Below are positions 1-64,000 of a stretch of 64,000 nt of DNA, in pieces (positions within the stretch are counted from its first letter, which is position 1; each line of letters starts with the position of its first letter). Location: NCBI GenBank assembly GCA_945869165.1, contig CAMBNY010000006.1, positions 1 to 64,000 of the forward strand, in the 5' to 3' direction. Under the pieces are notes generated by a model. It was not told the DNA's origin. It saw only the letters and a list, made by a program, of their open reading frames with translations, and did no database searches. The DNA is from Comamonas sp. lk. GTDB lineage: Bacteria > Pseudomonadota > Gammaproteobacteria > Burkholderiales > Burkholderiaceae_C. Made by a program: the position numbers and the translations under genes.

Positions 1-35
1 TTAGCACCACCACGGGCGAGTCGAATAACGACCAT
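1..35 (-). CDS. rpsP: 30S ribosomal protein S16, N-terminal fragment
   Basis: Only the first eleven codons are inside the window, reading MVVIRLARGGA from the minus strand. This matches the conserved start of ribosomal protein S16, a small-subunit assembly protein. A good ribosome binding site (AAAGGATG) lies just upstream of the ATG at 35. In most bacteria the gene heads an rpsP-rimM-trmD-rplS operon, which would lie outside the window. The call rests on eleven residues plus the RBS, so it is likely but not certain. Confidence 0.75.
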   Translation of the reverse strand, partial: MVVIRLARGGA

Positions 36-69
36 GATTCATCCTTTGGGGAGATTGAAATGAGTTTCA

Positions 70-98
70 ACCATAAAATTCGGAGTTGAGACACGCAA
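70..98 (-). promoter_or_regulatory. Candidate sigma-70 promoter for rpsP
   Basis: On the minus strand a TTGCGT hexamer (93-98) and a TATGGT hexamer (70-75) are separated by exactly 17 bases. The predicted start would give a leader of about 30 bases before the rpsP ATG at 35. The hexamers are reasonable but not perfect, and no experimental support is visible. Confidence 0.4.
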
Positions 99-155
99 CT
101 GACCACCCGGCCAGTGACACTCAGAATAGCCCTCGATTATATCTTTTCCCAAACC

Positions 156-677
156 ATGCCCCTTATCCGCCCCAGCACGGACGCCGACCTGGCGGCCATC
201 ACCGGTATTTACCGCCACCATGTGCTGTACGGAACAGGCACTTTTGAAATCGATCCGCCCAGCGAAGCAGACATGCAAGCGCGGCGCGCGGACGTGCTAT
301 CCAAGGGGCTGCCCTACTTGGTTTTGGAGGACATGGGGGAAGTCGCCGGGTTCGCCTATTGCAACTGGTTCAAACCCCGCCCCGCCTACCGCTTTTCAGC
401 CGAAGACTCGCTGTACCTGAGCCCGCAGGTGGCTGGCAAGGGCTGGGGACGCATGTTGTTGAGCGAACTGATGTCCGGCGCAGAACGCGCCGGTGTGCGT
501 AAGCTCATTGCCGTCATCGGTGATTCGGGCAACCACGCCTCCATCGGGGTGCACAGCGCTTGCGGCTTTGTACACGCAGGCGTTCTGAGCGCTTGCGGCT
601 GGAAGTTTGAGCGTTGGCTTGATGTGGTGCTCATGCAATGCACGCTGGGCGCGGGTGACCGGCATCCGCCGGGTTAA
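156..677 (+). CDS. GNAT-family N-acetyltransferase (phosphinothricin acetyltransferase-like)
   Basis: This is a 173-residue single-domain acetyltransferase of the GNAT fold, which uses acetyl-CoA to acetylate an amine. The start MPLIRPSTDADL and the pattern IYRHHVLYGTGTFE are typical of the phosphinothricin/methionine-sulfone acetyltransferase group (Pat, MnaT/YncA). The CoA pyrophosphate loop is visible as QVAGKGWGRML around residue 102-112, followed by NHASIGVHSACGF. The ORF track starts at a GTG at 114; I prefer the ATG at 156 because homologous proteins begin at the MxxIRP strand. No clear ribosome binding site supports either start. The physiological substrate is unknown. Confidence 0.8.
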   Translation: MPLIRPSTDADLAAITGIYRHHVLYGTGTFEIDPPSEADMQARRADVLSKGLPYLVLEDMGEVAGFAYCNWFKPRPAYRFSAEDSLYLSPQVAGKGWGRMLLSELMSGAERAGVRKLIAVIGDSGNHASIGVHSACGFVHAGVLSACGWKFERWLDVVLMQCTLGAGDRHPPG

Positions 678-732
678 CTTGCGCGCCAAGCGTCGGGAAC
701 TGACAAAGACGCGAACAACGACAATGCGCGCT

Positions 733-1155
733 ATGAAAAACAAAACCCTGGCTGTCTGGCTCACCTTGGTACTTGGCTCCTTTGGCTTGCAGCGCGTTTA
801 CCTGGCAGGACGCTATGACCGCTGGGCTTGGCTGAGCCTGTTGCCCTCCCTGGTCGGTTGGTATGGCGTGGTGCGTGCCCGCACCTTGGGCTTGGATGAC
901 ATGTGGAGCTGGATCCTGATTCCCTTTGGCGGCTTCGCGCTGGCCGCGTCTGCGCTGGTGGCCATCCGGTATGGGCTGATGGACACGGCAAGCTGGAATG
1001 CGCGCTTTAACCAGCAGGCTGATCCGGAAGACGCCGCAGGCCAGAGCAACGGCCTCACGGTGCTGGGCTTGGGGGCTTCGCTGATGGCTGGCACCACGGT
1101 GCTGATGGCCACGATTGCCTTTAGCTTTCAGCGCTATTTTGAATTTACAGTCTGA
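733..1155 (+). CDS. TM2-like integral membrane protein of unknown function
   Basis: A 140-residue hydrophobic protein with about four membrane segments, near residues 5-20, 28-45, 55-80 and 110-135. The opening MKNKTLAVWLTLVLGSFGLQRVYLAGRY looks like a TM2 domain, where a helical hairpin carries a conserved G-x-x-x-x-Y/F motif at the turn. Similar proteins occur widely in Comamonadaceae without known function. ATG codons at 724 and 733 are both possible; 733 gives the conventional TM2 start. It lies 55 bp after the acetyltransferase but there is no functional link to it. Confidence 0.6.
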   Translation: MKNKTLAVWLTLVLGSFGLQRVYLAGRYDRWAWLSLLPSLVGWYGVVRARTLGLDDMWSWILIPFGGFALAASALVAIRYGLMDTASWNARFNQQADPEDAAGQSNGLTVLGLGASLMAGTTVLMATIAFSFQRYFEFTV

Positions 1156-1198
1156 CGAGGAAGCTGAGGCGTGCAGGGCTCTTCGAATCGGCTAGTAA

Positions 1199-1372
1199 AT
1201 GCTGGGTCAGCGCGATACTAAACTGCCCGATATGCCTGTTTCTAAAGCTTTTTTCCTGGCTAAGAGTCCAGACTTATCAGCGTTTGCTACTTGGGTGCTG
1301 CAAGGGCAGACGCTAGCCCAGGCGCCCCAGACGGCGCGCCGCTCAGGCCACCGCTCAAATGGTTTACGCTAA
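1199..1372 (+). pseudogene. Possible C-terminal relic of a LysR-type regulator
   Basis: A 57-codon reading frame lies in the gap before the ABC transporter. Its middle part, KAFFLAKSPDLSAFATWVLQ, resembles the last strand and helix of LysR substrate-binding domains (typically YFLV.. followed by aFrdWL). Nothing upstream supplies the helix-turn-helix or the rest of the domain: a stop codon sits directly before the ATG at 1199. If real, it is a decayed remnant. It could also be a chance match, because only about 20 residues are informative. Confidence 0.3.
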
Positions 1373-1381
1373 AGTCAGGCG

Positions 1382-3271
1382 ATGTTTAGCGGACTTTTCG
1401 ACTACTTTGAATCACGGGTTTCCGCTACATCGAGCCCTCCCCCGCAGACGCCACCCAAGGGCCTGATCGCCTTTTACTGGCACTTTTTACGCCAGTCGCG
1501 CGCCTTGTTTCTCGCCATGTTGCTTAGCTGCCTTTTGGTGGCGCTCAGTGACACCGTCATGCCGCTCTTGATAGGCAAATTGGTAGGGCTGATGATGGCG
1601 ACGGATCGGGAAGCCGCCTTGCGCGAGGCGGGACCCATGCTGGGCATGATGATGGTTTTCCTGTTGGTATTGCGGCCGGCGGCTTTGCTATTTGACAGCC
1701 TGCTGCGCTTTAACGCCGTGATGGGGGCCTTTACCAGCTTGGTGCGCTGGCAAAACCACTGGCATGTGGTGCGCCAAAGTTGGCCGTTTTTCCAGGACGA
1801 CTTTGCCGGCCGCATTGCCAACCGGGTGATGCAAACCGGCAACTCGCTGCGCGAGAGCGCAGTCTCGGGTGTGCGCGCGGTGTGGTACATCCTGATATAC
1901 GGCCTGACCACCGTGGTGCTGATGTGTCTGTCCGATTGGCGCCTGGCGATTCCAACGATTTGCTGGTTTGCGGCTTACATTGGTTTTTTGTACTACTTTG
2001 TGCCGCGTATGCGGGACTTGTCCAAGCTCAGCTCCGAGCAACGTTCGCGGGTGGTGGCACGGGTGGTGGACACCTATACCAATATCCTCACTGTCAAGCT
2101 GTTTGCTAGGCCCAGTGACGAAGACCGGCATGTGCAGGATGTCATCCAAACGCATATGCACGCGGTGTCTAAACACATGCGCTTGGTGACTTTGTTCATT
2201 TTCACTTTGTGGATGATGAACGCCTTATTGCTCGTCGCCACAGCCGCAGTAGGGCTCTATTTATGGCAAGCGAACGCTCTGGACGTGGCTACCTTTGCGA
2301 CTGCGCTGCCGCTGGCCTGGCAGATCACCACAGCGGCGGGCTGGGTGTCCTGGGAGGTAGCCGGTATTTTTGAAAACCTGGGCGTGGTGCAAGAAGGTAT
2401 GGAGACCATTGCGCAGCCCCTGCGCATCACAGACCGGCCCGATGCGCAAGCCCTCGAAGTTCGAAATGGAGAAATTCGCTTCGAAGACTTGAGCTTTGCT
2501 TATGAAGGCGGCGCGCAGGTCTTAAAGCATATAGACCTGCATATCCGGCCTGGCGAGCGCATAGGTTTGATCGGTCGCTCCGGGGCAGGCAAGTCCACGC
2601 TGGTGCATTTGCTGCTGCGCTTTTTCGATCCGCAGCAAGGTCGCATCCTGATAGACGGACAAGACATTGCCCTCGCTATGCAAGACAGCGTGCGCGAAAA
2701 CATCGGCATGGTGACACAAGATACCTCGTTGCTGCACCGATCGATTGCAGCCAATATCCGCTACGGCAAACCGCAAGCGACCGATAGCCAGGTAGAGGAG
2801 GCGGCGCGCAAAGCGCAGGCCTGGGACTTTATTCAGGGCCTGCAAGACATGAAGGGACGCAAGGGGCTGGATGCGCGCGTTGGCGAGCGCGGCGTCAAAC
2901 TATCGGGCGGCCAGCGCCAGCGCATCGCGATTGCACGGGTGATTTTGAAAGACGCGCCGATTTTGATTCTGGACGAGGCCACCTCCGCTTTGGACAGCGA
3001 AGTGGAGATGGCGATCCAGGAGCAATTGCTGGGCATGATGGACGGCAAAACCGTGATTGCGATTGCCCACCGCTTATCGACGATTGCGCGCCTGGACCGC
3101 CTGGTGGTGCTGGACGAAGGTCGCATCGTAGAAAGCGGAACCCATGCGGAACTGCTGGCGCACGGTGGCCACTACGCTGCGCTGTGGGAACGCCAATCTG
3201 GCGGATTTTTGCCTGACGACTTGCCCGAGGCGAAACCAGCGCAAGCGCCGCCAGAGCCTGCGCACGCCTAA
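1382..3271 (+). CDS. ABC exporter, fused permease and ATPase
   Basis: A 629-residue type-I (ABCB/MsbA-like) half-transporter that should act as a homodimer in the inner membrane. The N-terminal half holds about six membrane helices between residues 40 and 325. The nucleotide-binding domain follows, with Walker A GRSGAGKST near 397, the signature LSGGQRQR near 506, Walker B ILILDEATS near 527 and the H-loop IAHRLST near 560. The C-terminus is rich in Ala and Pro. No periplasmic partner, outer-membrane factor or substrate gene adjoins it, so lipid, peptide or drug export cannot be distinguished. Confidence 0.9.
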   Translation: MFSGLFDYFESRVSATSSPPPQTPPKGLIAFYWHFLRQSRALFLAMLLSCLLVALSDTVMPLLIGKLVGLMMATDREAALREAGPMLGMMMVFLLVLRPAALLFDSLLRFNAVMGAFTSLVRWQNHWHVVRQSWPFFQDDFAGRIANRVMQTGNSLRESAVSGVRAVWYILIYGLTTVVLMCLSDWRLAIPTICWFAAYIGFLYYFVPRMRDLSKLSSEQRSRVVARVVDTYTNILTVKLFARPSDEDRHVQDVIQTHMHAVSKHMRLVTLFIFTLWMMNALLLVATAAVGLYLWQANALDVATFATALPLAWQITTAAGWVSWEVAGIFENLGVVQEGMETIAQPLRITDRPDAQALEVRNGEIRFEDLSFAYEGGAQVLKHIDLHIRPGERIGLIGRSGAGKSTLVHLLLRFFDPQQGRILIDGQDIALAMQDSVRENIGMVTQDTSLLHRSIAANIRYGKPQATDSQVEEAARKAQAWDFIQGLQDMKGRKGLDARVGERGVKLSGGQRQRIAIARVILKDAPILILDEATSALDSEVEMAIQEQLLGMMDGKTVIAIAHRLSTIARLDRLVVLDEGRIVESGTHAELLAHGGHYAALWERQSGGFLPDDLPEAKPAQAPPEPAHA

Positions 3272-3289
3272 GCAAGGTCTGCACAAGCG

Positions 3290-3378
3290 CGTCATCGCGA
3301 GGAGCGCAGCGACGCGGCGATCCATAAATGCTTGGTTGGCAAGCCAAAATGGATTGCTTCGCTGCCCTCGCAATGACG
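3290..3378. repeat. Dispersed palindromic repeat of the CGTCATTGCGAGG type
   Basis: This 89-bp intergenic element starts CGTCATCGCGAGGAGCG and ends with its imperfect complement CCCTCGCAATGACG. The inner arms GGCGATCCAT and ATGGATTGC also pair. The sequence family (GTCATTGCGAGG...GCAATCC) is, from general knowledge, a common non-coding palindromic repeat scattered through many proteobacterial genomes. It would fold into a long stem-loop in RNA or single-stranded DNA and may help end transcription of the ABC exporter gene, whose stop codon is 18 bp upstream. No transposase or flanking duplication is evident, and no second copy lies in this window. Confidence 0.75.
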
Positions 3379-3477
3379 GATTTGCACTTATGCAGAGCTT
3401 CCCTCAGGGCGAAGACGGCATGCAGGCGGCGATTTGCGAGAATGCGCACCGACCTTCACAACTATGGCGCCCGCTGC

Positions 3478-3747
3478 ATGACCCCCTCTCCTATTCCCCT
3501 GCCCGACCGCTTGTCAATTGACCCGCAAAGCAAACACTATGTCGCTGCGGTGTTTGAACACGATATCGGCATCCGCTTTAACGGCAAAGAACGCCACGAT
3601 GTGGAGGAATACTGCATCAGCGAACGCTGGATCAAAGTGGCGGCGGGCAAGGCGCGTGACCGCAAAGGCAAGCCTTTGATGATTACGCTCAAGGGCGCAG
3701 TCGAGGTGTATTACCGCGACGCTGCGCCGGAAGCGACTCAGGGCTGA
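3478..3747 (+). CDS. DUF3297 family small protein
   Basis: An 89-residue soluble protein. The segments PDRLSIDPQSKHY, GIRFNGKERHDVEEYCISERW and KVAAGKARDRKGKPL match the pattern of DUF3297, a conserved proteobacterial family of unknown function sometimes mislabelled glutathione peroxidase. No catalytic motif is recognisable. The start at 3478 (MTPSPIPLPDRLS) is chosen over the longer frame from 3328, because that extension runs through the palindromic repeat and has no homology-like character. It is followed by a convergent ureohydrolase gene. Confidence 0.8.
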   Translation: MTPSPIPLPDRLSIDPQSKHYVAAVFEHDIGIRFNGKERHDVEEYCISERWIKVAAGKARDRKGKPLMITLKGAVEVYYRDAAPEATQG

Positions 3748-3807
3748 AAGTCAATGAGCGCTAAGCCCCGCCTGTGCCGCTAAATGCAAGTGGACGGTTA
3801 GCGTGGC

Positions 3808-4857
3808 CTAAGGTTTGAGCGCCGGGCTGAAAGCCATCAAGCTCAAAATTTCAAACAGCATTTGCGCGCCCGCTTGGGCGGTATTGGTACTCGGGTCGTA
3901 TTGCGGCGCCACTTCCACTACGTCGCCGCCGCAAATATGCAGGCCCTTGAGGCCATGGAAAATCGCCAAGGCCTCGCGCGTGCTGAGGCCGCCGATTTCG
4001 GGCGTTCCGGTGCCCGGCGCATAGACCGGGTCCAGGCCATCGACATCAAAGCTCAGGTAAGTCGGGCCATCGCCCACGACCTGGCGGGCTAATCGAACAA
4101 TTTCAGGGATGCCCATAGCCGCCACTTCCTCTGCATGAATAACCGTCATGCCCGCGTCTTTAGAAAACTCCCAGAGGTATTCCGAGGAACCGCGGATCCC
4201 GATCTGAATACAGCGCGTAGGGTCTAAAACGCCATCGAGCACCGCCAGACGGAAGGGGCCACCGTGATGGAAACGCGTCTGGTCAAACTCGCCACCGGTG
4301 TCGCAATGCGCGTCGATATGCACCATGCCCAGCGGCTGCTTGGCACCCAGCGCTTTCATGATCGGGTAAGTAATCGAATGGTCGCCACCCACCGTCAAAG
4401 GCAGCACGCCTTGCGCTGCGATATGCCGGTACCACAGCTCCAGATCTTCTATGCACAAAGGCAAACTGTAGCGGCTGCGAAAAGGCACATCACCCACATC
4501 GCCCACGCGCAGCGCGTGCACCGGAGCCACGTCCAGCACATGGTTGTAGGGCCCGATGCGCTCTATCGCACGCAGGGCGCGCGGCCCAAAGCGCGCGCCG
4601 GGCCGGTTGCTGGCGCCCAGGTCCATGGGCGCGCCCATGAGCGCCACTTGCAAATTTCCAAAATCAGGCGCTTTGGGGTCCACCGCGAAGGCCAGCGCGG
4701 ACAACAAAGTGGGAATGCCGCTATAGGGCGCGGCGCGTGTGCCGCCTTCCGAAAAAATCGTCTGCGCCACTTTCTGAAAACGCGGGTCGTGCATATCGGC
4801 TGCGCTGCCGCTGTATTTGCTGCGTAGGTGTTCCAGTTGTTCAGGGCTTAGCGGCAT
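3808..4857 (-). CDS. speB: Agmatinase-family ureohydrolase
   Basis: A 349-residue binuclear-manganese ureohydrolase that should cleave urea from a guanidino substrate. The metal ligands are all present: GGDHS, HIDAHCDT and SFDVDGLDP. The protein carries an N-terminal extension of roughly 45 residues relative to classical E. coli SpeB. Family members of this type hydrolyse agmatine, 4-guanidinobutyrate or 3-guanidinopropionate; the sequence alone does not settle which. No speA, polyamine or transporter gene adjoins it. A purine-rich GAGGATG upstream of the ATG at 4857 is a plausible ribosome binding site. Confidence 0.8.
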   Translation of the reverse strand: MPLSPEQLEHLRSKYSGSAADMHDPRFQKVAQTIFSEGGTRAAPYSGIPTLLSALAFAVDPKAPDFGNLQVALMGAPMDLGASNRPGARFGPRALRAIERIGPYNHVLDVAPVHALRVGDVGDVPFRSRYSLPLCIEDLELWYRHIAAQGVLPLTVGGDHSITYPIMKALGAKQPLGMVHIDAHCDTGGEFDQTRFHHGGPFRLAVLDGVLDPTRCIQIGIRGSSEYLWEFSKDAGMTVIHAEEVAAMGIPEIVRLARQVVGDGPTYLSFDVDGLDPVYAPGTGTPEIGGLSTREALAIFHGLKGLHICGGDVVEVAPQYDPSTNTAQAGAQMLFEILSLMAFSPALKP

Positions 4858-4945
4858 AGGTCATCCTCGAAATCATTTTGCAAGTGGGTGTGTGCCATCC
4901 TACCCAAACCCCACGCCAGGGATGGCGCAAACCAGGAGCTGCGTG

Positions 4946-5743
4946 TCAATCCACCTGCAATTGCAAAGAAGGGATAGGCGCGTCGAACTCGGCGCGCCAG
5001 GTCTGACCGGCTTGCACCGGCAGCGCATCGGTCCAAGTACCGGTGGTAACCACATCGCCGGGGCGCAATGACGGGGCACCGGGGCAGGCGTGCAATGCGG
5101 CCACAAAGTGGTGCAAGGCCTGCAAGGGGCTGTCCAGCACCAAACTGCCTTGGCCTTGCAATTGCACCTTGCCATCGCAAACCAGGCGTACGCTGCTGGC
5201 AGCCAGACGCTGGATTAGTTCTGCCGCATTGGCGGCAAAGCTGCGCACGGCAAGCCGCTGGCCCACAACCAGGCGCCCATGCAAACCACCGTCGGCCACG
5301 GCATCGGGGGCCTTGAATTTCCAGTTCGGCAAATGGGCCTGCACCAATTCAAAACCGGGCGCCAGCCATTCGATAGCATCGAACAAGTCTTCCAAAGTGG
5401 CTTCAGGCGCTGGCGTGTGCCGCATCCCGAATACGATTTCCGGCTCAATGCGCGGCTGGCACAGGCCGCTCGCCGACAAGCGGCCCTCGCCTTCGCAACA
5501 CTGCAAGGTGCTGTCGTACACCGTGCCCCAGATGGGCGCATAGACGTCGTAAATGGGCCAGATGCTGCGGTTGGTAAAGCCGAGTTTGAAACCGCACGCT
5601 TTTTCTCCGCGAGCCAGGCGCAAGCTTCGTAAGGCCAGCGCGTCTTGGTAGGCGGCGGCTAGGGTGTAGGCCGGGTCCGTCGAAGGGGCGGCGGGCCACA
5701 AGGCGGCGCTGTCGTAGTGCTGCAAAAGCGATTCAGGGGCCAT
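4946..5743 (-). CDS. 2-keto-4-pentenoate hydratase-like protein (FAH superfamily)
   Basis: A 265-residue protein resembling the hydratase/decarboxylase branch of the fumarylacetoacetase fold (MhpD, HpaH, DmpE). Seen in the sequence are the early motif CGFKLGFTN, the acidic metal-binding segment RIEPEIVFGM and the downstream PDAVADGGLHGRLVVGQ. Family members add water to 2-oxo-4-enoates or decarboxylate oxalocrotonate in meta-cleavage pathways. No ring-cleavage dioxygenase or aldolase gene is nearby, so the true substrate is open. It lies 88 bp upstream of the ureohydrolase on the same strand. Confidence 0.7.
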   Translation of the reverse strand: MAPESLLQHYDSAALWPAAPSTDPAYTLAAAYQDALALRSLRLARGEKACGFKLGFTNRSIWPIYDVYAPIWGTVYDSTLQCCEGEGRLSASGLCQPRIEPEIVFGMRHTPAPEATLEDLFDAIEWLAPGFELVQAHLPNWKFKAPDAVADGGLHGRLVVGQRLAVRSFAANAAELIQRLAASSVRLVCDGKVQLQGQGSLVLDSPLQALHHFVAALHACPGAPSLRPGDVVTTGTWTDALPVQAGQTWRAEFDAPIPSLQLQVD

Positions 5744-6074
5744 GGCGGGTACGGGATGAAGTGGATTGAAAGCGCAGTCTAAGCGCCACGCCTGATCAAG
5801 GGAGCAAGTAGTTGCACAAGCTGCAGCGTATGGAGGTCACGCAGTGAGGGCCGTCGGCAAAGGCGACATCGGATAATTACCGTATACCGATTGATTCGGG
5901 GAAAGTCCACAACACGCCAGTTGCTTCAGAATAAATATTGTCTTTCTCTGCGCGTAGCAGCGTAAGGTCGCTGGAAGCAAGCCCGCTTCCAGCGTAAATC
6001 AGATACGCACAGATCGCCACGTCGCTGCGCCTCTTGCGATAGCGCAAGTTTGCAAACCTTCCTAAGCCTAAAAA
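5744..6074. other. Divergent intergenic region with two perfect hairpins
   Basis: This 331-bp gap separates the minus-strand hydratase from the plus-strand hydrolase. It contains a perfect 10-bp stem-loop at 5969-5994 (CGCTGGAAGC with its complement, loop AAGCCC) and a perfect 6-bp stem with a four-base loop at 6033-6048 (CTTGCG/CGCAAG). A five-base pair GCGTA/TACGC also brackets the first hairpin. Neither stem is followed by a T-run, so they do not look like intrinsic terminators. The 82-codon minus-strand frame at 5877-6125 has no protein-like features. I cannot name an RNA class. Confidence 0.4.
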
Positions 6075-6863
6075 ATGCCTTTTGCCACCTGCCAAGACGG
6101 TACCCGCCTCTATTACCAATGCCAAGGCCAGGGGCCTGCGCTGCTGCTATTGGCCGGGCAGTCTTGCGACCACCGCGAATGGGACCATGTAGCCGCCGAT
6201 TTTGCAGCGCATTTCCAGGTCATCGTTTGGGACTACCGGGGCACCGGCCAGAGCGACAAGCCGAAAAAGCCGGCCTACAGCACACGCGGTTTTGCACAGG
6301 ATGCGGTGGCGGTGCTGGACGCTTGCGGCCTGGCGCGGGCGCATGCCTACGGCATCTCCATGGGCGGGCGCGTGGCGCAATGGCTGGCCATCGACTTTCC
6401 TGAGCGCGTAGGAGCCTTGGTACTGGGGGCGACAACGCCGGGCAAACAGGGTGTGGCGCGCCCGGCCAGCGTAGACAAGGCCTTGCGCAGCAATGACCGC
6501 CAAGCTTTGCTGGAGACTTCGTTCACACCCGCCTGGGTGGCACAAAACCGCGCGCTGGTGGAGGAAATCGCCGCGCTCTGGAATGCGCCACTACCGCCAC
6601 ATGCGCGACGCCTGCATTACCAAGCCAGCCAGGCGCACGATGCCTGGGACGCGCTGGAGTACGTCAGCGCGCCCACACTGGTCATCCACGGCAGCGACGA
6701 CGAGGTGAACCCTGCTGCCAATGCCCACTTGCTGGTGCAGCGCATTGCGGGCGCGCAGTTGCACCTGATCCCCGGCGGGCGCCATGGCTATTTCGAAGAA
6801 ATGCGCGAATCCTCTTTTGCGACAGTGAGCGATTTTTTGTTGGCGCATCCCATCACGGCATAG
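6075..6863 (+). CDS. Alpha/beta hydrolase (3-oxoadipate enol-lactonase-like)
   Basis: A 262-residue cytosolic alpha/beta-hydrolase. The catalytic triad is readable: nucleophile Ser in GISMGG (near residue 95), acid in HGSDDE (near 212) and His in GGRHGY (near 237). The oxyanion/early strand motif LLLAGQSCDHREW and the WDYRGTGQSD segment are typical of the lactonase/esterase group that includes PcaD. No protocatechuate or other aromatic pathway genes adjoin it, so lactonase, esterase or C-C hydrolase activity are all possible. It is flanked by a structured intergenic region and converges on acnB. Confidence 0.8.
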   Translation: MPFATCQDGTRLYYQCQGQGPALLLLAGQSCDHREWDHVAADFAAHFQVIVWDYRGTGQSDKPKKPAYSTRGFAQDAVAVLDACGLARAHAYGISMGGRVAQWLAIDFPERVGALVLGATTPGKQGVARPASVDKALRSNDRQALLETSFTPAWVAQNRALVEEIAALWNAPLPPHARRLHYQASQAHDAWDALEYVSAPTLVIHGSDDEVNPAANAHLLVQRIAGAQLHLIPGGRHGYFEEMRESSFATVSDFLLAHPITA

Positions 6864-6890
6864 GCACGGCACCCACCGCGCGCTAGACGT

Positions 6891-6924
6891 AAAAAAGCCC
6901 GCCCGGTGTCCACATTGCTGCGGG
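6891..6924 (-). terminator. Intrinsic terminator of acnB
   Basis: Read on the minus strand, GCCCGC and GCGGGC form the base of a GC-rich stem-loop that is directly followed by a run of six T. It begins 28 bp after the acnB stop codon, which is the right place to end the mdh/acnB transcript. Confidence 0.75.
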
Positions 6925-6952
6925 CCAAACCGGTAGGGCTTGGTGCTGGGGA

Positions 6953-9544
6953 TTAAGCCGTTACACCCTTGGCCACTTCCGCGTATTCCTCCAACTTGTC
7001 GAAGTTGAGGTACTGGTAGATCTGGCTGCTGTCTTTGTTGATCACACCCATGTTCTCGGCGTATTCGGCGACGGTGGGGATACGGCCCAGCTTGGACGCA
7101 ATCGCCGCCAACTCGGCCGAGGCTAAATACACATTGGTGTTTTTGCCCAGACGGTTAGGGAAGTTGCGGGTGGAGGTGGAGACCACGGTCGCGCCTTCAC
7201 GTACCTGCGCCTGGTTGCCCATGCACAGCGAGCAGCCGGGCATTTCGGTGCGCGCACCGGCAGCGCCAAACACGCCGTAGTGGCCTTCGCGGGTGAGTTC
7301 GGCAGCGTCCATCTTGGTCGGCGGGGCAATCCACAGCTTGACCGGGATATCGCGCTTGCCTTCGAGCAATTTAGAAGCAGCGCGGAAATGCCCGATATTG
7401 GTCATGCAGGAACCGATAAACACTTCGTCAATGTGGGTACCTGCCACATCGGACAGCAGCTTGGCGTCGTCCGGGTCATTGGGGCAGCAGAGCACTGGCT
7501 CTTTGAGTGCGTTGAGGTCAATCTCAATCACGGCGGCGTACTCGGCATTTTTATCGGCTTCGAGCAACTCGGGTTTGTCCAGCCAGGCTTGCACTTTCTG
7601 GATGCGACGCTCCAGGGTGCGCTTGTCGGCGTAGCCATCGGCAATCATGTTCTTCATTAGCACGATATTGCTGGTCAAGTATTCCTTGATCGGCGCGGGA
7701 TTGAGCTTGACGGTACAACCAGCGGCTGAACGCTCGGCCGACGCATCGGACAACTCAAAAGCCTGCTCTACTTTCAGATCGGGCAAACCTTCGATCTCCA
7801 AGATACGGCCTGAGAAGGCATTGACTTTGCCGGCCTTGGCAACGGTCAGCAAGCCCGCTTTGATGGCATACAAGGGAATGGCGTGCACCAAATCACGCAG
7901 GGTGATGCCAGGCTGCATTTTTCCTTTGAAGCGCACCAACACCGACTCGGGCATGTCCAGGGGCATGACGCCGGTGGCAGCGCCGAAGGCCACTAGGCCG
8001 GAGCCTGCGGGGAAAGAAATGCCTATAGGGAAACGGGTATGGCTGTCGCCACCCGTGCCCACGGTGTCGGGCAACAACAAACGGTTGAGCCAGGAGTGAA
8101 TCACACCGTCGCCCGGACGCAGCGAAACACCGCCACGGTTGCTGATGAACGCGGGCAGCTCGCGGTGGGTTTTGACGTCCACCGGCTTGGGATACGCGGC
8201 GGTGTGGCAGAAGGACTGCATCACCAGGTCGGCGCTAAAGCCCAGGCAGGCGAGGTCTTTGAGTTCGTCGCGCGTCATCGGGCCGGTGGTGTCTTGCGAG
8301 CCCACAGTAGTCATGCGCGGCTCGCAGTAGGTGCCGGGACGCACGCCCTGCCCTTCGGGCAAGCCCACCGCGCGGCCCACCATTTTTTGGGCTAGCGTGA
8401 ATCCAGCCTGGGTCGCAACAGGCGGCTTAGGCAGGCGGAACTGGGTGGAGGCTGGCAAGCCCAAAAACTCACGCGCTTTGGCGGTGAGCGAGCGACCAAT
8501 GATCAAGTTAATCCGTCCACCGGCGCGCACTTCGTCCAGCAGCACTTCGCTCTTAAGGTGGAACTCGGTGACCACTTCGCCGTTGCGCAGCAGTTTGCCG
8601 TCGTAAGGTAAAACGTCGATGACATCGCCCATCTCCAGCTTGCTGACATCTACCTCAATAGGCAAAGCGCCCGAGTCTTCTTGGGTATTGAAAAAGATAG
8701 GGGCAATCTTCCCGCCCAAGGTAACGCCGCCGAAGCGCTTGTTGGGTACAAAAGGAATGTCCTGGCCAGTAGCCCAGATCACGCTGTTGGTGGCGGACTT
8801 GCGGCTCGACCCGGTGCCCACCACATCGCCTACGTAGGCGACCAAATGGCCTTTGGCCTTAAGTTCATCGATGAACTTCATCGGACCACGCTTGCTTTCT
8901 TCCTCGGGCTTAAAGGCCGCGCCCTCGCGCGAATTTTTCAGCATGGATAGGTAGTGCAGCGGAATGTCCGGGCGGCTCCAGGCGTCGGGCGCGGGGGACA
9001 AATCGTCGGTATTGGTCTCGCCAGGCACTTTGAACACCGTGACGGTAATTTTGTGCGGCACTTCCGGGCGCTCAGTAAACCACTGGGCATCGGCCCAGCT
9101 TTGCATCACGTCTTTGGCCTGCACATTGCCCGCACTGGCTTTGAGGGAGACATCATGGAAAAAGTCAAACATCAGTAAGGTCTTTTTCAAGGCCTTGGCA
9201 GCGACCGCTGCTACCTCGGCATCGTCAAGCAAATCGATCAGCGGTTTGACGTTGTAGCCCCCGACCATGGTGCCCAGCAATTCGGTGGCTTTAGTTTTGG
9301 AGATCAAGCCCACGCTGATATCGCCATGGGCGACAGCGGCGAGAAACGAGGCTTTGACTTTGGCTGCATCGTCCACGCCCGGTGGCACGCGATGCGTAAG
9401 CATGTCCATCAGATACTGCGCATCGGCGGCCTTAGGGCCTTTGATCAGCTCGATCAATTCGGCGGTTTGCTTAGCGTCCAGGGGCAAGGGGGGAATGCCC
9501 AGCGCGGCGCGTTCGGCGACATGGCTGCGGTATGCGTCTAACAT
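6953..9544 (-). CDS. acnB: Aconitate hydratase B
   Basis: An 863-residue bifunctional aconitase B that interconverts citrate and isocitrate via cis-aconitate in the TCA cycle. The HEAT-like N-terminal domain begins [22 protein letters not shown]. The [4Fe-4S] cysteines sit in [12 protein letters not shown] (near 711) and [10 protein letters not shown] (near 769-772), the same spacing as in E. coli AcnB. The ORF-track protein is 50 residues longer; I start at 9544 because the family begins at MLDAYR and an AAGGAG ribosome binding site precedes it. It is the last gene of the mdh-lyase-acnB set. Confidence 0.97.
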
Positions 9545-9564
9545 GTGAATTACTCCTTCTTGAT

Positions 9565-10584
9565 TCAAACAAAATAGTGACGCACCGGCTGCGGCAAAAC
9601 CACAGCGGTGCGGTGGGCGCGTTCTAGCACCTGCCAAAAATAACGGTAGCTGGCGCGATCGTGTAACTGGCCATCGACGGCGATGGGGGCCCAATCTTGC
9701 TGCGCGGCAGCGTGCACTATGGCAGCGGCTTGCTCAACCTCGTCGCCACTGGGGGCAAAGCCGCGCAAGATGGGGCGAATCTGGTCCGGGTGGATGCTCC
9801 ACATACGCGTAAAACCAAAGGCCTGCGCAGCCTGACGCGCCGCCGCTTCAATCGCCACCGTATCGCGCAATTCGGTCACCACGCAATGCGAAGGCACTTT
9901 GCCATGCGCGTGGCAGGCGCTGGCAATTTCCATTTTTGCGCGCAACACCAATGGGTGGTGAAACTGGTCCAATGCAGCGCCGGGCCCGCCTAGGGCCATG
10001 GCCGAAGCCGGTATGGCGCCGCCATGGGCGGATACAAAATCCATCAAGCCAAAACTCATCGATTGCACACGCGGGTGCGCCGCAATATCAAAGACCTGAT
10101 GCAGTGCTGCGGGCGACTCGATTAACACATGGATAGGCAAGCGAATGGCCCCGGCATGTGAATCGATATGAGCCAGAGCCTGATCTACCTGCGCACGCGA
10201 TTCCACTTTGGGCAGCATGACAAAGGCTAATTGCCCGGCAGCGCCGCCAACTATGGTTTGCACATCTAAAGCAAAGGCAGCGTGATCGACCGGGTGCAGT
10301 CGCACACCGATCCGCACTTTTTCGCCTTGAGCTGCACTCGGGCTTTGAAACTCGTGCAACAAGTCAGTTACGGTACGCGCCTGCTCTAGCTCGGCGCCGG
10401 TGGCCGCGCCGTCTTCGCAGTCCAGCGTCACGTCAAAAACGCAAGCGCCCATTTCTTGGGTGAGCTGGGCTTGCAATTGCAAACTCTTGCGCATGCGCGC
10501 CGGCACCCCGCTGTAATGGTCGCACACCGGCAAAGCATGCATGCCGGCCTGCGGCCCTAAGAGGATGTGGCGGGGGTGGGACAT
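9565..10584 (-). CDS. HpcH/HpaI aldolase / CoA-ester lyase (citrate lyase beta-like)
   Basis: A 339-residue TIM-barrel protein of the CitE/malyl-CoA lyase superfamily. Motifs are the acidic LDCEDGA near residue 56, PKVES, the metal-ligand region [10 protein letters not shown], and the terminal SIHPDQI. Characterised relatives cleave malyl-CoA, citramalyl-CoA or citryl units. It sits between mdh and acnB, an arrangement I recall from other Burkholderiales, which suggests work on a TCA-linked C4/C5 CoA ester; that is inference. No citD, citF or citC is present, so a complete citrate lyase is unlikely. The start MSHPRHIL is preferred over the track start ten codons earlier. Confidence 0.8.
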
Positions 10585-10638
10585 GGTCCATGCACGCGGC
10601 TGGCGGCACCGCAAAGGGCGCGCCAGCGCGCAATTGGC

Positions 10639-11625
10639 TTAGAGCAAATGGGCTACGCCAGCTTGCTCGTCTTGCAATTCCTTGAGCGTTTTATTGATGC
10701 ACTCCTGGCTGAAAGCATCGACCGGCAGATCGTGCACGACTTTGTATTCACCACCTTCGCAGGTCACAGCGAAACCAAACATGGTGTCTTTGGGGATGCC
10801 GTATTGGCCGTCCGACGCAATGCCCATGGTGACCCATTTGCCCTGGGTGCCCAGCGCCCAATCGCGCATGTGGTCGATGGCGGCATTGGCAGCGGAAGCG
10901 GCCGAGGACACACCGCGTGCGGCGATGATGGCCGCGCCGCGCTTGCCCACGGTCGGCAAAAAGGTATTGGCATTCCAGTCATGGTCGTTGATCATGTCTT
11001 TAACGCTGTGGCCGGCCACTTTGGCAAAGCGGTAATCGGCGTACATGGTGGGCGAATGGTTGCCCCAGACCACCATGTTCTCGATGTCGGCCACGGCTTT
11101 GCCGGTTTTAGCGGCCAGTTGGCTGAGCGCACGGTTGTGGTCCAGACGCAGCATGGCGGTGAAGTTTTTGCGCGGCAGATCGGGCGCGCTTTTCATGGCG
11201 ATATAGGCATTGGTGTTGGCCGGGTTGCCCACCACCAGCACCCGCACATCGCGGCTGGCAACGGCATTGAGTGCTTTGCCCTGTGCGGTAAAGATTTCGG
11301 CATTGACGGCCAGCAACTCGGCGCGCTCCATGCCAGGGCCGCGCGGGCGTGAACCGATTAAGAGCGCGTAATCTACATCTTTGAAAGCGGTCATCGGGTC
11401 GCTATGCGCCTCCATACCGGCAAGCAGCGGGAAGGCGCAGTCTTGCAATTCCATCATCACGCCTTGCAAAGCTTGCTGGGCTTTTTCCATCGGAACTTCC
11501 AAGAGGCTAAGCACCACCGGTTGGTCTTTGCCCAACATTTCGCCCGAGGCGATGCGAAACAAAATGGCGTATCCGATTTGGCCTGCGGCACCAGTGACGG
11601 CAACGCGAACGGGCTTTTTGCTCAT
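10639..11625 (-). CDS. mdh: Malate dehydrogenase
   Basis: A 328-residue NAD-dependent malate dehydrogenase that oxidises malate to oxaloacetate. The NAD-binding start is [34 protein letters not shown] carries substrate-binding residues and [11 protein letters not shown] carries the catalytic His. The length and lack of large indels match the dimeric, eukaryote-cytosol-like type found in many betaproteobacteria. The ATG at 11625 follows a GGAG box; the 39-residue extension in the track is not protein-like. A GC-rich palindrome (10618-10631) follows the stop codon, before the CoA-ester lyase. Confidence 0.96.
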
Positions 11626-11742
11626 AAAAACTCCAAGAATTGTTAAAAAAGGGCGCGAAACGGCTGCAAATTGCTTCGCTATTGCACAGCTAAGCCCGTG
11701 CAACAATGGCTCAGAGTTTACCTTGTTTCCCACTCGGGTCAA

Positions 11743-11785
11743 TTGGTCTTATGTCTTATATAAGATATGATTGGCCTCCTTACAA
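11743..11785. promoter_or_regulatory. Overlapping divergent promoters with palindromic operator, mdh / gntR
   Basis: On the plus strand TTGGTC (11743-11748) and TATGAT (11766-11771) are 17 bp apart, pointing at gntR. On the minus strand TTGTAA (11780-11785) and TATATA (11757-11762) are also 17 bp apart, pointing at mdh. Between and over these lies a perfect 12-bp palindrome TCTTATATAAGA (11754-11765), extended by two more matched pairs after one mismatch. A further TCTTA half-site precedes it. This is a natural place for the adjacent GntR protein to control both directions; the binding itself is inference. Confidence 0.55.
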
Positions 11786-11817
11786 AGGCCCTGACGGGCG
11801 ACTGTTGACACACTTCC

Positions 11818-12636
11818 ATGACGAATGCCCGCAACCCCAGCCTCGATGCATCCGTAGCGCCAACGGTGGTTGACGCACCGCTTGCCGCCGGTCTGCCATC
11901 CGTGCTAGGAACCCCGGCATTTAGTCCGCTGTACCAGCAGATCAAAGGTTTGCTGCTGCAAAGCCTGCAATCGGGCGAGTGGAAATCGGGCGCGGCCATT
12001 CCCAGCGAGCTCGAGCTTGCGGCGCGCTACCGCGTCAGCCAGGGTACGGTACGCAAGGCAATTGACGAACTCGCAGTGGAAAACCTGCTGGTGCGGCGCC
12101 AGGGCAAAGGCACTTTTGTCGCCACCCATTCCGAACAGCAAGTGCAGTACCGCTTTTTGAAGCTGGTTCCCGACAGCGGTGACCTGGCCAGCGAAGGGCC
12201 GGCACAACGCACCATCATCGATTGCAAGCGCCTGCGTGCCAGCGCCGAAGTGGCCCGTGGCTTGGCTATCCGCTCGGGCGATGCCGTGCTGCAAGTGCGC
12301 CGGGTGCTGGCCTTTGGCGGCGTGCCTACGATTTTGGAAGACCTGTGGCTGCCCGCAGGCCCCTTCAAAGGGCTGACGGCCGAGCGCCTGCGCGGCTATG
12401 ACGGCCCGATGTACGCCTTGTTTGAGGCCGAATTCGGGGTGCGCATGGTGCGCGCGGAAGAAAAAATCCGCGCCATCCTGCCTGACCCGCAACAATGCGG
12501 CTTATTGGCTGTCCCTGCCGGGACACCGCTGCTCAGCGTAGAGCGCCTGGCCTACACCTACAAGGACACGCCCATGGAGCTGCGCCAGGGCTTGTACCTG
12601 ACGGACAAACACTTTTACCGTAATGAATTGCACTGA
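11818..12636 (+). CDS. GntR-family transcriptional regulator with UTRA domain (HutC-type)
   Basis: A 272-residue one-component regulator. A low-complexity N-terminus of about 38 residues is followed by the winged helix (PLYQQIKGLLLQSLQSGEW to RRQGKGTFVATH, roughly residues 39-105). It contains the GntR signature around IPSELELAARYRVSQGTVRKA. The rest is a UTRA effector-binding domain, ending in DKHFYRNE. It lies between mdh and sdhC, a placement conserved in Burkholderiales. That suggests control of TCA-cycle genes in response to a central metabolite; the effector is unknown. A palindrome overlapping its own promoter is a likely autoregulatory site. Confidence 0.88.
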   Translation: MTNARNPSLDASVAPTVVDAPLAAGLPSVLGTPAFSPLYQQIKGLLLQSLQSGEWKSGAAIPSELELAARYRVSQGTVRKAIDELAVENLLVRRQGKGTFVATHSEQQVQYRFLKLVPDSGDLASEGPAQRTIIDCKRLRASAEVARGLAIRSGDAVLQVRRVLAFGGVPTILEDLWLPAGPFKGLTAERLRGYDGPMYALFEAEFGVRMVRAEEKIRAILPDPQQCGLLAVPAGTPLLSVERLAYTYKDTPMELRQGLYLTDKHFYRNELH

Positions 12637-12762
12637 AATAAATGCCCGCCACGCCACGGCCTGCAAGCAGTCTGTCAGATTGGTGCAGTGCAATAGAATT
12701 TGGTGGCCCTGAAGTCCGACTCTGCAACTTCGTGCCCCGCTTCACCCCAGGAAACACCCTCC

Positions 12763-13206
12763 ATGTCTGCGCCAGTACCTTCTGCAAGAGCCCCCCGGCC
12801 TGAATTTCGCAATATTCACGCTTTCAAGGATTTGCCCAGCTACCGGCTACCCTTGGCGGGCATCGTGTCCATCTTGCACCGGATCAGCGGCGCGCTGATG
12901 TTTTTGCTAATGCCTTTCATCATTTGGATGTTTGACACGTCGATTTCTTCTGAAATTTCATTCGCGCGCTTCAAAAGTGTTTTTAACCAAGGCGCAGGCC
13001 CCCTGCCCGGCTGGTTCGTCAAATTAGTGGCGCTGGCGCTGATTTGGGCGTTTTTGCACCACCTGATCGCCGGCTTGCGGCATTTATGGATGGACATGCG
13101 CCACGCGGTAAGTAAAGAATTCGGTAAAGCTTCCGCCATCTGGACGCTGAGCCTGAGCATCGGTCTGACGATTGCTTTGGGCGCAAAACTGTTCGGTCTG
13201 TACTAA
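12763..13206 (+). CDS. sdhC: Succinate dehydrogenase cytochrome b556 subunit
   Basis: A 147-residue membrane anchor subunit of complex II with three helices, near residues 33-55, 80-105 and 120-145. The motifs RPEFRNIHAFKDLPSYRLP and SILHRISG are typical of betaproteobacterial SdhC, and HHLIAGLRHLWMD carries the haem-ligand His region. The track start at 12700 adds 21 non-conserved residues; the ATG at 12763 has AGGAAA upstream. It heads sdhCDAB-sdhE-gltA. A weak TAGAAT hexamer at 12694 could be the -10 of its promoter, but no good -35 accompanies it. Confidence 0.94.
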   Translation: MSAPVPSARAPRPEFRNIHAFKDLPSYRLPLAGIVSILHRISGALMFLLMPFIIWMFDTSISSEISFARFKSVFNQGAGPLPGWFVKLVALALIWAFLHHLIAGLRHLWMDMRHAVSKEFGKASAIWTLSLSIGLTIALGAKLFGLY

Positions 13207-13238
13207 GCACCGGCAGCGACTCTTTAAGGAATCTCTTT

Positions 13239-13604
13239 ATGGCCGTAAATTTTGGATCTAAGCGCATCGTCACCGGCGCGCACTACGGGCTGCGCGACTG
13301 GCTGGCCCAGCGCGTCACGGCATTGTTGATGGCGATTTTTACGCTGCTGATCGTGCTGCGCTTGGTGTTTTCGCGCGGGCCGGTGGGCTATGACACCTGG
13401 GCGGGCTTTTTTTCTACGCAGTGGATGAAAACGCTTACCTTCACCGTCATCCTGGCCTTGCTGTACCACGCCTGGGTGGGCATGCGCGATATTTGGATGG
13501 ATTACATCAAACCTGTCGGCCTGCGCCTGGCGCTGCAAGTATTTTCTATTGTCTGGTTGGTCGGCTGTGCCGGTTGGGCCATTCAGGTGTTGTGGCGCGT
13601 CTAA
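13239..13604 (+). CDS. sdhD: Succinate dehydrogenase hydrophobic membrane anchor subunit
   Basis: A 121-residue protein with three predicted membrane helices, the second membrane anchor of complex II. It helps bind haem b and ubiquinone. GAHYGLRDWLAQRVTALLM and the HAWVGMRDIWMDYIKP segment match SdhD, the latter holding the haem-ligand His. An AAGGA box lies nine bases before the ATG, and the gene starts 32 bp after sdhC. Confidence 0.94.
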   Translation: MAVNFGSKRIVTGAHYGLRDWLAQRVTALLMAIFTLLIVLRLVFSRGPVGYDTWAGFFSTQWMKTLTFTVILALLYHAWVGMRDIWMDYIKPVGLRLALQVFSIVWLVGCAGWAIQVLWRV

Positions 13605-13629
13605 AGTCCGCTTTTAAAGAATCGAATTC

Positions 13630-15420
13630 ATGTCTTACACAGTTTCTAAACGTAAATTTGACGTCGTCATCGTCGGTGCTGGTGGCTCGGGCATGCGCGC
13701 TTCGCTGCAACTGGCACGCGCTGGATTGAACGTCGCAGTGCTCTCCAAAGTATTTCCCACGCGCTCGCATACGGTGGCGGCGCAAGGCGGTATCGGTGCC
13801 TCGCTGGGCAATATGAACGAGGACAACTGGCACTACCATTTTTACGATACCGTCAAAGGCTCGGACTGGCTGGGCGACCAGGACGCCATCGAGTTCATGT
13901 GCCGCGAAGCGCCCAAGGTCGTCTACGACCTAGAGCACATGGGCATGCCCTTTGACCGCAACGCGGACGGCACGATTTACCAGCGGCCCTTTGGCGGCCA
14001 CACCGCCAACTACGGCGAAAAAGCGGTGGAGCGCGCTTGTGCTGCGGCTGACCGGACCGGCCACGCCATGTTGCACACGCTGTACCAGCAAAACGTCAAG
14101 GCCCGCACCAGCTTTTTTGTGGAATGGCTGGCCATGGACCTGGTGCGTGATACCGAAGGCGCAGTGGTTGGTGTTACGGCGCTGGAAATGGAAACCGGCG
14201 ATGTGCACATCCTCCAAGCTAAGACCACGTTGCTGGCCACGGGCGGCGCCGGGCGCATATTTGCCGCGTCCACCAATGCATTTATCAACACGGGCGACGG
14301 CCTGGGCATGGCAGCGCGTGCTGGCATCCCCTTGGAAGACATGGAGTTCTGGCAATTCCACCCCACCGGCGTGGCAGGAGCGGGCGTGCTGCTGACCGAA
14401 GGCTGCCGTGGCGAAGGCGCGATATTGCGCAATGTGAATGGCGAGCGCTTTATGGAGCGCTACGCCCCGCATTACAAAGACCTGGCCCCGCGCGACTATG
14501 TGTCCCGCTGCATGGACCAAGAGATTAAAGAAGGCCGTGGCTGCGGCCCGAACAAGGATTACATCAACCTGGACATGACGCATCTGGGCGCCGAGACCAT
14601 CCTAAAGCGCCTGCCCTCGGTGCTGGAAATCGGGCACAACTTTGCCAATGTGGACATCACCCGCGAGCCGATTCCGGTGGTGCCCACCATCCATTACCAG
14701 ATGGGTGGTATTCCTACCAATATCCACGGCCAGGTGGTCATGCAAGACGGCGACAACCATAGCCAGCCAGTACCCGGCCTGTATGCCGTGGGCGAATGCT
14801 CATGCGTCAGCGTACACGGCGCCAACCGCCTAGGCACCAATTCCCTGCTGGACTTGCTGGTGTTTGGCCGCGCCGCAGGCAACCATATCGTGGCTACCAA
14901 CAAAGAAAGCGTGGAGCACAAAGCCCTGCCCGCCGATGCTGCAGATTTAACGCTCTCGCGCCTGAACCGACTGGACAGCACTACAGGTGGCGAATACGCG
15001 CAAGATGTGGCCAATAGCATACGCTCCACCATGCAACAACATGCCGGCGTGTTCCGCACCCAGGCCAGCATGGACGAAGGAGTTACCAAAGTGGCCGCGC
15101 TGCGCGAACGCACGCAAGCCATTGGCCTGCAAGACAAGTCACGTATTTTCAATACTGCACGTATCGAAGCCCTCGAAGTAGAAAACCTGATTGAAGCAGC
15201 GCAAGCGACCATGGTGTCTGCTGCAGCCCGGCATGAAAGCCGCGGTGCCCATACGGTGAACGACTTTGGCGACACGCCCGAGCACCCCAATGGCCGTAAC
15301 GACACCGACTGGCATAAGCACTCGCTTTGGCACAGCGCCAGCAACAGCATGACTTACAAGCCAGTGCAAATGAAGCCGCTGACGGTTGAAAGCATTCCCC
15401 TGCGAACCCGCACGTTTTAA
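13630..15420 (+). CDS. sdhA: Succinate dehydrogenase flavoprotein subunit
   Basis: A 596-residue catalytic subunit that oxidises succinate to fumarate and passes electrons to FAD. The dinucleotide fold is VVIVGAGGSGMRASL. The covalent FAD attachment His is H47 in RSHTVAAQGG. Active-site regions HPTGVAGAG, the REPIPVVPTIHYQMGG segment and GECSCVSVHGANRLGTNSLLD are all intact. Length agrees with the 588-600 residue family norm. It is the third gene of the sdh operon. Confidence 0.98.
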   Translation: MSYTVSKRKFDVVIVGAGGSGMRASLQLARAGLNVAVLSKVFPTRSHTVAAQGGIGASLGNMNEDNWHYHFYDTVKGSDWLGDQDAIEFMCREAPKVVYDLEHMGMPFDRNADGTIYQRPFGGHTANYGEKAVERACAAADRTGHAMLHTLYQQNVKARTSFFVEWLAMDLVRDTEGAVVGVTALEMETGDVHILQAKTTLLATGGAGRIFAASTNAFINTGDGLGMAARAGIPLEDMEFWQFHPTGVAGAGVLLTEGCRGEGAILRNVNGERFMERYAPHYKDLAPRDYVSRCMDQEIKEGRGCGPNKDYINLDMTHLGAETILKRLPSVLEIGHNFANVDITREPIPVVPTIHYQMGGIPTNIHGQVVMQDGDNHSQPVPGLYAVGECSCVSVHGANRLGTNSLLDLLVFGRAAGNHIVATNKESVEHKALPADAADLTLSRLNRLDSTTGGEYAQDVANSIRSTMQQHAGVFRTQASMDEGVTKVAALRERTQAIGLQDKSRIFNTARIEALEVENLIEAAQATMVSAAARHESRGAHTVNDFGDTPEHPNGRNDTDWHKHSLWHSASNSMTYKPVQMKPLTVESIPLRTRTF

Positions 15421-15441
15421 ACGCGATAAAGCCGCCTACCC

Positions 15442-16146
15442 ATGTCTAAACACAAATTTTCTATTTACCGCTACGACCCGGACAAGGACGCTAAGCCGTA
15501 TATGCAGGACATCGAGGTCGAACTCGATGGCACCGAACGCATGTTGCTCGACGCGCTGATGAAACTCAAAGCGGTGGACCCGTCCATCTCTTTTCGCCGC
15601 TCCTGCCGCGAAGGTGTGTGCGGATCGGACGCTATGAATATCAATGGCAAAAACGGCCTAGCCTGTCTGACCAATATGCGCACCCTACCGGGCACGATTG
15701 TGCTCAAGCCCTTGCCTGGCCTGCCGGTCGTTCGCGACCTGATCGTGGACATGACGCAGTTCTTCAAGCAATACAACTCCATCAAGCCTTACCTCGTCAA
15801 CGAGGACATGCCGCCTGAAAAAGAACGCCTGCAAAGCCCGCAAGAGCGCGAAGAACTTAACGGCTTGTACGAGTGCATTTTGTGCGCCAGTTGCTCCACC
15901 AGCTGCCCCAGTTTTTGGTGGAACCCGGATAAATTCGTGGGACCTGCAGGTCTCTTGCAGGCCTACCGCTTTATCGCTGATAGCCGCGACCAGGCCACCT
16001 CGGAGCGCTTGGATAATTTAGAAGACCCCTACCGGCTGTTCCGCTGCCACACCATCATGAATTGTGTGGACGTATGCCCCAAAGGCTTGAACCCGACCAA
16101 GGCGATTGGCAAGATCAAAGAGATGATGGTGATGCGGGCGGTGTGA
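15442..16146 (+). CDS. sdhB: Succinate dehydrogenase iron-sulfur subunit
   Basis: A 234-residue subunit that carries electrons from FAD to ubiquinone. The [2Fe-2S] ligands lie in [22 protein letters not shown]; the [4Fe-4S] and [3Fe-4S] ligands lie in [12 protein letters not shown] and [17 protein letters not shown]. All clusters look complete. It begins 21 bp after sdhA and ends two bases before sdhE, so translation of sdhE may be coupled to it. Confidence 0.98.
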
Positions 16147-16148
16147 TT

Positions 16149-16433
16149 ATGCAAACCGCAGCCCCCGAGCTACCGATTGACGCGCGCGCACTGAGCAAGC
16201 TGCGCTGGCGTTGCAGGCGCGGGCTGTTGGAAAATGATTTGTTTATCGAGCGCTTTTTCGCGCGGCACGCACAAACCCTGAACGCCCGTCAGGCCGATGC
16301 CTTGGGCCTGCTAATGGACTTGAGCGACAACGATTTACTGGATTTGCTGCTGGGCCGCAAATCGCAGGTGGCAGGTCTAGAAATGGATTCTGATTGCGTG
16401 GAAGTTTTGGCTTTATTAAGAAATACTCATTGA
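16149..16433 (+). CDS. sdhE: SdhE FAD assembly factor (YgfY/DUF339)
   Basis: A 94-residue protein of the SdhE/SDHAF2 family, which promotes covalent attachment of FAD to SdhA. The diagnostic segment is [20 protein letters not shown], containing the conserved RG-x-x-E motif. The ATG at 16149 is two bases past the sdhB stop. Placement inside the sdh operon supports the call strongly. Confidence 0.93.
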
Positions 16434-16444
16434 AAGGTGTTGTG

Positions 16445-17755
16445 ATGAAATTAGCGGACAACAAAGCGACCATGTCCTTTAGCAACGGCAGCCCCAGCGT
16501 GGAGCTACCGGTATACAGCGGCAGCGTCGGACCCGACGTCATCGACATCCGCAAGCTCTACGGTCAAACCGGTATGTTTACCTATGACCCGGGCTTTTTG
16601 TCCACGGCGGCCTGCCAGTCGGCGATTACCTATATCGACGGTGACAAGGGCGAGTTGCTCTACCGTGGCTACCCCATCGAGCAATTGGCTACCAATTGCG
16701 ATTTCATGGAAACCTGCCACTTGCTGCTCTACGGCAACTTGCCCGATGCAGCTGGCAAAGCCGCGTTTACCAAGCGCGTCACCCAGCACACCATGGTCAA
16801 CGAGCAAATGCAGTTTTTCTTGCGCGGTTTCCGCCGCGATGCGCACCCCATGGCCATCATGACCGGTCTGGTGGGCGCGCTATCGGCCTTCTACCATGAC
16901 AGCACTGACATCAACAACCCCAGCCACCGCGACATATCGGCTATCCGCCTGATCGGAAAGTTGCCTACCTTGGTGGCCATGGCCTACAAATACAGCATCG
17001 GCCAGCCCTTTATGTATCCGAAAAACGACCTGAGCTACGCCGGTAACTTTTTGCACATGATGTTTGCCACTCCGTGCGAGCCTTATGTGGTCAACCCGGT
17101 GATCGAGCGTGCCCTGGACCGCATCTTTATATTGCACGCCGACCATGAGCAAAACGCTTCCACCTCGACCGTGCGTTTGTGCGGCTCTTCGGGTACGAAC
17201 CCGTTTGCCGCCATCGCAGCCGGCGTGGCCTGTCTGTGGGGCCCGGCACACGGCGGCGCCAATGAGGCTTGCCTGAATATGCTGGAAGAGATTCAAGCCT
17301 CTGGCGGTATTTCCAAAGTCGGCGAGTTCATGGAAAAAGTGAAAGACAAAAATTCTGGCGTCAAGCTGATGGGCTTTGGCCACCGGGTTTATAAAAACTA
17401 CGACCCACGCGCCAAGCTGATGCAAGAAACCTGCAATGAAGTACTGGCATCGCTGGGCCTAGAAAACGATCCGCTTTTCAAACTAGCCAAGGCCCTGGAA
17501 AAAATCGCCCTTGAAGACGAATACTTTGTCTCCCGCAAGCTCTACCCCAATGTAGATTTCTACTCCGGCATTGTGCAGCGCGCTATCGGCATCCCGGTCA
17601 AACTGTTTACCGGCATCTTCGCCTTGGCCCGTACAGTGGGATGGATTGCCCAACTCAATGAAATGATTGGCGACCCGGAATACAAAATCGGCCGCCCGCG
17701 CCAATTGTGCACCGGCTCGGTGCAGCGCGACGTACCGGAAATCGGTCGGCGATAA
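16445..17755 (+). CDS. gltA: Citrate synthase (type II)
   Basis: A 436-residue hexameric-type citrate synthase condensing oxaloacetate and acetyl-CoA. The active-site residues are visible: His in [12 protein letters not shown], His in [15 protein letters not shown] and Asp in [10 protein letters not shown]. The start [11 protein letters not shown] is typical of the Gram-negative NADH-sensitive type. The track extends it upstream through a TTG; I choose the ATG at 16445, which has AAAGG upstream. It is the last gene before a strong terminator. Confidence 0.97.
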
Positions 17756-17775
17756 GCGGTTTACCGAACCTCATT

Positions 17776-17805
17776 CTTGCCCCGCTTTTGCGGGGCAAGC
17801 TTTTT
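17776..17805 (+). terminator. Intrinsic terminator of the sdh-gltA operon
   Basis: A perfect 10-bp stem CTTGCCCCGC/GCGGGGCAAG with a TTTT loop is followed by a C and five T. It sits 20 bp after the gltA stop and separates the TCA operon from the leucine genes. Confidence 0.92.
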
Positions 17806-17886
17806 GTGCTGTCCGCAATCACCGCGCCCAACTAGCCGCCAAGCCCGGCGGCATAAAATGCCCGACCGCCAATAAGGAAAAGCCCC

Positions 17887-19338
17887 ATGGGACGCACCCT
17901 CTACGACAAAATCTGGGATGAACATGTCGTTCATACCGAAGAAGACGGCACCGCCATCCTCTATATCGACCGCCATCTGGTCCACGAAGTCACCAGCCCC
18001 CAGGCCTTTGAGGGCCTGCGCCAGGCCGGACGTAAAGTCTGGCGCGTCAGCTCCATCGTCGCCACCGCCGACCACAACACGCCTACCACCGGCTGGGAGC
18101 TAGGCTACGACGGCATCACCGACCCCATCAGCAAAGAGCAAATTACCACGCTGGACGCCAATATCAAAGAATCGGGGGCTGCCGCGTTTTTCCCCTTTTT
18201 GTCCAAGCGCCAAGGCATCGTGCACGTGATTGGCCCGGAGACAGGCGCTACGCTGCCCGGTATGACAGTGGTCTGCGGGGACAGCCACACCTCTACCCAC
18301 GGCGCCTTTGGCGCACTCGCCCATGGCATAGGCACTTCCGAGGTAGAGCATGTGATGGCCACGCAAACGCTGCTGGCTAAAAAAGCCAAGAACATGCTGA
18401 TCAAAGTAGAGGGCACAGTACCGAAAGGCGTGACCGGCAAAGACATTGTGCTGGCCATCATTGGCCGCATAGGCACCGCTGGAGGCACCGGCTACACCAT
18501 CGAGTTTGCTGGCAGCGCCATCCGCGCACTGAGCATGGAAGGCCGCATGACCTTGTGCAATATGGCCATTGAAGCAGGTGCGCGCGCCGGGCTGGTGGCC
18601 GTAGACGAAAAAACTATCGAGTATGTGAAGGGCCGCCCGCTCTCGCCCGGAACCGATGCGAAAACTGGCCAATTTACGGGTGGTGCGGAATGGGATCTGG
18701 CGGTCACCTACTGGCAAACTTTGCAGTCCGATGCGGACGCGCACTTTGATACGGTGGTCGAACTCAAAGCTGCCGACATCTTGCCGCAAGTGACCTGGGG
18801 CACCTCTCCCGAAATGGTGCTGGACATCAATGGCTTTGTTCCCGACCCCGACAAAGAAAAAGACCCGAGTAAGCGCGATGCGATCGAGCGGGCTTTGGTC
18901 TATATGGGCTTGCAACCAGGCAAAGCACTCAATGATTTGTTTGTGGACAAAGTGTTTATCGGCTCGTGTACCAACAGCCGCATCGAAGACATGCGCGAAG
19001 CAGCTGCGGTGGTGAAACGCATTGGCCAAAAAGTGGCCAAGAATATCAAGCTGGCGATGGTGGTGCCCGGCTCGGGATTGGTCAAAGAACAGGCCGAGCG
19101 CGAAGGCCTGCACGAGGTTTTTAAGGCGGCAGGCTTTGAATGGCGCGAACCCGGCTGCTCGATGTGCCTGGCCATGAACGCGGACCGCCTGGAGCCCGGC
19201 GAACGCTGCGCCTCCACCAGCAACCGCAACTTCGAAGGCCGTCAGGGTGCCGGTGGCCGCACCCATTTGGTCAGTCCCGCGATGGCAGCTGCAGCGGCCA
19301 TCCATGGCCACTTTGTGGACGTCCGTAAATACCTCTAA
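17887..19338 (+). CDS. leuC: 3-isopropylmalate dehydratase large subunit
   Basis: A 483-residue aconitase-superfamily subunit that isomerises 2- to 3-isopropylmalate in leucine synthesis. The [4Fe-4S] ligands are C361 (GSCTNSR), C424 and C427 ([10 protein letters not shown]). The substrate-binding [21 protein letters not shown] and the start [14 protein letters not shown] are fully conserved. The length is slightly above the 466-472 norm because of an insertion around residues 240-330, including the [12 protein letters not shown] segment. It leads leuCDB. Confidence 0.96.
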
Positions 19339-19352
19339 AGGAAAGCCAGGCG

Positions 19353-19997
19353 ATGCAACAATTTACCGTACACACAGGTCTGGTGGCCCCGATGGACCGC
19401 GAAAACGTGGACACCGACGCCATCATTCCCAAGCAGTTCTTAAAGTCGATTAAGAAAACCGGCTTTGGCCCCAACCTGTTTGACGAGTGGCGCTACCTGG
19501 ACCACGGCGAGCCCGGCCAGGACCCGGCCACGCGCAAACCCAACCCCGACTTTGTGCTCAATCAGCCGCGCTACGCAGGTGCGTCGGTGCTGCTGGCGCG
19601 CAAAAATTTCGGCTGCGGGTCTTCTCGCGAGCATGCGCCCTGGGCGCTGGACCAGTATGGTTTTCGCGCCATCATTGCGCCCAGCTTTGCCGATATATTT
19701 TTCAATAACTGTTTCAAAAACGGCCTCTTGCCTATCGTATTGCCCGCTCCGGTAGTGGACAAGTTGTTTAGCGAGGCCCTGGCCTTTCCCGGCTTTACGC
19801 TCACCGTCGATTTGGCGCGCCAGTGCGTCATCCGTCCGCAAGGCGAAGAAATCGCTTTTGAAGTGCAGGCCTTTCGCAAGTTCTGCCTGCTCAACGGCTT
19901 GGACGACATTGGTCTGACACTGCGCAACGCCGACAAAATCCGCGCTTTTGAAGCGCAGCGCCTGGCCACCAAGCCCTGGCTGGCGCACACCATGTAA
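19353..19997 (+). CDS. leuD: 3-isopropylmalate dehydratase small subunit
   Basis: A 214-residue partner of LeuC forming the swivel domain of the isomerase. The start [30 protein letters not shown] and the [13 protein letters not shown] motif are diagnostic. It begins 14 bp after leuC with an AAAGGAAAG box upstream, so it is co-transcribed. Confidence 0.96.
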
Positions 19998-20020
19998 AAC
20001 ACAAGAAAGAAAGCACGTAC

Positions 20021-21106
20021 ATGAAAATCGCAATCCTGCCAGGCGACGGCATCGGCACCGAAATTGTGGCCGAGGCCATCAAGGTGCTCCAAGCCCTGGA
20101 CCTGTCCTTCACCATGGAAAGCGCGCCCGTCGGTGGCGCCGCCTATGAGTCGCACGGCCACCCGTTGCCCGATTCGACTTTGCAATTAGCCAAAGATTCC
20201 GACGCGATTTTGTTCGGCGCGGTGGGCGACTGGAAATACGACACACTGGAGCGCGCCCTGCGCCCCGAGCAGGCCATTTTGGGCCTGCGCAAGCACCTGG
20301 GCTTGTTCGCCAATTTCCGCCCCGCTATTTGCTACGAGCAACTGGTCAATGCCTCCAGCCTCAAGCCCGAATTGATCTCGGGCCTCGATATCCTGATCAT
20401 CCGCGAACTCACGGGCGACATTTATTTCGGCCAGCCGCGCGGACGACGCACCGCCACTGACGGCCACTTCCCTGGCGCTGAAGAAGCTTTCGACACCATG
20501 CGCTACAGCAAGCCCGAAATTGAGCGCATCGCCCATGTGGCCTTCCAGGCCGCGCGCACCCGCAAGGCAGCAGGCAGCGAAGGTCGCGTCACCAGCGTGG
20601 ACAAAGCCAATGTGCTGGAAACCTTCCAGTTCTGGAAAGATGTAGTCACCGAAGTAGGCCAAAGCTACCCGGACATCGCGCTAGACCATATGTATGTGGA
20701 CAACGCCGCTATGCAACTGGTCAAGCAGCCCAAGCGCTTTGACGTGGTGGTGACCGGCAATATGTTTGGCGACATCCTGAGCGACGAAGCCTCCATGCTC
20801 ACCGGCTCCATCGGCATGCTGCCCTCGGCCAGCCTCAATAGCCGCAACCAAGGCCTGTACGAGCCCAGCCACGGCAGCGCCCCTGACATCGCTGGCCAAG
20901 GCGTGGCCAACCCGCTGGCTACCATCCTGAGCGCCGCCATGATGCTGCGCTTTAGCCTGAAACAGCCCGAGGCCGCCGCCCGTATAGAAAAAGCCGTGGA
21001 CGCCGTGCTCACCCAAGGCCTGCGCACCCCCGACATCTACAGTCCCGGCACCAGCAAAGTTGGCACGCGGGAGATGGGCGACGCGGTGGTGAAGGCTTTG
21101 GGCTAG
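20021..21106 (+). CDS. leuB: 3-isopropylmalate dehydrogenase
   Basis: A 361-residue NAD-dependent beta-decarboxylating dehydrogenase giving 2-oxoisocaproate. The opening is [17 protein letters not shown]. Substrate contacts lie in [17 protein letters not shown] and metal ligands in [45 protein letters not shown] binds NAD. It completes the leuCDB set; leuA is not in the window. Confidence 0.97.
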
Positions 21107-21172
21107 CGTGGATCAGCTTGCGGTTTGAAGCCGTAAAGCCTAAGTCGTAAGCTAGCCCTCAGCGAGTGAGGC

Positions 21173-21178
21173 TACAAT
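21173..21178 (+). promoter_or_regulatory. Candidate -10 box of the asd leader
   Basis: A TACAAT hexamer lies eight bases before the ATG of the asd leader ORF. No TTGACA-like element is found 16-18 bp upstream, so an activator or read-through from leuB may contribute. If used, transcription would start at or next to the leader ATG, making a leaderless leader peptide. Confidence 0.35.
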
Positions 21179-21185
21179 CTTTTCC

Positions 21186-21281
21186 ATGTTTCACGCCCAC
21201 CTGTTCACCCTGAACCCCGCCACGGTCATTACGGCCCGTGCAGGTGCGCGCGCAATCATCACCAAAACCACGACCGGCTGA
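21186..21281 (+). CDS. Putative asd leader peptide (attenuation ORF)
   Basis: A 31-codon frame, too short for the ORF track, in the 261-bp leuB-asd gap. Its end reads AIITKTTTG followed by TGA. Seven consecutive codons are Ile-Ile-Thr-Lys-Thr-Thr-Thr, all end products of the aspartate pathway in which asd acts, recalling E. coli ThrL. The Thr codons overlap the 5' arm of the first of three competing hairpins. There is no Shine-Dalgarno; a TACAAT box eight bases upstream would allow leaderless initiation. Chance occurrence cannot be excluded from one sequence. Confidence 0.5.
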   Translation: MFHAHLFTLNPATVITARAGARAIITKTTTG

Positions 21282-21324
21282 CATAGCCCGGTTCGTCGTG
21301 CGCCCCCCGGCCAGACGAGCCGGG
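21269..21324 (+). promoter_or_regulatory. Competing hairpins in the asd leader
   Basis: Hairpin A pairs CACGA...CCGG (21269-21277) with CCGG...TCGTG (21288-21300). Hairpin B pairs CCCGGTTCGTC (21287-21297) with GACGAGCCGGG (21314-21324), 11 pairs with one G-U. Hairpin C pairs CCCGGC (21306-21311) with GCCGGG (21319-21324). A excludes B, and B excludes C, the logic of an attenuator. C is not followed at once by a U-run; seven T occur about 22 bases later. A simple intrinsic terminator is therefore not evident. Confidence 0.45.
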
Positions 21325-21367
21325 AAAATAGTCAGGTCACACACTGTTTTTTTGAAAGGGCAATGCA

Positions 21368-22486
21368 ATGAGTAAGTTAGTAGGATTGGTCGGCTGGCGC
21401 GGCATGGTCGGCTCGGTGTTATTGGACCGGATGCAGGCAGAAGGTGACTTTGACCTGATCGAACCTCTGTTTTTCTCCACCTCTAACAGTGGCGGCGCAG
21501 CGCCCAGCTTTGCCAAGAACGAAACCACTTTGCAAGACGCCTTCGACTTGGCGGCCCTGCAACGCTGCGACATCATCATCACCGCCCAGGGCGGCGACTA
21601 CACCACCGAGGTCTATCCCAAACTGCGCGCGGCTGGCTGGAAAGGCTATTGGATTGATGCCGCCAAAACGCTGCGCATGAAAGACGATGCGGTCATTATT
21701 TTGGACCCGGTCAACCGCCAGGTTATCGACGCCGCATTGGCGCGCGGCGTAAAAGACTATATCGGCGGTAACTGCACCGTGAGCTGTATGTTGATGGGAC
21801 TGGGCGCCCTTTTCAAGGCCGATTTGGTGGAATGGATGACGGCCACCACCTACCAAGCAGCCAGCGGCGGCGGCGCGCAGCACATGCGCGAGTTGCTGAC
21901 CCAAATGGGCACGCTCAACAGCGCGGTGCGCACCCATTTAGACAATCCCTCCAGCGCGATTTTGGAGATTGACCGCCAGGTAGCCGCCACCCAGCGCGCC
22001 CTCTCGCCGGAAGAAACCAAAAACTTTATGGTCCCCCTGGCCGGTAGCCTGATCCCCTGGATCGACAGCGACCGAGGCGACGGCACCAGCCTGGAAGAAT
22101 GGAAAGGCAGCGCGGAAACCAACAAAATCCTAGGTCGTCAAGATAACCCCGTGCCCATCGACAGCATTTGCGTGCGCGTAGGCGCCATGCGCTGCCACAG
22201 CCAGAGCCTGACCATCAAAATGAAGCGCGATGTGCCACTGGCGGACATAGAGGCTATGTTGAAGCAAGACAATGCTTGGGTGCGGTTTGTCGCCAATAAC
22301 CGCATGGACAGCGTCCGGGAGTTAACCCCTGTTGCCGTGACCGGCACTATGGATATTGCGGTTGGCCGCGTCCGCAAACTCGCCATGGGGCCCCAGTATC
22401 TGGGCGCCTTCACCATCGGCGACCAGCTGCTATGGGGCGCAGCAGAGCCGCTTAGGCGCATGTTGCGCATATTGCTGGAAGACTGA
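21368..22486 (+). CDS. asd: Aspartate-semialdehyde dehydrogenase
   Basis: A 372-residue NADPH-dependent enzyme reducing aspartyl phosphate to aspartate semialdehyde, the branch point to lysine/diaminopimelate, threonine and methionine. The NADP fold starts [15 protein letters not shown]. The catalytic Cys lies in [14 protein letters not shown] and the substrate loop in [16 protein letters not shown]. Length and start agree with the gammaproteobacterial-type enzyme. AAAGGG seven bases before the ATG is a good ribosome binding site. The preceding leader appears to hold an attenuator. Confidence 0.97.
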
Positions 22487-22600
22487 CCACTTGACGCCGC
22501 ATCCGTGGCATCCATATTGACGCCAGATCAAGACCTCAGCCAAGGACGAACCAAAAAAATCAACACTTGAAGTATTTTTAAAACCCCCAATTTAATTATA

Positions 22601-22640
22601 AATATTGTTACAATGTTTTAATTAATAATATTGTGACAAT
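22601..22640 (+). promoter_or_regulatory. fimV promoter between two near-identical dyads
   Basis: The 14-mers AATATTGTTACAAT (22601-22614) and AATATTGTGACAAT (22627-22640) differ at one base and each contains the dyad ATTGT-N-ACAAT. Their centres are 26 bp apart. TTGTTA (22606) and TATTGT (22629) lie 17 bp apart and could be the -35 and -10 of the fimV promoter, so both elements overlap the putative operators. The surroundings are strikingly A/T-rich for this genome. Confidence 0.5.
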
Positions 22641-22657
22641 TCTAAATGGGGGTAGTT

Positions 22658-24916
22658 ATGGGTTGGCGATGTACTTTTAAGCGATACCTTTCATCGTTAG
22701 CGTTGATATCCTTGACAGGCGCACTGATCCCCGGTCTGGCCGGGGCAGTCGCCTTGGGGCCGATCAGCGTGCAATCCTTTCTTGGGGAAAATTTGCATGC
22801 TGAAGTTGACGTTCTCAACCTCTCACCCCAGGAGGCTGCCTCGCTCAAAGCGTCCATGGCAGGTCCGGGCACCTACCTGGGTATGGGCATGGAGTACAAC
22901 GCCTCTTTAGGCGATACCCAAGTCGAGGTACTAACAAGGGCCAATGGCTCCCGCTATATCAAATTGCGTTCTAGCCGATCCCTGAATGAACCCTCCGTGG
23001 ATTTGGTTTTGGAAATTTCTACCACCGCAGCTAAATTGATTCGGCCCTATCGATTGCTGCTCGACCCAGGCAAACCCCATGAGACTGCGGCGATTACGAC
23101 TGACTTACCAGAAAATCAAAATGCCACCACGCAGGCGGTTATTACAAAATCTACCGAATCAAATTCGATTGCACCGAACGAACCGATGGTCGCGCCGGCC
23201 TTGAAGCTGGCAAATCCATCGTCAAACGAAGGTGATTTGCAAAAAAATCAAAGCGACAGTGTGATGGTTAGCTTGGGCGATACCGCAGTGAAAATTGCCA
23301 GTCGTTTTAAGCCCGAGGGCAGCAGCATGGAGCAGATGCTGGTGGCGTTAATGCGGATGAACCCTCAGGCTTTCCCACAAAACAACGTTAACGTTTTGAG
23401 CGCCGGATCAAGCATTACGATTCCCTCACCGGAAGCCGTCAATCGTATCAACCAAGATGACGCGGTACGGGCACTTGCCGGGCAATACCGCGTATTGAAT
23501 GCTGCACAACGGGCTGTCAAAAAGCAAATTTACAAGGCTAAGGGTAATGAGTTAGAACCGACCATAAGCTCCGAAAACAGCAAAATGTTAGACGGCAGGG
23601 GGAATGGACAGTCGGGCGACGCTTTGAAACTCAGCAAAAAAACTCCGGCACAGCGCTCTGAAAATGACAAGCTCGAACAAATCGCCCGGCAGAAAACCAA
23701 AGAAACTGAAGAGGCGCGCGCCAAAGAATTGACGAAGAATATCCAGGAGTTGGCAGATTTATCCAAAGCGACGGGGACGGCATTACCCAAAGAGTCGGGG
23801 GCGGGAAAAGCCATTATTCAAGGGCAAAACCCCGCTACAGAACCCACCCCAGCAGCATCTCGACCAAACGCGGGGGAGGCCGCCATACCGGTTGTACAGC
23901 CCGCTGTGCTGCCACCGCCAAATCCTGGAATCATTGATATATCGGAGGAGCTAATCAGTCAAAATTGGGTAGAACTTTTTGCAATCCTAAGCGCCTTGGG
24001 CGTTGCGCTCGGAGCGCTGGCATGGCTGCGAAGGCGCAGACCAAAATCGGCGCCAGCTGCTCAATCTGCTGGCAATCTACCGAGCGAATCATGGGCCGCC
24101 GTGAGCGATTTCAACGATAACCCGATCGGCGGTTACCAAATTGACACGAAACTTGGCACCAGTCGCGTCGTGCCAGAAAATTCGGCCATCTCCACAGAAT
24201 TAGATCCAGTCGCGGAAGCAGACGTTTACCTTGCCTATGGAAAAGACGAGCCAGCCGAAGAAATTTTGCGGGAAGGCTTAACGCATGACCCCAAGCGGGT
24301 AGCAATCCATCTGAAATTGGCAGAAATTTATGCAAAACGTGGCGACCAAGCGAATTTCGATGCCTGCGCCAACGAGGTGGCCGCTATTTCCGGAGGCCAA
24401 GGCTCGCAGTGGCAGCAAATACAAGAATGGGGCCTTGCCTTAGACACTAACAACCCTCGCTATCGCAGCGCGGAGCCGCCGGCAAGTTTGGCGCCAAATG
24501 CTGCACCAGACATGGAGTTTGATGATTCGCTAATTGAGCTCGATGCCATAAAGCCCAAGGTGGAGAGCTTGGGTACACCTCTGGTATCGGAAAAGCCAGC
24601 GCACAGCGCAGCGTCGGCTTTGGACTCCATGCTATCCTTTGTAAATAGCATGCAGGCAGACCCAGAAGCAGGGGTCGCTAATGATAAAAATTCCGGATCT
24701 TTGGAATTTGGGTCCTTGTCTTTAGACCGTTCGGCACCGCAATTGCCGCTAACAACTACCTATTCAGAACAGTTGGAAACCAGCATGGAATTAGCAAAGC
24801 AATTTATCCAAATCGGTGAATTCCAAGGAGCGCGAAGAATGCTGGATGACGTCCTAGCGAATGGTTCAGAAGACCTTCGCAACCAGGCGCAGGCCTTGAT
24901 GGCCCAGCTCAAGTGA
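22658..24916 (+). CDS. fimV: FimV/HubP-type polar peptidoglycan-binding protein
   Basis: A 752-residue bitopic inner-membrane protein linked to polar organisation and type IV pili/type II secretion. A signal-like segment (SLALISLTGALIPGLAGA) precedes the FimV N-terminal domain LGPISVQSFLGENLHAEVDVLNLS. A LysM-like stretch (GDTAVKIASRFKP to AGSSITIP) follows, then a Lys/Glu-rich, possibly coiled segment, a membrane helix (WVELFAILSALGVALGALAWL) and a TPR-like cytoplasmic part. The end MELAKQFIQIGEFQGARRMLDDVL is the conserved FimV C-terminal domain. I prefer ATG 22658, placed well after GGGGG, over 22646. The gene looks A/T-richer than its neighbours. Confidence 0.88.
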   Translation: MGWRCTFKRYLSSLALISLTGALIPGLAGAVALGPISVQSFLGENLHAEVDVLNLSPQEAASLKASMAGPGTYLGMGMEYNASLGDTQVEVLTRANGSRYIKLRSSRSLNEPSVDLVLEISTTAAKLIRPYRLLLDPGKPHETAAITTDLPENQNATTQAVITKSTESNSIAPNEPMVAPALKLANPSSNEGDLQKNQSDSVMVSLGDTAVKIASRFKPEGSSMEQMLVALMRMNPQAFPQNNVNVLSAGSSITIPSPEAVNRINQDDAVRALAGQYRVLNAAQRAVKKQIYKAKGNELEPTISSENSKMLDGRGNGQSGDALKLSKKTPAQRSENDKLEQIARQKTKETEEARAKELTKNIQELADLSKATGTALPKESGAGKAIIQGQNPATEPTPAASRPNAGEAAIPVVQPAVLPPPNPGIIDISEELISQNWVELFAILSALGVALGALAWLRRRRPKSAPAAQSAGNLPSESWAAVSDFNDNPIGGYQIDTKLGTSRVVPENSAISTELDPVAEADVYLAYGKDEPAEEILREGLTHDPKRVAIHLKLAEIYAKRGDQANFDACANEVAAISGGQGSQWQQIQEWGLALDTNNPRYRSAEPPASLAPNAAPDMEFDDSLIELDAIKPKVESLGTPLVSEKPAHSAASALDSMLSFVNSMQADPEAGVANDKNSGSLEFGSLSLDRSAPQLPLTTTYSEQLETSMELAKQFIQIGEFQGARRMLDDVLANGSEDLRNQAQALMAQLK

Positions 24917-24950
24917 TCGGGCAAAGCTTGCTCCCCGCCTGGAGCTGACC

Positions 24951-25733
24951 ATGCGGATGGTTTTGGGGCTCAGCTACAGCGGTCTGCAATACCAGGGCTG
25001 GCAAAGCCAAGCGTCCGGCCGTACGCTGCAAGACTGTTTAGAGACTGCGCTTGGTGCATTTACCGGTAGTCGAATCTCCACGCTATGCGCCGGACGTACC
25101 GACGCAGGCGTACACGCCCTGATGCAGGTGGTGCACTTTGAAAGCCCGGTGGAACGCAACAACCACGCCTGGCTACGCGGTACCAATAGCAAATTGCCCA
25201 AGGATATTGCCGTGGAGTGGGCTCTGCCGGCTCCGCCCGATTTTCATTGCCGGGCCAGCGCAATCAGTCGCCGCTATGCATACGTTCTAAAAGAGTCCGA
25301 AGTCCGGCCAACACTGGAAGCCGGTCGCGTAGGCTGGAGTTTTCGCGGCCTCGACGGCGCTGCGATGCGCCAAGCCGCCACTTACTTGCTCGGAGAGCAG
25401 GACTTCAGCTCGTTTCGAGCCTCAGAATGTCAAGCCTTGACACCCGTGAAAACCCTTTCGCGCATCGACATCCATCAGCGAGGTGCCTACTGGCGTTTCG
25501 AGTTTGAGGCCAGTGCATTTCTGCACCACATGATTCGCAACATCATGGGTTGCCTGGTACGCATCGGGCAAGGCCACGAGGCTCCCGAGTGGATGGAGCA
25601 GGTCTTACGGGCGTGCGACCGCAAAGTGGCAGCACCTACCTTTTCGCCTGCGGGCCTTTATTTTCTGGGCCCACGCTATGCGGCAAGGTTTGGCATGCCC
25701 GAGCGCACGCCTGCGTATGATTGGCTTCCATGA
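24951..25733 (+). CDS. truA: tRNA pseudouridine(38-40) synthase
   Basis: A 260-residue TruA that isomerises uridines 38-40 in the tRNA anticodon arm. The catalytic Asp is in CAGRTDAGVHA. The opening LGLSYSGLQYQGWQSQ and the motif ASAFLHHMIRNIMGCLVRIG are diagnostic. The TGA overlaps the trpF ATG (ATGA), indicating coupled translation. The fimV-truA-trpF order is shared by many beta- and gammaproteobacteria. Confidence 0.96.
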   Translation: MRMVLGLSYSGLQYQGWQSQASGRTLQDCLETALGAFTGSRISTLCAGRTDAGVHALMQVVHFESPVERNNHAWLRGTNSKLPKDIAVEWALPAPPDFHCRASAISRRYAYVLKESEVRPTLEAGRVGWSFRGLDGAAMRQAATYLLGEQDFSSFRASECQALTPVKTLSRIDIHQRGAYWRFEFEASAFLHHMIRNIMGCLVRIGQGHEAPEWMEQVLRACDRKVAAPTFSPAGLYFLGPRYAARFGMPERTPAYDWLP

Positions 25734-26446
25734 TGGAGCTTTCTAACCCCCAGGCCAGAACCCGTATCAAACTGTGTGGCTTTACCCGCGAATCCGATGT
25801 AGAAGCTGCTGTGGGTGCCGGAGTAGACGCGATCGGCTTTGTACTCTTTGCCAAAAGTCCGCGGGCAGTTAACGCACAGCGGGCCGCAGCGCTGGCCCGC
25901 TACTTACCACCCTTCGTAAGCCCGGTACTCCTGTTTGTCAACGCACAGGCAGACGAAATCCGCGCCGCTTGCGAACTGATTCCGCAAGCCCTGCTGCAAT
26001 TTCATGGGGACGAAAGCGCCTCTGGCTGCCAAAAGCTTGCAGCGGGCCGTGCTTATTTGCGCGCAGCCCGTATTCCCACCGGCCCGGCGGGGGCGGATTT
26101 TGACCTCGTAAAATACGCGCTCGATTACTCCCAAGCCCAAGCCATCCTGCTCGACGCCCATGTCGAGGGATTCGGCGGCGGCGGCAAGGCATTCAATTGG
26201 TCACTGCTTCCTCCAAGCGTCAACGCTCACCTCGTCTTGAGTGGTGGACTCAATGCTGTAAACGTGGGCGACGGCATCGCCCTGCTACGGCCACGATGTA
26301 AATCTCTGGCCGTGGACGTCAGTTCCGCAGTGGAAGTCGATGCGCCTGGGGGCGGAACCCTCAAAGGTATCAAAGACTCCGAAAAAATGAACCACTTTGT
26401 CGCCGCCGTTCGCGCCGCCGACCAACGCCTTGCAGGATTAACTTGA
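25730..26446 (+). CDS. trpF: Phosphoribosylanthranilate isomerase
   Basis: A 238-residue TIM-barrel isomerase of tryptophan synthesis. The general base Cys is in IKLCGFTRE and the general acid Asp is in [17 protein letters not shown] and the phosphate-binding [11 protein letters not shown] are intact. The ATG at 25730 overlaps the truA stop; a second ATG follows at once. It precedes trpB with almost no gap. trpD, trpC and trpE/G are outside the window. Confidence 0.95.
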
Positions 26447-26448
26447 AC

Positions 26449-27750
26449 ATGCTTGATTACCAACAACCCGATGTGCGAGGCCATTTCGGCAAATACGGCG
26501 GCAGCTTTGTCTCCGAAACGCTGACCCACGCTATCAACGAACTCAAAGCCGCCTACGCGCGCTACCAGCACGACCCCCAATTCGTGGCCGAGTTCAAGTC
26601 CGAATTGGCCCATTTTGTAGGCCGCCCTTCGCCGATTTACCACGCCGCGCGCATGAGCCGCGAAATGGGCGGCGCGCAGATTTACCTCAAGCGCGAAGAC
26701 CTCAACCATACCGGTGCGCACAAAATCAATAACACCATCGGTCAGGCCATGCTGGCCAAGCGCATGGGCAAGCCGCGCATCATCGCCGAGACCGGCGCCG
26801 GTCAGCACGGCGTGGCCACCGCCACCATCTGCGCCCGCTATGGCTTGGAATGCGTGGTCTACATGGGTAGCGAAGACGTCAAGCGCCAAAGTCCCAACGT
26901 CTACCGGATGAAGCTCTTGGGTGCCACCGTGGTGCCGGTCGAGTCCGGCAGCCGCACCCTCAAAGACGCGCTCAACGAAGCCATGCGCGACTGGGTTGCC
27001 AATGTAGACGACACCTTTTACATCATCGGCACTGTGGCCGGCCCGCATCCTTACCCCATGATGGTGCGCGATTTCCAGAGCATCATCGGCACCGAATGCA
27101 TTGCCCAAATGCCCGATATGTTGGCCGCGCAGCATGCGGCCAACACCCAGCCGGACGCGGTAATCGCCTGCGTGGGCGGCGGCAGCAATGCCATGGGTAT
27201 TTTTTACCCCTACATCCCGTTTGAGAAGACGCAGTTGATCGGTGTGGAAGCGGCAGGGGAAGGCCTGGACAGCGGCAAACACTCAGCCTCCATACAGCGT
27301 GGCAGCGCCGGTGTCTTGCACGGCAACCGGACTTATGTATTGCAGGACGATAACGGTCAAGTAACCGAAACGCATAGCATCAGCGCCGGGTTGGACTACC
27401 CCGGCGTAGGCCCGGAACACGCATTTCTAAGCGACATCGGGCGTGCGCAATACGTGGGCATCACCGACAAACGGGCGCTGGAGGCATTTCACTACCTGTG
27501 CCGCACTGAGGGCATCATTCCGGCACTGGAGTCGAGCCACGCGGTGGCCTACGCCATGGATTTGGCTAAAACCATGCGGCCTGATCAGTCGATTCTGGTG
27601 AACCTCTCGGGTCGGGGTGACAAAGACATTGGTACCGTGGCGGATCTAAGCAATGGGGACTTTTTTTGCCGCCCAAGTTGCCAAGGGCAGAGCGTCAAAG
27701 GCGGCACCGAGCATCCGGTCACGCTGCACGGCTTGGGAGCCAAAGCATGA
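26449..27750 (+). CDS. trpB: Tryptophan synthase beta chain
   Basis: A 433-residue PLP enzyme joining indole and serine. The PLP lysine lies in [21 protein letters not shown] and [10 protein letters not shown] bind substrate and cofactor. The track uses a TTG at 26443 that overlaps the trpF stop and has AGGA at good spacing; the ATG at 26449 gives the family-typical MLDYQQPD start. Either is possible and the difference is two residues. The C-terminus carries a longer tail than usual after [10 protein letters not shown]. Confidence 0.96.
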
Positions 27751-28568
27751 GCCGCATCCAAAATACGTTTGCCACTTTGGCCGCCCAAGGGCGCCAAGCC
27801 TTGATTCCCTTTGTGACCGCGGGCTTCCCCTATGCGGATGTCACGCCGGAGCTCATGCATGCCATGGTGGTGGCCGGGGCCGATGTCATCGAACTTGGTG
27901 TCCCTTTCTCCGACCCCAGCGCCGACGGCCCCGTCATTCAGCGCTCGGGCGACAAAGCGCTGGCTTTGGGCATTGGCCTGGTACAGGTGCTAGAAATGGT
28001 GCGCCAATTCCGATTAAGCGACAACAACACCCCGGTAGTGTTGATGGGCTATGCCAATCCGATAGAGCGCTACGACCAGCGCCATGCAGCCCCTGGCGTG
28101 GACAGCCCCTTTGTCCACGATGCCGCGCAAGCCGGGGTGGACGGGGTGCTGGTGGTGGACTACCCGCCCGAGGAATGCATTGACTTTGCTGCCCGGCTGC
28201 GCGCCCGCAATATGGACTTGATATTTTTGCTGGCCCCTACCAGCACCGACGAACGTATGGCCCAGGTAGCGGCGGTTGCCAGTGGCTATGTATATTACGT
28301 CTCGCTCAAGGGCGTAACCGGCGCGGGCACCCTGGATACAGATGCCGTCGGCGCCATGCTGCCGCGTATACGCCGCCATATCCAGATTCCTGTTGGCGTC
28401 GGTTTTGGCATTCGCGACGGTGCTACCGCTGCGACCATTGCCAAGGTAGCTGATGCGGTAGTGATTGGCAGCAAAATGATCCAATTGATTGAAAATGCCG
28501 CGCGCGATACAGTGGCACCGACCGCCCAGGCGTTTTTGCGCGAGGTGCGCAGCGCCATGGATGCATAA
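27747..28568 (+). CDS. trpA: Tryptophan synthase alpha chain
   Basis: A 273-residue TIM-barrel subunit releasing indole from indole-3-glycerol phosphate. The catalytic Glu is in [19 protein letters not shown] and the catalytic Asp in [13 protein letters not shown]. The ATG at 27747 overlaps the trpB TGA (ATGA), so synthesis of the alpha-beta complex is coupled. The 27-residue extension in the ORF track lies inside trpB and is not real. Confidence 0.96.
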
Positions 28569-28618
28569 AGCGGGTTGGTATCGGCAAATCTGGCGCAAAT
28601 GACACACGGAGAAAGACT

Positions 28619-29491
28619 ATGAGTTGGCTTGAAAAACTGCTACCCGCCAAAATTGAGCAAACTGACCCCGCAGACCGCCGCACCGTGCCCGAAGGGCTTT
28701 GGGTCAAGTGCCCGGGTTGTGAAACCGTGCTCTATAAGTCGGACTTAGAGCAAAACCTCAACGTCTGCCCTACCTGCAGCCACCACCATCGCATCCGTGC
28801 GCGCGCGCGCTTGGATGCCTTTTTAGACAACGAAGGACGCTTCGAGATCGGGCAGGAAGTGTTGCCGGTGGACGCACTCAAATTCAAGGACAGTCGCAAA
28901 TACCCGGAGCGCCTGAAGGAGGCTCTAGAAAATACCAATGAGACCGATGCGCTGGTGGTCATCGGCGGCTCGGTGCATGGTATCGGTGTGGTAGCCGCCT
29001 GCTTTGAATTTGAATTCATGGGTGGCAGCATGGGCTCCGTAGTGGGCGAACGCTTTGTGCGCGGGGTGGAGGCGGCAATCGAGCAAAAATCTGCCTTCCT
29101 CTGCTTTACCGCCACTGGCGGCGCGCGCATGCAAGAGGGCTTACTGAGCCTGATGCAAATGGCGAAAACCAATGCGTCCCTCACGCGCCTGGCTAAGAAA
29201 GGATTGCCCTATATCAGCGTGCTCACCGACCCGACCATGGGTGGTGTAAGCGCAGGTTTTGCCTTTTTGGGTGACATCGTGATTGCCGAACCCAAGGCCC
29301 TGATCGGCTTTGCCGGACCGCGCGTGATCGAGTCCACCGTGCGGGTCACGCTGCCCGAAGGCTTCCAGCGGTCCGAGTTTTTGCAAACGAAGGGCGCGAT
29401 TGACCTGATTTGCGACCGCCGCGAAATGCGCAAAACCGTGGCCGAGGCCCTGGCCATGCTGCAGCGCCATCCGACAGACGCGGTAATCTAA
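28619..29491 (+). CDS. accD: Acetyl-CoA carboxylase carboxyltransferase subunit beta
   Basis: A 290-residue subunit of the carboxyltransferase that forms malonyl-CoA for fatty acid synthesis. The zinc ribbon is [23 protein letters not shown] near residues 35-57. The crotonase-fold core includes [15 protein letters not shown] and [11 protein letters not shown]. It follows trpA by 50 bp, as in many beta- and gammaproteobacteria. folC, which often follows, is absent: the next gene is on the opposite strand. Confidence 0.97.
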
Positions 29492-29516
29492 AGCGGCAAG
29501 AACCTGGGTCGCTGCT

Positions 29517-30086
29517 TCAGGCCAGCAGCATCAAGACCGCGCCATCAAGCGGATGAATGAGCAAGCCCATGATTTGCAAAACCAGTAGCAAGGCTAAGGG
29601 GGACAAATCCACCCCGCCGACCAAGGGCAAGTAGCGACGAATCGGCGCCAAAAGTGGCGCCACCAAGCGATCGAGTAGGTCAGACACCGGCGACGCGGAT
29701 TGAATCCAGGACAGCAGGGCGTAGATAAACACCATGGCCGTCATCCCGGAAACCGCCAAACGCAGCAACCCCACCCCGGCCAAGCCGGCGACGGCACCAT
29801 AGTTGTGGGGCATGCCCTGAATCAACCATAGAAGCGAACATTGGGCCAACTCCAAAACATAGGCGGCAAGCAAACTGGCCAAGTCCAAGATGGCCAAACC
29901 CGGCAGAACGCGCCGCAGTGGCAGCACAATCCAATCGCTCACGGCGAATAAAAATGGCCCTATCGGGTTGCCGGCGCGGGCCGACATGGGGATACGTTGT
30001 TGCTGCATATACAGGCGCAGCAAACAGGCCCCGCCGATGACTCCGACGACAAGGTCCAACACCATAGAAATAATTTGGTAAGGCAT
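29517..30086 (-). CDS. YggT family integral membrane protein
   Basis: A 189-residue protein with about four membrane segments arranged as two similar halves, each ending in a conserved amphipathic stretch: NPIGPFLFAVSDWIVLPLRRVLPG and SPVSDLLDRLVAPLLAPIRRYLP. This duplicated architecture defines the YggT family. Its function is not established, though relatives are linked to osmotic stress and thylakoid/cell-division processes. Start MPYQIISMVL is preferred over the GC-rich extension in the track. It is divergent from lysS. Confidence 0.88.
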   Translation of the reverse strand: MPYQIISMVLDLVVGVIGGACLLRLYMQQQRIPMSARAGNPIGPFLFAVSDWIVLPLRRVLPGLAILDLASLLAAYVLELAQCSLLWLIQGMPHNYGAVAGLAGVGLLRLAVSGMTAMVFIYALLSWIQSASPVSDLLDRLVAPLLAPIRRYLPLVGGVDLSPLALLLVLQIMGLLIHPLDGAVLMLLA

Positions 30087-30233
30087 GTCAATAAGCGTCG
30101 CGCGCAACGGGCCATTTGCGGGAAATAGACAAGATCATAATCGCCAGCGGCAGGCTCTTAGAATCTCCGCTTCGAACCGCAGCCGAACTACAGCACCGAT
30201 CAGCTCGCATTTTTCTCTCTTTAGCGCACATCC

Positions 30234-31781
30234 ATGTCCGAAGCAATTACGCCGCCAGCAAGCCCAACCGACGAAAACCAACTTATTTTGGAGCGGCGCG
30301 AAAAGCTCAAAACCCTGCGCGAGCGCCAAGCCCAAGGCCTGGGCCCCGCCTTCCCGAACGACTTTGCGCCAGACCAAGTCGCCGCTAATTTGTTTGCCCT
30401 CTACGACGATAAGACCGCCGAAGAACTACAAAGCCTGCATGTGGAAGTCAAAGTCGCAGGCCGCATGATGCTCAAGCGTGTGATGGGCAAGGCCAGTTTT
30501 TGCACCTTGCAAGACGCATCCTTTGGGCCAAGTAATGGCCGGGTTCAGATCTATGTCAAGGGCGAAGAAGTAGGAAACGACTGCTACGAGGACTTCAAGC
30601 ACTGGGATTTAGGCGATATCGTGGCTGCCAGCGGACGCCTGTTCAAAACCAAGACCGGTGAACTCTCGGTTCATGCCAGCGAAGTTCGACTATTAACCAA
30701 AAGCCTGCGCCCCATGCCTGACAAGTTCCACGGCATCCATGACCAGGAAGTGAAATACCGCCAGCGCTACATCGATCTCATGACCGACGAAGTGGCCCGT
30801 AAGCGCTTTGTGGCGCGCAGCACTGCGGTGAGCAGTATCCGGGCCTTCATGGTGCAGCACGGTTTTCTCGAAGTGGAAACGCCTATGCTGCACCCCATCC
30901 CCGGCGGTGCGAATGCCAAGCCGTTTACCACCCACCACAATGCGCTGGACCAGCAAATGTTTTTGCGCATCGCGCCTGAGCTTTACCTCAAGCGCTTGAT
31001 CGTCGGCGGCTTTGACCGGGTGTTTGAAATCAACCGCAACTTTCGCAATGAAGGAATTTCGGTGCGCCACAACCCCGAATTCACCATGATGGAGTTTTAT
31101 GCGGCCTATTGGAATTACCGCGACCTGATGGTGTTCACCGAGGACCTGGTGCGCGATGCAGCGCTCAAGGCGGTGGGTTCACTAGATTTAAGTTATGGCG
31201 GAAAACCCGTAGACTTGGCCGCGCCTTTCGAGCGTTTGACCATATTGGAAGCCATCGAAAAATACACCGACGCCGGCATGAATGTGAACGACGCCGACTG
31301 GCTGCGCGCGGCCTTACGCAAAGCCGGTCTGAGTGATGCCAAAAACCAGTTATCCAAGCGCAGCCTGGCGGGCTTACAAGTCATGTATTTTGAAGAGCAT
31401 GTGGAAGACAAGCTGTGGCAACCCACTTTTATTTGTGAGCACCCGGTAGAAATTTCACCCTTGGCCCGCGCCAGCGATACCCACCCCGAAGTGACAGAGC
31501 GCTTTGAGTTGTACATCACCGGCCGGGAATTTGGCAACGGGTTTAGCGAGCTCAACGACGCGCAAGACCAGGCGGCGCGTTTTCAGGCACAAGTCAGCGC
31601 CAAGGACAGCGGGGACGATGAGGCCATGTTTTATGACCACGACTTTGTGCGCGCGCTGGAATACGGAATGCCACCCACTGGCGGCTGCGGTATTGGCATT
31701 GACCGCCTGATGATGCTGCTGACCGACAGCCCCAGCATCCGTGATGTGATTTTGTTCCCTGCCCTGCGGCGGGAAAACTAA
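30234..31781 (+). CDS. lysS: Lysyl-tRNA synthetase (class II)
   Basis: A 515-residue class IIb synthetase. An N-terminal extension precedes an OB-fold anticodon-binding domain (near residues 65-170, [21 protein letters not shown]). The catalytic core has motif 2 in [20 protein letters not shown] and motif 3 in [22 protein letters not shown]. The lysine pocket [15 protein letters not shown] is intact. Confidence 0.97.
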
Positions 31782-31804
31782 GCAGGCCAAGGGCCGGTGT
31801 CAAA

Positions 31805-32338
31805 TTGAGCACTGCTGCGACCGGATTGGTGGCAGCGCCCTATTTACGCGCCTACCCACAAGACACGGTATCCAAGGTCCTGGGCATGCTCGCTGGCGGA
31901 ACGGCGGGAGATTGGTTGCTAGATAAATACCCGCAAGCCCACGCCGTTCGAAACGACGGAGCTTTGTATGCCTATGTCCAGGACATTCGGCAAAGCCGCA
32001 TGCGCAGCTCCGCCCCCTTAAGCAAAGTCGCATACGATAGTAAATTGCAAGCAATTGCCCATGCGCTGGGAACGCATACCCGCATTGCGCGCGTACAGGG
32101 CGCAAAGCTCAAAACGAAGCATGAGCTGCGCATTGCCAGTATTTTCAAAGCGGCACCCGAAGACTTTTTGCGCATGATCGTGGTCCACGAGTTAGCGCAT
32201 TTACGGGAAAAAGACCACGACAAAAGTTTTTACCAACTGTGTGAACACATAGAACCGCGCTATCACCAACTGGAATTTGAGCTACGTGTGTACCTGACCT
32301 ACCTGGATGCAGGTGGCAGCGGCTTATGGGGCGCCTAA
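31805..32338 (+). CDS. YgjP-type zinc metallopeptidase (DUF45, M48-like)
   Basis: A 177-residue protein with the zinc motif VVHELAHLREKDHDKSFY near residue 125, typical of YgjP/WLM-type (DUF45) metallopeptidases. The central LSKVAYDSKLQAIAHALGTHTRI matches proteins found next to lysS-like genes in Comamonadaceae. No membrane segment is obvious. The best upstream start is a TTG at 31805; no ATG or GTG lies in frame between it and the lysS stop, and a GTG at 31829 is an alternative. The substrate is unknown. Confidence 0.8.
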   Translation: MSTAATGLVAAPYLRAYPQDTVSKVLGMLAGGTAGDWLLDKYPQAHAVRNDGALYAYVQDIRQSRMRSSAPLSKVAYDSKLQAIAHALGTHTRIARVQGAKLKTKHELRIASIFKAAPEDFLRMIVVHELAHLREKDHDKSFYQLCEHIEPRYHQLEFELRVYLTYLDAGGSGLWGA

Positions 32339-32360
32339 GGCGGCGTCCAAGTTAAAGCGC

Positions 32361-33563
32361 TCAGGTCAAAGCGTTCAAGGCCTGCGTGATATCGGCCTGT
32401 AAATCCTCAGTGGCCTCAAAACCCACCGCAAAGCGCACCAGCGTGCCAGGGGCGATACCCGCAGGCCAGCCTCCCCGCATACGCGCCAGGTTGTAGGGCA
32501 CGACCAGACTGACCGGGCCGGCCCAGCTATAGCCCAGCCTGAACAACTTGAGGCTATCGCAAAAGGCATCAACCTGATCTTGCGTATAAACCGGGTCAAT
32601 CACAACGCTGAACAAGCACGCGGCTGCACCAAGCCTATCCATCGCGCATAAGCTTCGCCAATGGGCATGACCCGGTGAGCCGGTAAGTGCCGGATGCAAA
32701 ACCTGCACAAAAGCGGCTTGCGTCTGGCACCAGGCGGCTAGTGCACGCGTACTCTGGTCTTGGGCCTGGTAACGCATCGCGATGGACGGCAAACCGCGCA
32801 AGACCAGCTCCGCATCGTTGGGCCCTACGTTCAAGCCCAGGCGCATATGGCAAAGCTTGATGCGCATATGCAAATCTGCATCGCGCGTGATCACACTACC
32901 CATCAACACATCGCCGCCACCGCTGGGGTATTTGGTGAGCGCCTGGATAGAAATATCCACCGCACAAGGCGTGCCCGACGTGAGATCAAATGGGGCGAAT
33001 GCGATACCCGCGCCCCAGGTATTGTCCAAAGCGACCAGAGCCCCATGCTGTTTGCAAATCCGGGTTAATTCGGCAAGGTCGGGAAATTCGAGGGTGACCG
33101 AGCCCGGCGCTTCTAGCCAGACCAGTCGGGTAGCGCTGCTGAGCTTGGACTTCAGATCCTGCGGGTCCATGGGGTTGTAAAACCGGTGGCGCACGCCCCA
33201 GCCTACAAATTCCCCTTCAACCATCGTTTTATTGGGCTCGTAGCAATTGTCTGGCAACAAAACCTCATCACCCGATTGCAACAAAGCCAAGGCTACCAAG
33301 GCGATCGCGGAGAGGCCACTGGGTGTGAGGACACATTGCAAACCGCCTTCCAAGCTGCAGAGGCGCTCTTCCAGGGTGTACGTGGTGGGGGTGCCGTGCA
33401 AGCCATAGGTATAGGCTGTTTTGTCTTTCCATTGGCGGCTGCGCATAGCGGCCACCGAAGGGAAAAACACAGTCGACGCTTTGAAGACACCCACAGCGGG
33501 CGATTCAAAACCGCCCGGCGCGTCATAGGGGTGGTGGATTAGCGTAGTGCTTACTGGCTTCAT
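32361..33563 (-). CDS. metC: Cystathionine beta-lyase-type PLP enzyme
   Basis: A 400-residue Cys/Met-metabolism PLP enzyme (fold type I). The Schiff-base lysine is K211 in SIQALTKYPSGGGDV and the PLP-ring Asp is D180 in VALDNTWGAG. YTYGLHGTPT supplies the phosphate/substrate loop from the partner subunit. The pattern is closest to cystathionine beta-lyases that make homocysteine for methionine, but gamma-lyase or other thiol-lyase activity cannot be ruled out from sequence. It ends the long minus-strand gene series, 13 bp after the phosphoribosyltransferase. Confidence 0.85.
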   Translation of the reverse strand: MKPVSTTLIHHPYDAPGGFESPAVGVFKASTVFFPSVAAMRSRQWKDKTAYTYGLHGTPTTYTLEERLCSLEGGLQCVLTPSGLSAIALVALALLQSGDEVLLPDNCYEPNKTMVEGEFVGWGVRHRFYNPMDPQDLKSKLSSATRLVWLEAPGSVTLEFPDLAELTRICKQHGALVALDNTWGAGIAFAPFDLTSGTPCAVDISIQALTKYPSGGGDVLMGSVITRDADLHMRIKLCHMRLGLNVGPNDAELVLRGLPSIAMRYQAQDQSTRALAAWCQTQAAFVQVLHPALTGSPGHAHWRSLCAMDRLGAAACLFSVVIDPVYTQDQVDAFCDSLKLFRLGYSWAGPVSLVVPYNLARMRGGWPAGIAPGTLVRFAVGFEATEDLQADITQALNALT

Positions 33564-33576
33564 CCGCGCGATCCGA

Positions 33577-34101
33577 CTAGACGCTCCATTTTTGGATCAG
33601 CTGCGCAGGTCGCATAGCGTCGTAGCTCTCAAAGGGCTGATGGATCCAGGGGTTGGTGGGCAAAAATTCGACCGAATAGTCCGGCGTAAAAGTAGACAGG
33701 GCTTTGGTCCAGATCACCGCACTACGCAACTCGGTGATAGGCGCGTAATTGTTCTTTAACTGATGGATCACCGCGTTTAGCGTGTGGCCCGAGTCGGCCA
33801 GATCATCGACCAGCAAAACCTTGCCAGCGATCTCACCCTTGGGCGTAGTAATAAAACGGGCGATATCCAAATGGCCTTGCACCGTACCGGCATCTGAGCG
33901 GTACGAACTGGTGGACATGATGGCCAAGGGCTTATCAAATACCCTGGACAAAATATCGCCCGGCCGCATGCCGCCACGTGCTAGGCACAAAATCGTGTCG
34001 AACTCCCAACCTGACTGGAACACCTTGATCGCGAGCTTTTCGATCAGGTTGTGGTACTCGTCATAGCTCACGTACAAATGTTTGCCGTCTTCCGTCAACA
34101 T
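33577..34101 (-). CDS. Purine phosphoribosyltransferase (xanthine/hypoxanthine-guanine type)
   Basis: A 174-residue type-I phosphoribosyltransferase. The PRPP-binding loop is VLLVDDLADSGHT near residues 95-107, and the start has the CLARGGMRPGDILS loop. It should convert a free purine base and PRPP to a nucleotide. It lies directly downstream of purA on the same strand, which supports a role in purine salvage. Whether xanthine, guanine or hypoxanthine is preferred is not evident. Confidence 0.85.
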   Translation of the reverse strand: MLTEDGKHLYVSYDEYHNLIEKLAIKVFQSGWEFDTILCLARGGMRPGDILSRVFDKPLAIMSTSSYRSDAGTVQGHLDIARFITTPKGEIAGKVLLVDDLADSGHTLNAVIHQLKNNYAPITELRSAVIWTKALSTFTPDYSVEFLPTNPWIHQPFESYDAMRPAQLIQKWSV

Positions 34102-34176
34102 ACCCTGCTCCTTGGTAAATACGATCCTGCGGCATTTACCGCTGCTGCAAATCTGAATGCTTTTTTAGGCTTCACT

Positions 34177-35565
<1,389 letters not shown>

Positions 35566-36714
35566 TTAAACAGGAACAAGGTGCCATTCGGAGCCCTGCG
35601 CTACCAGCACACGGTCGCAATGGAACTCATCGATTTCACTTTCGTGTCCGGGTAAAACGCAGACGACTGTCTCACCAGCGCTGCGCAGTTTGGCGATCGC
35701 ACTGCGCAATCCCTTGTCTTGACCCCAAGGCGCACGGATAGCGGCGCGTAAAGGCGGACCGCTCACGACACCCACCAAGGCCTTGATGTCTAGGCTAAAG
35801 CCCACCGCCGGACGCTCACGCCCGAATACTGAGCCCACTGCGTCATAACGCCCCCCACGCAACAGGGCATCGGGGGCGCCTTTGGCATAGACCGCAAAGC
35901 GCGCGCCGCTGTAGTAGGCGTAGCCGCGCAAATCCGCTAGATCGAACGAGACCTCTGTACCGTCCAAGTGCCCGGCGAGCCATTGAAGTTCGTCCAAAGC
36001 CTGACAGATAAGCGGCAAATCCGGCAGCAAGGAGCGGGCCTCTTTAAGCATCTGACCATCACCAAAGCAGCGCGTCAGATTTTGCAAACCGACCCGCACC
36101 ACCGCATCAGAGCGGCGGGCGATTGAAGCAATCGACGCTGCATCTTTCACGGCCAAGGCTGCTTGTATTTCCGTGGTTTCGACCGGGCTGAGAGAAGCCA
36201 GCGACAGCAGGCTATTGACAATCCGGACATCAGCCAGGTCCACCATGAAGTTCTGCACCTTGGCGGCGCGCAGACAATCGAGCGCCAGGGTAAGAATTTC
36301 CAGATCCGCTTCTAAACCCTGGTGCCCGTAAATTTCTGCGCCCAATTGCAAAGGTTCGCGGGTGGCGTGTGGGGCAGACGGACGGGTGTGCAATACCGGG
36401 CCGCAGTAACAGAGACGGGCCACCCCCTGGCGATTGAGTAAATGGGCATCGATACGTGCCACTTGCGGCGTGCTGTCAGCGCGCAGACCGAGCATGCGAC
36501 CGGAAACTTGGTCCACCAACTTGAAGGTTTGCAAGTCCAAGGATTCGCCGGTGCCTGATAACAAGGATTCCAGGTGCTCCAACAACGGCGGCATGACCAA
36601 TTCGTAGCCATAGCACCGCGCCATGTCCAGCAAATTTCTACGGATTTCCTCAATGTGCCGCGCCTCGGAAGGCAGCACATCGGCAATGTGATCCGGGAGG
36701 ACCCAGGCGGACAT
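35566..36714 (-). CDS. hisZ: ATP phosphoribosyltransferase regulatory subunit
   Basis: A 382-residue HisRS-like protein without aminoacylation function that partners the short-form HisG in histidine synthesis. Class-II fold segments are seen in [23 protein letters not shown], the truncated motif-2 region [12 protein letters not shown], and [21 protein letters not shown]. It lies between hflC and purA. The window also carries a genuine hisS, which confirms that this copy is the regulatory paralogue. Confidence 0.93.
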
Positions 36715-36806
36715 GAATAAAGTGGGGTGCGGTTAAAAACGCGATTTTACCGGCCAAACCCGGGCCCCACCCCCTTGGGGAGCGGGAATCGCAGGCGCGC
36801 TGCCGC

Positions 36807-37709
36807 TTATTTTTTTACCGGTGCCGCGCCCGAGCCGCCGTTGCGAAAGACTTTGAAGAATTCGCTGGACGAAGGGTCCAACACCATCACGTCGCTCTTG
36901 TTGGCGAAGCTGTTCTTGTAAGCTTCCAGGCTGCGGTAAAACTGGGCGAATTGGGGGTCGCGATTAAAGGCCTCGGCATAAATGCGTGCCGCCTCGGCAT
37001 CGCCTTCGCCTTTGATCTTCTGGGCGTCGCGATAGGCGTTAGCAATCGTCACCTCGCGCTGGCGGTCGGCATCAGCACGGATTTTTTCGCCCTCGGCAGC
37101 ACCGGTGGACCGCAATTCATTGGCCACGCGTTTGCGCTCTGCTTCCATACGGCGATAGACCGACTCGGTAATCGCCTCCACATAGTCCACGCGGGTAATG
37201 CGCACGTCCACCACGTCCACGCCCCAAGGCTTGGCGCCTTTGACTTTCTCCAAAACTTCACGCTTGACATCAGACATCAAGGCCTCGCGCTTGAGCGAAA
37301 GTAACTCTTTAACGGTCCGCTTATTGATCTCTTCTTGGAAGGCATTGCGCACCACGCGGTTGAGCTGGTTGGCGCCCGCCGCTTCGTTCAAGCCCACGTT
37401 ACGGATGTACTCGCTCGGCTCGGAAATACGCCAGCGCACATACCAGTCGATCACCACCCGCTGCTTTTCTGCAGTCAGCATGGGCTCGGTATCGCTGCTG
37501 TCCAAAGTCAACAAACGTTTGTCGATGTAAGAGACGTTTTGAAATGGCGGCGGCAGCTTCCAGTTCAGACCCGGCTCGGTAATCACTTCCTTGATTTGGC
37601 CCAGGGCATAGACCACACCAAACTGGCGCTGGTCCACGACAAACAAGGTGGAACTGGCTAAAGCCAAGACCACCAACAAACTAGAAACAATAAATCCAAT
37701 GCGGTTCAT
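36807..37709 (-). CDS. hflC: HflC, membrane protease modulator
   Basis: A 300-residue SPFH/band-7 protein with one N-terminal membrane helix (residues 4-24). With HflK it forms the periplasmic cage complex that encloses and modulates the FtsH protease. QRQFGVVYALGQIKEVITEPGLNWKLP is the band-7 start, and a long Ala/Glu-rich helical region (AEGEKIRADADRQREVTIANAYR) follows. It begins nine bases after hflK. Confidence 0.95.
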   Translation of the reverse strand: MNRIGFIVSSLLVVLALASSTLFVVDQRQFGVVYALGQIKEVITEPGLNWKLPPPFQNVSYIDKRLLTLDSSDTEPMLTAEKQRVVIDWYVRWRISEPSEYIRNVGLNEAAGANQLNRVVRNAFQEEINKRTVKELLSLKREALMSDVKREVLEKVKGAKPWGVDVVDVRITRVDYVEAITESVYRRMEAERKRVANELRSTGAAEGEKIRADADRQREVTIANAYRDAQKIKGEGDAEAARIYAEAFNRDPQFAQFYRSLEAYKNSFANKSDVMVLDPSSSEFFKVFRNGGSGAAPVKK

Positions 37710-37718
37710 GCTGTTCTC

Positions 37719-39140
37719 CTAGCGCACATCGCGCTCACGGGTGCGCGCCGCTTCGCGGCTGCGTGGGTCCACCGCGTTGGCTGCGGGCAAGGGGGTCGGG
37801 GGCGCAGTCGCCGCATTGGCCGCAGCAGCGGGCAAGGCCAGGGGTTCACCGATAGCGTTCATTTGTAATATTTTTTCCAGCGGCATGTTTAACAAGGTCG
37901 CACCCTGGCGTGTGTCCACCAGCACCTTGGTAACGTTGGTGTAGATTTGCTGCATCGCATCGAGGTACATGCGGTCCCGCGTAACCTGCGGCGCTTTTTG
38001 GTATTCGTTAAACACCGACCTAAAGCGCTGCGCATCACCCTGGGCCTGGGCTACTACCCGGGCCTTGTAGGCGTCCGCCTCTTCTTTCAAGCGGGCCGCC
38101 GAACCCACCGCGCGCGGTATCACATCGTTGGCATAGGCTTGTGCTTCGTTTTTGGCGCGTTCGCGCTCCTGTCCGGCTTTGAGCACATCGTCAAACGAGG
38201 CTTGCACCTGCTCGGGCGGGCGTACGCCGCCTTGCTGCAAGTTGATGGCCACCACTTCGACACCCACTTTGTAACGATCCAGGATCTCTTGCATCATGCC
38301 GCGCACGCGCGGTGCTATTTGGTCCCGCTCTTCAGAAAGTGCCGCGTCCATTTTCATCTTACCTAGTACTTCACGCACCGAGGTTTCGGCTGCCTGGACC
38401 ACCGCGTCTGTGGGGTTCTTGCTTTCAAACAAAAAAGCGCGTGCATCGCTCAAGCGGTATTGCACGGCAAATTTGATATCCAAAATGTTCTCGTCCTGGG
38501 TCAGCATGGCCGACTCACGCAAGCCGGTGGCTTTTAGCACGTTGTCACGGCCCACATCCACAGAACGGATTTGCGTGACAAAAACCAATTCATGGCGCTG
38601 AATCGGATAGGGCAGGCGCCAGTTAAAACCGGCATTGACCGTGGATTTATAACGACCGAACTGCGTAATGACCGCCTGCTGGCCCTCTTGCACAATAAAA
38701 AAACCGGTCGCCAGCCAGATCAATACGATCAAGCCAAGTATCAGCCCGCCGCCGATACGAACGTTTTTGAAATCTGGCGGCAAAGAGCCGCCACCGCCAC
38801 GCCCACCAGGCGGACGGTTCCCTCCCCCCATCCAGCCGTTGAGTTTGCGGTTGAAGTCGCGCCACAGTTCATCTAGGTCCGGCGGGCCTGCATTTGCGCC
38901 TGGTCGACTCCCGGGCGTCGGTCGGCCCTGCGGGGACGGCTGCTGCGTGGGAGTCTCAGGTTTAGCCTCGGGTCGGTCGCCTGGCTTGGGCTCTTGTAGC
39001 CCATCAGTGGATGACGAAGACCCAGATGAGGGCACCTTGGACTCGTCCGAGCGACCCCACCGGCTGTCGTTGAGGTTAAAAATCCCGCGCAAGCGCCCAA
39101 GAATTCCGACAAAACTAAGCGTTGGCATTGAAAATCTCAT
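37719..39140 (-). CDS. hflK: HflK, membrane protease modulator
   Basis: A 473-residue SPFH partner of HflC. A Pro/Ser/Gly-rich cytoplasmic N-terminus of about 125 residues, longer than in E. coli, precedes a single membrane helix (near 130-150). The band-7 domain begins IVQEGQQAVITQFGRY. The C-terminal 35 residues are Ala/Pro-rich. ATG 39140 is chosen because AAGG precedes it and the track's extra 12 residues are not family-like; an ATG four codons later is also possible. Confidence 0.94.
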   Translation of the reverse strand: MRFSMPTLSFVGILGRLRGIFNLNDSRWGRSDESKVPSSGSSSSTDGLQEPKPGDRPEAKPETPTQQPSPQGRPTPGSRPGANAGPPDLDELWRDFNRKLNGWMGGGNRPPGGRGGGGSLPPDFKNVRIGGGLILGLIVLIWLATGFFIVQEGQQAVITQFGRYKSTVNAGFNWRLPYPIQRHELVFVTQIRSVDVGRDNVLKATGLRESAMLTQDENILDIKFAVQYRLSDARAFLFESKNPTDAVVQAAETSVREVLGKMKMDAALSEERDQIAPRVRGMMQEILDRYKVGVEVVAINLQQGGVRPPEQVQASFDDVLKAGQERERAKNEAQAYANDVIPRAVGSAARLKEEADAYKARVVAQAQGDAQRFRSVFNEYQKAPQVTRDRMYLDAMQQIYTNVTKVLVDTRQGATLLNMPLEKILQMNAIGEPLALPAAAANAATAPPTPLPAANAVDPRSREAARTRERDVR

Positions 39141-39178
39141 TGTTATACCTTGGGATGTGCACCCCCGATTGTCCACAA

Positions 39179-40351
39179 TTACGAGTCGGCCTCATAGACA
39201 ACGGGGGATTGAAGCGGCCGGGCGGCCAAAACCGGCGCAACGGTTGCCCTTTGCGCCAGCAAGGCGCGCAGCGCCGCGAGCCCGGTTCCGGTTTGTGCGC
39301 TCAGAAAAACCCGGGCCGTTTGTTGACCATCGAGTTCGAAAAAATCACTAGTTTGCAAAGGGAGCCGAGTTTCCGGGATGGCATCGATCTTGTTGAATAC
39401 CAATATCTGCGGCACTTTATCGGCCCCTATTTCCAGCAAAACGCGCTGAACTTGCTCAATTTGGAGCATGTAGTCGGGGTTAGAAGCATCGACCACATGC
39501 AACAACAAATCGGCGTCCACAGCCTCTTGCAAAGTGGCTTGGAATGCGTCCACCAGCCCATGGGGTAGGTCACGGATAAAACCAACCGTATCCGACAGCG
39601 AAACTGAGCGATCCGCTTCGCCTAAATAGAGTTGACGGGTCGTGGTGTCCAGAGTGGCAAACAACTGGTCGGCCGCATAGGCGCGCGCTTTGACTAGTGC
39701 ATTAAACAGCGTCGATTTACCCGCATTGGTATACCCGATGAGCGAGATATTGAATGCGCCTCGCCGGTCGCGTTGTTTGCGCTGCGTTTGTCGCTGACGC
39801 TTGACTTTATCCAATTGCTCTTTGGTGCGCTTAATGTTGTTGGCGATCATTCGCCGGTCCAGTTCAATCTGGGTTTCTCCCGGGCCACCCCGTGTACCTA
39901 TGCCCCCGCGCTGGCGCTCCAGATGTGACCAGCGGCGCACTAAGCGCGTACTTAAATATTGCAGGCGCGCCAATTCCACCTGTAACTTGCCTTCATGGCT
40001 GCGGGCTCGCTGGGCGAAAATTTCGAGAATCAGAAAGGTCCGGTCATTGACCGGCATCTCCAAGCGCCGCTCTAGGTTGCGCTGCTGGCCGGGGCTCAGA
40101 CTTTGGTCAAACAAAATTTCCTGTGCCCCTAGGCTTTGGGCCAGCAGTTTGATTTCGTCCGCCTTGCCGGTGCCGACAAACAAGGCCGCATCCGGAGCGC
40201 GGCGCTTGCACACTACCCGAGCCACTGGATCCATGCCTGCGGTTTGCGCCAGTTGCCCCAATTCATCCAAGGTGGAATCAAAATTCCCCACGCCTAAATC
40301 CACGCCCACCAAAATGGTGCGCGCGGTAAGGGCAACTTGTGGCGAGGTCAA
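39179..40351 (-). CDS. hflX: Ribosome-associated GTPase HflX
   Basis: A 390-residue GTPase that binds ribosomes and can split or rescue stalled 70S particles. The HflX domain contains the glycine-rich RQRGGIGTRGGPGETQIELDRR. The G domain has G1 GYTNAGKSTLFN, G3 DTVGF and G4 NKID. The frame opens with TTG at 40351 and lacks a good ribosome binding site; no early ATG is in frame, so the exact start is uncertain. It follows hfq by 48 bp, the common hfq-hflX-hflK-hflC order. Confidence 0.94.
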   Translation of the reverse strand: MTSPQVALTARTILVGVDLGVGNFDSTLDELGQLAQTAGMDPVARVVCKRRAPDAALFVGTGKADEIKLLAQSLGAQEILFDQSLSPGQQRNLERRLEMPVNDRTFLILEIFAQRARSHEGKLQVELARLQYLSTRLVRRWSHLERQRGGIGTRGGPGETQIELDRRMIANNIKRTKEQLDKVKRQRQTQRKQRDRRGAFNISLIGYTNAGKSTLFNALVKARAYAADQLFATLDTTTRQLYLGEADRSVSLSDTVGFIRDLPHGLVDAFQATLQEAVDADLLLHVVDASNPDYMLQIEQVQRVLLEIGADKVPQILVFNKIDAIPETRLPLQTSDFFELDGQQTARVFLSAQTGTGLAALRALLAQRATVAPVLAARPLQSPVVYEADS

Positions 40352-40399
40352 ATCAGGTCTGCGAGCGCAGCAGCCCCAAAGGGCCGCCCTGTAGCAATA

Positions 40400-40648
40400 T
40401 TACGGAGCTTCAGCGTCATCGGCCGGAGCCAATGCGAAATTGACTGCTCGCCCTGGCACGATGGTGGAAATCGCGTGCTTGTACACCATTTGGGTCACGG
40501 TGTTACGAAGCAAAACCACATATTGGTCGAAGGATTCAATCTGTCCCTGCAGCTTGATACCGTTGACCAGATACACCGATACCGGGATGTGCTCACGGCG
40601 CAAGGCGTTAAGAAAAGGATCTTGTAAAAGTTGACTTTTGTTGTTCAC
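40400..40648 (-). CDS. hfq: RNA chaperone Hfq
   Basis: An 82-residue Sm-like protein that forms a hexamer and pairs small RNAs with mRNAs. Sm1 is seen in [35 protein letters not shown] and Sm2 in [12 protein letters not shown]. The start is a GTG at 40648 (reading [11 protein letters not shown]) with GGAAAA upstream; the 15 extra residues in the track are non-conserved. The C-terminal tail after the Sm core is short. Confidence 0.97.
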
Positions 40649-40755
40649 GATATTTTCCGTGTTGAAGGTAAAAAGGACGCTGGAAGATACCACATTGGCA
40701 AGGGATTCTCGGGACCTTTGGACAATTTTTGCCTATTAAGATTGACGCAAATTAG

Positions 40756-42093
40756 TCAATCCTTGTCCGCATAAGGGTTCGCCGCAGACTTCATCTGAAT
40801 ACGCAGAGGCGTTCCCACCAAATTAAATTCCTTGCGAAAACGCCCTTCCAGAAAGCGCTTATAAGCTTCGGTCACATGCTCCAGGGAATTGCCGTGCACG
40901 ATGATAATTGGCGGGTTCATTCCGCCTTGGTGGGCGTAGCGCAATTTAGGCCGGTACATACCGGTTTTCTTGGGCGTCTGAAACTGCACAGCTTCCAGGA
41001 GTAAGCGAGTGAGCACCGGCGTGGGCATTTTGCAATTGGCTGCACGGTGCGCCTGCGCAATCGAATCCCAGACCGGCCCAAGGCCTTGGCGCTTACGCGC
41101 CGAAATTAAGTGCAATGCCGCGAACTTCAAAAAACCTAGGCGGGTTTCCAGCGAACGCTTAACCAACTCGCGCTGGTACTCGTCCACCGCATCCCATTTA
41201 TTGACTGCGACCACGACAGCACGCCCCGACTCCAGAATATAGCCCGCAATGTGGGCGTCCTGGTCAGTCACTCCTTCAATCGCGTCGATCAATAGCAAAA
41301 CCACGCTCGCCGATTCAATGGCCTGCAAGGTCTTGACCACCGAAAACTTTTCGATAGCCTCAAAGACCTTGCCTTTGCGGCGTAGCCCGGCGGTGTCAAT
41401 CAATTCGAATTTTTGCCCACTGCGCTCAAAGGGAATAGAAATCGTATCGCGCGTTGTGCCCGGCAAATCAAAGGCAACCAGGCGCTCTTCGCCCAGCCAG
41501 GTGTTGATGAGCGTAGATTTACCCACGTTAGGACGCCCGGCTACCGCCAGTTTGATAGCCCCGGGATTGTTTTCCTCGGCCTCCAGTGCATCCGGGTCGG
41601 GGGCAAAAGAAGCCAAGACCTGGTCCATCAGCGAGCGGATGCCCTGCCCATGGGCCGCTGACACGGCAATCACAGCGCCTAGTCCCAATTCATAGAATTC
41701 ACCGAACTGCGTACTCTCAGTCATGCCTTCAGCCTTGTTGGCCACGACAAAGCTTATCTTGCCCAGTCTGCGCAGGTATTTGGCGATGTCATGGTCTTGC
41801 GCTGACACGCCGCCACGTGCATCCACGATAAAAAGTACGGCATCGGCTTCGGCTACCGCTTGACGCGTTTGCTTAGCCATTTCTTTGAAAATACCGGTTG
41901 TTGCATCCGGCTCAAAACCACCGGTATCGACCACTATGATTTCCTGCTTGCCGTGCTTAGCATTGCCATAGTGACGGTCACGCGTCAATCCTGCAAAATC
42001 CGCAACAATGGCGTCGCGAGTCTTGGTCAAGCGATTGAAAAGGGTGGACTTGCCGACGTTGGGCCTGCCGACCAAGGCGATTACGGGTTTCAT
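40756..42093 (-). CDS. der: Ribosome assembly GTPase Der
   Basis: A 445-residue protein with two tandem G domains and a C-terminal KH-like domain, needed for 50S assembly. The P-loops are both [10 protein letters not shown], near residues 8-17 and 185-194. G3 motifs are DTGG and DTAG; G4 motifs are NKAEG and NKWD. It sits between bamB and hfq, a very common proteobacterial arrangement. Confidence 0.97.
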
Positions 42094-42110
42094 TGAATTG
42101 TCGGCCAGGC

Positions 42111-43247
42111 CTATTGGGGCCTAAATCCGATTACATTGCCGCGTTGCGTCATCACCACCCAGGTCGAAGCTACCCATAAAGGCGAGCCCAAGATGGGCGA
42201 ACCGTCGGTCGCTATGCGATTTAGTAATTTTCCGTCCGTGGGCGAAAGCCAATGCACATTGCCATCGCCGTCCCCAGTGACGACTGCGCCGCCTGCGAGC
42301 GTGGGACCAGTCAAGCTGCGTAATCGTAGTTTTTCATAGGTCCACAATTTCTCGCCATCAATCCTGCGCCAAGCGATGACTTTTCCATCGCTTTCTGTGC
42401 CGACAATGGATTGGCTATTACCGCCGATACCTGTAACCCCCGAAGCCGACTTGTTCCAAGCGCTGCGTCCAGTTTGCGTCTGTATACATGTCACCGCGTA
42501 CTGAAAAGCGCGAAGGCAAAGGGACTCACCCACACGGCTAACGCCGGAAACCAGATCTGCAAGTCGTTCTACCTCATTGATGCCTCGACCGGCTGCAACT
42601 TGTACATCCCAACGCAGCGTTCCGTTTAAGGGGTTTAGCGCGAGCAAGCGGCCGCCTTGCGCGGTCAATAGCGTGTCCCCTACGGCCGTCAACACACTTG
42701 CCTGAGCCAACAGCAAGGAATCGCCAGAGCGCTGCTGCGCCCAAAGCTTGCGCCCGTTGGCAGCATCGAAGGCATAGACTGTCCGGTCTGCAGCTAAAAC
42801 AAAAACCCGCGCACCCGCCACAAAAGGAGCCGTCACGACCAAGGACGGAATTTTTTCCCGCCACAACTCTTTATTGCCGCTCCACACAATCAACTGGTTA
42901 TCCCGACTCACTACCGCAACGAATTCTTTGTCCGCGCCAACGCCAGCGCTCAATGACTTACCGACCATGGAGCGCACTTTTACCTGACCATTCGTTGCAT
43001 CGATTAAGCTGAGATCGCCTTGACTGGATGCGGCCCATAACATGTCCCCCACCATACGCAACTCTAAAGGCATGGCGCCCTCGCCCACATTGACACGCCA
43101 CACTTCCTTGACCGCCATCGTGGCGGGATTTGCTTCTAAGGGTTCAGGTTTGGGCTTATCAAAACTGGCACAGGCGCTAAGGATTAGCAACAGGCCACTA
43201 CCCGCAAGCGCATAAATCCAAGCAGTCCTATCGCGCGAAAATCGCAT
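42111..43247 (-). CDS. bamB: Outer membrane assembly lipoprotein BamB
   Basis: A 378-residue PQQ-type beta-propeller lipoprotein of the Bam complex, which inserts outer-membrane proteins. The signal peptide ends at a lipobox with Cys at about position 26 (LILSACASF). Propeller repeats include [36 protein letters not shown] and [21 protein letters not shown] at 43250 and ATG at 43247 are adjacent; the ATG overlaps the stop of the upstream TPR gene. Confidence 0.95.
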
Positions 43248-43927
43248 CACTTGACCTCTTGAGTCAATTTTGCCTTGTCCGCGGCATCAGGTTCCGCGCC
43301 AAGGGCGTTCAGCTTTACCAGTACTACCCTCCGGTATTGTGAGCGCTCGTCTAGCTTTTGGTAGGCTGACAAATAAGCGGAAAGTGCTTGCGCACGCTTA
43401 TCCTGCATCATGAACACGTCGCCCCTGCGATCCAGAACCAGGGCGGCAAATCCCTCTGCTTTCACGCTGTCCAGAACAGCCGCGGCTTGCCCATAGTCCT
43501 TGGCATCCACATAAATTGCGGCGAGGCGTAGACGAGCAATGGCAACATAACCCTCGTCACCCGACTTATCCGCTACCCATTGGAGAGCGGTCTTGGCAAC
43601 ATCGAGTTCGCCTTTGTCCATGGAAAGCTTCGCCAGCGCTAATCCCGCTTGGTGGGTATAACTCGCTGCGCCATAGCGCTCCTTCATGTCTGAAAAGGTG
43701 CGCTGCGCCATAGCGGTATCACCGGCGGCGACGGATTTACTCATTTCATCGAACATGGCCGCCGCTTGTGTGGCCTGGCTGCGCTGCCAGTAGTGATAGC
43801 CGTTCCATGCAGCTACACCCATCAGTACCACGAGCAGCAAGCCCGTGATGAGGTTGCCGTATCGGCTCCAAAAATGCTTGAGCTGGTCGAGTTGCTCTTG
43901 TTCTTCAAGGTCTAATTGATTAGCCAT
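43247..43927 (-). CDS. YfgM-like TPR protein, ancillary SecYEG factor
   Basis: A 226-residue single-pass inner-membrane protein. The membrane helix is near residues 25-45 (NLITGLLLVVLMGVAAWNGYHYW), and the periplasmic part consists of TPR-like helices. It matches YfgM, which in E. coli associates with the SecYEG translocon and the chaperone PpiD. The hisS-yfgM-bamB-der order is the same as in E. coli, which strongly supports the assignment. Confidence 0.88.
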   Translation of the reverse strand: MANQLDLEEQEQLDQLKHFWSRYGNLITGLLLVVLMGVAAWNGYHYWQRSQATQAAAMFDEMSKSVAAGDTAMAQRTFSDMKERYGAASYTHQAGLALAKLSMDKGELDVAKTALQWVADKSGDEGYVAIARLRLAAIYVDAKDYGQAAAVLDSVKAEGFAALVLDRRGDVFMMQDKRAQALSAYLSAYQKLDERSQYRRVVLVKLNALGAEPDAADKAKLTQEVK

Positions 43928-43939
43928 AGCAATATGTAA

Positions 43940-45253
43940 TTAAGCCGCCGATTGTAGGCTTTCGGCCCATTGGGCCCATTGGGCCAAAGGGAGCGTCCTC
44001 TGTGCCACGGTGGCGTCGCGTAAGTGCTTCAGCGTCACGCTATCGTGCGCCATCTCATCAGCCCCAAAAACTAGCGCATTGCGGGCACCAGATGCATCGG
44101 CCTTTTTAAACTGGGATTTCATACTGGCCATGGCTCCATCACCGCTCGCGTGCAGTTGGACAGCAACGCCGATGGAACGTAATTGCTCCAATACCACGCA
44201 CACGCGGGGCAAAAATGCCATGTCGGTGACAATCGCAAAGACATCAGGTGCTTGTACGGGCGCAAAAGCCGGTTGCGCTTTTAACAACTCGAGAACACGC
44301 TCCATCCCTATGGCCCAGCCCACCGCGGGAGCAGCCTTACCGCCAACTTCTTCCACCAAGTAATCGTAACGCCCACCACCGCAGATCGTCCCCTGCGAAC
44401 CCAAATCTGTGGTGACAAATTCAAACACCGTGAGGTTGTAATAGTCCATGCCTCGCACCAGCCGTGGATTGATCACAGAGTCAACGCCGTTGGCACCCAA
44501 TATCGCCAGCACCGCATCGAGGTGCGCACGTGACTTTTCACCTTGAAAGTCCATCAAACGCGGCGCAGCCTCAATCAAAGCCTGCATTTGCGGGTTCTTG
44601 CTATCGAGCAAGCGCAAAGGATTTAGGTGTAGCCGTCGAAGCGAATCGGTATCGAGTGCATCGGCGTTTTTCTCAAAGTAATCAATCAACGCCGCACGAT
44701 GCAACTTACGTTCATCCGGTTGGCCTAAATTATTGATTTGAAGTTGCACACCTTGGATGCCTAAGATTTTCCACAGCGAATGTGCCATCAGGATCAATTC
44801 GGCATCGATTTCAGGTCCTGCAAATCCAAGGGCTTCAGCACCGATCTGATAAAACTGCCGGTAACGGCCACGTTGAGGCCGCTCATGGCGAAACATCGGC
44901 CCGATATAGAACAGCCGCTTGCCGCCGTTGTAAAGCAGGTTATGTTCAACTACGGCACGTACCAGGCCTGCTGTGTTCTCAGGCCGCAGCGTCAAGTGTT
45001 CGCCGTTTAAACGGTCTTCAAAGGAATACATTTCCTTTTCCACGATATCCGTAACTTCGCCCAAGCCGCGCACAAACAAAGCGGTCGGCTCGACGATGGG
45101 AGTTCGGATACTTTCATAGGCGTAGCGGCGCATCAAAGTGCGCACGCATGCCTCTAGAGCCTCCCAGCGCGCCGACTCGGGCGGTAGGATATCGTTCATT
45201 CCTTTGACGGCCACCAGCCGTTCCGCCTTGCGTGGCGCACCCGATTGATTCAT
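43940..45253 (-). CDS. hisS: Histidyl-tRNA synthetase
   Basis: A 437-residue class II synthetase. Motif 2 is [20 protein letters not shown], the His-specific segment is [15 protein letters not shown] and motif 3 is [15 protein letters not shown]. The anticodon-binding domain follows. The start [26 protein letters not shown] is chosen over the track's 27-residue extension, which is not conserved. It begins 10 bp after the ispG stop. Confidence 0.96.
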
Positions 45254-45263
45254 AGGATCTAAA

Positions 45264-46529
45264 TTAATTTGAAACCCGGGCGCCAAAGCGCTCGCGGATA
45301 TAGTTTTCCACCACCGCTTGGAAGTCGGTGGCAATCGATTCGCCGCGCAAGGTCATGCGCTTTTCTCCGTCTATAAAAACGGGCGCTGCAGGTGCCTCAC
45401 CAGTCCCCGGCAGGCTGATTCCGATATCGGCATGCTTGCTTTCGCCTGGCCCGTTAACAATACAACCCATCACAGCTACCTTTAAGCTTTCTACGCCAGG
45501 GTATTCTTTGCGCCACACTGGCATCTGGTCGCGTAAAAAATTATCAATTTGCTGGGTCAATTCCTGAAAGGTCGTGCTGGTAGTCCGACCGCAGCCAGGG
45601 CAAGCCGTCACGCTGGGCACAAATGCCCGCAGCCCTAGCGCCTGCAAAATTTCCGCCGCTACCACCACTTCCTGATTACGCGACTCACCAGGCGCAGGGG
45701 TGAGTGAAACGCGAATCGTATCGCCGATACCCTCTTGCAGCAAAACCGATAACGCTGCCGTCGAAGCGACGGTGCCTTTGGTACCCATGCCCGCTTCGGT
45801 GAGTCCCAAATGCAAGGGATATGACGTAGTGCGGCCAAGTTCCCGATACACCGCTATCAAGTCCTGCACGCCGCTGACTTTGCAGGAAATTATGATCTGG
45901 TTTGCGGCCATGCCCATCGATTGCGCAAGTTCTGCCGAGCCTACGGCCGAGCTGATTAAGGCCTGGTACATGACCTGCTTGTAATTGCGTGGCTCAGGGA
46001 GTTTGCTATTGGCGTCCATCAATTCGGCCAACAACTCCTGGTCTAGGCTACCCCAATTGACACCAATGCGTACCGGCTTGTCCCAACGCATAGCTGCTTC
46101 GATCATTTGACCAAATTGGCGATCTTTTTTATCACCCTTGCCAACGTTACCTGGGTTGATGCGGTATTTTGACAATGCTTGCGCGCAATCGGGGAAATCA
46201 GTCAGCAAGCGGTGCCCGTTATAGTGAAAATCACCAACCAAGGGAACCGAAATGCCCATGCGGTCCAATTGCTCGCGGATGTAAGGGACCGCCTGCGCGG
46301 CCTCGGGCGTATTCACTGTGATACGCACCATCTCCGAGCCCGCAAGCGCGAGCTCCTTGACCTGGATGGCCGTGCCTATCGCATCGACCGTGTCGGTATT
46401 GGTCATAGACTGAATGCGCACTGGCGCACCGCCGCCGATTGTCACCACCTGGTCACCCCAGATAACGCGGGCTTGGAGTCCTCGGCGACCGGCGACACCA
46501 TTCGAATTGAGATTAATTGCTGGGGACAT
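45264..46529 (-). CDS. ispG: 4-hydroxy-3-methylbut-2-enyl-diphosphate synthase
   Basis: A 421-residue iron-sulfur enzyme of the MEP isoprenoid pathway (GcpE). The TIM-barrel part contains IQSMTNTDT and [19 protein letters not shown]. The [4Fe-4S] ligands are in [14 protein letters not shown] and [10 protein letters not shown]. It is about 50 residues longer than E. coli IspG, as usual for betaproteobacteria. Its ATG overlaps the rodZ stop by one base (TAATG). Confidence 0.96.
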
Positions 46530-47434
46530 TAGGGCACCTTGAATCGCGCAACGTTTTCCTGAATGTAGGGCTCCAGCGCAAAAGTCTGGCCCTTCACTAT
46601 CACATCGGTGTGGTCGGCGCGCCCCACCACCACCGACATCGGCAGGGCTCCGTTCACTTCAGCCGCCTCGGACATGACTAAAGTACGGCGCAATAACACA
46701 ACGCCTTTGGCATCGGTCACTTCGACCCATGTGTTTCCACGCGCCTTGAACAGAATCACCGGCGAAGCAGCCTCCAAAGTTGACGAATTCGTCACAACGC
46801 TACTGCCCTGTGCAGCGAGAAGCGGCTGTACATCCGCGGCCAACCCCACTGCGGAAGGCGTTTCGTTAGGCTGCTCAGAATTGGGTCGCGCCACCAGCTC
46901 TGGAGAAGCCTGGACACTTTTGGAGGACGCAGTCAACCACAGTGGGGCTAGGTCACTGGCGACTTGTTTGAGGTGGGGATAAAAAAACAGGGCCGCCGCC
47001 GCCAGCATGCATAAGGCCGCTACCCACCATACTGCCGAAATGGTGCTCGCGTCGCCGCGACGCATAGTTAGCCGCGTCTCTTGAACAAAACCGCCTTTGG
47101 CGGAATGCGATTGAGCAGCGCGCACGTGGGGCATCGCTTGCGGAAGCTTTTGCAAAATGCTCTGGGCGTCCAGCCCTAAATAGCGGGCCACACTGGCGAC
47201 CATCGCGCGACCCAATTGCAAGTTCTGACCTTGTTCGAATTGATCACTCTCGAAGGCTTGGAGGCGCTGAACCGATACCTTCAGACGGGCCGACAGGCTT
47301 TCCAAAGACAAACCGGCATCCAGACGGGCACGTTGCAACATTTGCCCCGCGCTAGGGGAAAGGGGTTGCGCAGCGGCGGACGATTCTTCAGACGGCACAC
47401 GAAGTAGCGACATTTGGTCTTGTGCTTCACTCAT
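46529..47434 (-). CDS. rodZ: RodZ-like helix-turn-helix membrane protein
   Basis: A 301-residue bitopic protein. A cytoplasmic helix-turn-helix domain (near residues 28-95, [25 protein letters not shown]) is followed by a membrane helix (near 140-160, [20 protein letters not shown]). A periplasmic linker leads to a C-terminal DUF4115 domain ([26 protein letters not shown]). This is the architecture of RodZ, which links MreB to the elongation machinery. Placement before ispG matches E. coli. It overlaps pilW by 8 bp. Confidence 0.9.
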
Positions 47435-48248
47435 CGAATTGCCCCTTGTCAAGCAAGCCCACTTCTTTGGACTGCGCAAAGCGTTGGCGAAGCGTATTGC
47501 TCAAAACATTCACTTGTAGTGCATCGCCTGCTTTGCGGGCTACACGAATACCCAACCATAGGGACTCCGCATTGGCAAGATTCGATTCGTTCAAGGGGGA
47601 AATGTAGCTAGCTGCACGTGAATAGTCCGCCTGCGCATAGAGGCGCAGCGCGAGGTTGTAGCTGACTACCGGATTTCCCGGCTCCAATTGGTTCGCCTTG
47701 ATGAGGCTTTTTTCTGCATTGGCCACCTGGCCGGCCTTGGCCTGGCACAAACCTTGTGTCATCCAGGTCTTGGCCTTTGTGTCGTAAGTGGGATGAGCCA
47801 AAGCCGCTGAGAACATGCCCATGGCCTCGTTGAAGCGCCCTTGCTGGCATAAAAACCACCCGTAATTGTGTTGCACCGTGGCTGCCTTCGGCTGTAAAGC
47901 AAGGGCCTGACGAAATCCACCTTCGGCCAACGTGGGCTCATTCATCCTCATATATGTTAAAGCCCGCAAATCATGGGCCTCATACATGCTGCTGTCCAAT
48001 GCCAAACTTTGCTTGACGGCATCTAGTGCATAAGTGTTCTTACCTTGTTCCAAATAGCTAACCGCCAAATCCAAGTACACCCGAGCACGCCGTCTGGCAT
48101 CCGTGTCATCGCTGGCGGTCGTTAAATCTGCGTTACCCGGTCCAGCACAGGCCATCAATAAAAGCACCACGCCCACCAGCGCTACCGCTGCGCCTGTCCT
48201 TCGACCTGCAAGCCAAGCCTGCAGAGTGAGGCGCTTATTGGGCGACAT
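47427..48248 (-). CDS. pilW: Type IV pilus biogenesis/stability lipoprotein PilW (PilF family)
   Basis: A 273-residue TPR lipoprotein. The signal segment ends in [10 protein letters not shown], giving a lipobox-like Cys near residue 33. At least four TPR units follow, including [24 protein letters not shown] and [21 protein letters not shown]. In other species PilF/PilW is the pilotin that assembles the PilQ secretin. It lies between rlmN and rodZ, overlapping both genes by a few bases. Its presence fits with fimV elsewhere in the window. Confidence 0.88.
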
Positions 48249-49401
48249 AAACCAGCTCCGCGGATTGTTGATCGACGGATCGCAAGGCATTTGCGCCTGT
48301 CGCTTTTCGCCTGTCCATGCGTACCATCACGCCAGTACGATCTTTCACTTCACCGGCAAGTTGCCCACAAGCGGCATCAATATCATCACCTCGCGTCTTG
48401 CGGACCGTTGTGACGATGCCTGCATCTGTCAAAGTTCGGGCAAAAGCCTGGACAACAGCCATGGGGGACCGCAGTAATCCGGATGCCGGAAATGGGTTAA
48501 ACGGAATTAAATTAACTTTGCACCAGCTCGTGCGGCCACCGCCGTAGCGACTCAAAAGCGCCACCAATTCCTTTGCCATTGCCGGAGTGTCGTTTACACC
48601 CTGAAGCATGCAGTACTCAAAAGTTATGAAGTCGCGCGGGGCAACTGCCAAATACCTTTCGCAGGCCTGCATTAAATCGTCAAGCGGATATTTTTTGTTC
48701 AAAGGCACCAAGTCGTCCCGCAATAGGTCCTGCGGGGCATGCAACGAAACCGCCAGCGCAACAGGGCAGTCGCGACCCAATCGGTCCATCGATGGCACCA
48801 TGCCCGAGGTCGATACAGTCACCCGTCGCCGCGATAGCCCGTACCCATGGTCATCGAGCATCACGCGTAATGCCGGCAGAACCTCCGCATAATTTTGCAA
48901 AGGCTCTCCCATCCCCATCATGACGACATTGGAAATAATACGTTCATCGCGGGCCAAATGCTTACGCAGAAAGTGCTCGGCGTACCAGAGCTGCGCGACG
49001 ATTTCGCCGACCGTCAGATTGCGGCTGAATCCTTGGTGCCCCGTCGAGCAAAAGCGGCACCCCACTGCGCAGCCGGCTTGCGAAGAAACACATAAGGTGG
49101 CGCGGTCAGCCTCGGGGATGTAAACCGCCTCGATGGCGTCGCCCGCACCCACGTTGAAAAGCCACTTAATGGTGCCGTCTGTTGACTCATATTGCGAGAT
49201 CACGGTCAGCGCCTGGACGGTGGCAGCGACTTTTAGTTTTTCGCGCAACGATTTGGCTAAATCCGTCATTGCATCGAAGTCGCTGACGCCGCGCTGATGA
49301 ATCCAGCGGAACAGTTGAACAGCGCGAAATCGCTTTTCCCCAAGCCGCTCGCAAAAACGGGCCAATGCCTCGAGGTCGTAGTCGAGAAGATTGGCCCGCA
49401 T
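48235..49401 (-). CDS. rlmN: Dual-specificity RNA methyltransferase RlmN
   Basis: A 388-residue radical-SAM enzyme that makes m2A2503 in 23S rRNA and m2A37 in some tRNAs. The cluster motif is [23 protein letters not shown] and VSTSGMVP are SAM/RNA-binding segments. The second catalytic Cys is in [14 protein letters not shown]. It follows ndk by eight bases. Confidence 0.96.
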
Positions 49402-49409
49402 GGTTGGGT

Positions 49410-49835
49410 TTAACGGGAGTAGATATTCATGCCAGGGAAGAAAAAGGCGATCTCGACAGCCGCAGTTTCCGGCGCGTCTGAACCATGAACTGCATTGGCG
49501 TCGATGCTGGCGGCGAAATCGGCGCGAATAGTGCCCGGGTTGGCCTTCTTCGGATCAGTAGCTCCCATCAGATCACGGTTCGTAGCGATCGCATGGGGAC
49601 CTTCAAGCGCCTGAATCATTACTGGGCCGGAGATCATGAACTCGACCAAATCCTTGAAAAAGGGGCGTTCTTTGTGAACGGCATAAAAAGCCTCGGCCTC
49701 GCCACGCGATAAATGCGCCATGCGAGCAGCCACCACTTTGAGACCGGCTTTTTCGAAACGGGCATAAATCTGCCCGATAACATTTTTCGCGACAGCGTCG
49801 GGTTTGATGATGGAGAGAGTGCGTTCGATTGCCAT
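49410..49835 (-). CDS. ndk: Nucleoside diphosphate kinase
   Basis: A 141-residue kinase that equilibrates nucleoside tri- and diphosphates. The catalytic His is in [12 protein letters not shown]. The start [20 protein letters not shown] and [17 protein letters not shown] are diagnostic. The ATG at 49835 is chosen; the track's 18-residue extension is not conserved. The ndk-rlmN-pilW order is typical of proteobacteria. Confidence 0.97.
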
Positions 49836-49910
49836 AGTCTTAAGTAAACCTTCGTATTGGATTATTCGCCACCCCGCGTGGCAAAGCAAGCAATTTTAGC
49901 ATCCGCCCCC

Positions 49911-51368
49911 TTAGCGCGGACGGCCCTTGGCCCTTGCTTTGCTGGGGCCGCCGCCCGGCTTTGCGCTGGCGGTTTTACGCTGGCGGGTCAGACTATCCGC
50001 TCCGATATAACCCACCGATGTGCGTAAAGGATCGGGTTGACCCGGGGTTGCAAAGGATCTACCTGCGGGCGATCGGCTGGCCCAAAAACCGTTTTCCGGC
50101 CCGCCGCGCTGACCCGCCGAAGGTATTGCGGCGCGCGGCCCACGTCCCTTGCCTCGAACCTGGAGGCCACGGCGATTGCGCTGCTCAGGACGCTGCTCGC
50201 GCCGCGTATCGACACCCGCATCGTTAGACGCCGCCGAGCCGGCAACAGCGCGGGCCAGCGCACGAATATCGGACTCGTCCAACTCCATCCAGGCGGCTCG
50301 CTTAAGTCCGCGCGGCAATAACATCGCGCCGTAACGGATTCGGATGAGCCGACTGACGGCATGGCCCACCGCTTCCAACATGCGGCGTACTTCGCGGTTG
50401 CGGCCCTCTGAAATCGTAACGCGATACCAGCAGTTGCTGCCCTCCCCGCCACCGTCTTCGATACTGCCGAACTGCGCAATTCCATCGTCAAGGCGTACGC
50501 CTTCGAGCAAGAGTTTCTTCTCTTCGCGGCTGAGCGAGCCAAGGACGCGCACGGCGTATTCGCGCTCCAACCCAAACCGCGGGTGCATCAGCTTGTTGGC
50601 CAATTCTCCTGAGTTCGTGAACAAAAGCAAACCCTCGGTATTGAGGTCTAGCCGCCCGACCGACTGCCATTTACCCTGGTGTAACTTAGGCAGACGGCGA
50701 AAAACCGTGGGGCGGTTCTGCGGGTCGTCGTGGGTGACGACCTCGCCGGCAGGCTTGTGATAGGCGATGACGCGCGCCGGCGGCGGCTCAATTCGAAAGC
50801 GCACCGGTTTGCCGTTAACCTTAATCTGGTCACCGAATTGGATGCGTTGGCCAATATGCGCCGGTTCGTTGTTCACCGAAATGCGGCCCTCCAGAATCAA
50901 GCGCTCCATTTCCAAGCGCGAGCCCATTCCGGATTGCGCGAGAATTTTGTGCAATTTGGGCGTTTCAGCCTGGGGCTGCAGAATGCGCCTAGGCTCGGTT
51001 GTGGGGGCTCCGGATTCCTCCGAATCGAAGGCGCCCGATACCACTGCATCGAAAAGGCTCCCCGTCGATGGCTGTAATTCCACGCCTCCCGAGTGCATCA
51101 GGGGAAAACCCTGCGTCTCGCCATTTGAAAGATCAGGTGGCGATTGGCTCTTGTTTGCGCTGCCAGGGTCTGAAGTCGCGGCCGATGGTCGCAAAGTAGC
51201 GTCATGTAAGTCATGCGCTGGCTCCAGGTGCATAGTCGGCATGAGCGCATCGGCAAGACCCGCATCAGAGTCCGTTGGCTTGGCGCCCGAACGAAGCACA
51301 TGGGGCGTGGTTTCAGTCACAACTACAGCATTAGTCGATTTTTTGGGGGAGCGCGGTACAGGAGACAT
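49911..51368 (-). CDS. rluB: 23S rRNA pseudouridine synthase RluB with long N-terminal extension
   Basis: A 485-residue RsuA-family synthase acting on U2605 of 23S rRNA. The S4 domain begins only near residue 137 ([30 protein letters not shown]). The catalytic Asp is D241 in [19 protein letters not shown]. The first ~135 residues are Ser/Pro/Thr-rich and look disordered, and the last ~100 are Arg/Gly-rich and basic. E. coli RluB is about 290 residues. Internal starts are possible, but the long frame begins two bases after scpB, suggesting it is translated. Confidence 0.9.
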
Positions 51369-51370
51369 AT

Positions 51371-52069
51371 TTAAACGCTAGGCGCAGCAGGGTCAGCGAC
51401 CGGCAGTGATAAGCTTTGGACGTCAACTGGCTCGAGTCCTGCCACATCGCCGACGCCAGCCGTGATCGCTGCAGCCTCGGGGGCGGCCATCAATAGTTCA
51501 CTGACTCCGCTTACGCCTGACACTGCGTCCGCCAACATATCAGCGTTAGCCTGCCCCATCGCTTCCAAAGGCGGCAAATCGCCCAAACTTGCAAGACCTA
51601 AGTCGTCCAAAAACTGCTTGGTAGTGGCGAACAAGGCGGGCCTGCCGGGCGCTTCACGGTGCCCTATCACCTCAACCCAGCCTCGGTCCTCCAACTGCTT
51701 GATAAGTAGGGAATTTATAGTGACTCCGCGGATATCTTCCATATCGCCTCTGGTGACCGGCTGTCGATAGGCAATGATGGCCAGTGTTTCCATCGTCGCC
51801 CGGGTATAGCGCGGCGGCTTCTCGGGGTGCAAGCGATCGAGATACTCGCGCATTTCCACCCGGCTTTGGAAGCGCCAGCCGGTGGCAACCTCCACCAATT
51901 CAATTCCTTTGCCTTCCCAGCTTGCTGCGAGCTGGTCCAATAAACCACGAATCTGCGGGTCGGAAAGCGTCTCCTGATACAAAGTTTGCATATCGCGAAC
52001 CGTCAGAGCCTGCTGCCCGCATAACAAGGCGGTTTCCAGAATTCGCAACGCTTGGTCTGTATTGGTCAT
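51371..52069 (-). CDS. scpB: Segregation and condensation protein B
   Basis: A 232-residue protein with the two winged-helix domains of ScpB, the kleisin-complex partner of SMC. Recognisable segments are [50 protein letters not shown] and [18 protein letters not shown]. The last ~45 residues are Ala/Val/Pro-rich and non-conserved. scpB directly before rluB is a conserved pair. scpA is not in this window. Confidence 0.92.
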
Positions 52070-52187
52070 GCAATAAGGTGGGCGCGTTTTGCGCTCCGGG
52101 GGTCGAGGTTGTAGTTGATGCGAGGCCAACTATGCGCGGTGGCACTGTTTAGGCGCGCTAGCAAAACGAGGGGCAATAGCCGCGTTT

Positions 52188-53222
52188 CTAAGGCGCCGGC
52201 ACATTGTAACCAAGGCCCCAAGCGGCTAGCAGGTCAGAAATGTCTTTCGGTAATGGACTTTCAAACGCCAGGCGCAGTCCGGTGATCGGATGGACAAATG
52301 ACAGGCGAAAAGCATGCAAGGCCTGTCGGGACAAACCCTCCACTGCAGGCACCCCGTAAACCGTGTCGCCCAACAAGGAATGCCCCAGAGATGCCATATG
52401 CACGCGGATCTGATGGGTACGGCCCGTGTGCAAAATGCAGTGCACCAAGCATGCACTTGGCGCTTGGGCAAGAAAGAAAATGTCCGTCTGTGCGGTTTTG
52501 CCCGGAACTTTGTCTAAATCCACTACCGCCATGCGCAAGCGGTTACGCGGATCGCGACCTATGGCTGCGTGCACGGACCGTTGGTTCGCGCCTTGCCATA
52601 TCCCTTTACCCAAGGCGAGGTATTGGCGATGCATGCTGCGCTCACTAATCGCCTGTACCAAGCCATCCATAGCCGGTCGGCTGCGGGCAACCACCATCAG
52701 GCCGCTGGTATCTTTATCCAATCGATGCACAATGCCTGCTCGGGGAATCATGGAAAGTCCAGGGTCCATCGCCAAAAGGCCATTGAGCAAGGTCCCGCTC
52801 CAGTTTCCAGGCGCCGGATGCACCACCAATCCTGCGGGCTTGTCTATGACGTACACATGTTCGTCCTCATAGACCGGTGCCAAGCCCATTGCTTGACCCA
52901 CGAAGGCCTGACTTTGCGCGCTAGGGCGCAACTCCAGGTCCAAAACGTCGGCGGACTTGAGCTTGCGTGCGTGCTTTGCGATCAGCGCGCCATTCAGCCG
53001 AACATAGCCTGCATCAATCATTTGCTGCAAATAATTGCGCGAAAATTCGGGTACCAACTCGCTCAGAACTTTATCCAGCCGGTAGCCATGCAAATGCATC
53101 GGAACGCTTACCGTGCGCAGTTCCGCGCCTATCGCCAACAACTCGTCACTGTCCTCCTGATCCGCGGCTTGCAATGGGTCGGTCGATATAATGCTGCGGG
53201 CTTGTTCCACGAAAGTTTTCAT
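52188..53222 (-). CDS. rluD: 23S rRNA pseudouridine(1911/1915/1917) synthase
   Basis: A 344-residue RluA-family synthase. The S4 domain lies near residues 40-100 (RLDKVLSELVPEFSRNYLQQMI), and the catalytic Asp is D169 in HRLDKDTSGLMVVARS. ILHTGRTHQIRVHMASLGHSLLGDTVYG is the conserved C-terminal core. The N-terminal ~40 residues are less conserved. Its ATG at 53222 lies one base from the divergent bamD ATG, so its own leader lies within bamD. Confidence 0.94.
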   Translation of the reverse strand: MKTFVEQARSIISTDPLQAADQEDSDELLAIGAELRTVSVPMHLHGYRLDKVLSELVPEFSRNYLQQMIDAGYVRLNGALIAKHARKLKSADVLDLELRPSAQSQAFVGQAMGLAPVYEDEHVYVIDKPAGLVVHPAPGNWSGTLLNGLLAMDPGLSMIPRAGIVHRLDKDTSGLMVVARSRPAMDGLVQAISERSMHRQYLALGKGIWQGANQRSVHAAIGRDPRNRLRMAVVDLDKVPGKTAQTDIFFLAQAPSACLVHCILHTGRTHQIRVHMASLGHSLLGDTVYGVPAVEGLSRQALHAFRLSFVHPITGLRLAFESPLPKDISDLLAAWGLGYNVPAP

Positions 53223-53223
53223 A

Positions 53224-54090
53224 ATGTTGAGAGTCAAATTATCGGTCGTTTACACGGTGCTTTGGGCTCTAACCATGGCTCTTTTGGGTGGGTGCGCAGC
53301 CGCTCCAGAAGATAAAACCGCAGGGCTTAGCCCTGACAAGCTGTACAGCGAAGCGCGCGATTTGATGGGCAACTCGCAGTGGGACAAAGCCATTCCCTAC
53401 CTGGAAAAGCTGGAATCCAGGGCCGCTGGTACGCCACTGGCACAGCAGGCCCAAGTAGAAAAGGCCTACGCACAATACAAGGCTGGCGAAAGGGCGCAGG
53501 CTATCGCCACGCTAGACCGATTTATCCGCTTGCACCCTGCCAGTCCAGCCTTGGACTATGCGCTCTACCTGAAAGGACTGTGCAACTTCAATGAAAATCT
53601 GGGAATATTTGGCGCCTACACCGGCCAGGACATGGCCGAACGCGATCAGAAAGCGGCCAAGGAGTCCTTTGAGTCTTTCAAAGAGCTGAGCACTCGATTT
53701 CCGCAATCGCGCTACAGCGAAGATGGGTTATTGCGCATGCGGTACATCGTTCAGACTTTGGCGAAAAATGAGGTGTATGTCGCCCGATACTATTTAAAAC
53801 GCGGCGCCTATGTAGCCGCGTTAAATCGTGCACAAACCGCCGTCGCTGACTACCGCGATGCCCCGGCTGTGGAAGAGGCGCTTTACATCATTCACAAGTG
53901 CTATGAAGCACTGGGGATGGTAGACCTCAGCAATGACGCCAAACGCGTCCTCGAGTCGACTTACCCGGGAAGTGACTTTTTAAGCGTCGGTGGGAAAAAA
54001 GAGAGCGATAGTTGGCTTGATATGGGCAAACTCAATCCAAGCAAAATTGATTGGAGTTTTACTAACTTTGACTGGTTAAAGGCCAAGTGA
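53224..54090 (+). CDS. bamD: Outer membrane assembly lipoprotein BamD
   Basis: A 288-residue TPR lipoprotein, an essential Bam complex member. The signal peptide ends in a clear lipobox with Cys24 (ALLGGCAAAPEDK). Helical repeats include LYSEARDLMGNSQWDKAIPYLEKLE and AIATLDRFIRLHPASPALDYALYLKGL. The ATG at 53224 gives a normal-length signal peptide; the track start at 53191 would add 11 residues and overlap rluD antisense. It converges with the helicase gene, stop codons eight bases apart. Confidence 0.94.
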   Translation: MLRVKLSVVYTVLWALTMALLGGCAAAPEDKTAGLSPDKLYSEARDLMGNSQWDKAIPYLEKLESRAAGTPLAQQAQVEKAYAQYKAGERAQAIATLDRFIRLHPASPALDYALYLKGLCNFNENLGIFGAYTGQDMAERDQKAAKESFESFKELSTRFPQSRYSEDGLLRMRYIVQTLAKNEVYVARYYLKRGAYVAALNRAQTAVADYRDAPAVEEALYIIHKCYEALGMVDLSNDAKRVLESTYPGSDFLSVGGKKESDSWLDMGKLNPSKIDWSFTNFDWLKAK

Positions 54091-54098
54091 ACGGCCGC

Positions 54099-56165
54099 TC
54101 ACCCCCCACTGCTGGATCCGCAGGCATGCTCTCGACGCACATCGGCCAGCCCAGCCAGTTCGGCTAACCATTGACTCTCGTCGGGCAGGCGTCGCATGGA
54201 CGGTAAAGCAGCCAATAGTCGTTTGCCATAGCCCTTGGCCGCTAGACGTCCATCGCAAACCACCAATACCCCTCGGTCTTGTTCGCCGCGGATCAATCGT
54301 CCAGCACCTTGCTTCAGCGCAAGGGCGGTATCTGGCAGAAAAAGTTCGGTAAACGGTTTTTCGCAAGCGAGGGCACGGGCCTGCACCAGTGGATCGTCGG
54401 GCGGAGGGAACGGCAATTTGTCAATCACAAGCAATTGCAAAGCGTCGCCTGGGATATCCACGCCCTCCCAAAATGAAGCGCTTGCCACCAGTACGCTACC
54501 GCCTTCAACGTCACTAGTCGAGAATTCGCCGTGCGCGCAATGCGAGCGCACATATCGTTGAATCAATAATTGCTTGGAGGTTTGACCCTGCACCAGCACC
54601 GCGATGCCGGACCCCGCCAAGCCCGCCTCCAGGCCCTGTGCAATCGCATGCATCGCGCGCAGGGTCGTCGTGAGCACCATAGTGCGCCCACCTAAAACGC
54701 GAGCACCCCGCGCGACCAATGCAACAACGGATGCACTGTGGCCTGGGTCCGAAGGTAGAGGCCCTTCATTGGGTATGTACAAAGCGGCCTGCTGCTCATA
54801 GTTAAAAGGGCTGGGTACTTGCAAAACTTGGTGAGCGAGCAGCCCACAATTGCGCACGAACCAGCTTAGTTGCGCATCGGATCCTAAAGTCGCCGAGGTG
54901 AATATCCATGACTTAGAGCTGATGCCTGGTAAATCTGCGTTAGGCGCCAGTAACAAACGCATAAATGGTGCGATCGTGAGGGGGGCTTCATGCAAACTCA
55001 ATCCCGAACCCAGTTCAACCCAACGCACATGATCTGCCGCTACGGGAAGATGAAAGGCCTGCAGACTTTCGATCATCGCCTGACAGCGCTGCATGGACTC
55101 TTTGAGAGCAGGCCAAGCCTGCTCCAAATCTGTACACGTGTGAAGGGCACGCGCAAGCGCACCGAGCAGCCCTTGCAGGTTTTCTTCCCATAAATGCGGG
55201 GCGATGCCATAGGGTGCCGCTCCGGTCCATGGATGCCGGCTATCGTTTGTGGGCATAGCGCCCAGGCCATGTAAAGACTTTGCCGCATGCATAAGGTCTG
55301 CCGCCAGCCCAAGCCAATCGGCCATTGCCCTCAAAGGCCCGCCGCTGTGGCCGGCCAGATGCTGGGACAGCGACAAGGCTTGGCCTGTAGTCCAGCGCCG
55401 CCCTAAGAATTGGACACCCACGTCGCTCAAGCGGTGGGCCTCATCGAAAATCACCGTGCGTACAGTAGGCAATAGCTCGGCTACACCCGAAGCGCGCACA
55501 TTGACATCAGCGAAAAATAAGTGATGGTTGACCACGACCACATCCGACTGCATCGCACGCTGGCGGGCCTTGGCGATATGGCAGTTGTGAATTTGAGGGC
55601 AAGTTCCACCCAGACAGTTTTCTCGACTGGAGGTCACCAATTGGATTAATTTGGGTTGCGCTTCCAAATCGCCGAACTCCGTGATATCGCCATGCACCGT
55701 CTGATGGGCCCAAATGCGAAAGCCTTGCAGCACCTCCTGCTCTTGCAAAGACAGGCCATGTTCGCTCAGATTGACCAGCGAGAGCCGCTGGGCACAAAGA
55801 TAACTGCTTCGCCCCTTCAATAAAGCGGCGCTGACGTGAAGACCCAGGGCAGCAAGTACCAGTGGGAGGTCGCGAAGGTAGAGCTGTTCCTGCAAATTTT
55901 TTGTAGCAGTGGATATCAGTACTTTTTCGCCGATCAGCAGGGCTGGAATGAGGTAGGCCAGCGTTTTACCCACACCCGTTCCCGCCTCGACGGCAAGAAC
56001 GCCACCCTCTTCCATCACTTTGGCCACTGCTTGTGCCATAGCAATTTGGCCGCTACGCGCGCTAAACCCCTCAATATTGCGCGCTAATGGCCCGTTCGGC
56101 GCAAAGGCAGATAGCACGGCGGCTACCAATGACCCAGGGTTGGTTGGGCGCTCCAAGGAAGCCAT
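54099..56165 (-). CDS. DinG/YoaA-family ATP-dependent DNA helicase
   Basis: A 688-residue XPD-like superfamily-2 helicase. Walker A is EAGTGVGKT (near residues 60-68), the DEAH box is IFDEAHRL, and motif VI is QGAGRLIRGEQDRGVLV. Four Cys between motifs Ia and II (YLCAQR, NCLGGTCPQIHNC) should bind an iron-sulfur cluster. The HHLFFADV segment and overall length fit YoaA/DinG helicases of DNA repair. The start MASLERPTNPG is preferred; the track adds 25 residues. Confidence 0.88.
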   Translation of the reverse strand: MASLERPTNPGSLVAAVLSAFAPNGPLARNIEGFSARSGQIAMAQAVAKVMEEGGVLAVEAGTGVGKTLAYLIPALLIGEKVLISTATKNLQEQLYLRDLPLVLAALGLHVSAALLKGRSSYLCAQRLSLVNLSEHGLSLQEQEVLQGFRIWAHQTVHGDITEFGDLEAQPKLIQLVTSSRENCLGGTCPQIHNCHIAKARQRAMQSDVVVVNHHLFFADVNVRASGVAELLPTVRTVIFDEAHRLSDVGVQFLGRRWTTGQALSLSQHLAGHSGGPLRAMADWLGLAADLMHAAKSLHGLGAMPTNDSRHPWTGAAPYGIAPHLWEENLQGLLGALARALHTCTDLEQAWPALKESMQRCQAMIESLQAFHLPVAADHVRWVELGSGLSLHEAPLTIAPFMRLLLAPNADLPGISSKSWIFTSATLGSDAQLSWFVRNCGLLAHQVLQVPSPFNYEQQAALYIPNEGPLPSDPGHSASVVALVARGARVLGGRTMVLTTTLRAMHAIAQGLEAGLAGSGIAVLVQGQTSKQLLIQRYVRSHCAHGEFSTSDVEGGSVLVASASFWEGVDIPGDALQLLVIDKLPFPPPDDPLVQARALACEKPFTELFLPDTALALKQGAGRLIRGEQDRGVLVVCDGRLAAKGYGKRLLAALPSMRRLPDESQWLAELAGLADVRREHACGSSSGG

Positions 56166-56273
56166 CGTGGTAGCGGCCCTAGCCCACGCGCAAGTTGGGT
56201 TCAATGCGCAACATGCGACCGATGGGCCCGCCTGGCTCAAAACTTAGGAACGGACAAATGGGGTTTGCCTGCA

Positions 56274-57371
56274 TCAAGTCAAACCCGTATCCACTTTGCG
56301 ACGCTCCAAATCCAGAAATTGCGGGGTTTGCATTTCGTTGAGCCGCGAAACGGTGCGCGGAAACTCATGCGCCAGCGGACCGTCGGTATACAAGTCTTGC
56401 GGCCACACTTGCGCTGAAACAATCAGCTTGACGTGCCGGTCATAGAGCACGTCCACCAGCCAGGTAAAGCGCCTGGCCTCGGCATTGCGGTTGACCGGCA
56501 TATGGGGCACGTCGCTTAGCAGCACCGTATGGAATTGGCTGGCAATTTCCAAGTAATCGTTTTGGGAGCGGGGCCCTCCGCACAGCTCTTTAAAGTCAAA
56601 CCACACCACGCCACCGGCGCGCTTACGGGCATAGATGCTGCGCTGCTCAATACGCAACATGCGGTCACCGTCCTGGGCTTCAGCAAGCTTGGCAAATGCC
56701 TGGGCCATGGCCTCGTCCGCAGCCGGCCCGTTGGGAACATGGTAGAGGTCCAAAGCCCCCATGGCTAGGCGACGATAGTCCACTCCATTGTCCACGTTGA
56801 TCACCTGCATATGTTGATTTAAAAACTTAATCGCACCCAATACCCGGTCCCGGTGCATACCGCCTGGGTATAAGTCGTCTGGCTTGAAATTCGAAGTGGT
56901 AACAAAGCCCACCTCATGGGTGTGCAAAGCTTCCAACAAGCGATGCAGTATCAGCGCATCGGTAATGTCGGCGACGTGAAACTCGTCAAAACAAATCAGC
57001 TTGTATCGATGGGACATGCGCTCGCCCAGCACGTCCAACGGGTTAGTGGTCCCTTGTAAATCGTGAAGCTCGCGATGGACTTCGCGCATGAATTCATGGA
57101 AATGCAGGCGGGCTTTGCGTTTGAGCGGCACTGCTTCAAAAAAACAGTCCATTAAGAAACTTTTGCCTCTGCCAACTCCGCCGTACAAATACACGCCACG
57201 GGGAATGGGAGGGTGGTGGATGAGTTTTTTAAAGGAGTTGCCGCGCTTTTCCTTGTAAATTGTCCACTCCCGGGCACAGGAGTCCAGAGCGTCAACCGCA
57301 CGCAATTGGGCCGGATCGCTGTGGAACCCTCTGGCCGACAATTCTTTCCTGTAGTAATCTAGCACTGACAT
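56274..57371 (-). CDS. zapE: Cell division protein ZapE (AFG1-like ATPase)
   Basis: A 365-residue AAA-type ATPase. The P-loop is YGGVGRGKSFLMD (near residues 63-75) and Walker B is LICFDEFHVAD. FVTTSNFKPDDLYPGGMHRDR is characteristic of the ZapE/AFG1 family. In E. coli ZapE associates with the Z-ring under low-oxygen conditions. A six-base-pair hairpin (AGGCAC/GTGCCT, 57375-57390) sits just before the ATG where a ribosome binding site is expected. It lies 94 bp downstream of phoR. Confidence 0.93.
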   Translation of the reverse strand: MSVLDYYRKELSARGFHSDPAQLRAVDALDSCAREWTIYKEKRGNSFKKLIHHPPIPRGVYLYGGVGRGKSFLMDCFFEAVPLKRKARLHFHEFMREVHRELHDLQGTTNPLDVLGERMSHRYKLICFDEFHVADITDALILHRLLEALHTHEVGFVTTSNFKPDDLYPGGMHRDRVLGAIKFLNQHMQVINVDNGVDYRRLAMGALDLYHVPNGPAADEAMAQAFAKLAEAQDGDRMLRIEQRSIYARKRAGGVVWFDFKELCGGPRSQNDYLEIASQFHTVLLSDVPHMPVNRNAEARRFTWLVDVLYDRHVKLIVSAQVWPQDLYTDGPLAHEFPRTVSRLNEMQTPQFLDLERRKVDTGLT

Positions 57372-57465
57372 GGCAGGCACTATTGTGCCTTGCACACAGG
57401 CGGCCAAAGCGGTACAGGGTCAACCAGGCCTAAGGGTTGAAAGAATTAGGGGTAGTGGTGCGCCT

Positions 57466-58836
57466 TCAGGCGGCGATTGCTTCCGCGGGCACTGGTACAG
57501 GCCGGGAATGGACCCGTGGGGGAGGGAATACGATCTGAAAGTGCGAGCCCTCGCCTGGGACGCTGGCAATAGATAGTTCGGCGCCATGGCGCTGGACGAC
57601 ATGCTTGACGATGGCCAGGCCCAATCCGGTACCGCCCGTGTCGCGGGAGCGGCTGCGATCCACCCGGTAAAAGCGCTCGGTCAAGCGGGGAATATGTTCT
57701 TGCGCAATACCCATGCCTTGGTCGTAGACCGCAAAGAGCGCGCCGCCATTGTCCATTGCTCTGGCAATGACGCGGATGGACTTACCCGCAGGCGTGTAAC
57801 GCACTGCGTTGCCAATGAGGTTGAAAAATGCACTGTGTAGCTCTGCGGCAGAACCGGCCAGCGACAAACCGCTTTGAATTTCGAAGCTTAGGCTGTGCGT
57901 TTCTCCCCACAAGACCCGCGATAACTCCCCTGCCTCTTGCCGACATTGTTCCACCAGCAAGCTGACATCCACCAATTCATGGGCAGAAGGCAGTGGACTG
58001 CCCTCGAGGCGGGAAAGGGTTAATAAGTCACTGACCAGAGACTGCATGCGCGAGGCTTGCTGGGCCATCAAATCCAGGTAGCGTGCGCGCTCGGCGGCGT
58101 TGAGTGACAAGGTTTGCAATGTTTCTACAAAGCCGCCAAGCACGGTGAGCGGTGTACGAATTTCGTGCGAAACATTGGCCACAAAATCGCGACGCATGGC
58201 CTCGGCCTGCTCCACTGCGGTGACATCGCGCGAGAGCAAAAGGCTTCGCCCCTCCCCATAAGGATGCACATGCACCGAGAGGCGCACTGGCAAAGAACCA
58301 GTGTTGGCACGACCGGACATCAGCACATCGCGCTCGAAGTCTTTGGCCGAGACATAGGCTGCGAACCCGGGATCACGCACCAAATTCCCAAAATGCTGCT
58401 GCAAATCGCGCCGCACATCCAGGCCGAAATGCAATGCCGCCGATTCATTAAACCACTCAATGCGAAAATCCTTGTCCAGCAAAACTACTCCATTAGGAGA
58501 GGCCTGCATCGCAGCTAAAAATTCCTGCAATCGCTCGTCGCGCTGCTGGACCGCGCGCTCATTGTTACGAAGTACGCGTCGGATGCGGTTAGAAAACTCG
58601 CCCCATAGCCCGGATTCAACGGCAACTTCGCGGGTTTGCTCGCTACGCAGCCAACGCATGACACGCAGACCTCGAGACAAATCCCACAACAACCAAAAAT
58701 ACGTAGCCCCTAAAGCGCCAATTAACGCAGAAACAATGGCACCACCATGAGACGGCGCAAAGACGCGCATAAAAATGGTCGCCAATAAGGCTCCAATCGC
58801 TTGGAATAAAGCAAAACTAAGCAGGCGAATTAGCAT
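57466..58836 (-). CDS. phoR: Phosphate regulon sensor histidine kinase
   Basis: A 456-residue membrane kinase. Two N-terminal helices (near residues 5-25 and 30-52) are followed by a PAS domain (near 105-205), the phospho-acceptor His H224 in NVSHEIRTPLTVLGGFVETLQ, and an ATPase domain with GMGIAQEHIPRLTERFYRVD and DTGGTGLGLAIVKH. It lacks a large periplasmic sensor domain, as PhoR does, since it reads phosphate status through PstSCAB and PhoU. It follows phoB by 16 bp. Confidence 0.95.
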   Translation of the reverse strand: MLIRLLSFALFQAIGALLATIFMRVFAPSHGGAIVSALIGALGATYFWLLWDLSRGLRVMRWLRSEQTREVAVESGLWGEFSNRIRRVLRNNERAVQQRDERLQEFLAAMQASPNGVVLLDKDFRIEWFNESAALHFGLDVRRDLQQHFGNLVRDPGFAAYVSAKDFERDVLMSGRANTGSLPVRLSVHVHPYGEGRSLLLSRDVTAVEQAEAMRRDFVANVSHEIRTPLTVLGGFVETLQTLSLNAAERARYLDLMAQQASRMQSLVSDLLTLSRLEGSPLPSAHELVDVSLLVEQCRQEAGELSRVLWGETHSLSFEIQSGLSLAGSAAELHSAFFNLIGNAVRYTPAGKSIRVIARAMDNGGALFAVYDQGMGIAQEHIPRLTERFYRVDRSRSRDTGGTGLGLAIVKHVVQRHGAELSIASVPGEGSHFQIVFPPPRVHSRPVPVPAEAIAA

Positions 58837-58852
58837 CTAAGGCTAGTCGCAC

Positions 58853-59584
58853 TCAGCCTGTCTGGCCGGCCAAATCGCTGGGCTGCGCTAGCAGCAACGG
58901 TTTGGCTGTGAGACGGTAGCCCGCACCGCGCACGGTCTCCACCATCGCGGCAGCCTCACCCAAGGCTTCGCGTAAGCGCTTGACGTGTACGTCTACGGTA
59001 CGCTCCTCGATGTAGACATGGTCACCCCAAACCTTATCAAGCAACTGCCCCCGGCTGTGTACGCGCTCGGCATGGCCCATCAGGTATTGCAAAAGCTTAA
59101 ATTCGGTAGGACCCAATTTGATCGCCTGCTCGTTGAACGACACCCGGTGTGTTGCCGAATCAAGTCGTAATCCTGAAATCAAAATGGCTTCATCTTTGAT
59201 CTGCGGCGCCCTACGACGCAATACCGCCCGTACGCGGGCAAGCAATTCTTTAGTCGAAAAAGGCTTGGCTATGTAGTCGTCAGCACCGGCGTCCAGGCCT
59301 GCAACGCGATCTGCTTCATCGCCTCGAGCCGTCAGCATAATTAACGGTACCACCTTAGTGCGCTCATTCCCGCGCCAGCGCTTGGCCAAGGACAGCCCAC
59401 TCTCACCGGGCAACATCCAGTCCAGCAAAATCAGGTCCGGCAGCGACGCGTCTATTTCCCGCTGCGCACTGACGCTGTCCATAGCCCAAATGGGGCGGAA
59501 ACCGTTGTGACGTAAATTGACCGCGATGAGTTCGGCAATCGAGGGTTCGTCCTCAACTAGCAGCACCGTGGGCGTATTCCTCAT
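58853..59584 (-). CDS. phoB: Phosphate regulon response regulator
   Basis: A 243-residue OmpR-type regulator. The receiver domain has the acidic pocket VEDEPS, the phospho-acceptor Asp in LILLDWMLPGESGL (near residue 55) and the switch Lys in IAKPFSTKELLARV. The winged-helix DNA-binding domain ends in ERTVDVHVKRLREAL and VRGAGYRL. Its ATG overlaps the phoU stop by four bases (ATGA). Confidence 0.96.
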   Translation of the reverse strand: MRNTPTVLLVEDEPSIAELIAVNLRHNGFRPIWAMDSVSAQREIDASLPDLILLDWMLPGESGLSLAKRWRGNERTKVVPLIMLTARGDEADRVAGLDAGADDYIAKPFSTKELLARVRAVLRRRAPQIKDEAILISGLRLDSATHRVSFNEQAIKLGPTEFKLLQYLMGHAERVHSRGQLLDKVWGDHVYIEERTVDVHVKRLREALGEAAAMVETVRGAGYRLTAKPLLLAQPSDLAGQTG

Positions 59585-60282
59585 TGGATGGCCTGCTCCA
59601 CCTGGGCCATGCTGCTGTGGCGCACGTCCTCGCCTTTGACCACATAAATGATAAATTCAGCGATGTTTTTGGCATGGTCACCAATTCTCTCGATCGCCTT
59701 GGCTAGGAACAAGAGATCAAGACTCGCTGAAATCGTGCGCGGGTCTTCCATCATGTAGGTAATGAGTATGCGAACAAAGCCATCAAACTCCCTGTCAATT
59801 TCATCATCCTCTTTCAAAATACTTAATGCAGCGTTGACATCCAAGCGGGCAAATGCATCTAGCGCCTTGTTCAGTAAGCCAGAGGCCAGTTCTCCGGCGT
59901 AGCGTAACTCGAGCGTAGGCAGGGCGCGCGGCGCGCCTGCCTCAATGATCGAACGAACCATGCGCGCGATTTTGGCGGCCTCATCACCCACCCGCTCCAA
60001 GTTAGCGGTCGTCTTGGAGATGGCGATGAGCAAGCGAAGGTCGCGCGCGGTAGGTTGACGCCGGGCGATGATCGAAGATAAATCTCGATCAATCTCGATT
60101 TCCATCGCATTTACGCGGGCCTCCGCTGCTGCGACTTCATCGGCCGACTCCAAACTGAAGTGGGCAAGCGCCTTCATAGCGCCAAGTATCTGGGATTCAA
60201 CCAGTCCACCCATTTCCATGACCTGCGATGACACCGAGGTCAATTCAGAGTCAAATTGGGTTGAGAGATGCTTATCTGGCAT
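59581..60282 (-). CDS. phoU: Phosphate-specific transport accessory protein PhoU
   Basis: A 233-residue all-helical protein of two PhoU repeats. It couples the Pst transporter to PhoR and represses the regulon when phosphate is plentiful. The repeats include LRLLIAISKTTANLERVGDEAAKIARMV and LDLLFLAKAIERIGDHAKNIAEFIIYVVKGEDVRH. It lies between pstB and phoB. Confidence 0.96.
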   Translation of the reverse strand: MPDKHLSTQFDSELTSVSSQVMEMGGLVESQILGAMKALAHFSLESADEVAAAEARVNAMEIEIDRDLSSIIARRQPTARDLRLLIAISKTTANLERVGDEAAKIARMVRSIIEAGAPRALPTLELRYAGELASGLLNKALDAFARLDVNAALSILKEDDEIDREFDGFVRILITYMMEDPRTISASLDLLFLAKAIERIGDHAKNIAEFIIYVVKGEDVRHSSMAQVEQAIQ

Positions 60283-60337
60283 GGGATTTCCTCATTGGTT
60301 AAAAGGGACAAGAAAGTTGGCGGCTTCCAGCGCAAGC

Positions 60338-61117
60338 TTATCCGAAACGGCCGGTAATATAGTCCTCTGTCTCTTTACGCTTCGGTTTGAAAAACATTTG
60401 TTTGGTATCTCCGAACTCGATCAAGTCACCCAAATACATATAGGCTGTGTAGTCGCTGCAACGGGCTGCCTGCTGCATGTTATGCGTCACGATCACCACG
60501 GTGTAATCTGCCTTGAGTTCTACAATCAATTCCTCTACCTTGGCCGTGGAAATCGGATCCAGCGCTGAGCACGGCTCATCCAGTAGCAACACCTCCGGTT
60601 TAATCGCAATACCTCGGGCAATACAAAGGCGCTGTTGCTGGCCGCCCGAGAGGCTCGAACCACTTTGCTGCAGCTTGTCCTTAACCTCTGTCCACAGTGC
60701 GGATTTTCGCAATGCCCATTCGACCCGCTCCTCCATATCGTTGGCGCTCAGGTTTTCGAACAACTTAACACCAAAGGCTACATTGTCATAAATGGACATG
60801 GGGAAAGGTGTCGGCTTTTGGAAAACCATCCCCACCTTTGCACGAAGTAAGGCTACGTCGTCTTTGCTATTGAGTAAGTTTTCGCCGTCAAGCAATATCT
60901 GACCTTCGGCGCGCTGCTCCGGGTACAACTCAAACATACGATTGAGTACGCGCAAAAGAGTCGACTTACCGCAACCCGAAGGGCCGATGAACGCGGTCAC
61001 TCGCCCTTCTGGTATATCCAAATTGATATCTTTTAATGCCTTGAATTTTCCATAATAAAAATTCAAGTCTTTAATCGCAATCTTGGTGCGTACAACGCTG
61101 GTGTCTGTATTTTGCAT
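60338..61117 (-). CDS. pstB: Phosphate ABC transporter ATP-binding protein
   Basis: A 259-residue ATPase of the high-affinity phosphate importer. Walker A is GPSGCGKST (near residues 45-53), the signature is LSGGQQQR, Walker B is [12 protein letters not shown] and the H-loop is [25 protein letters not shown] is characteristic of PstB. It begins 21 bp after pstA. Confidence 0.97.
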
Positions 61118-61138
61118 GGTAATTGTGCTCCCGAAAAA

Positions 61139-62002
61139 TTAGGTTTTTTGGCGCGTCACCACGCGCGCAACAATATTGAGGCCAAGCACGGCCAGGGTGA
61201 TCAGGAAGACGCCCGCCCATGCCAGCTTTTGCCAATTTTCGTAAGGACTCATTGCAAACTTAAAGATAGTCACCGGCAAACTGGCCATCGGCTCACTCAA
61301 GCTGGAGGTCCAAAACTGGTTGCTCAAAGCGGTGAACAACAAGGGAGCGGTTTCACCAGCGATACGCGCGACCGCCAGCAGCACGCCGGTAATTACTCCG
61401 GAGCGCGCCGCCTTCATGGTGATACTGCCAATCACTTTCCATTTCGGCGCGCCCAAGGCATAAGCCGCCTCGCGCAGCCCAGACGGCACGAGTCGTAGCA
61501 TGTCTTCGGTAGTACGAATGACCACGGGAATAACGATCAGCGCCAGCGCCACCACCCCAGCAAAACCCGAAAATGACCTAAAGCTGGACACCACCACCGA
61601 GTAGACAAAAAGGCCGATCACGATGGAAGGCGCAGACAGCAAAATGTCATTGACAAAGCGCGTGGTCTCGGCCAGCCATCCTTTGGAATCAAACTCGGCT
61701 AAGTAAATGCCTGCCATGATGCCAATAGGCGCGCCCAAGCAGGTGGCCAAGGTGACCATCACAAAGGAACCGTAGATCGCATTAGCCAAACCACCCTCTT
61801 CATTGGGTGGCGGCGTCATCTGCGTCAAGGTGGCAAAAGTCAAGCCGTCAATGCCCAAGCTGACCGTCTCAAACAAAATCCAAAACAGCCAGAAAAGTCC
61901 AAAGACCATAGCCGACATGGCCAAAGCAATGGCCAGCATATTGACGCGTTTACGGCTGGCAAAGCGCGCTTGGCGAGCCTCCAATGCAGCGTTCGTGCTC
62001 AT
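61139..62002 (-). CDS. pstA: Phosphate ABC transporter permease PstA
   Basis: A 287-residue inner-membrane permease with about six helices. The EAA-type loop for contact with PstB is [59 protein letters not shown] is typical of PstA. Its ATG overlaps the pstC stop by four bases. Confidence 0.95.
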
Positions 62003-62964
62003 GTGTTGGTCCCCTCGCCTTTACGCAACTGTGCCAGCAAGACCTTGGACAGCGACAAGATAACAAATGTGATGAAAAACAAAACCAGGCCCAGGTACAT
62101 CAATGCCGCTTGGTGCAGACCTTCACCGGCCTCCGCAAATTCGTTGGCCAGTGCCGAGGTAATGCTGTTGGCCGCCTGAAACAGGCTGAGCGAATCGAGT
62201 TGGTTGAAGTTACCAATCACAAAAGTCACCGCCATGGTCTCCCCAATGGCGCGCCCTAGACCTAACATAATGCCGCCAATCACCCCGGTTTTGGTATAAG
62301 GCAGCACCACGCGGGATACCACCTCCCATGTGGTCGCACCCAAACCATAGGCTGACTCTTTGAGCAGTGGCGGCGTGACTTCAAACACATCGCGCATCAC
62401 CGCCGATATGAACGGGATGATCATGATCGCCAAAATAATGCCCGCTGACAAGATGCCGATTCCTACCGGCGGACCGGACACAAATGCACCCAAGTAGGGG
62501 ACGCCGTTGAATGCGGTTTGCAATGGAATTTGGACATAGGTCGCCAGAACCGGTCCAAACACCAACAAACCCCACATACCGTAGACAATGGAAGGAACCG
62601 CCGCCAACAGCTCAATTGCAGTGCCCAAAGGGCGCTTGAGCCATGCTGGCGACAATTCCGTCAGAAACAGCGCAATCCCGAAACTCACCGGCACCGCAAT
62701 CAGCAACGCGATCAAGGAGGTCGCTACCGTGCCGTAAATCATCACCAGGCCGCCAAAATCCTCTTGGACTGGATCCCATACCGTACTGGTCAAGAAGGAA
62801 AGGCCGTATTTGTGAATAGCAGGCCACGCGCTGATGGTCAAGGACAGCAAAATGGCTGCCAACAATCCCATCGTCAGCAAGGCGGCAGATTTTGCCAGCC
62901 AGCCAAAAACTTGGTCTGCAAGCGGACCGCTAAGCGCCCGCTTGGGGCTCGTAGATTGGTTCAT
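61999..62964 (-). CDS. pstC: Phosphate ABC transporter permease PstC
   Basis: A 321-residue inner-membrane permease with about six helices. The EAA loop reads [28 protein letters not shown], and [23 protein letters not shown] is diagnostic of PstC. A 99-bp gap holding a strong hairpin separates it from pstS. Confidence 0.95.
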
Positions 62965-62993
62965 AAAAAGCCCTAGCGTTCAGTTTTATACAT

Positions 62994-63039
62994 CCGGGCA
63001 AGCGCTATCCGTACAACGGCATCCCTGCGCTTGACCCGG
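62994..63039 (-). other. Intercistronic hairpin between pstS and pstC
   Basis: A 12-bp stem with one bulged base pairs CCGGGCAAGCGC (62994-63005) with GCGCTTG-A-CCCGG (63027-63039) around a 21-base loop. No T-run follows in the direction of transcription, so it is not a standard terminator. Such stem-loops after binding-protein genes in ABC operons (for example malE-malF) are known to raise the share of binding-protein mRNA by blocking 3' decay; that role here is inference. Confidence 0.6.
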
Positions 63040-63063
63040 TAAAGACTCGGCAAAAAATGCCTT

Positions 63064-64000
63064 TTATTTGTAAGAAATGGCTTTTCCAGACGTGTCTTTG
63101 ATCTCACCCCAGGCCTTTTGAATGGCTGCTACTGCGGCTGTAGGCATCGGCACATAGTCCAGGTCAGCGGCTGATTTCTCTCCGTTGGCGTATGCCCAAT
63201 TGAAGAACTTCAATGTCTCGCTGCCGTTTGCGGGCTTGTCTTGGCTGGTATGCATCAAGATAAAGGTAGCGCCGCTCAAAGGCCAAGAATCCTTGCCAGG
63301 CTGGTTGGTCAAGATCTGGTAGAAAGACTTGGCCCAATCGGCACCCGCAGCCGCAGCTTTGAAAGTGTCGTCCTCAGGCTTGACAAAATTACCCGCAGCG
63401 TTTTGCACCAAGGCATAGTTCAGTTTGTTTTGCTTAACGTAAGAGTACTCTACGTAGCCCAGAGAATTGGGCAAGCGGGCCACGAAAGCGGCAACACCCT
63501 CATTACCTTTACCACCAGCACCGACGGGCCAGTTAACCGCGGTGCCCTCGCCGACCTTGGCTTTCCAATCGGGGCTGACCTTGCTGAGGTAATTGGTAAA
63601 TAGAAAGGTGGTACCCGAACCGTCGGCACGACGCACCTGGGCGATCGCGGCATCCGGCAAGTTCACACCAGGGTTGATGGCCTTGATCGCCGGATCATTC
63701 CAACGCGCTACTTTGCCCAAGAAAATATCAGCCAACAAGGGGCCGGTCAGCTTCAACTGTCCGGGCGCGATACCTGCAACGTTGAGAATGGGCACGACAC
63801 CGCCGATGACGGTGGGGAATTGCATTTGTCCTTTGGTTTTCAGAACGTCGTCTGTCAAAGGCATGTCAGTGGCACCGAAATCGACGGTCTTGGAGTCGAT
63901 TTGCTTGATACCGCCACCCGAACCGACGGACTGGTAGTTCACTTTGACGCCAGTCTGTTTGTTGTAATCGGACGCCCACTTGGCGTACAGGGGTGCTGGA
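63064..64000 (-). CDS. pstS: Phosphate ABC transporter substrate-binding protein, 5' end missing
   Basis: The reading frame continues upstream of the track's GTG at 63942 to the window edge, reading PAPLYAKWASDYNKQTGVKVNYQSVGSGGG, so that GTG is an internal codon. At least 312 codons are present. Phosphate-binding loops are seen in VGSGGGIKQI, FGATDMPL and RRADGSGTTFLF. The signal peptide, the start codon and any Pho box lie beyond position 64000. It is the first gene of pstSCAB-phoU-phoB-phoR. Confidence 0.95.
   Translation of the reverse strand, partial: PAPLYAKWASDYNKQTGVKVNYQSVGSGGGIKQIDSKTVDFGATDMPLTDDVLKTKGQMQFPTVIGGVVPILNVAGIAPGQLKLTGPLLADIFLGKVARWNDPAIKAINPGVNLPDAAIAQVRRADGSGTTFLFTNYLSKVSPDWKAKVGEGTAVNWPVGAGGKGNEGVAAFVARLPNSLGYVEYSYVKQNKLNYALVQNAAGNFVKPEDDTFKAAAAGADWAKSFYQILTNQPGKDSWPLSGATFILMHTSQDKPANGSETLKFFNWAYANGEKSAADLDYVPMPTAAVAAIQKAWGEIKDTSGKAISYK

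Follow-up and report, generated by a model that had tools for sequence, protein, structure and literature searches.

Does the short leader ORF that precedes asd in Comamonas sp. lk serve as the sensor of an attenuator and, if so, through which step would it set the output of asd? Asd stands at the branch point of the aspartate pathway, and threonine, isoleucine, and lysine are products of the pathway behind it, as is Met. In the window, i.e., the whole 64,000-nucleotide stretch of DNA analysed, leuB lies upstream of asd in the same direction and the leader ORF sits in the gap between them (Table 1). The "lone asd" of the first-pass annotation thus needs qualification: asd follows leuB, and a gap of only 80–110 nt in many relatives is compatible with one transcript.

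The leader ORF translates as MFHAHLFTLNPATVITARAGARAIITKTTTG followed by the stop, with GGC TGA directly 3′ of the regulatory codons. On direct reading, the claimed 31-codon ORF ending in seven Ile/Thr/Lys codons is correct to the base. Seven such codons in a row have a p of ~2e-6, calculated from composition alone for one site and uncorrected for searching; it is the comparative data across relatives that exclude a chance origin of the run.

Table 1. Features of the leuB–asd gap in the window and the gene proposed to be controlled
Feature	Coordinates	Strand	Details
TACAAT −10 box, leader promoter	21173–21178	+	direct reading; seven bases 5′ of ATG
Leader ORF	21186–21281	+	31 codons, probably leaderless; ORF list, direct reading
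Regulatory codons Ile Ile Thr Lys Thr Thr Thr	21255–21275	+	ATC ATC ACC AAA ACC ACG ACC
Hairpin A (segments 1:2)	21270–21299	+	21270–21274 with 21295–21299; 21276–21279 with 21285–21288
Hairpin B (segments 2:4), proposed ON conformer	21287–21324	+	21287–21297 with 21314–21324, 11 pairs
Proposed anti-Shine-Dalgarno (anti-SD) GTGCGCCC in B loop	21298–21305	+	complementary to asd ribosome-binding site
Hairpin C (segments 3:4), proposed OFF conformer	21306–21324	+	21306–21311 with 21319–21324
Hairpin D, AU-rich	21325–21350	+	21325–21332 with 21343–21350; overlaps 7-base U-run 21347–21353
asd ribosome-binding site GAAAGGGC	21354–21361	+	GGGC 21358–21361 is the partner of the proposed anti-SD
asd, aspartate-semialdehyde dehydrogenase, proposed controlled gene	21368–22486	+	

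Conservation and two forms of the coding tail

Upstream regions of asd were gathered by protein search and by place and were oriented, with leuB and asd located, giving 187 regions from Comamonadaceae and relatives. The element was defined as a coding frame ending with at least 5 Thr, Ile, or Lys in its last 12 residues just 5′ of the hairpins. A check of homologous leuB–asd gaps, proposed in the first pass, finds the run kept in 154 of the 187 regions, directly 5′ of the same hairpins; the element is absent from ~18%, and 32 regions have three or fewer of these residues in the last 12. At each locus, the stop richest in Thr/Ile/Lys within a fixed interval was picked, which favours high counts, and the same scoring still returns only 0–3 in loci that lack the element. 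The mean stem score 3′ of the stop codon is 26.0 with the tail versus 13.6 without it.

The coding tails of relatives contain 30–37% Thr, 14–19% Lys, and 13–17% Ile, with no enrichment of Met, and the median count of these three residues in the last 12 is 8 in separate ORFs and 7 in LeuB tails. Across the sequences compared, conservation extends to the coding tail itself, the frame in which it is read, and its composition.

A match to a profile made from 70 sequences is present in 251 of 301 family genomes and 105 of 115 genera, mostly once per genome; the genome of Comamonas sp. lk itself has a single strong match. All 70 of the 70 matches checked lie 37–130 nt upstream of asd, and none of the strong matches lies upstream of another gene. 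Of the other families sampled, two contain the element (G457 and L218); apart from G457, weak matches beyond the family are no more than expected by chance, and none has asd close by. In most other families sampled, LeuB ends in MGDAVVAAL or similar without the element, which suggests, as far as these genomes go, that most of the order's other families have asd after leuB without this switch. Short leuB–asd gaps and plain LeuB ends are seen in G201–G221 and others outside the family.

The Thr/Ile/Lys run comes in two forms: (i) a separate ORF of about 31–38 codons in 73 of the 154 loci and (ii) the C-terminus of LeuB, without a separate ORF, in 81, with at least one locus (L041) counted as an ORF being in fact a LeuB tail. 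Of the leader proposed in the first pass, the run thus proves general, and the separate ORF does not, since the LeuB C-terminus takes its place in about half of the loci. The median length of LeuB after the conserved MGxxxV motif is 12 residues in the LeuB-tail form, 4 next to a separate ORF, and 7 where the element is absent; in the last group, the LeuB tails contain 1.6% Thr and no Ile. On an Asd tree, 12 changes are required for the LeuB-tail state, of which well-supported branches force at least 6, a count that is approximate as it comes from one gene tree with many weak branches. On balance, we lean slightly toward a reading in which the sensing leader of the attenuator would be the LeuB C-terminal tail in about half of the family, with repeated switching between a free leaderless ORF and this graft, and in which the RNA switch would stay constant and act on asd translation.

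In the tail of separate ORFs, 58% of single-base codon differences are synonymous in frame versus 18% and 10% in the other two frames, and the frame signal is weaker over the whole separate ORF (421 synonymous and 638 non-synonymous differences). This codon comparison indicates that the free leader ORF is translated and that its reading frame is under selection. The N-terminus MFAARPF, far from the regulatory codons, is also conserved in many Acidovorax-like leader ORFs (e.g., L019, L114, and L172).

A TATAAT-like box with at most one mismatch lies within 22 nt of the in-frame ATG, mostly 6–9 nt before it, in 62 of the 73 separate-ORF loci, and TACAAT itself is present in 43 of 52 non-redundant ones. 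This spacing leaves no room for a Shine-Dalgarno site, and the free leader ORF is probably leaderless; the same reading, drawn in the first pass from the TACAAT box, is backed by the conserved TACAAT-to-ATG spacing. No recognisable −35 accompanies the leader promoter, and a sigma-70 pair scan of the window scored none. In the Cupriavidus loci L100–L108, TAGACT stands six bases 5′ of the leader ATG instead of TACAAT, and the leader ends in IKTIIKTAIA or similar.

In five loci (L009, L011, and L032–L034), leuB is ~830–877 nt from asd and the leader and hairpins still adjoin asd; the element therefore travels with asd. L187, placed by GTDB in the window's genus, retains the hairpin upstream of asd; its LeuB ends in EMGDAVIKALK before the stop, and the Thr/Ile/Lys ORF is missing. 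From its sequence, this locus has likely lost its leader naturally, with the hairpin left as a remnant.

Competing hairpins and the proposed switch

The coordinates and competition of hairpins A, B, and C given in the first pass are confirmed. The three are mutually exclusive in part and cannot all coexist, with B and C sharing segment 4. The segment 21284–21327, which holds hairpin B, folds with −28.2 kcal/mol (z = −5.3) and hairpin C with −12.6 kcal/mol (z = −3.3).

With the two groups of loci mixed in one alignment (A3), gaps interrupt the stem of hairpin B and RNAalifold recovers only 4 of its pairs; structure was therefore tested on each group separately. Hairpin B is paired in 94.1% of cells in ORF-type loci and in 90.0% in LeuB-tail loci, with covariation above 500 of 500 shuffles in both. 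Hairpin C is paired in 90.9% and 85.8% of cells, respectively, with covariation above 500 of 500 shuffles in the ORF group and weaker covariation (37/500) in the LeuB-tail group. The expectation that the stems covary is thus borne out in ORF-type loci for both B and C and in LeuB-tail loci for B, with C weaker there. Support for hairpin A is below that for B and C (alignment A1: pairing in 88.0% of cells, two-sided changes in 2 pairs). The shuffle controls keep the relatedness of the sequences, and reliance is placed on the agreement of several tests. In the 8 sequences with A at the variable position of segment 4, U is found in segment 2 of all 8 and in segment 3 of 6; segments 2 and 3 thus co-vary with their shared partner, as expected of alternative pairings. 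By this comparison, B and C have been retained as alternative hairpins competing for segment 4. In folding models of separate-ORF loci, the median for hairpin B is 0.83 with a stalled ribosome versus 0.00 with a released one, and that for hairpin C is 0.02 versus 0.94.

Both marks of leader-peptide attenuators in the broad sense, a product-rich coding tail and mutually exclusive downstream structures, are found here. With run and stems kept in homologues, the attenuator interpretation of the first pass is strongly supported by comparison, and ribosome-mediated attenuation of asd by Thr/Ile/Lys codons is very probable on these sequence grounds. The proposed attenuator would allow Asd synthesis under a shortage of threonyl-, isoleucyl-, or lysyl-tRNA. 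The leader RNA would start at or next to ATG 21186. A ribosome stalled on the Thr/Ile/Lys codons would cover segment 1, segments 2 and 4 would pair as hairpin B, and the anti-SD would be held in the B loop, leaving asd translatable. A ribosome at the leader stop would cover segment 2 so that hairpin C forms, and the anti-SD would then pair with the asd ribosome-binding site around C and D, turning asd down. In LeuB-tail loci, the ribosome finishing leuB would do the sensing.

The candidate anti-SD lies in a conserved GCGCCC of the B loop, outside all stems of A, B, and C. In the window, the helix consists only of GCCC:GGGC (4 pairs). Across loci, the anti-SD pairs better with its own ribosome-binding site than with swapped ones (p = 0.009, 0.007, and <1e-4 pooled), and the control with the other end of the B loop is null. 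The signal is stronger when the B loop is set against all sequence downstream of segment 4 (3 of 5000 and 0 of 5000 swapped trials), and the ORF tail, as a control, pairs downstream no better than with swapped partners. Two-sided changes link B loop and ribosome-binding site in TGCGCC/GGCGCA (L090, L137), CGCGCC/GGCGCG (L110), TGCCCT/AGGGCA (L017), GCCCCA/TGGGGC (L088), and TGCCCCT/AGGGGCA (L136). A column-wise count gives only 71% of cells paired because the register slides. The features of a translational attenuator, a leader complementary to the ribosome-binding site and compensatory change, thus emerge from the swap tests and weakly from the column count. Many Rubrivivax-like loci have only GCC:GGC at the anti-SD position and use another helix, and the B-loop helix of LeuB-tail loci is often located 5′ of the ribosome-binding site.

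C and D lie inside the anti-SD helix, which is compatible with B only in a pseudoknot. When 21294–21376 is folded without constraints, as though a ribosome occupied the leader stop, the closed form with C, D, and the anti-SD helix results. In equilibrium folding of the stalled state, the ribosome-binding site becomes slightly more accessible in ORF-type loci (p = 0.008) but not in LeuB-tail loci (p = 0.85). A separate candidate, a helix between the codon run and the ribosome-binding site, was rejected because it does no better than swapped pairs. The whole mechanism, with translation initiation as its main output, is moderately probable, its output step being one that we infer.

Termination and other rival explanations

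The first pass noted that hairpin C lacks an adjoining U-run and suggested Rho or another mechanism. The absence is confirmed and general in the family; a translational output may explain it, and it points to regulated initiation of translation no less than to Rho. Under transcription attenuation, the same leader and hairpins would operate, and C, together with D and its U-run or through Rho acting on the C-rich gap, would stop transcription before asd. The order of A, B, and C is like that of trpL and thrL, U7 follows hairpin D in the window, some LeuB-tail loci (e.g., L015 and L181) have a long stem ending in TTTT, and B-loop-to-downstream pairing is strongest in LeuB-tail loci, often off the SD itself. 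However, a terminator scan of 21060–21420 finds no site, hairpin D (−3.9 kcal/mol) folds no better than shuffles, at least four consecutive U precede the SD in only 44% of loci with a separate ORF and 26% of those with a LeuB tail, and L086 and L096 retain hairpin D without any U-run. An intrinsic terminator at C or D is rejected as the general output on the basis of the empty scan, the fold of D, and the few U-runs. The GC-rich hairpin directly followed by a U-run that typifies trpL and thrL is not found here, and a Rho-dependent form is possible. Transcription attenuation is accordingly the less likely output, translation initiation being given about twice the weight of termination. A hairpin at the D position is common in separate-ORF relatives (mean z −1.2), and the U7 run just 5′ of the asd ribosome-binding site is shorter in the nearest relatives.

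Nascent-chain sensing, in which the tail would be an arrest peptide stalling on ligand or exit-tunnel contacts rather than on uncharged tRNA, could account for the ending KTTTIKG often shared by separate ORFs. The composition of the tail is constant, but its order is not (ITGKTITKS, ITTTKTIKS, ATTIKTIIKTAIA, and ITKTITTKTIIKR); sensing of uncharged tRNA is therefore favoured over an arrest motif, and the arrest peptide is improbable. Still less credible is a metabolite- or protein-binding, riboswitch-like RNA with an incidental ORF. It would fit the strongly conserved hairpin sequence and the hairpin left without a leader in L187, but frame-specific synonymous change and the relocation of the run to the end of LeuB need translation, Rfam 15, including Thr_leader, has no match in the window at E up to 1, and 20 relatives give only two sub-threshold hits, both to unrelated families. 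Chance or an annotation artefact, for which only the short length of the ORF speaks, is negligible given the element in 251 of 301 family genomes.

Meaning and comparison with known systems

A switch that reads three products in one peptide would show how a betaproteobacterial family with environmental and pathogenic members balances the aspartate fork. If the LeuB-tail form is true, (i) attenuator leaders need not be separate tiny ORFs, (ii) searches limited to free upstream ORFs overlook such leaders, and (iii) the Thr/Ile/Lys-rich ends of many annotated LeuB proteins are regulatory, not catalytic. Free, grafted, and lost leaders form a natural series for experiments.

The first pass knew of no described example, and the open-access literature likewise yields none; as the scope is that of open papers, novelty is not proven. 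Each ingredient has precedent. No description was found of these ingredients in combination, of a Thr/Ile/Lys set upstream of asd, or, most notably, of an enzyme tail serving as leader.

The E. coli thrL attenuator of thrABC (Rfam Thr_leader) has a leader peptide rich in Thr and Ile codons. Like thrL, the asd element places a short Thr/Ile-rich leader directly before alternative hairpins and an aspartate-pathway gene. Unlike thrL, it also uses Lys codons, precedes asd alone, contains no general intrinsic terminator, probably has a leaderless leader, and employs the LeuB tail as leader in half of the loci. In SecM-type regulatory nascent chains, the C-terminal end of a longer protein is the sensing leader for the next gene, a role proposed here for the LeuB tail; in contrast to that type, the proposed cue is hungry codons rather than an arrest motif, and LeuB is a metabolic enzyme.

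The LEU element before leuA in Actinobacteria shares with the asd element a leader peptide with regulatory codons, the lack of a plain terminator, and a proposed involvement of the ribosome-binding site (PMC1262725). Its codon run is proposed to pair with the Shine-Dalgarno box (PMC1262725), whereas in the asd element that pairing is null and the proposed anti-SD lies in the B loop. The leader-peptide RNA of the S. meliloti trpL attenuator begins with ATG and provides a leaderless precedent in proteobacteria, although that system uses Trp codons and a transcription terminator and belongs to an alphaproteobacterium (PMC7298713). The Corynebacterium ilvB-II motif resembles the asd element in its uORF enriched for products of the controlled pathway, its alternative stems, and their covariation, and differs in having an intrinsic terminator with a U-run, in responding to branched-chain amino acids, and in occurring with a free uORF only (PMC10272879).
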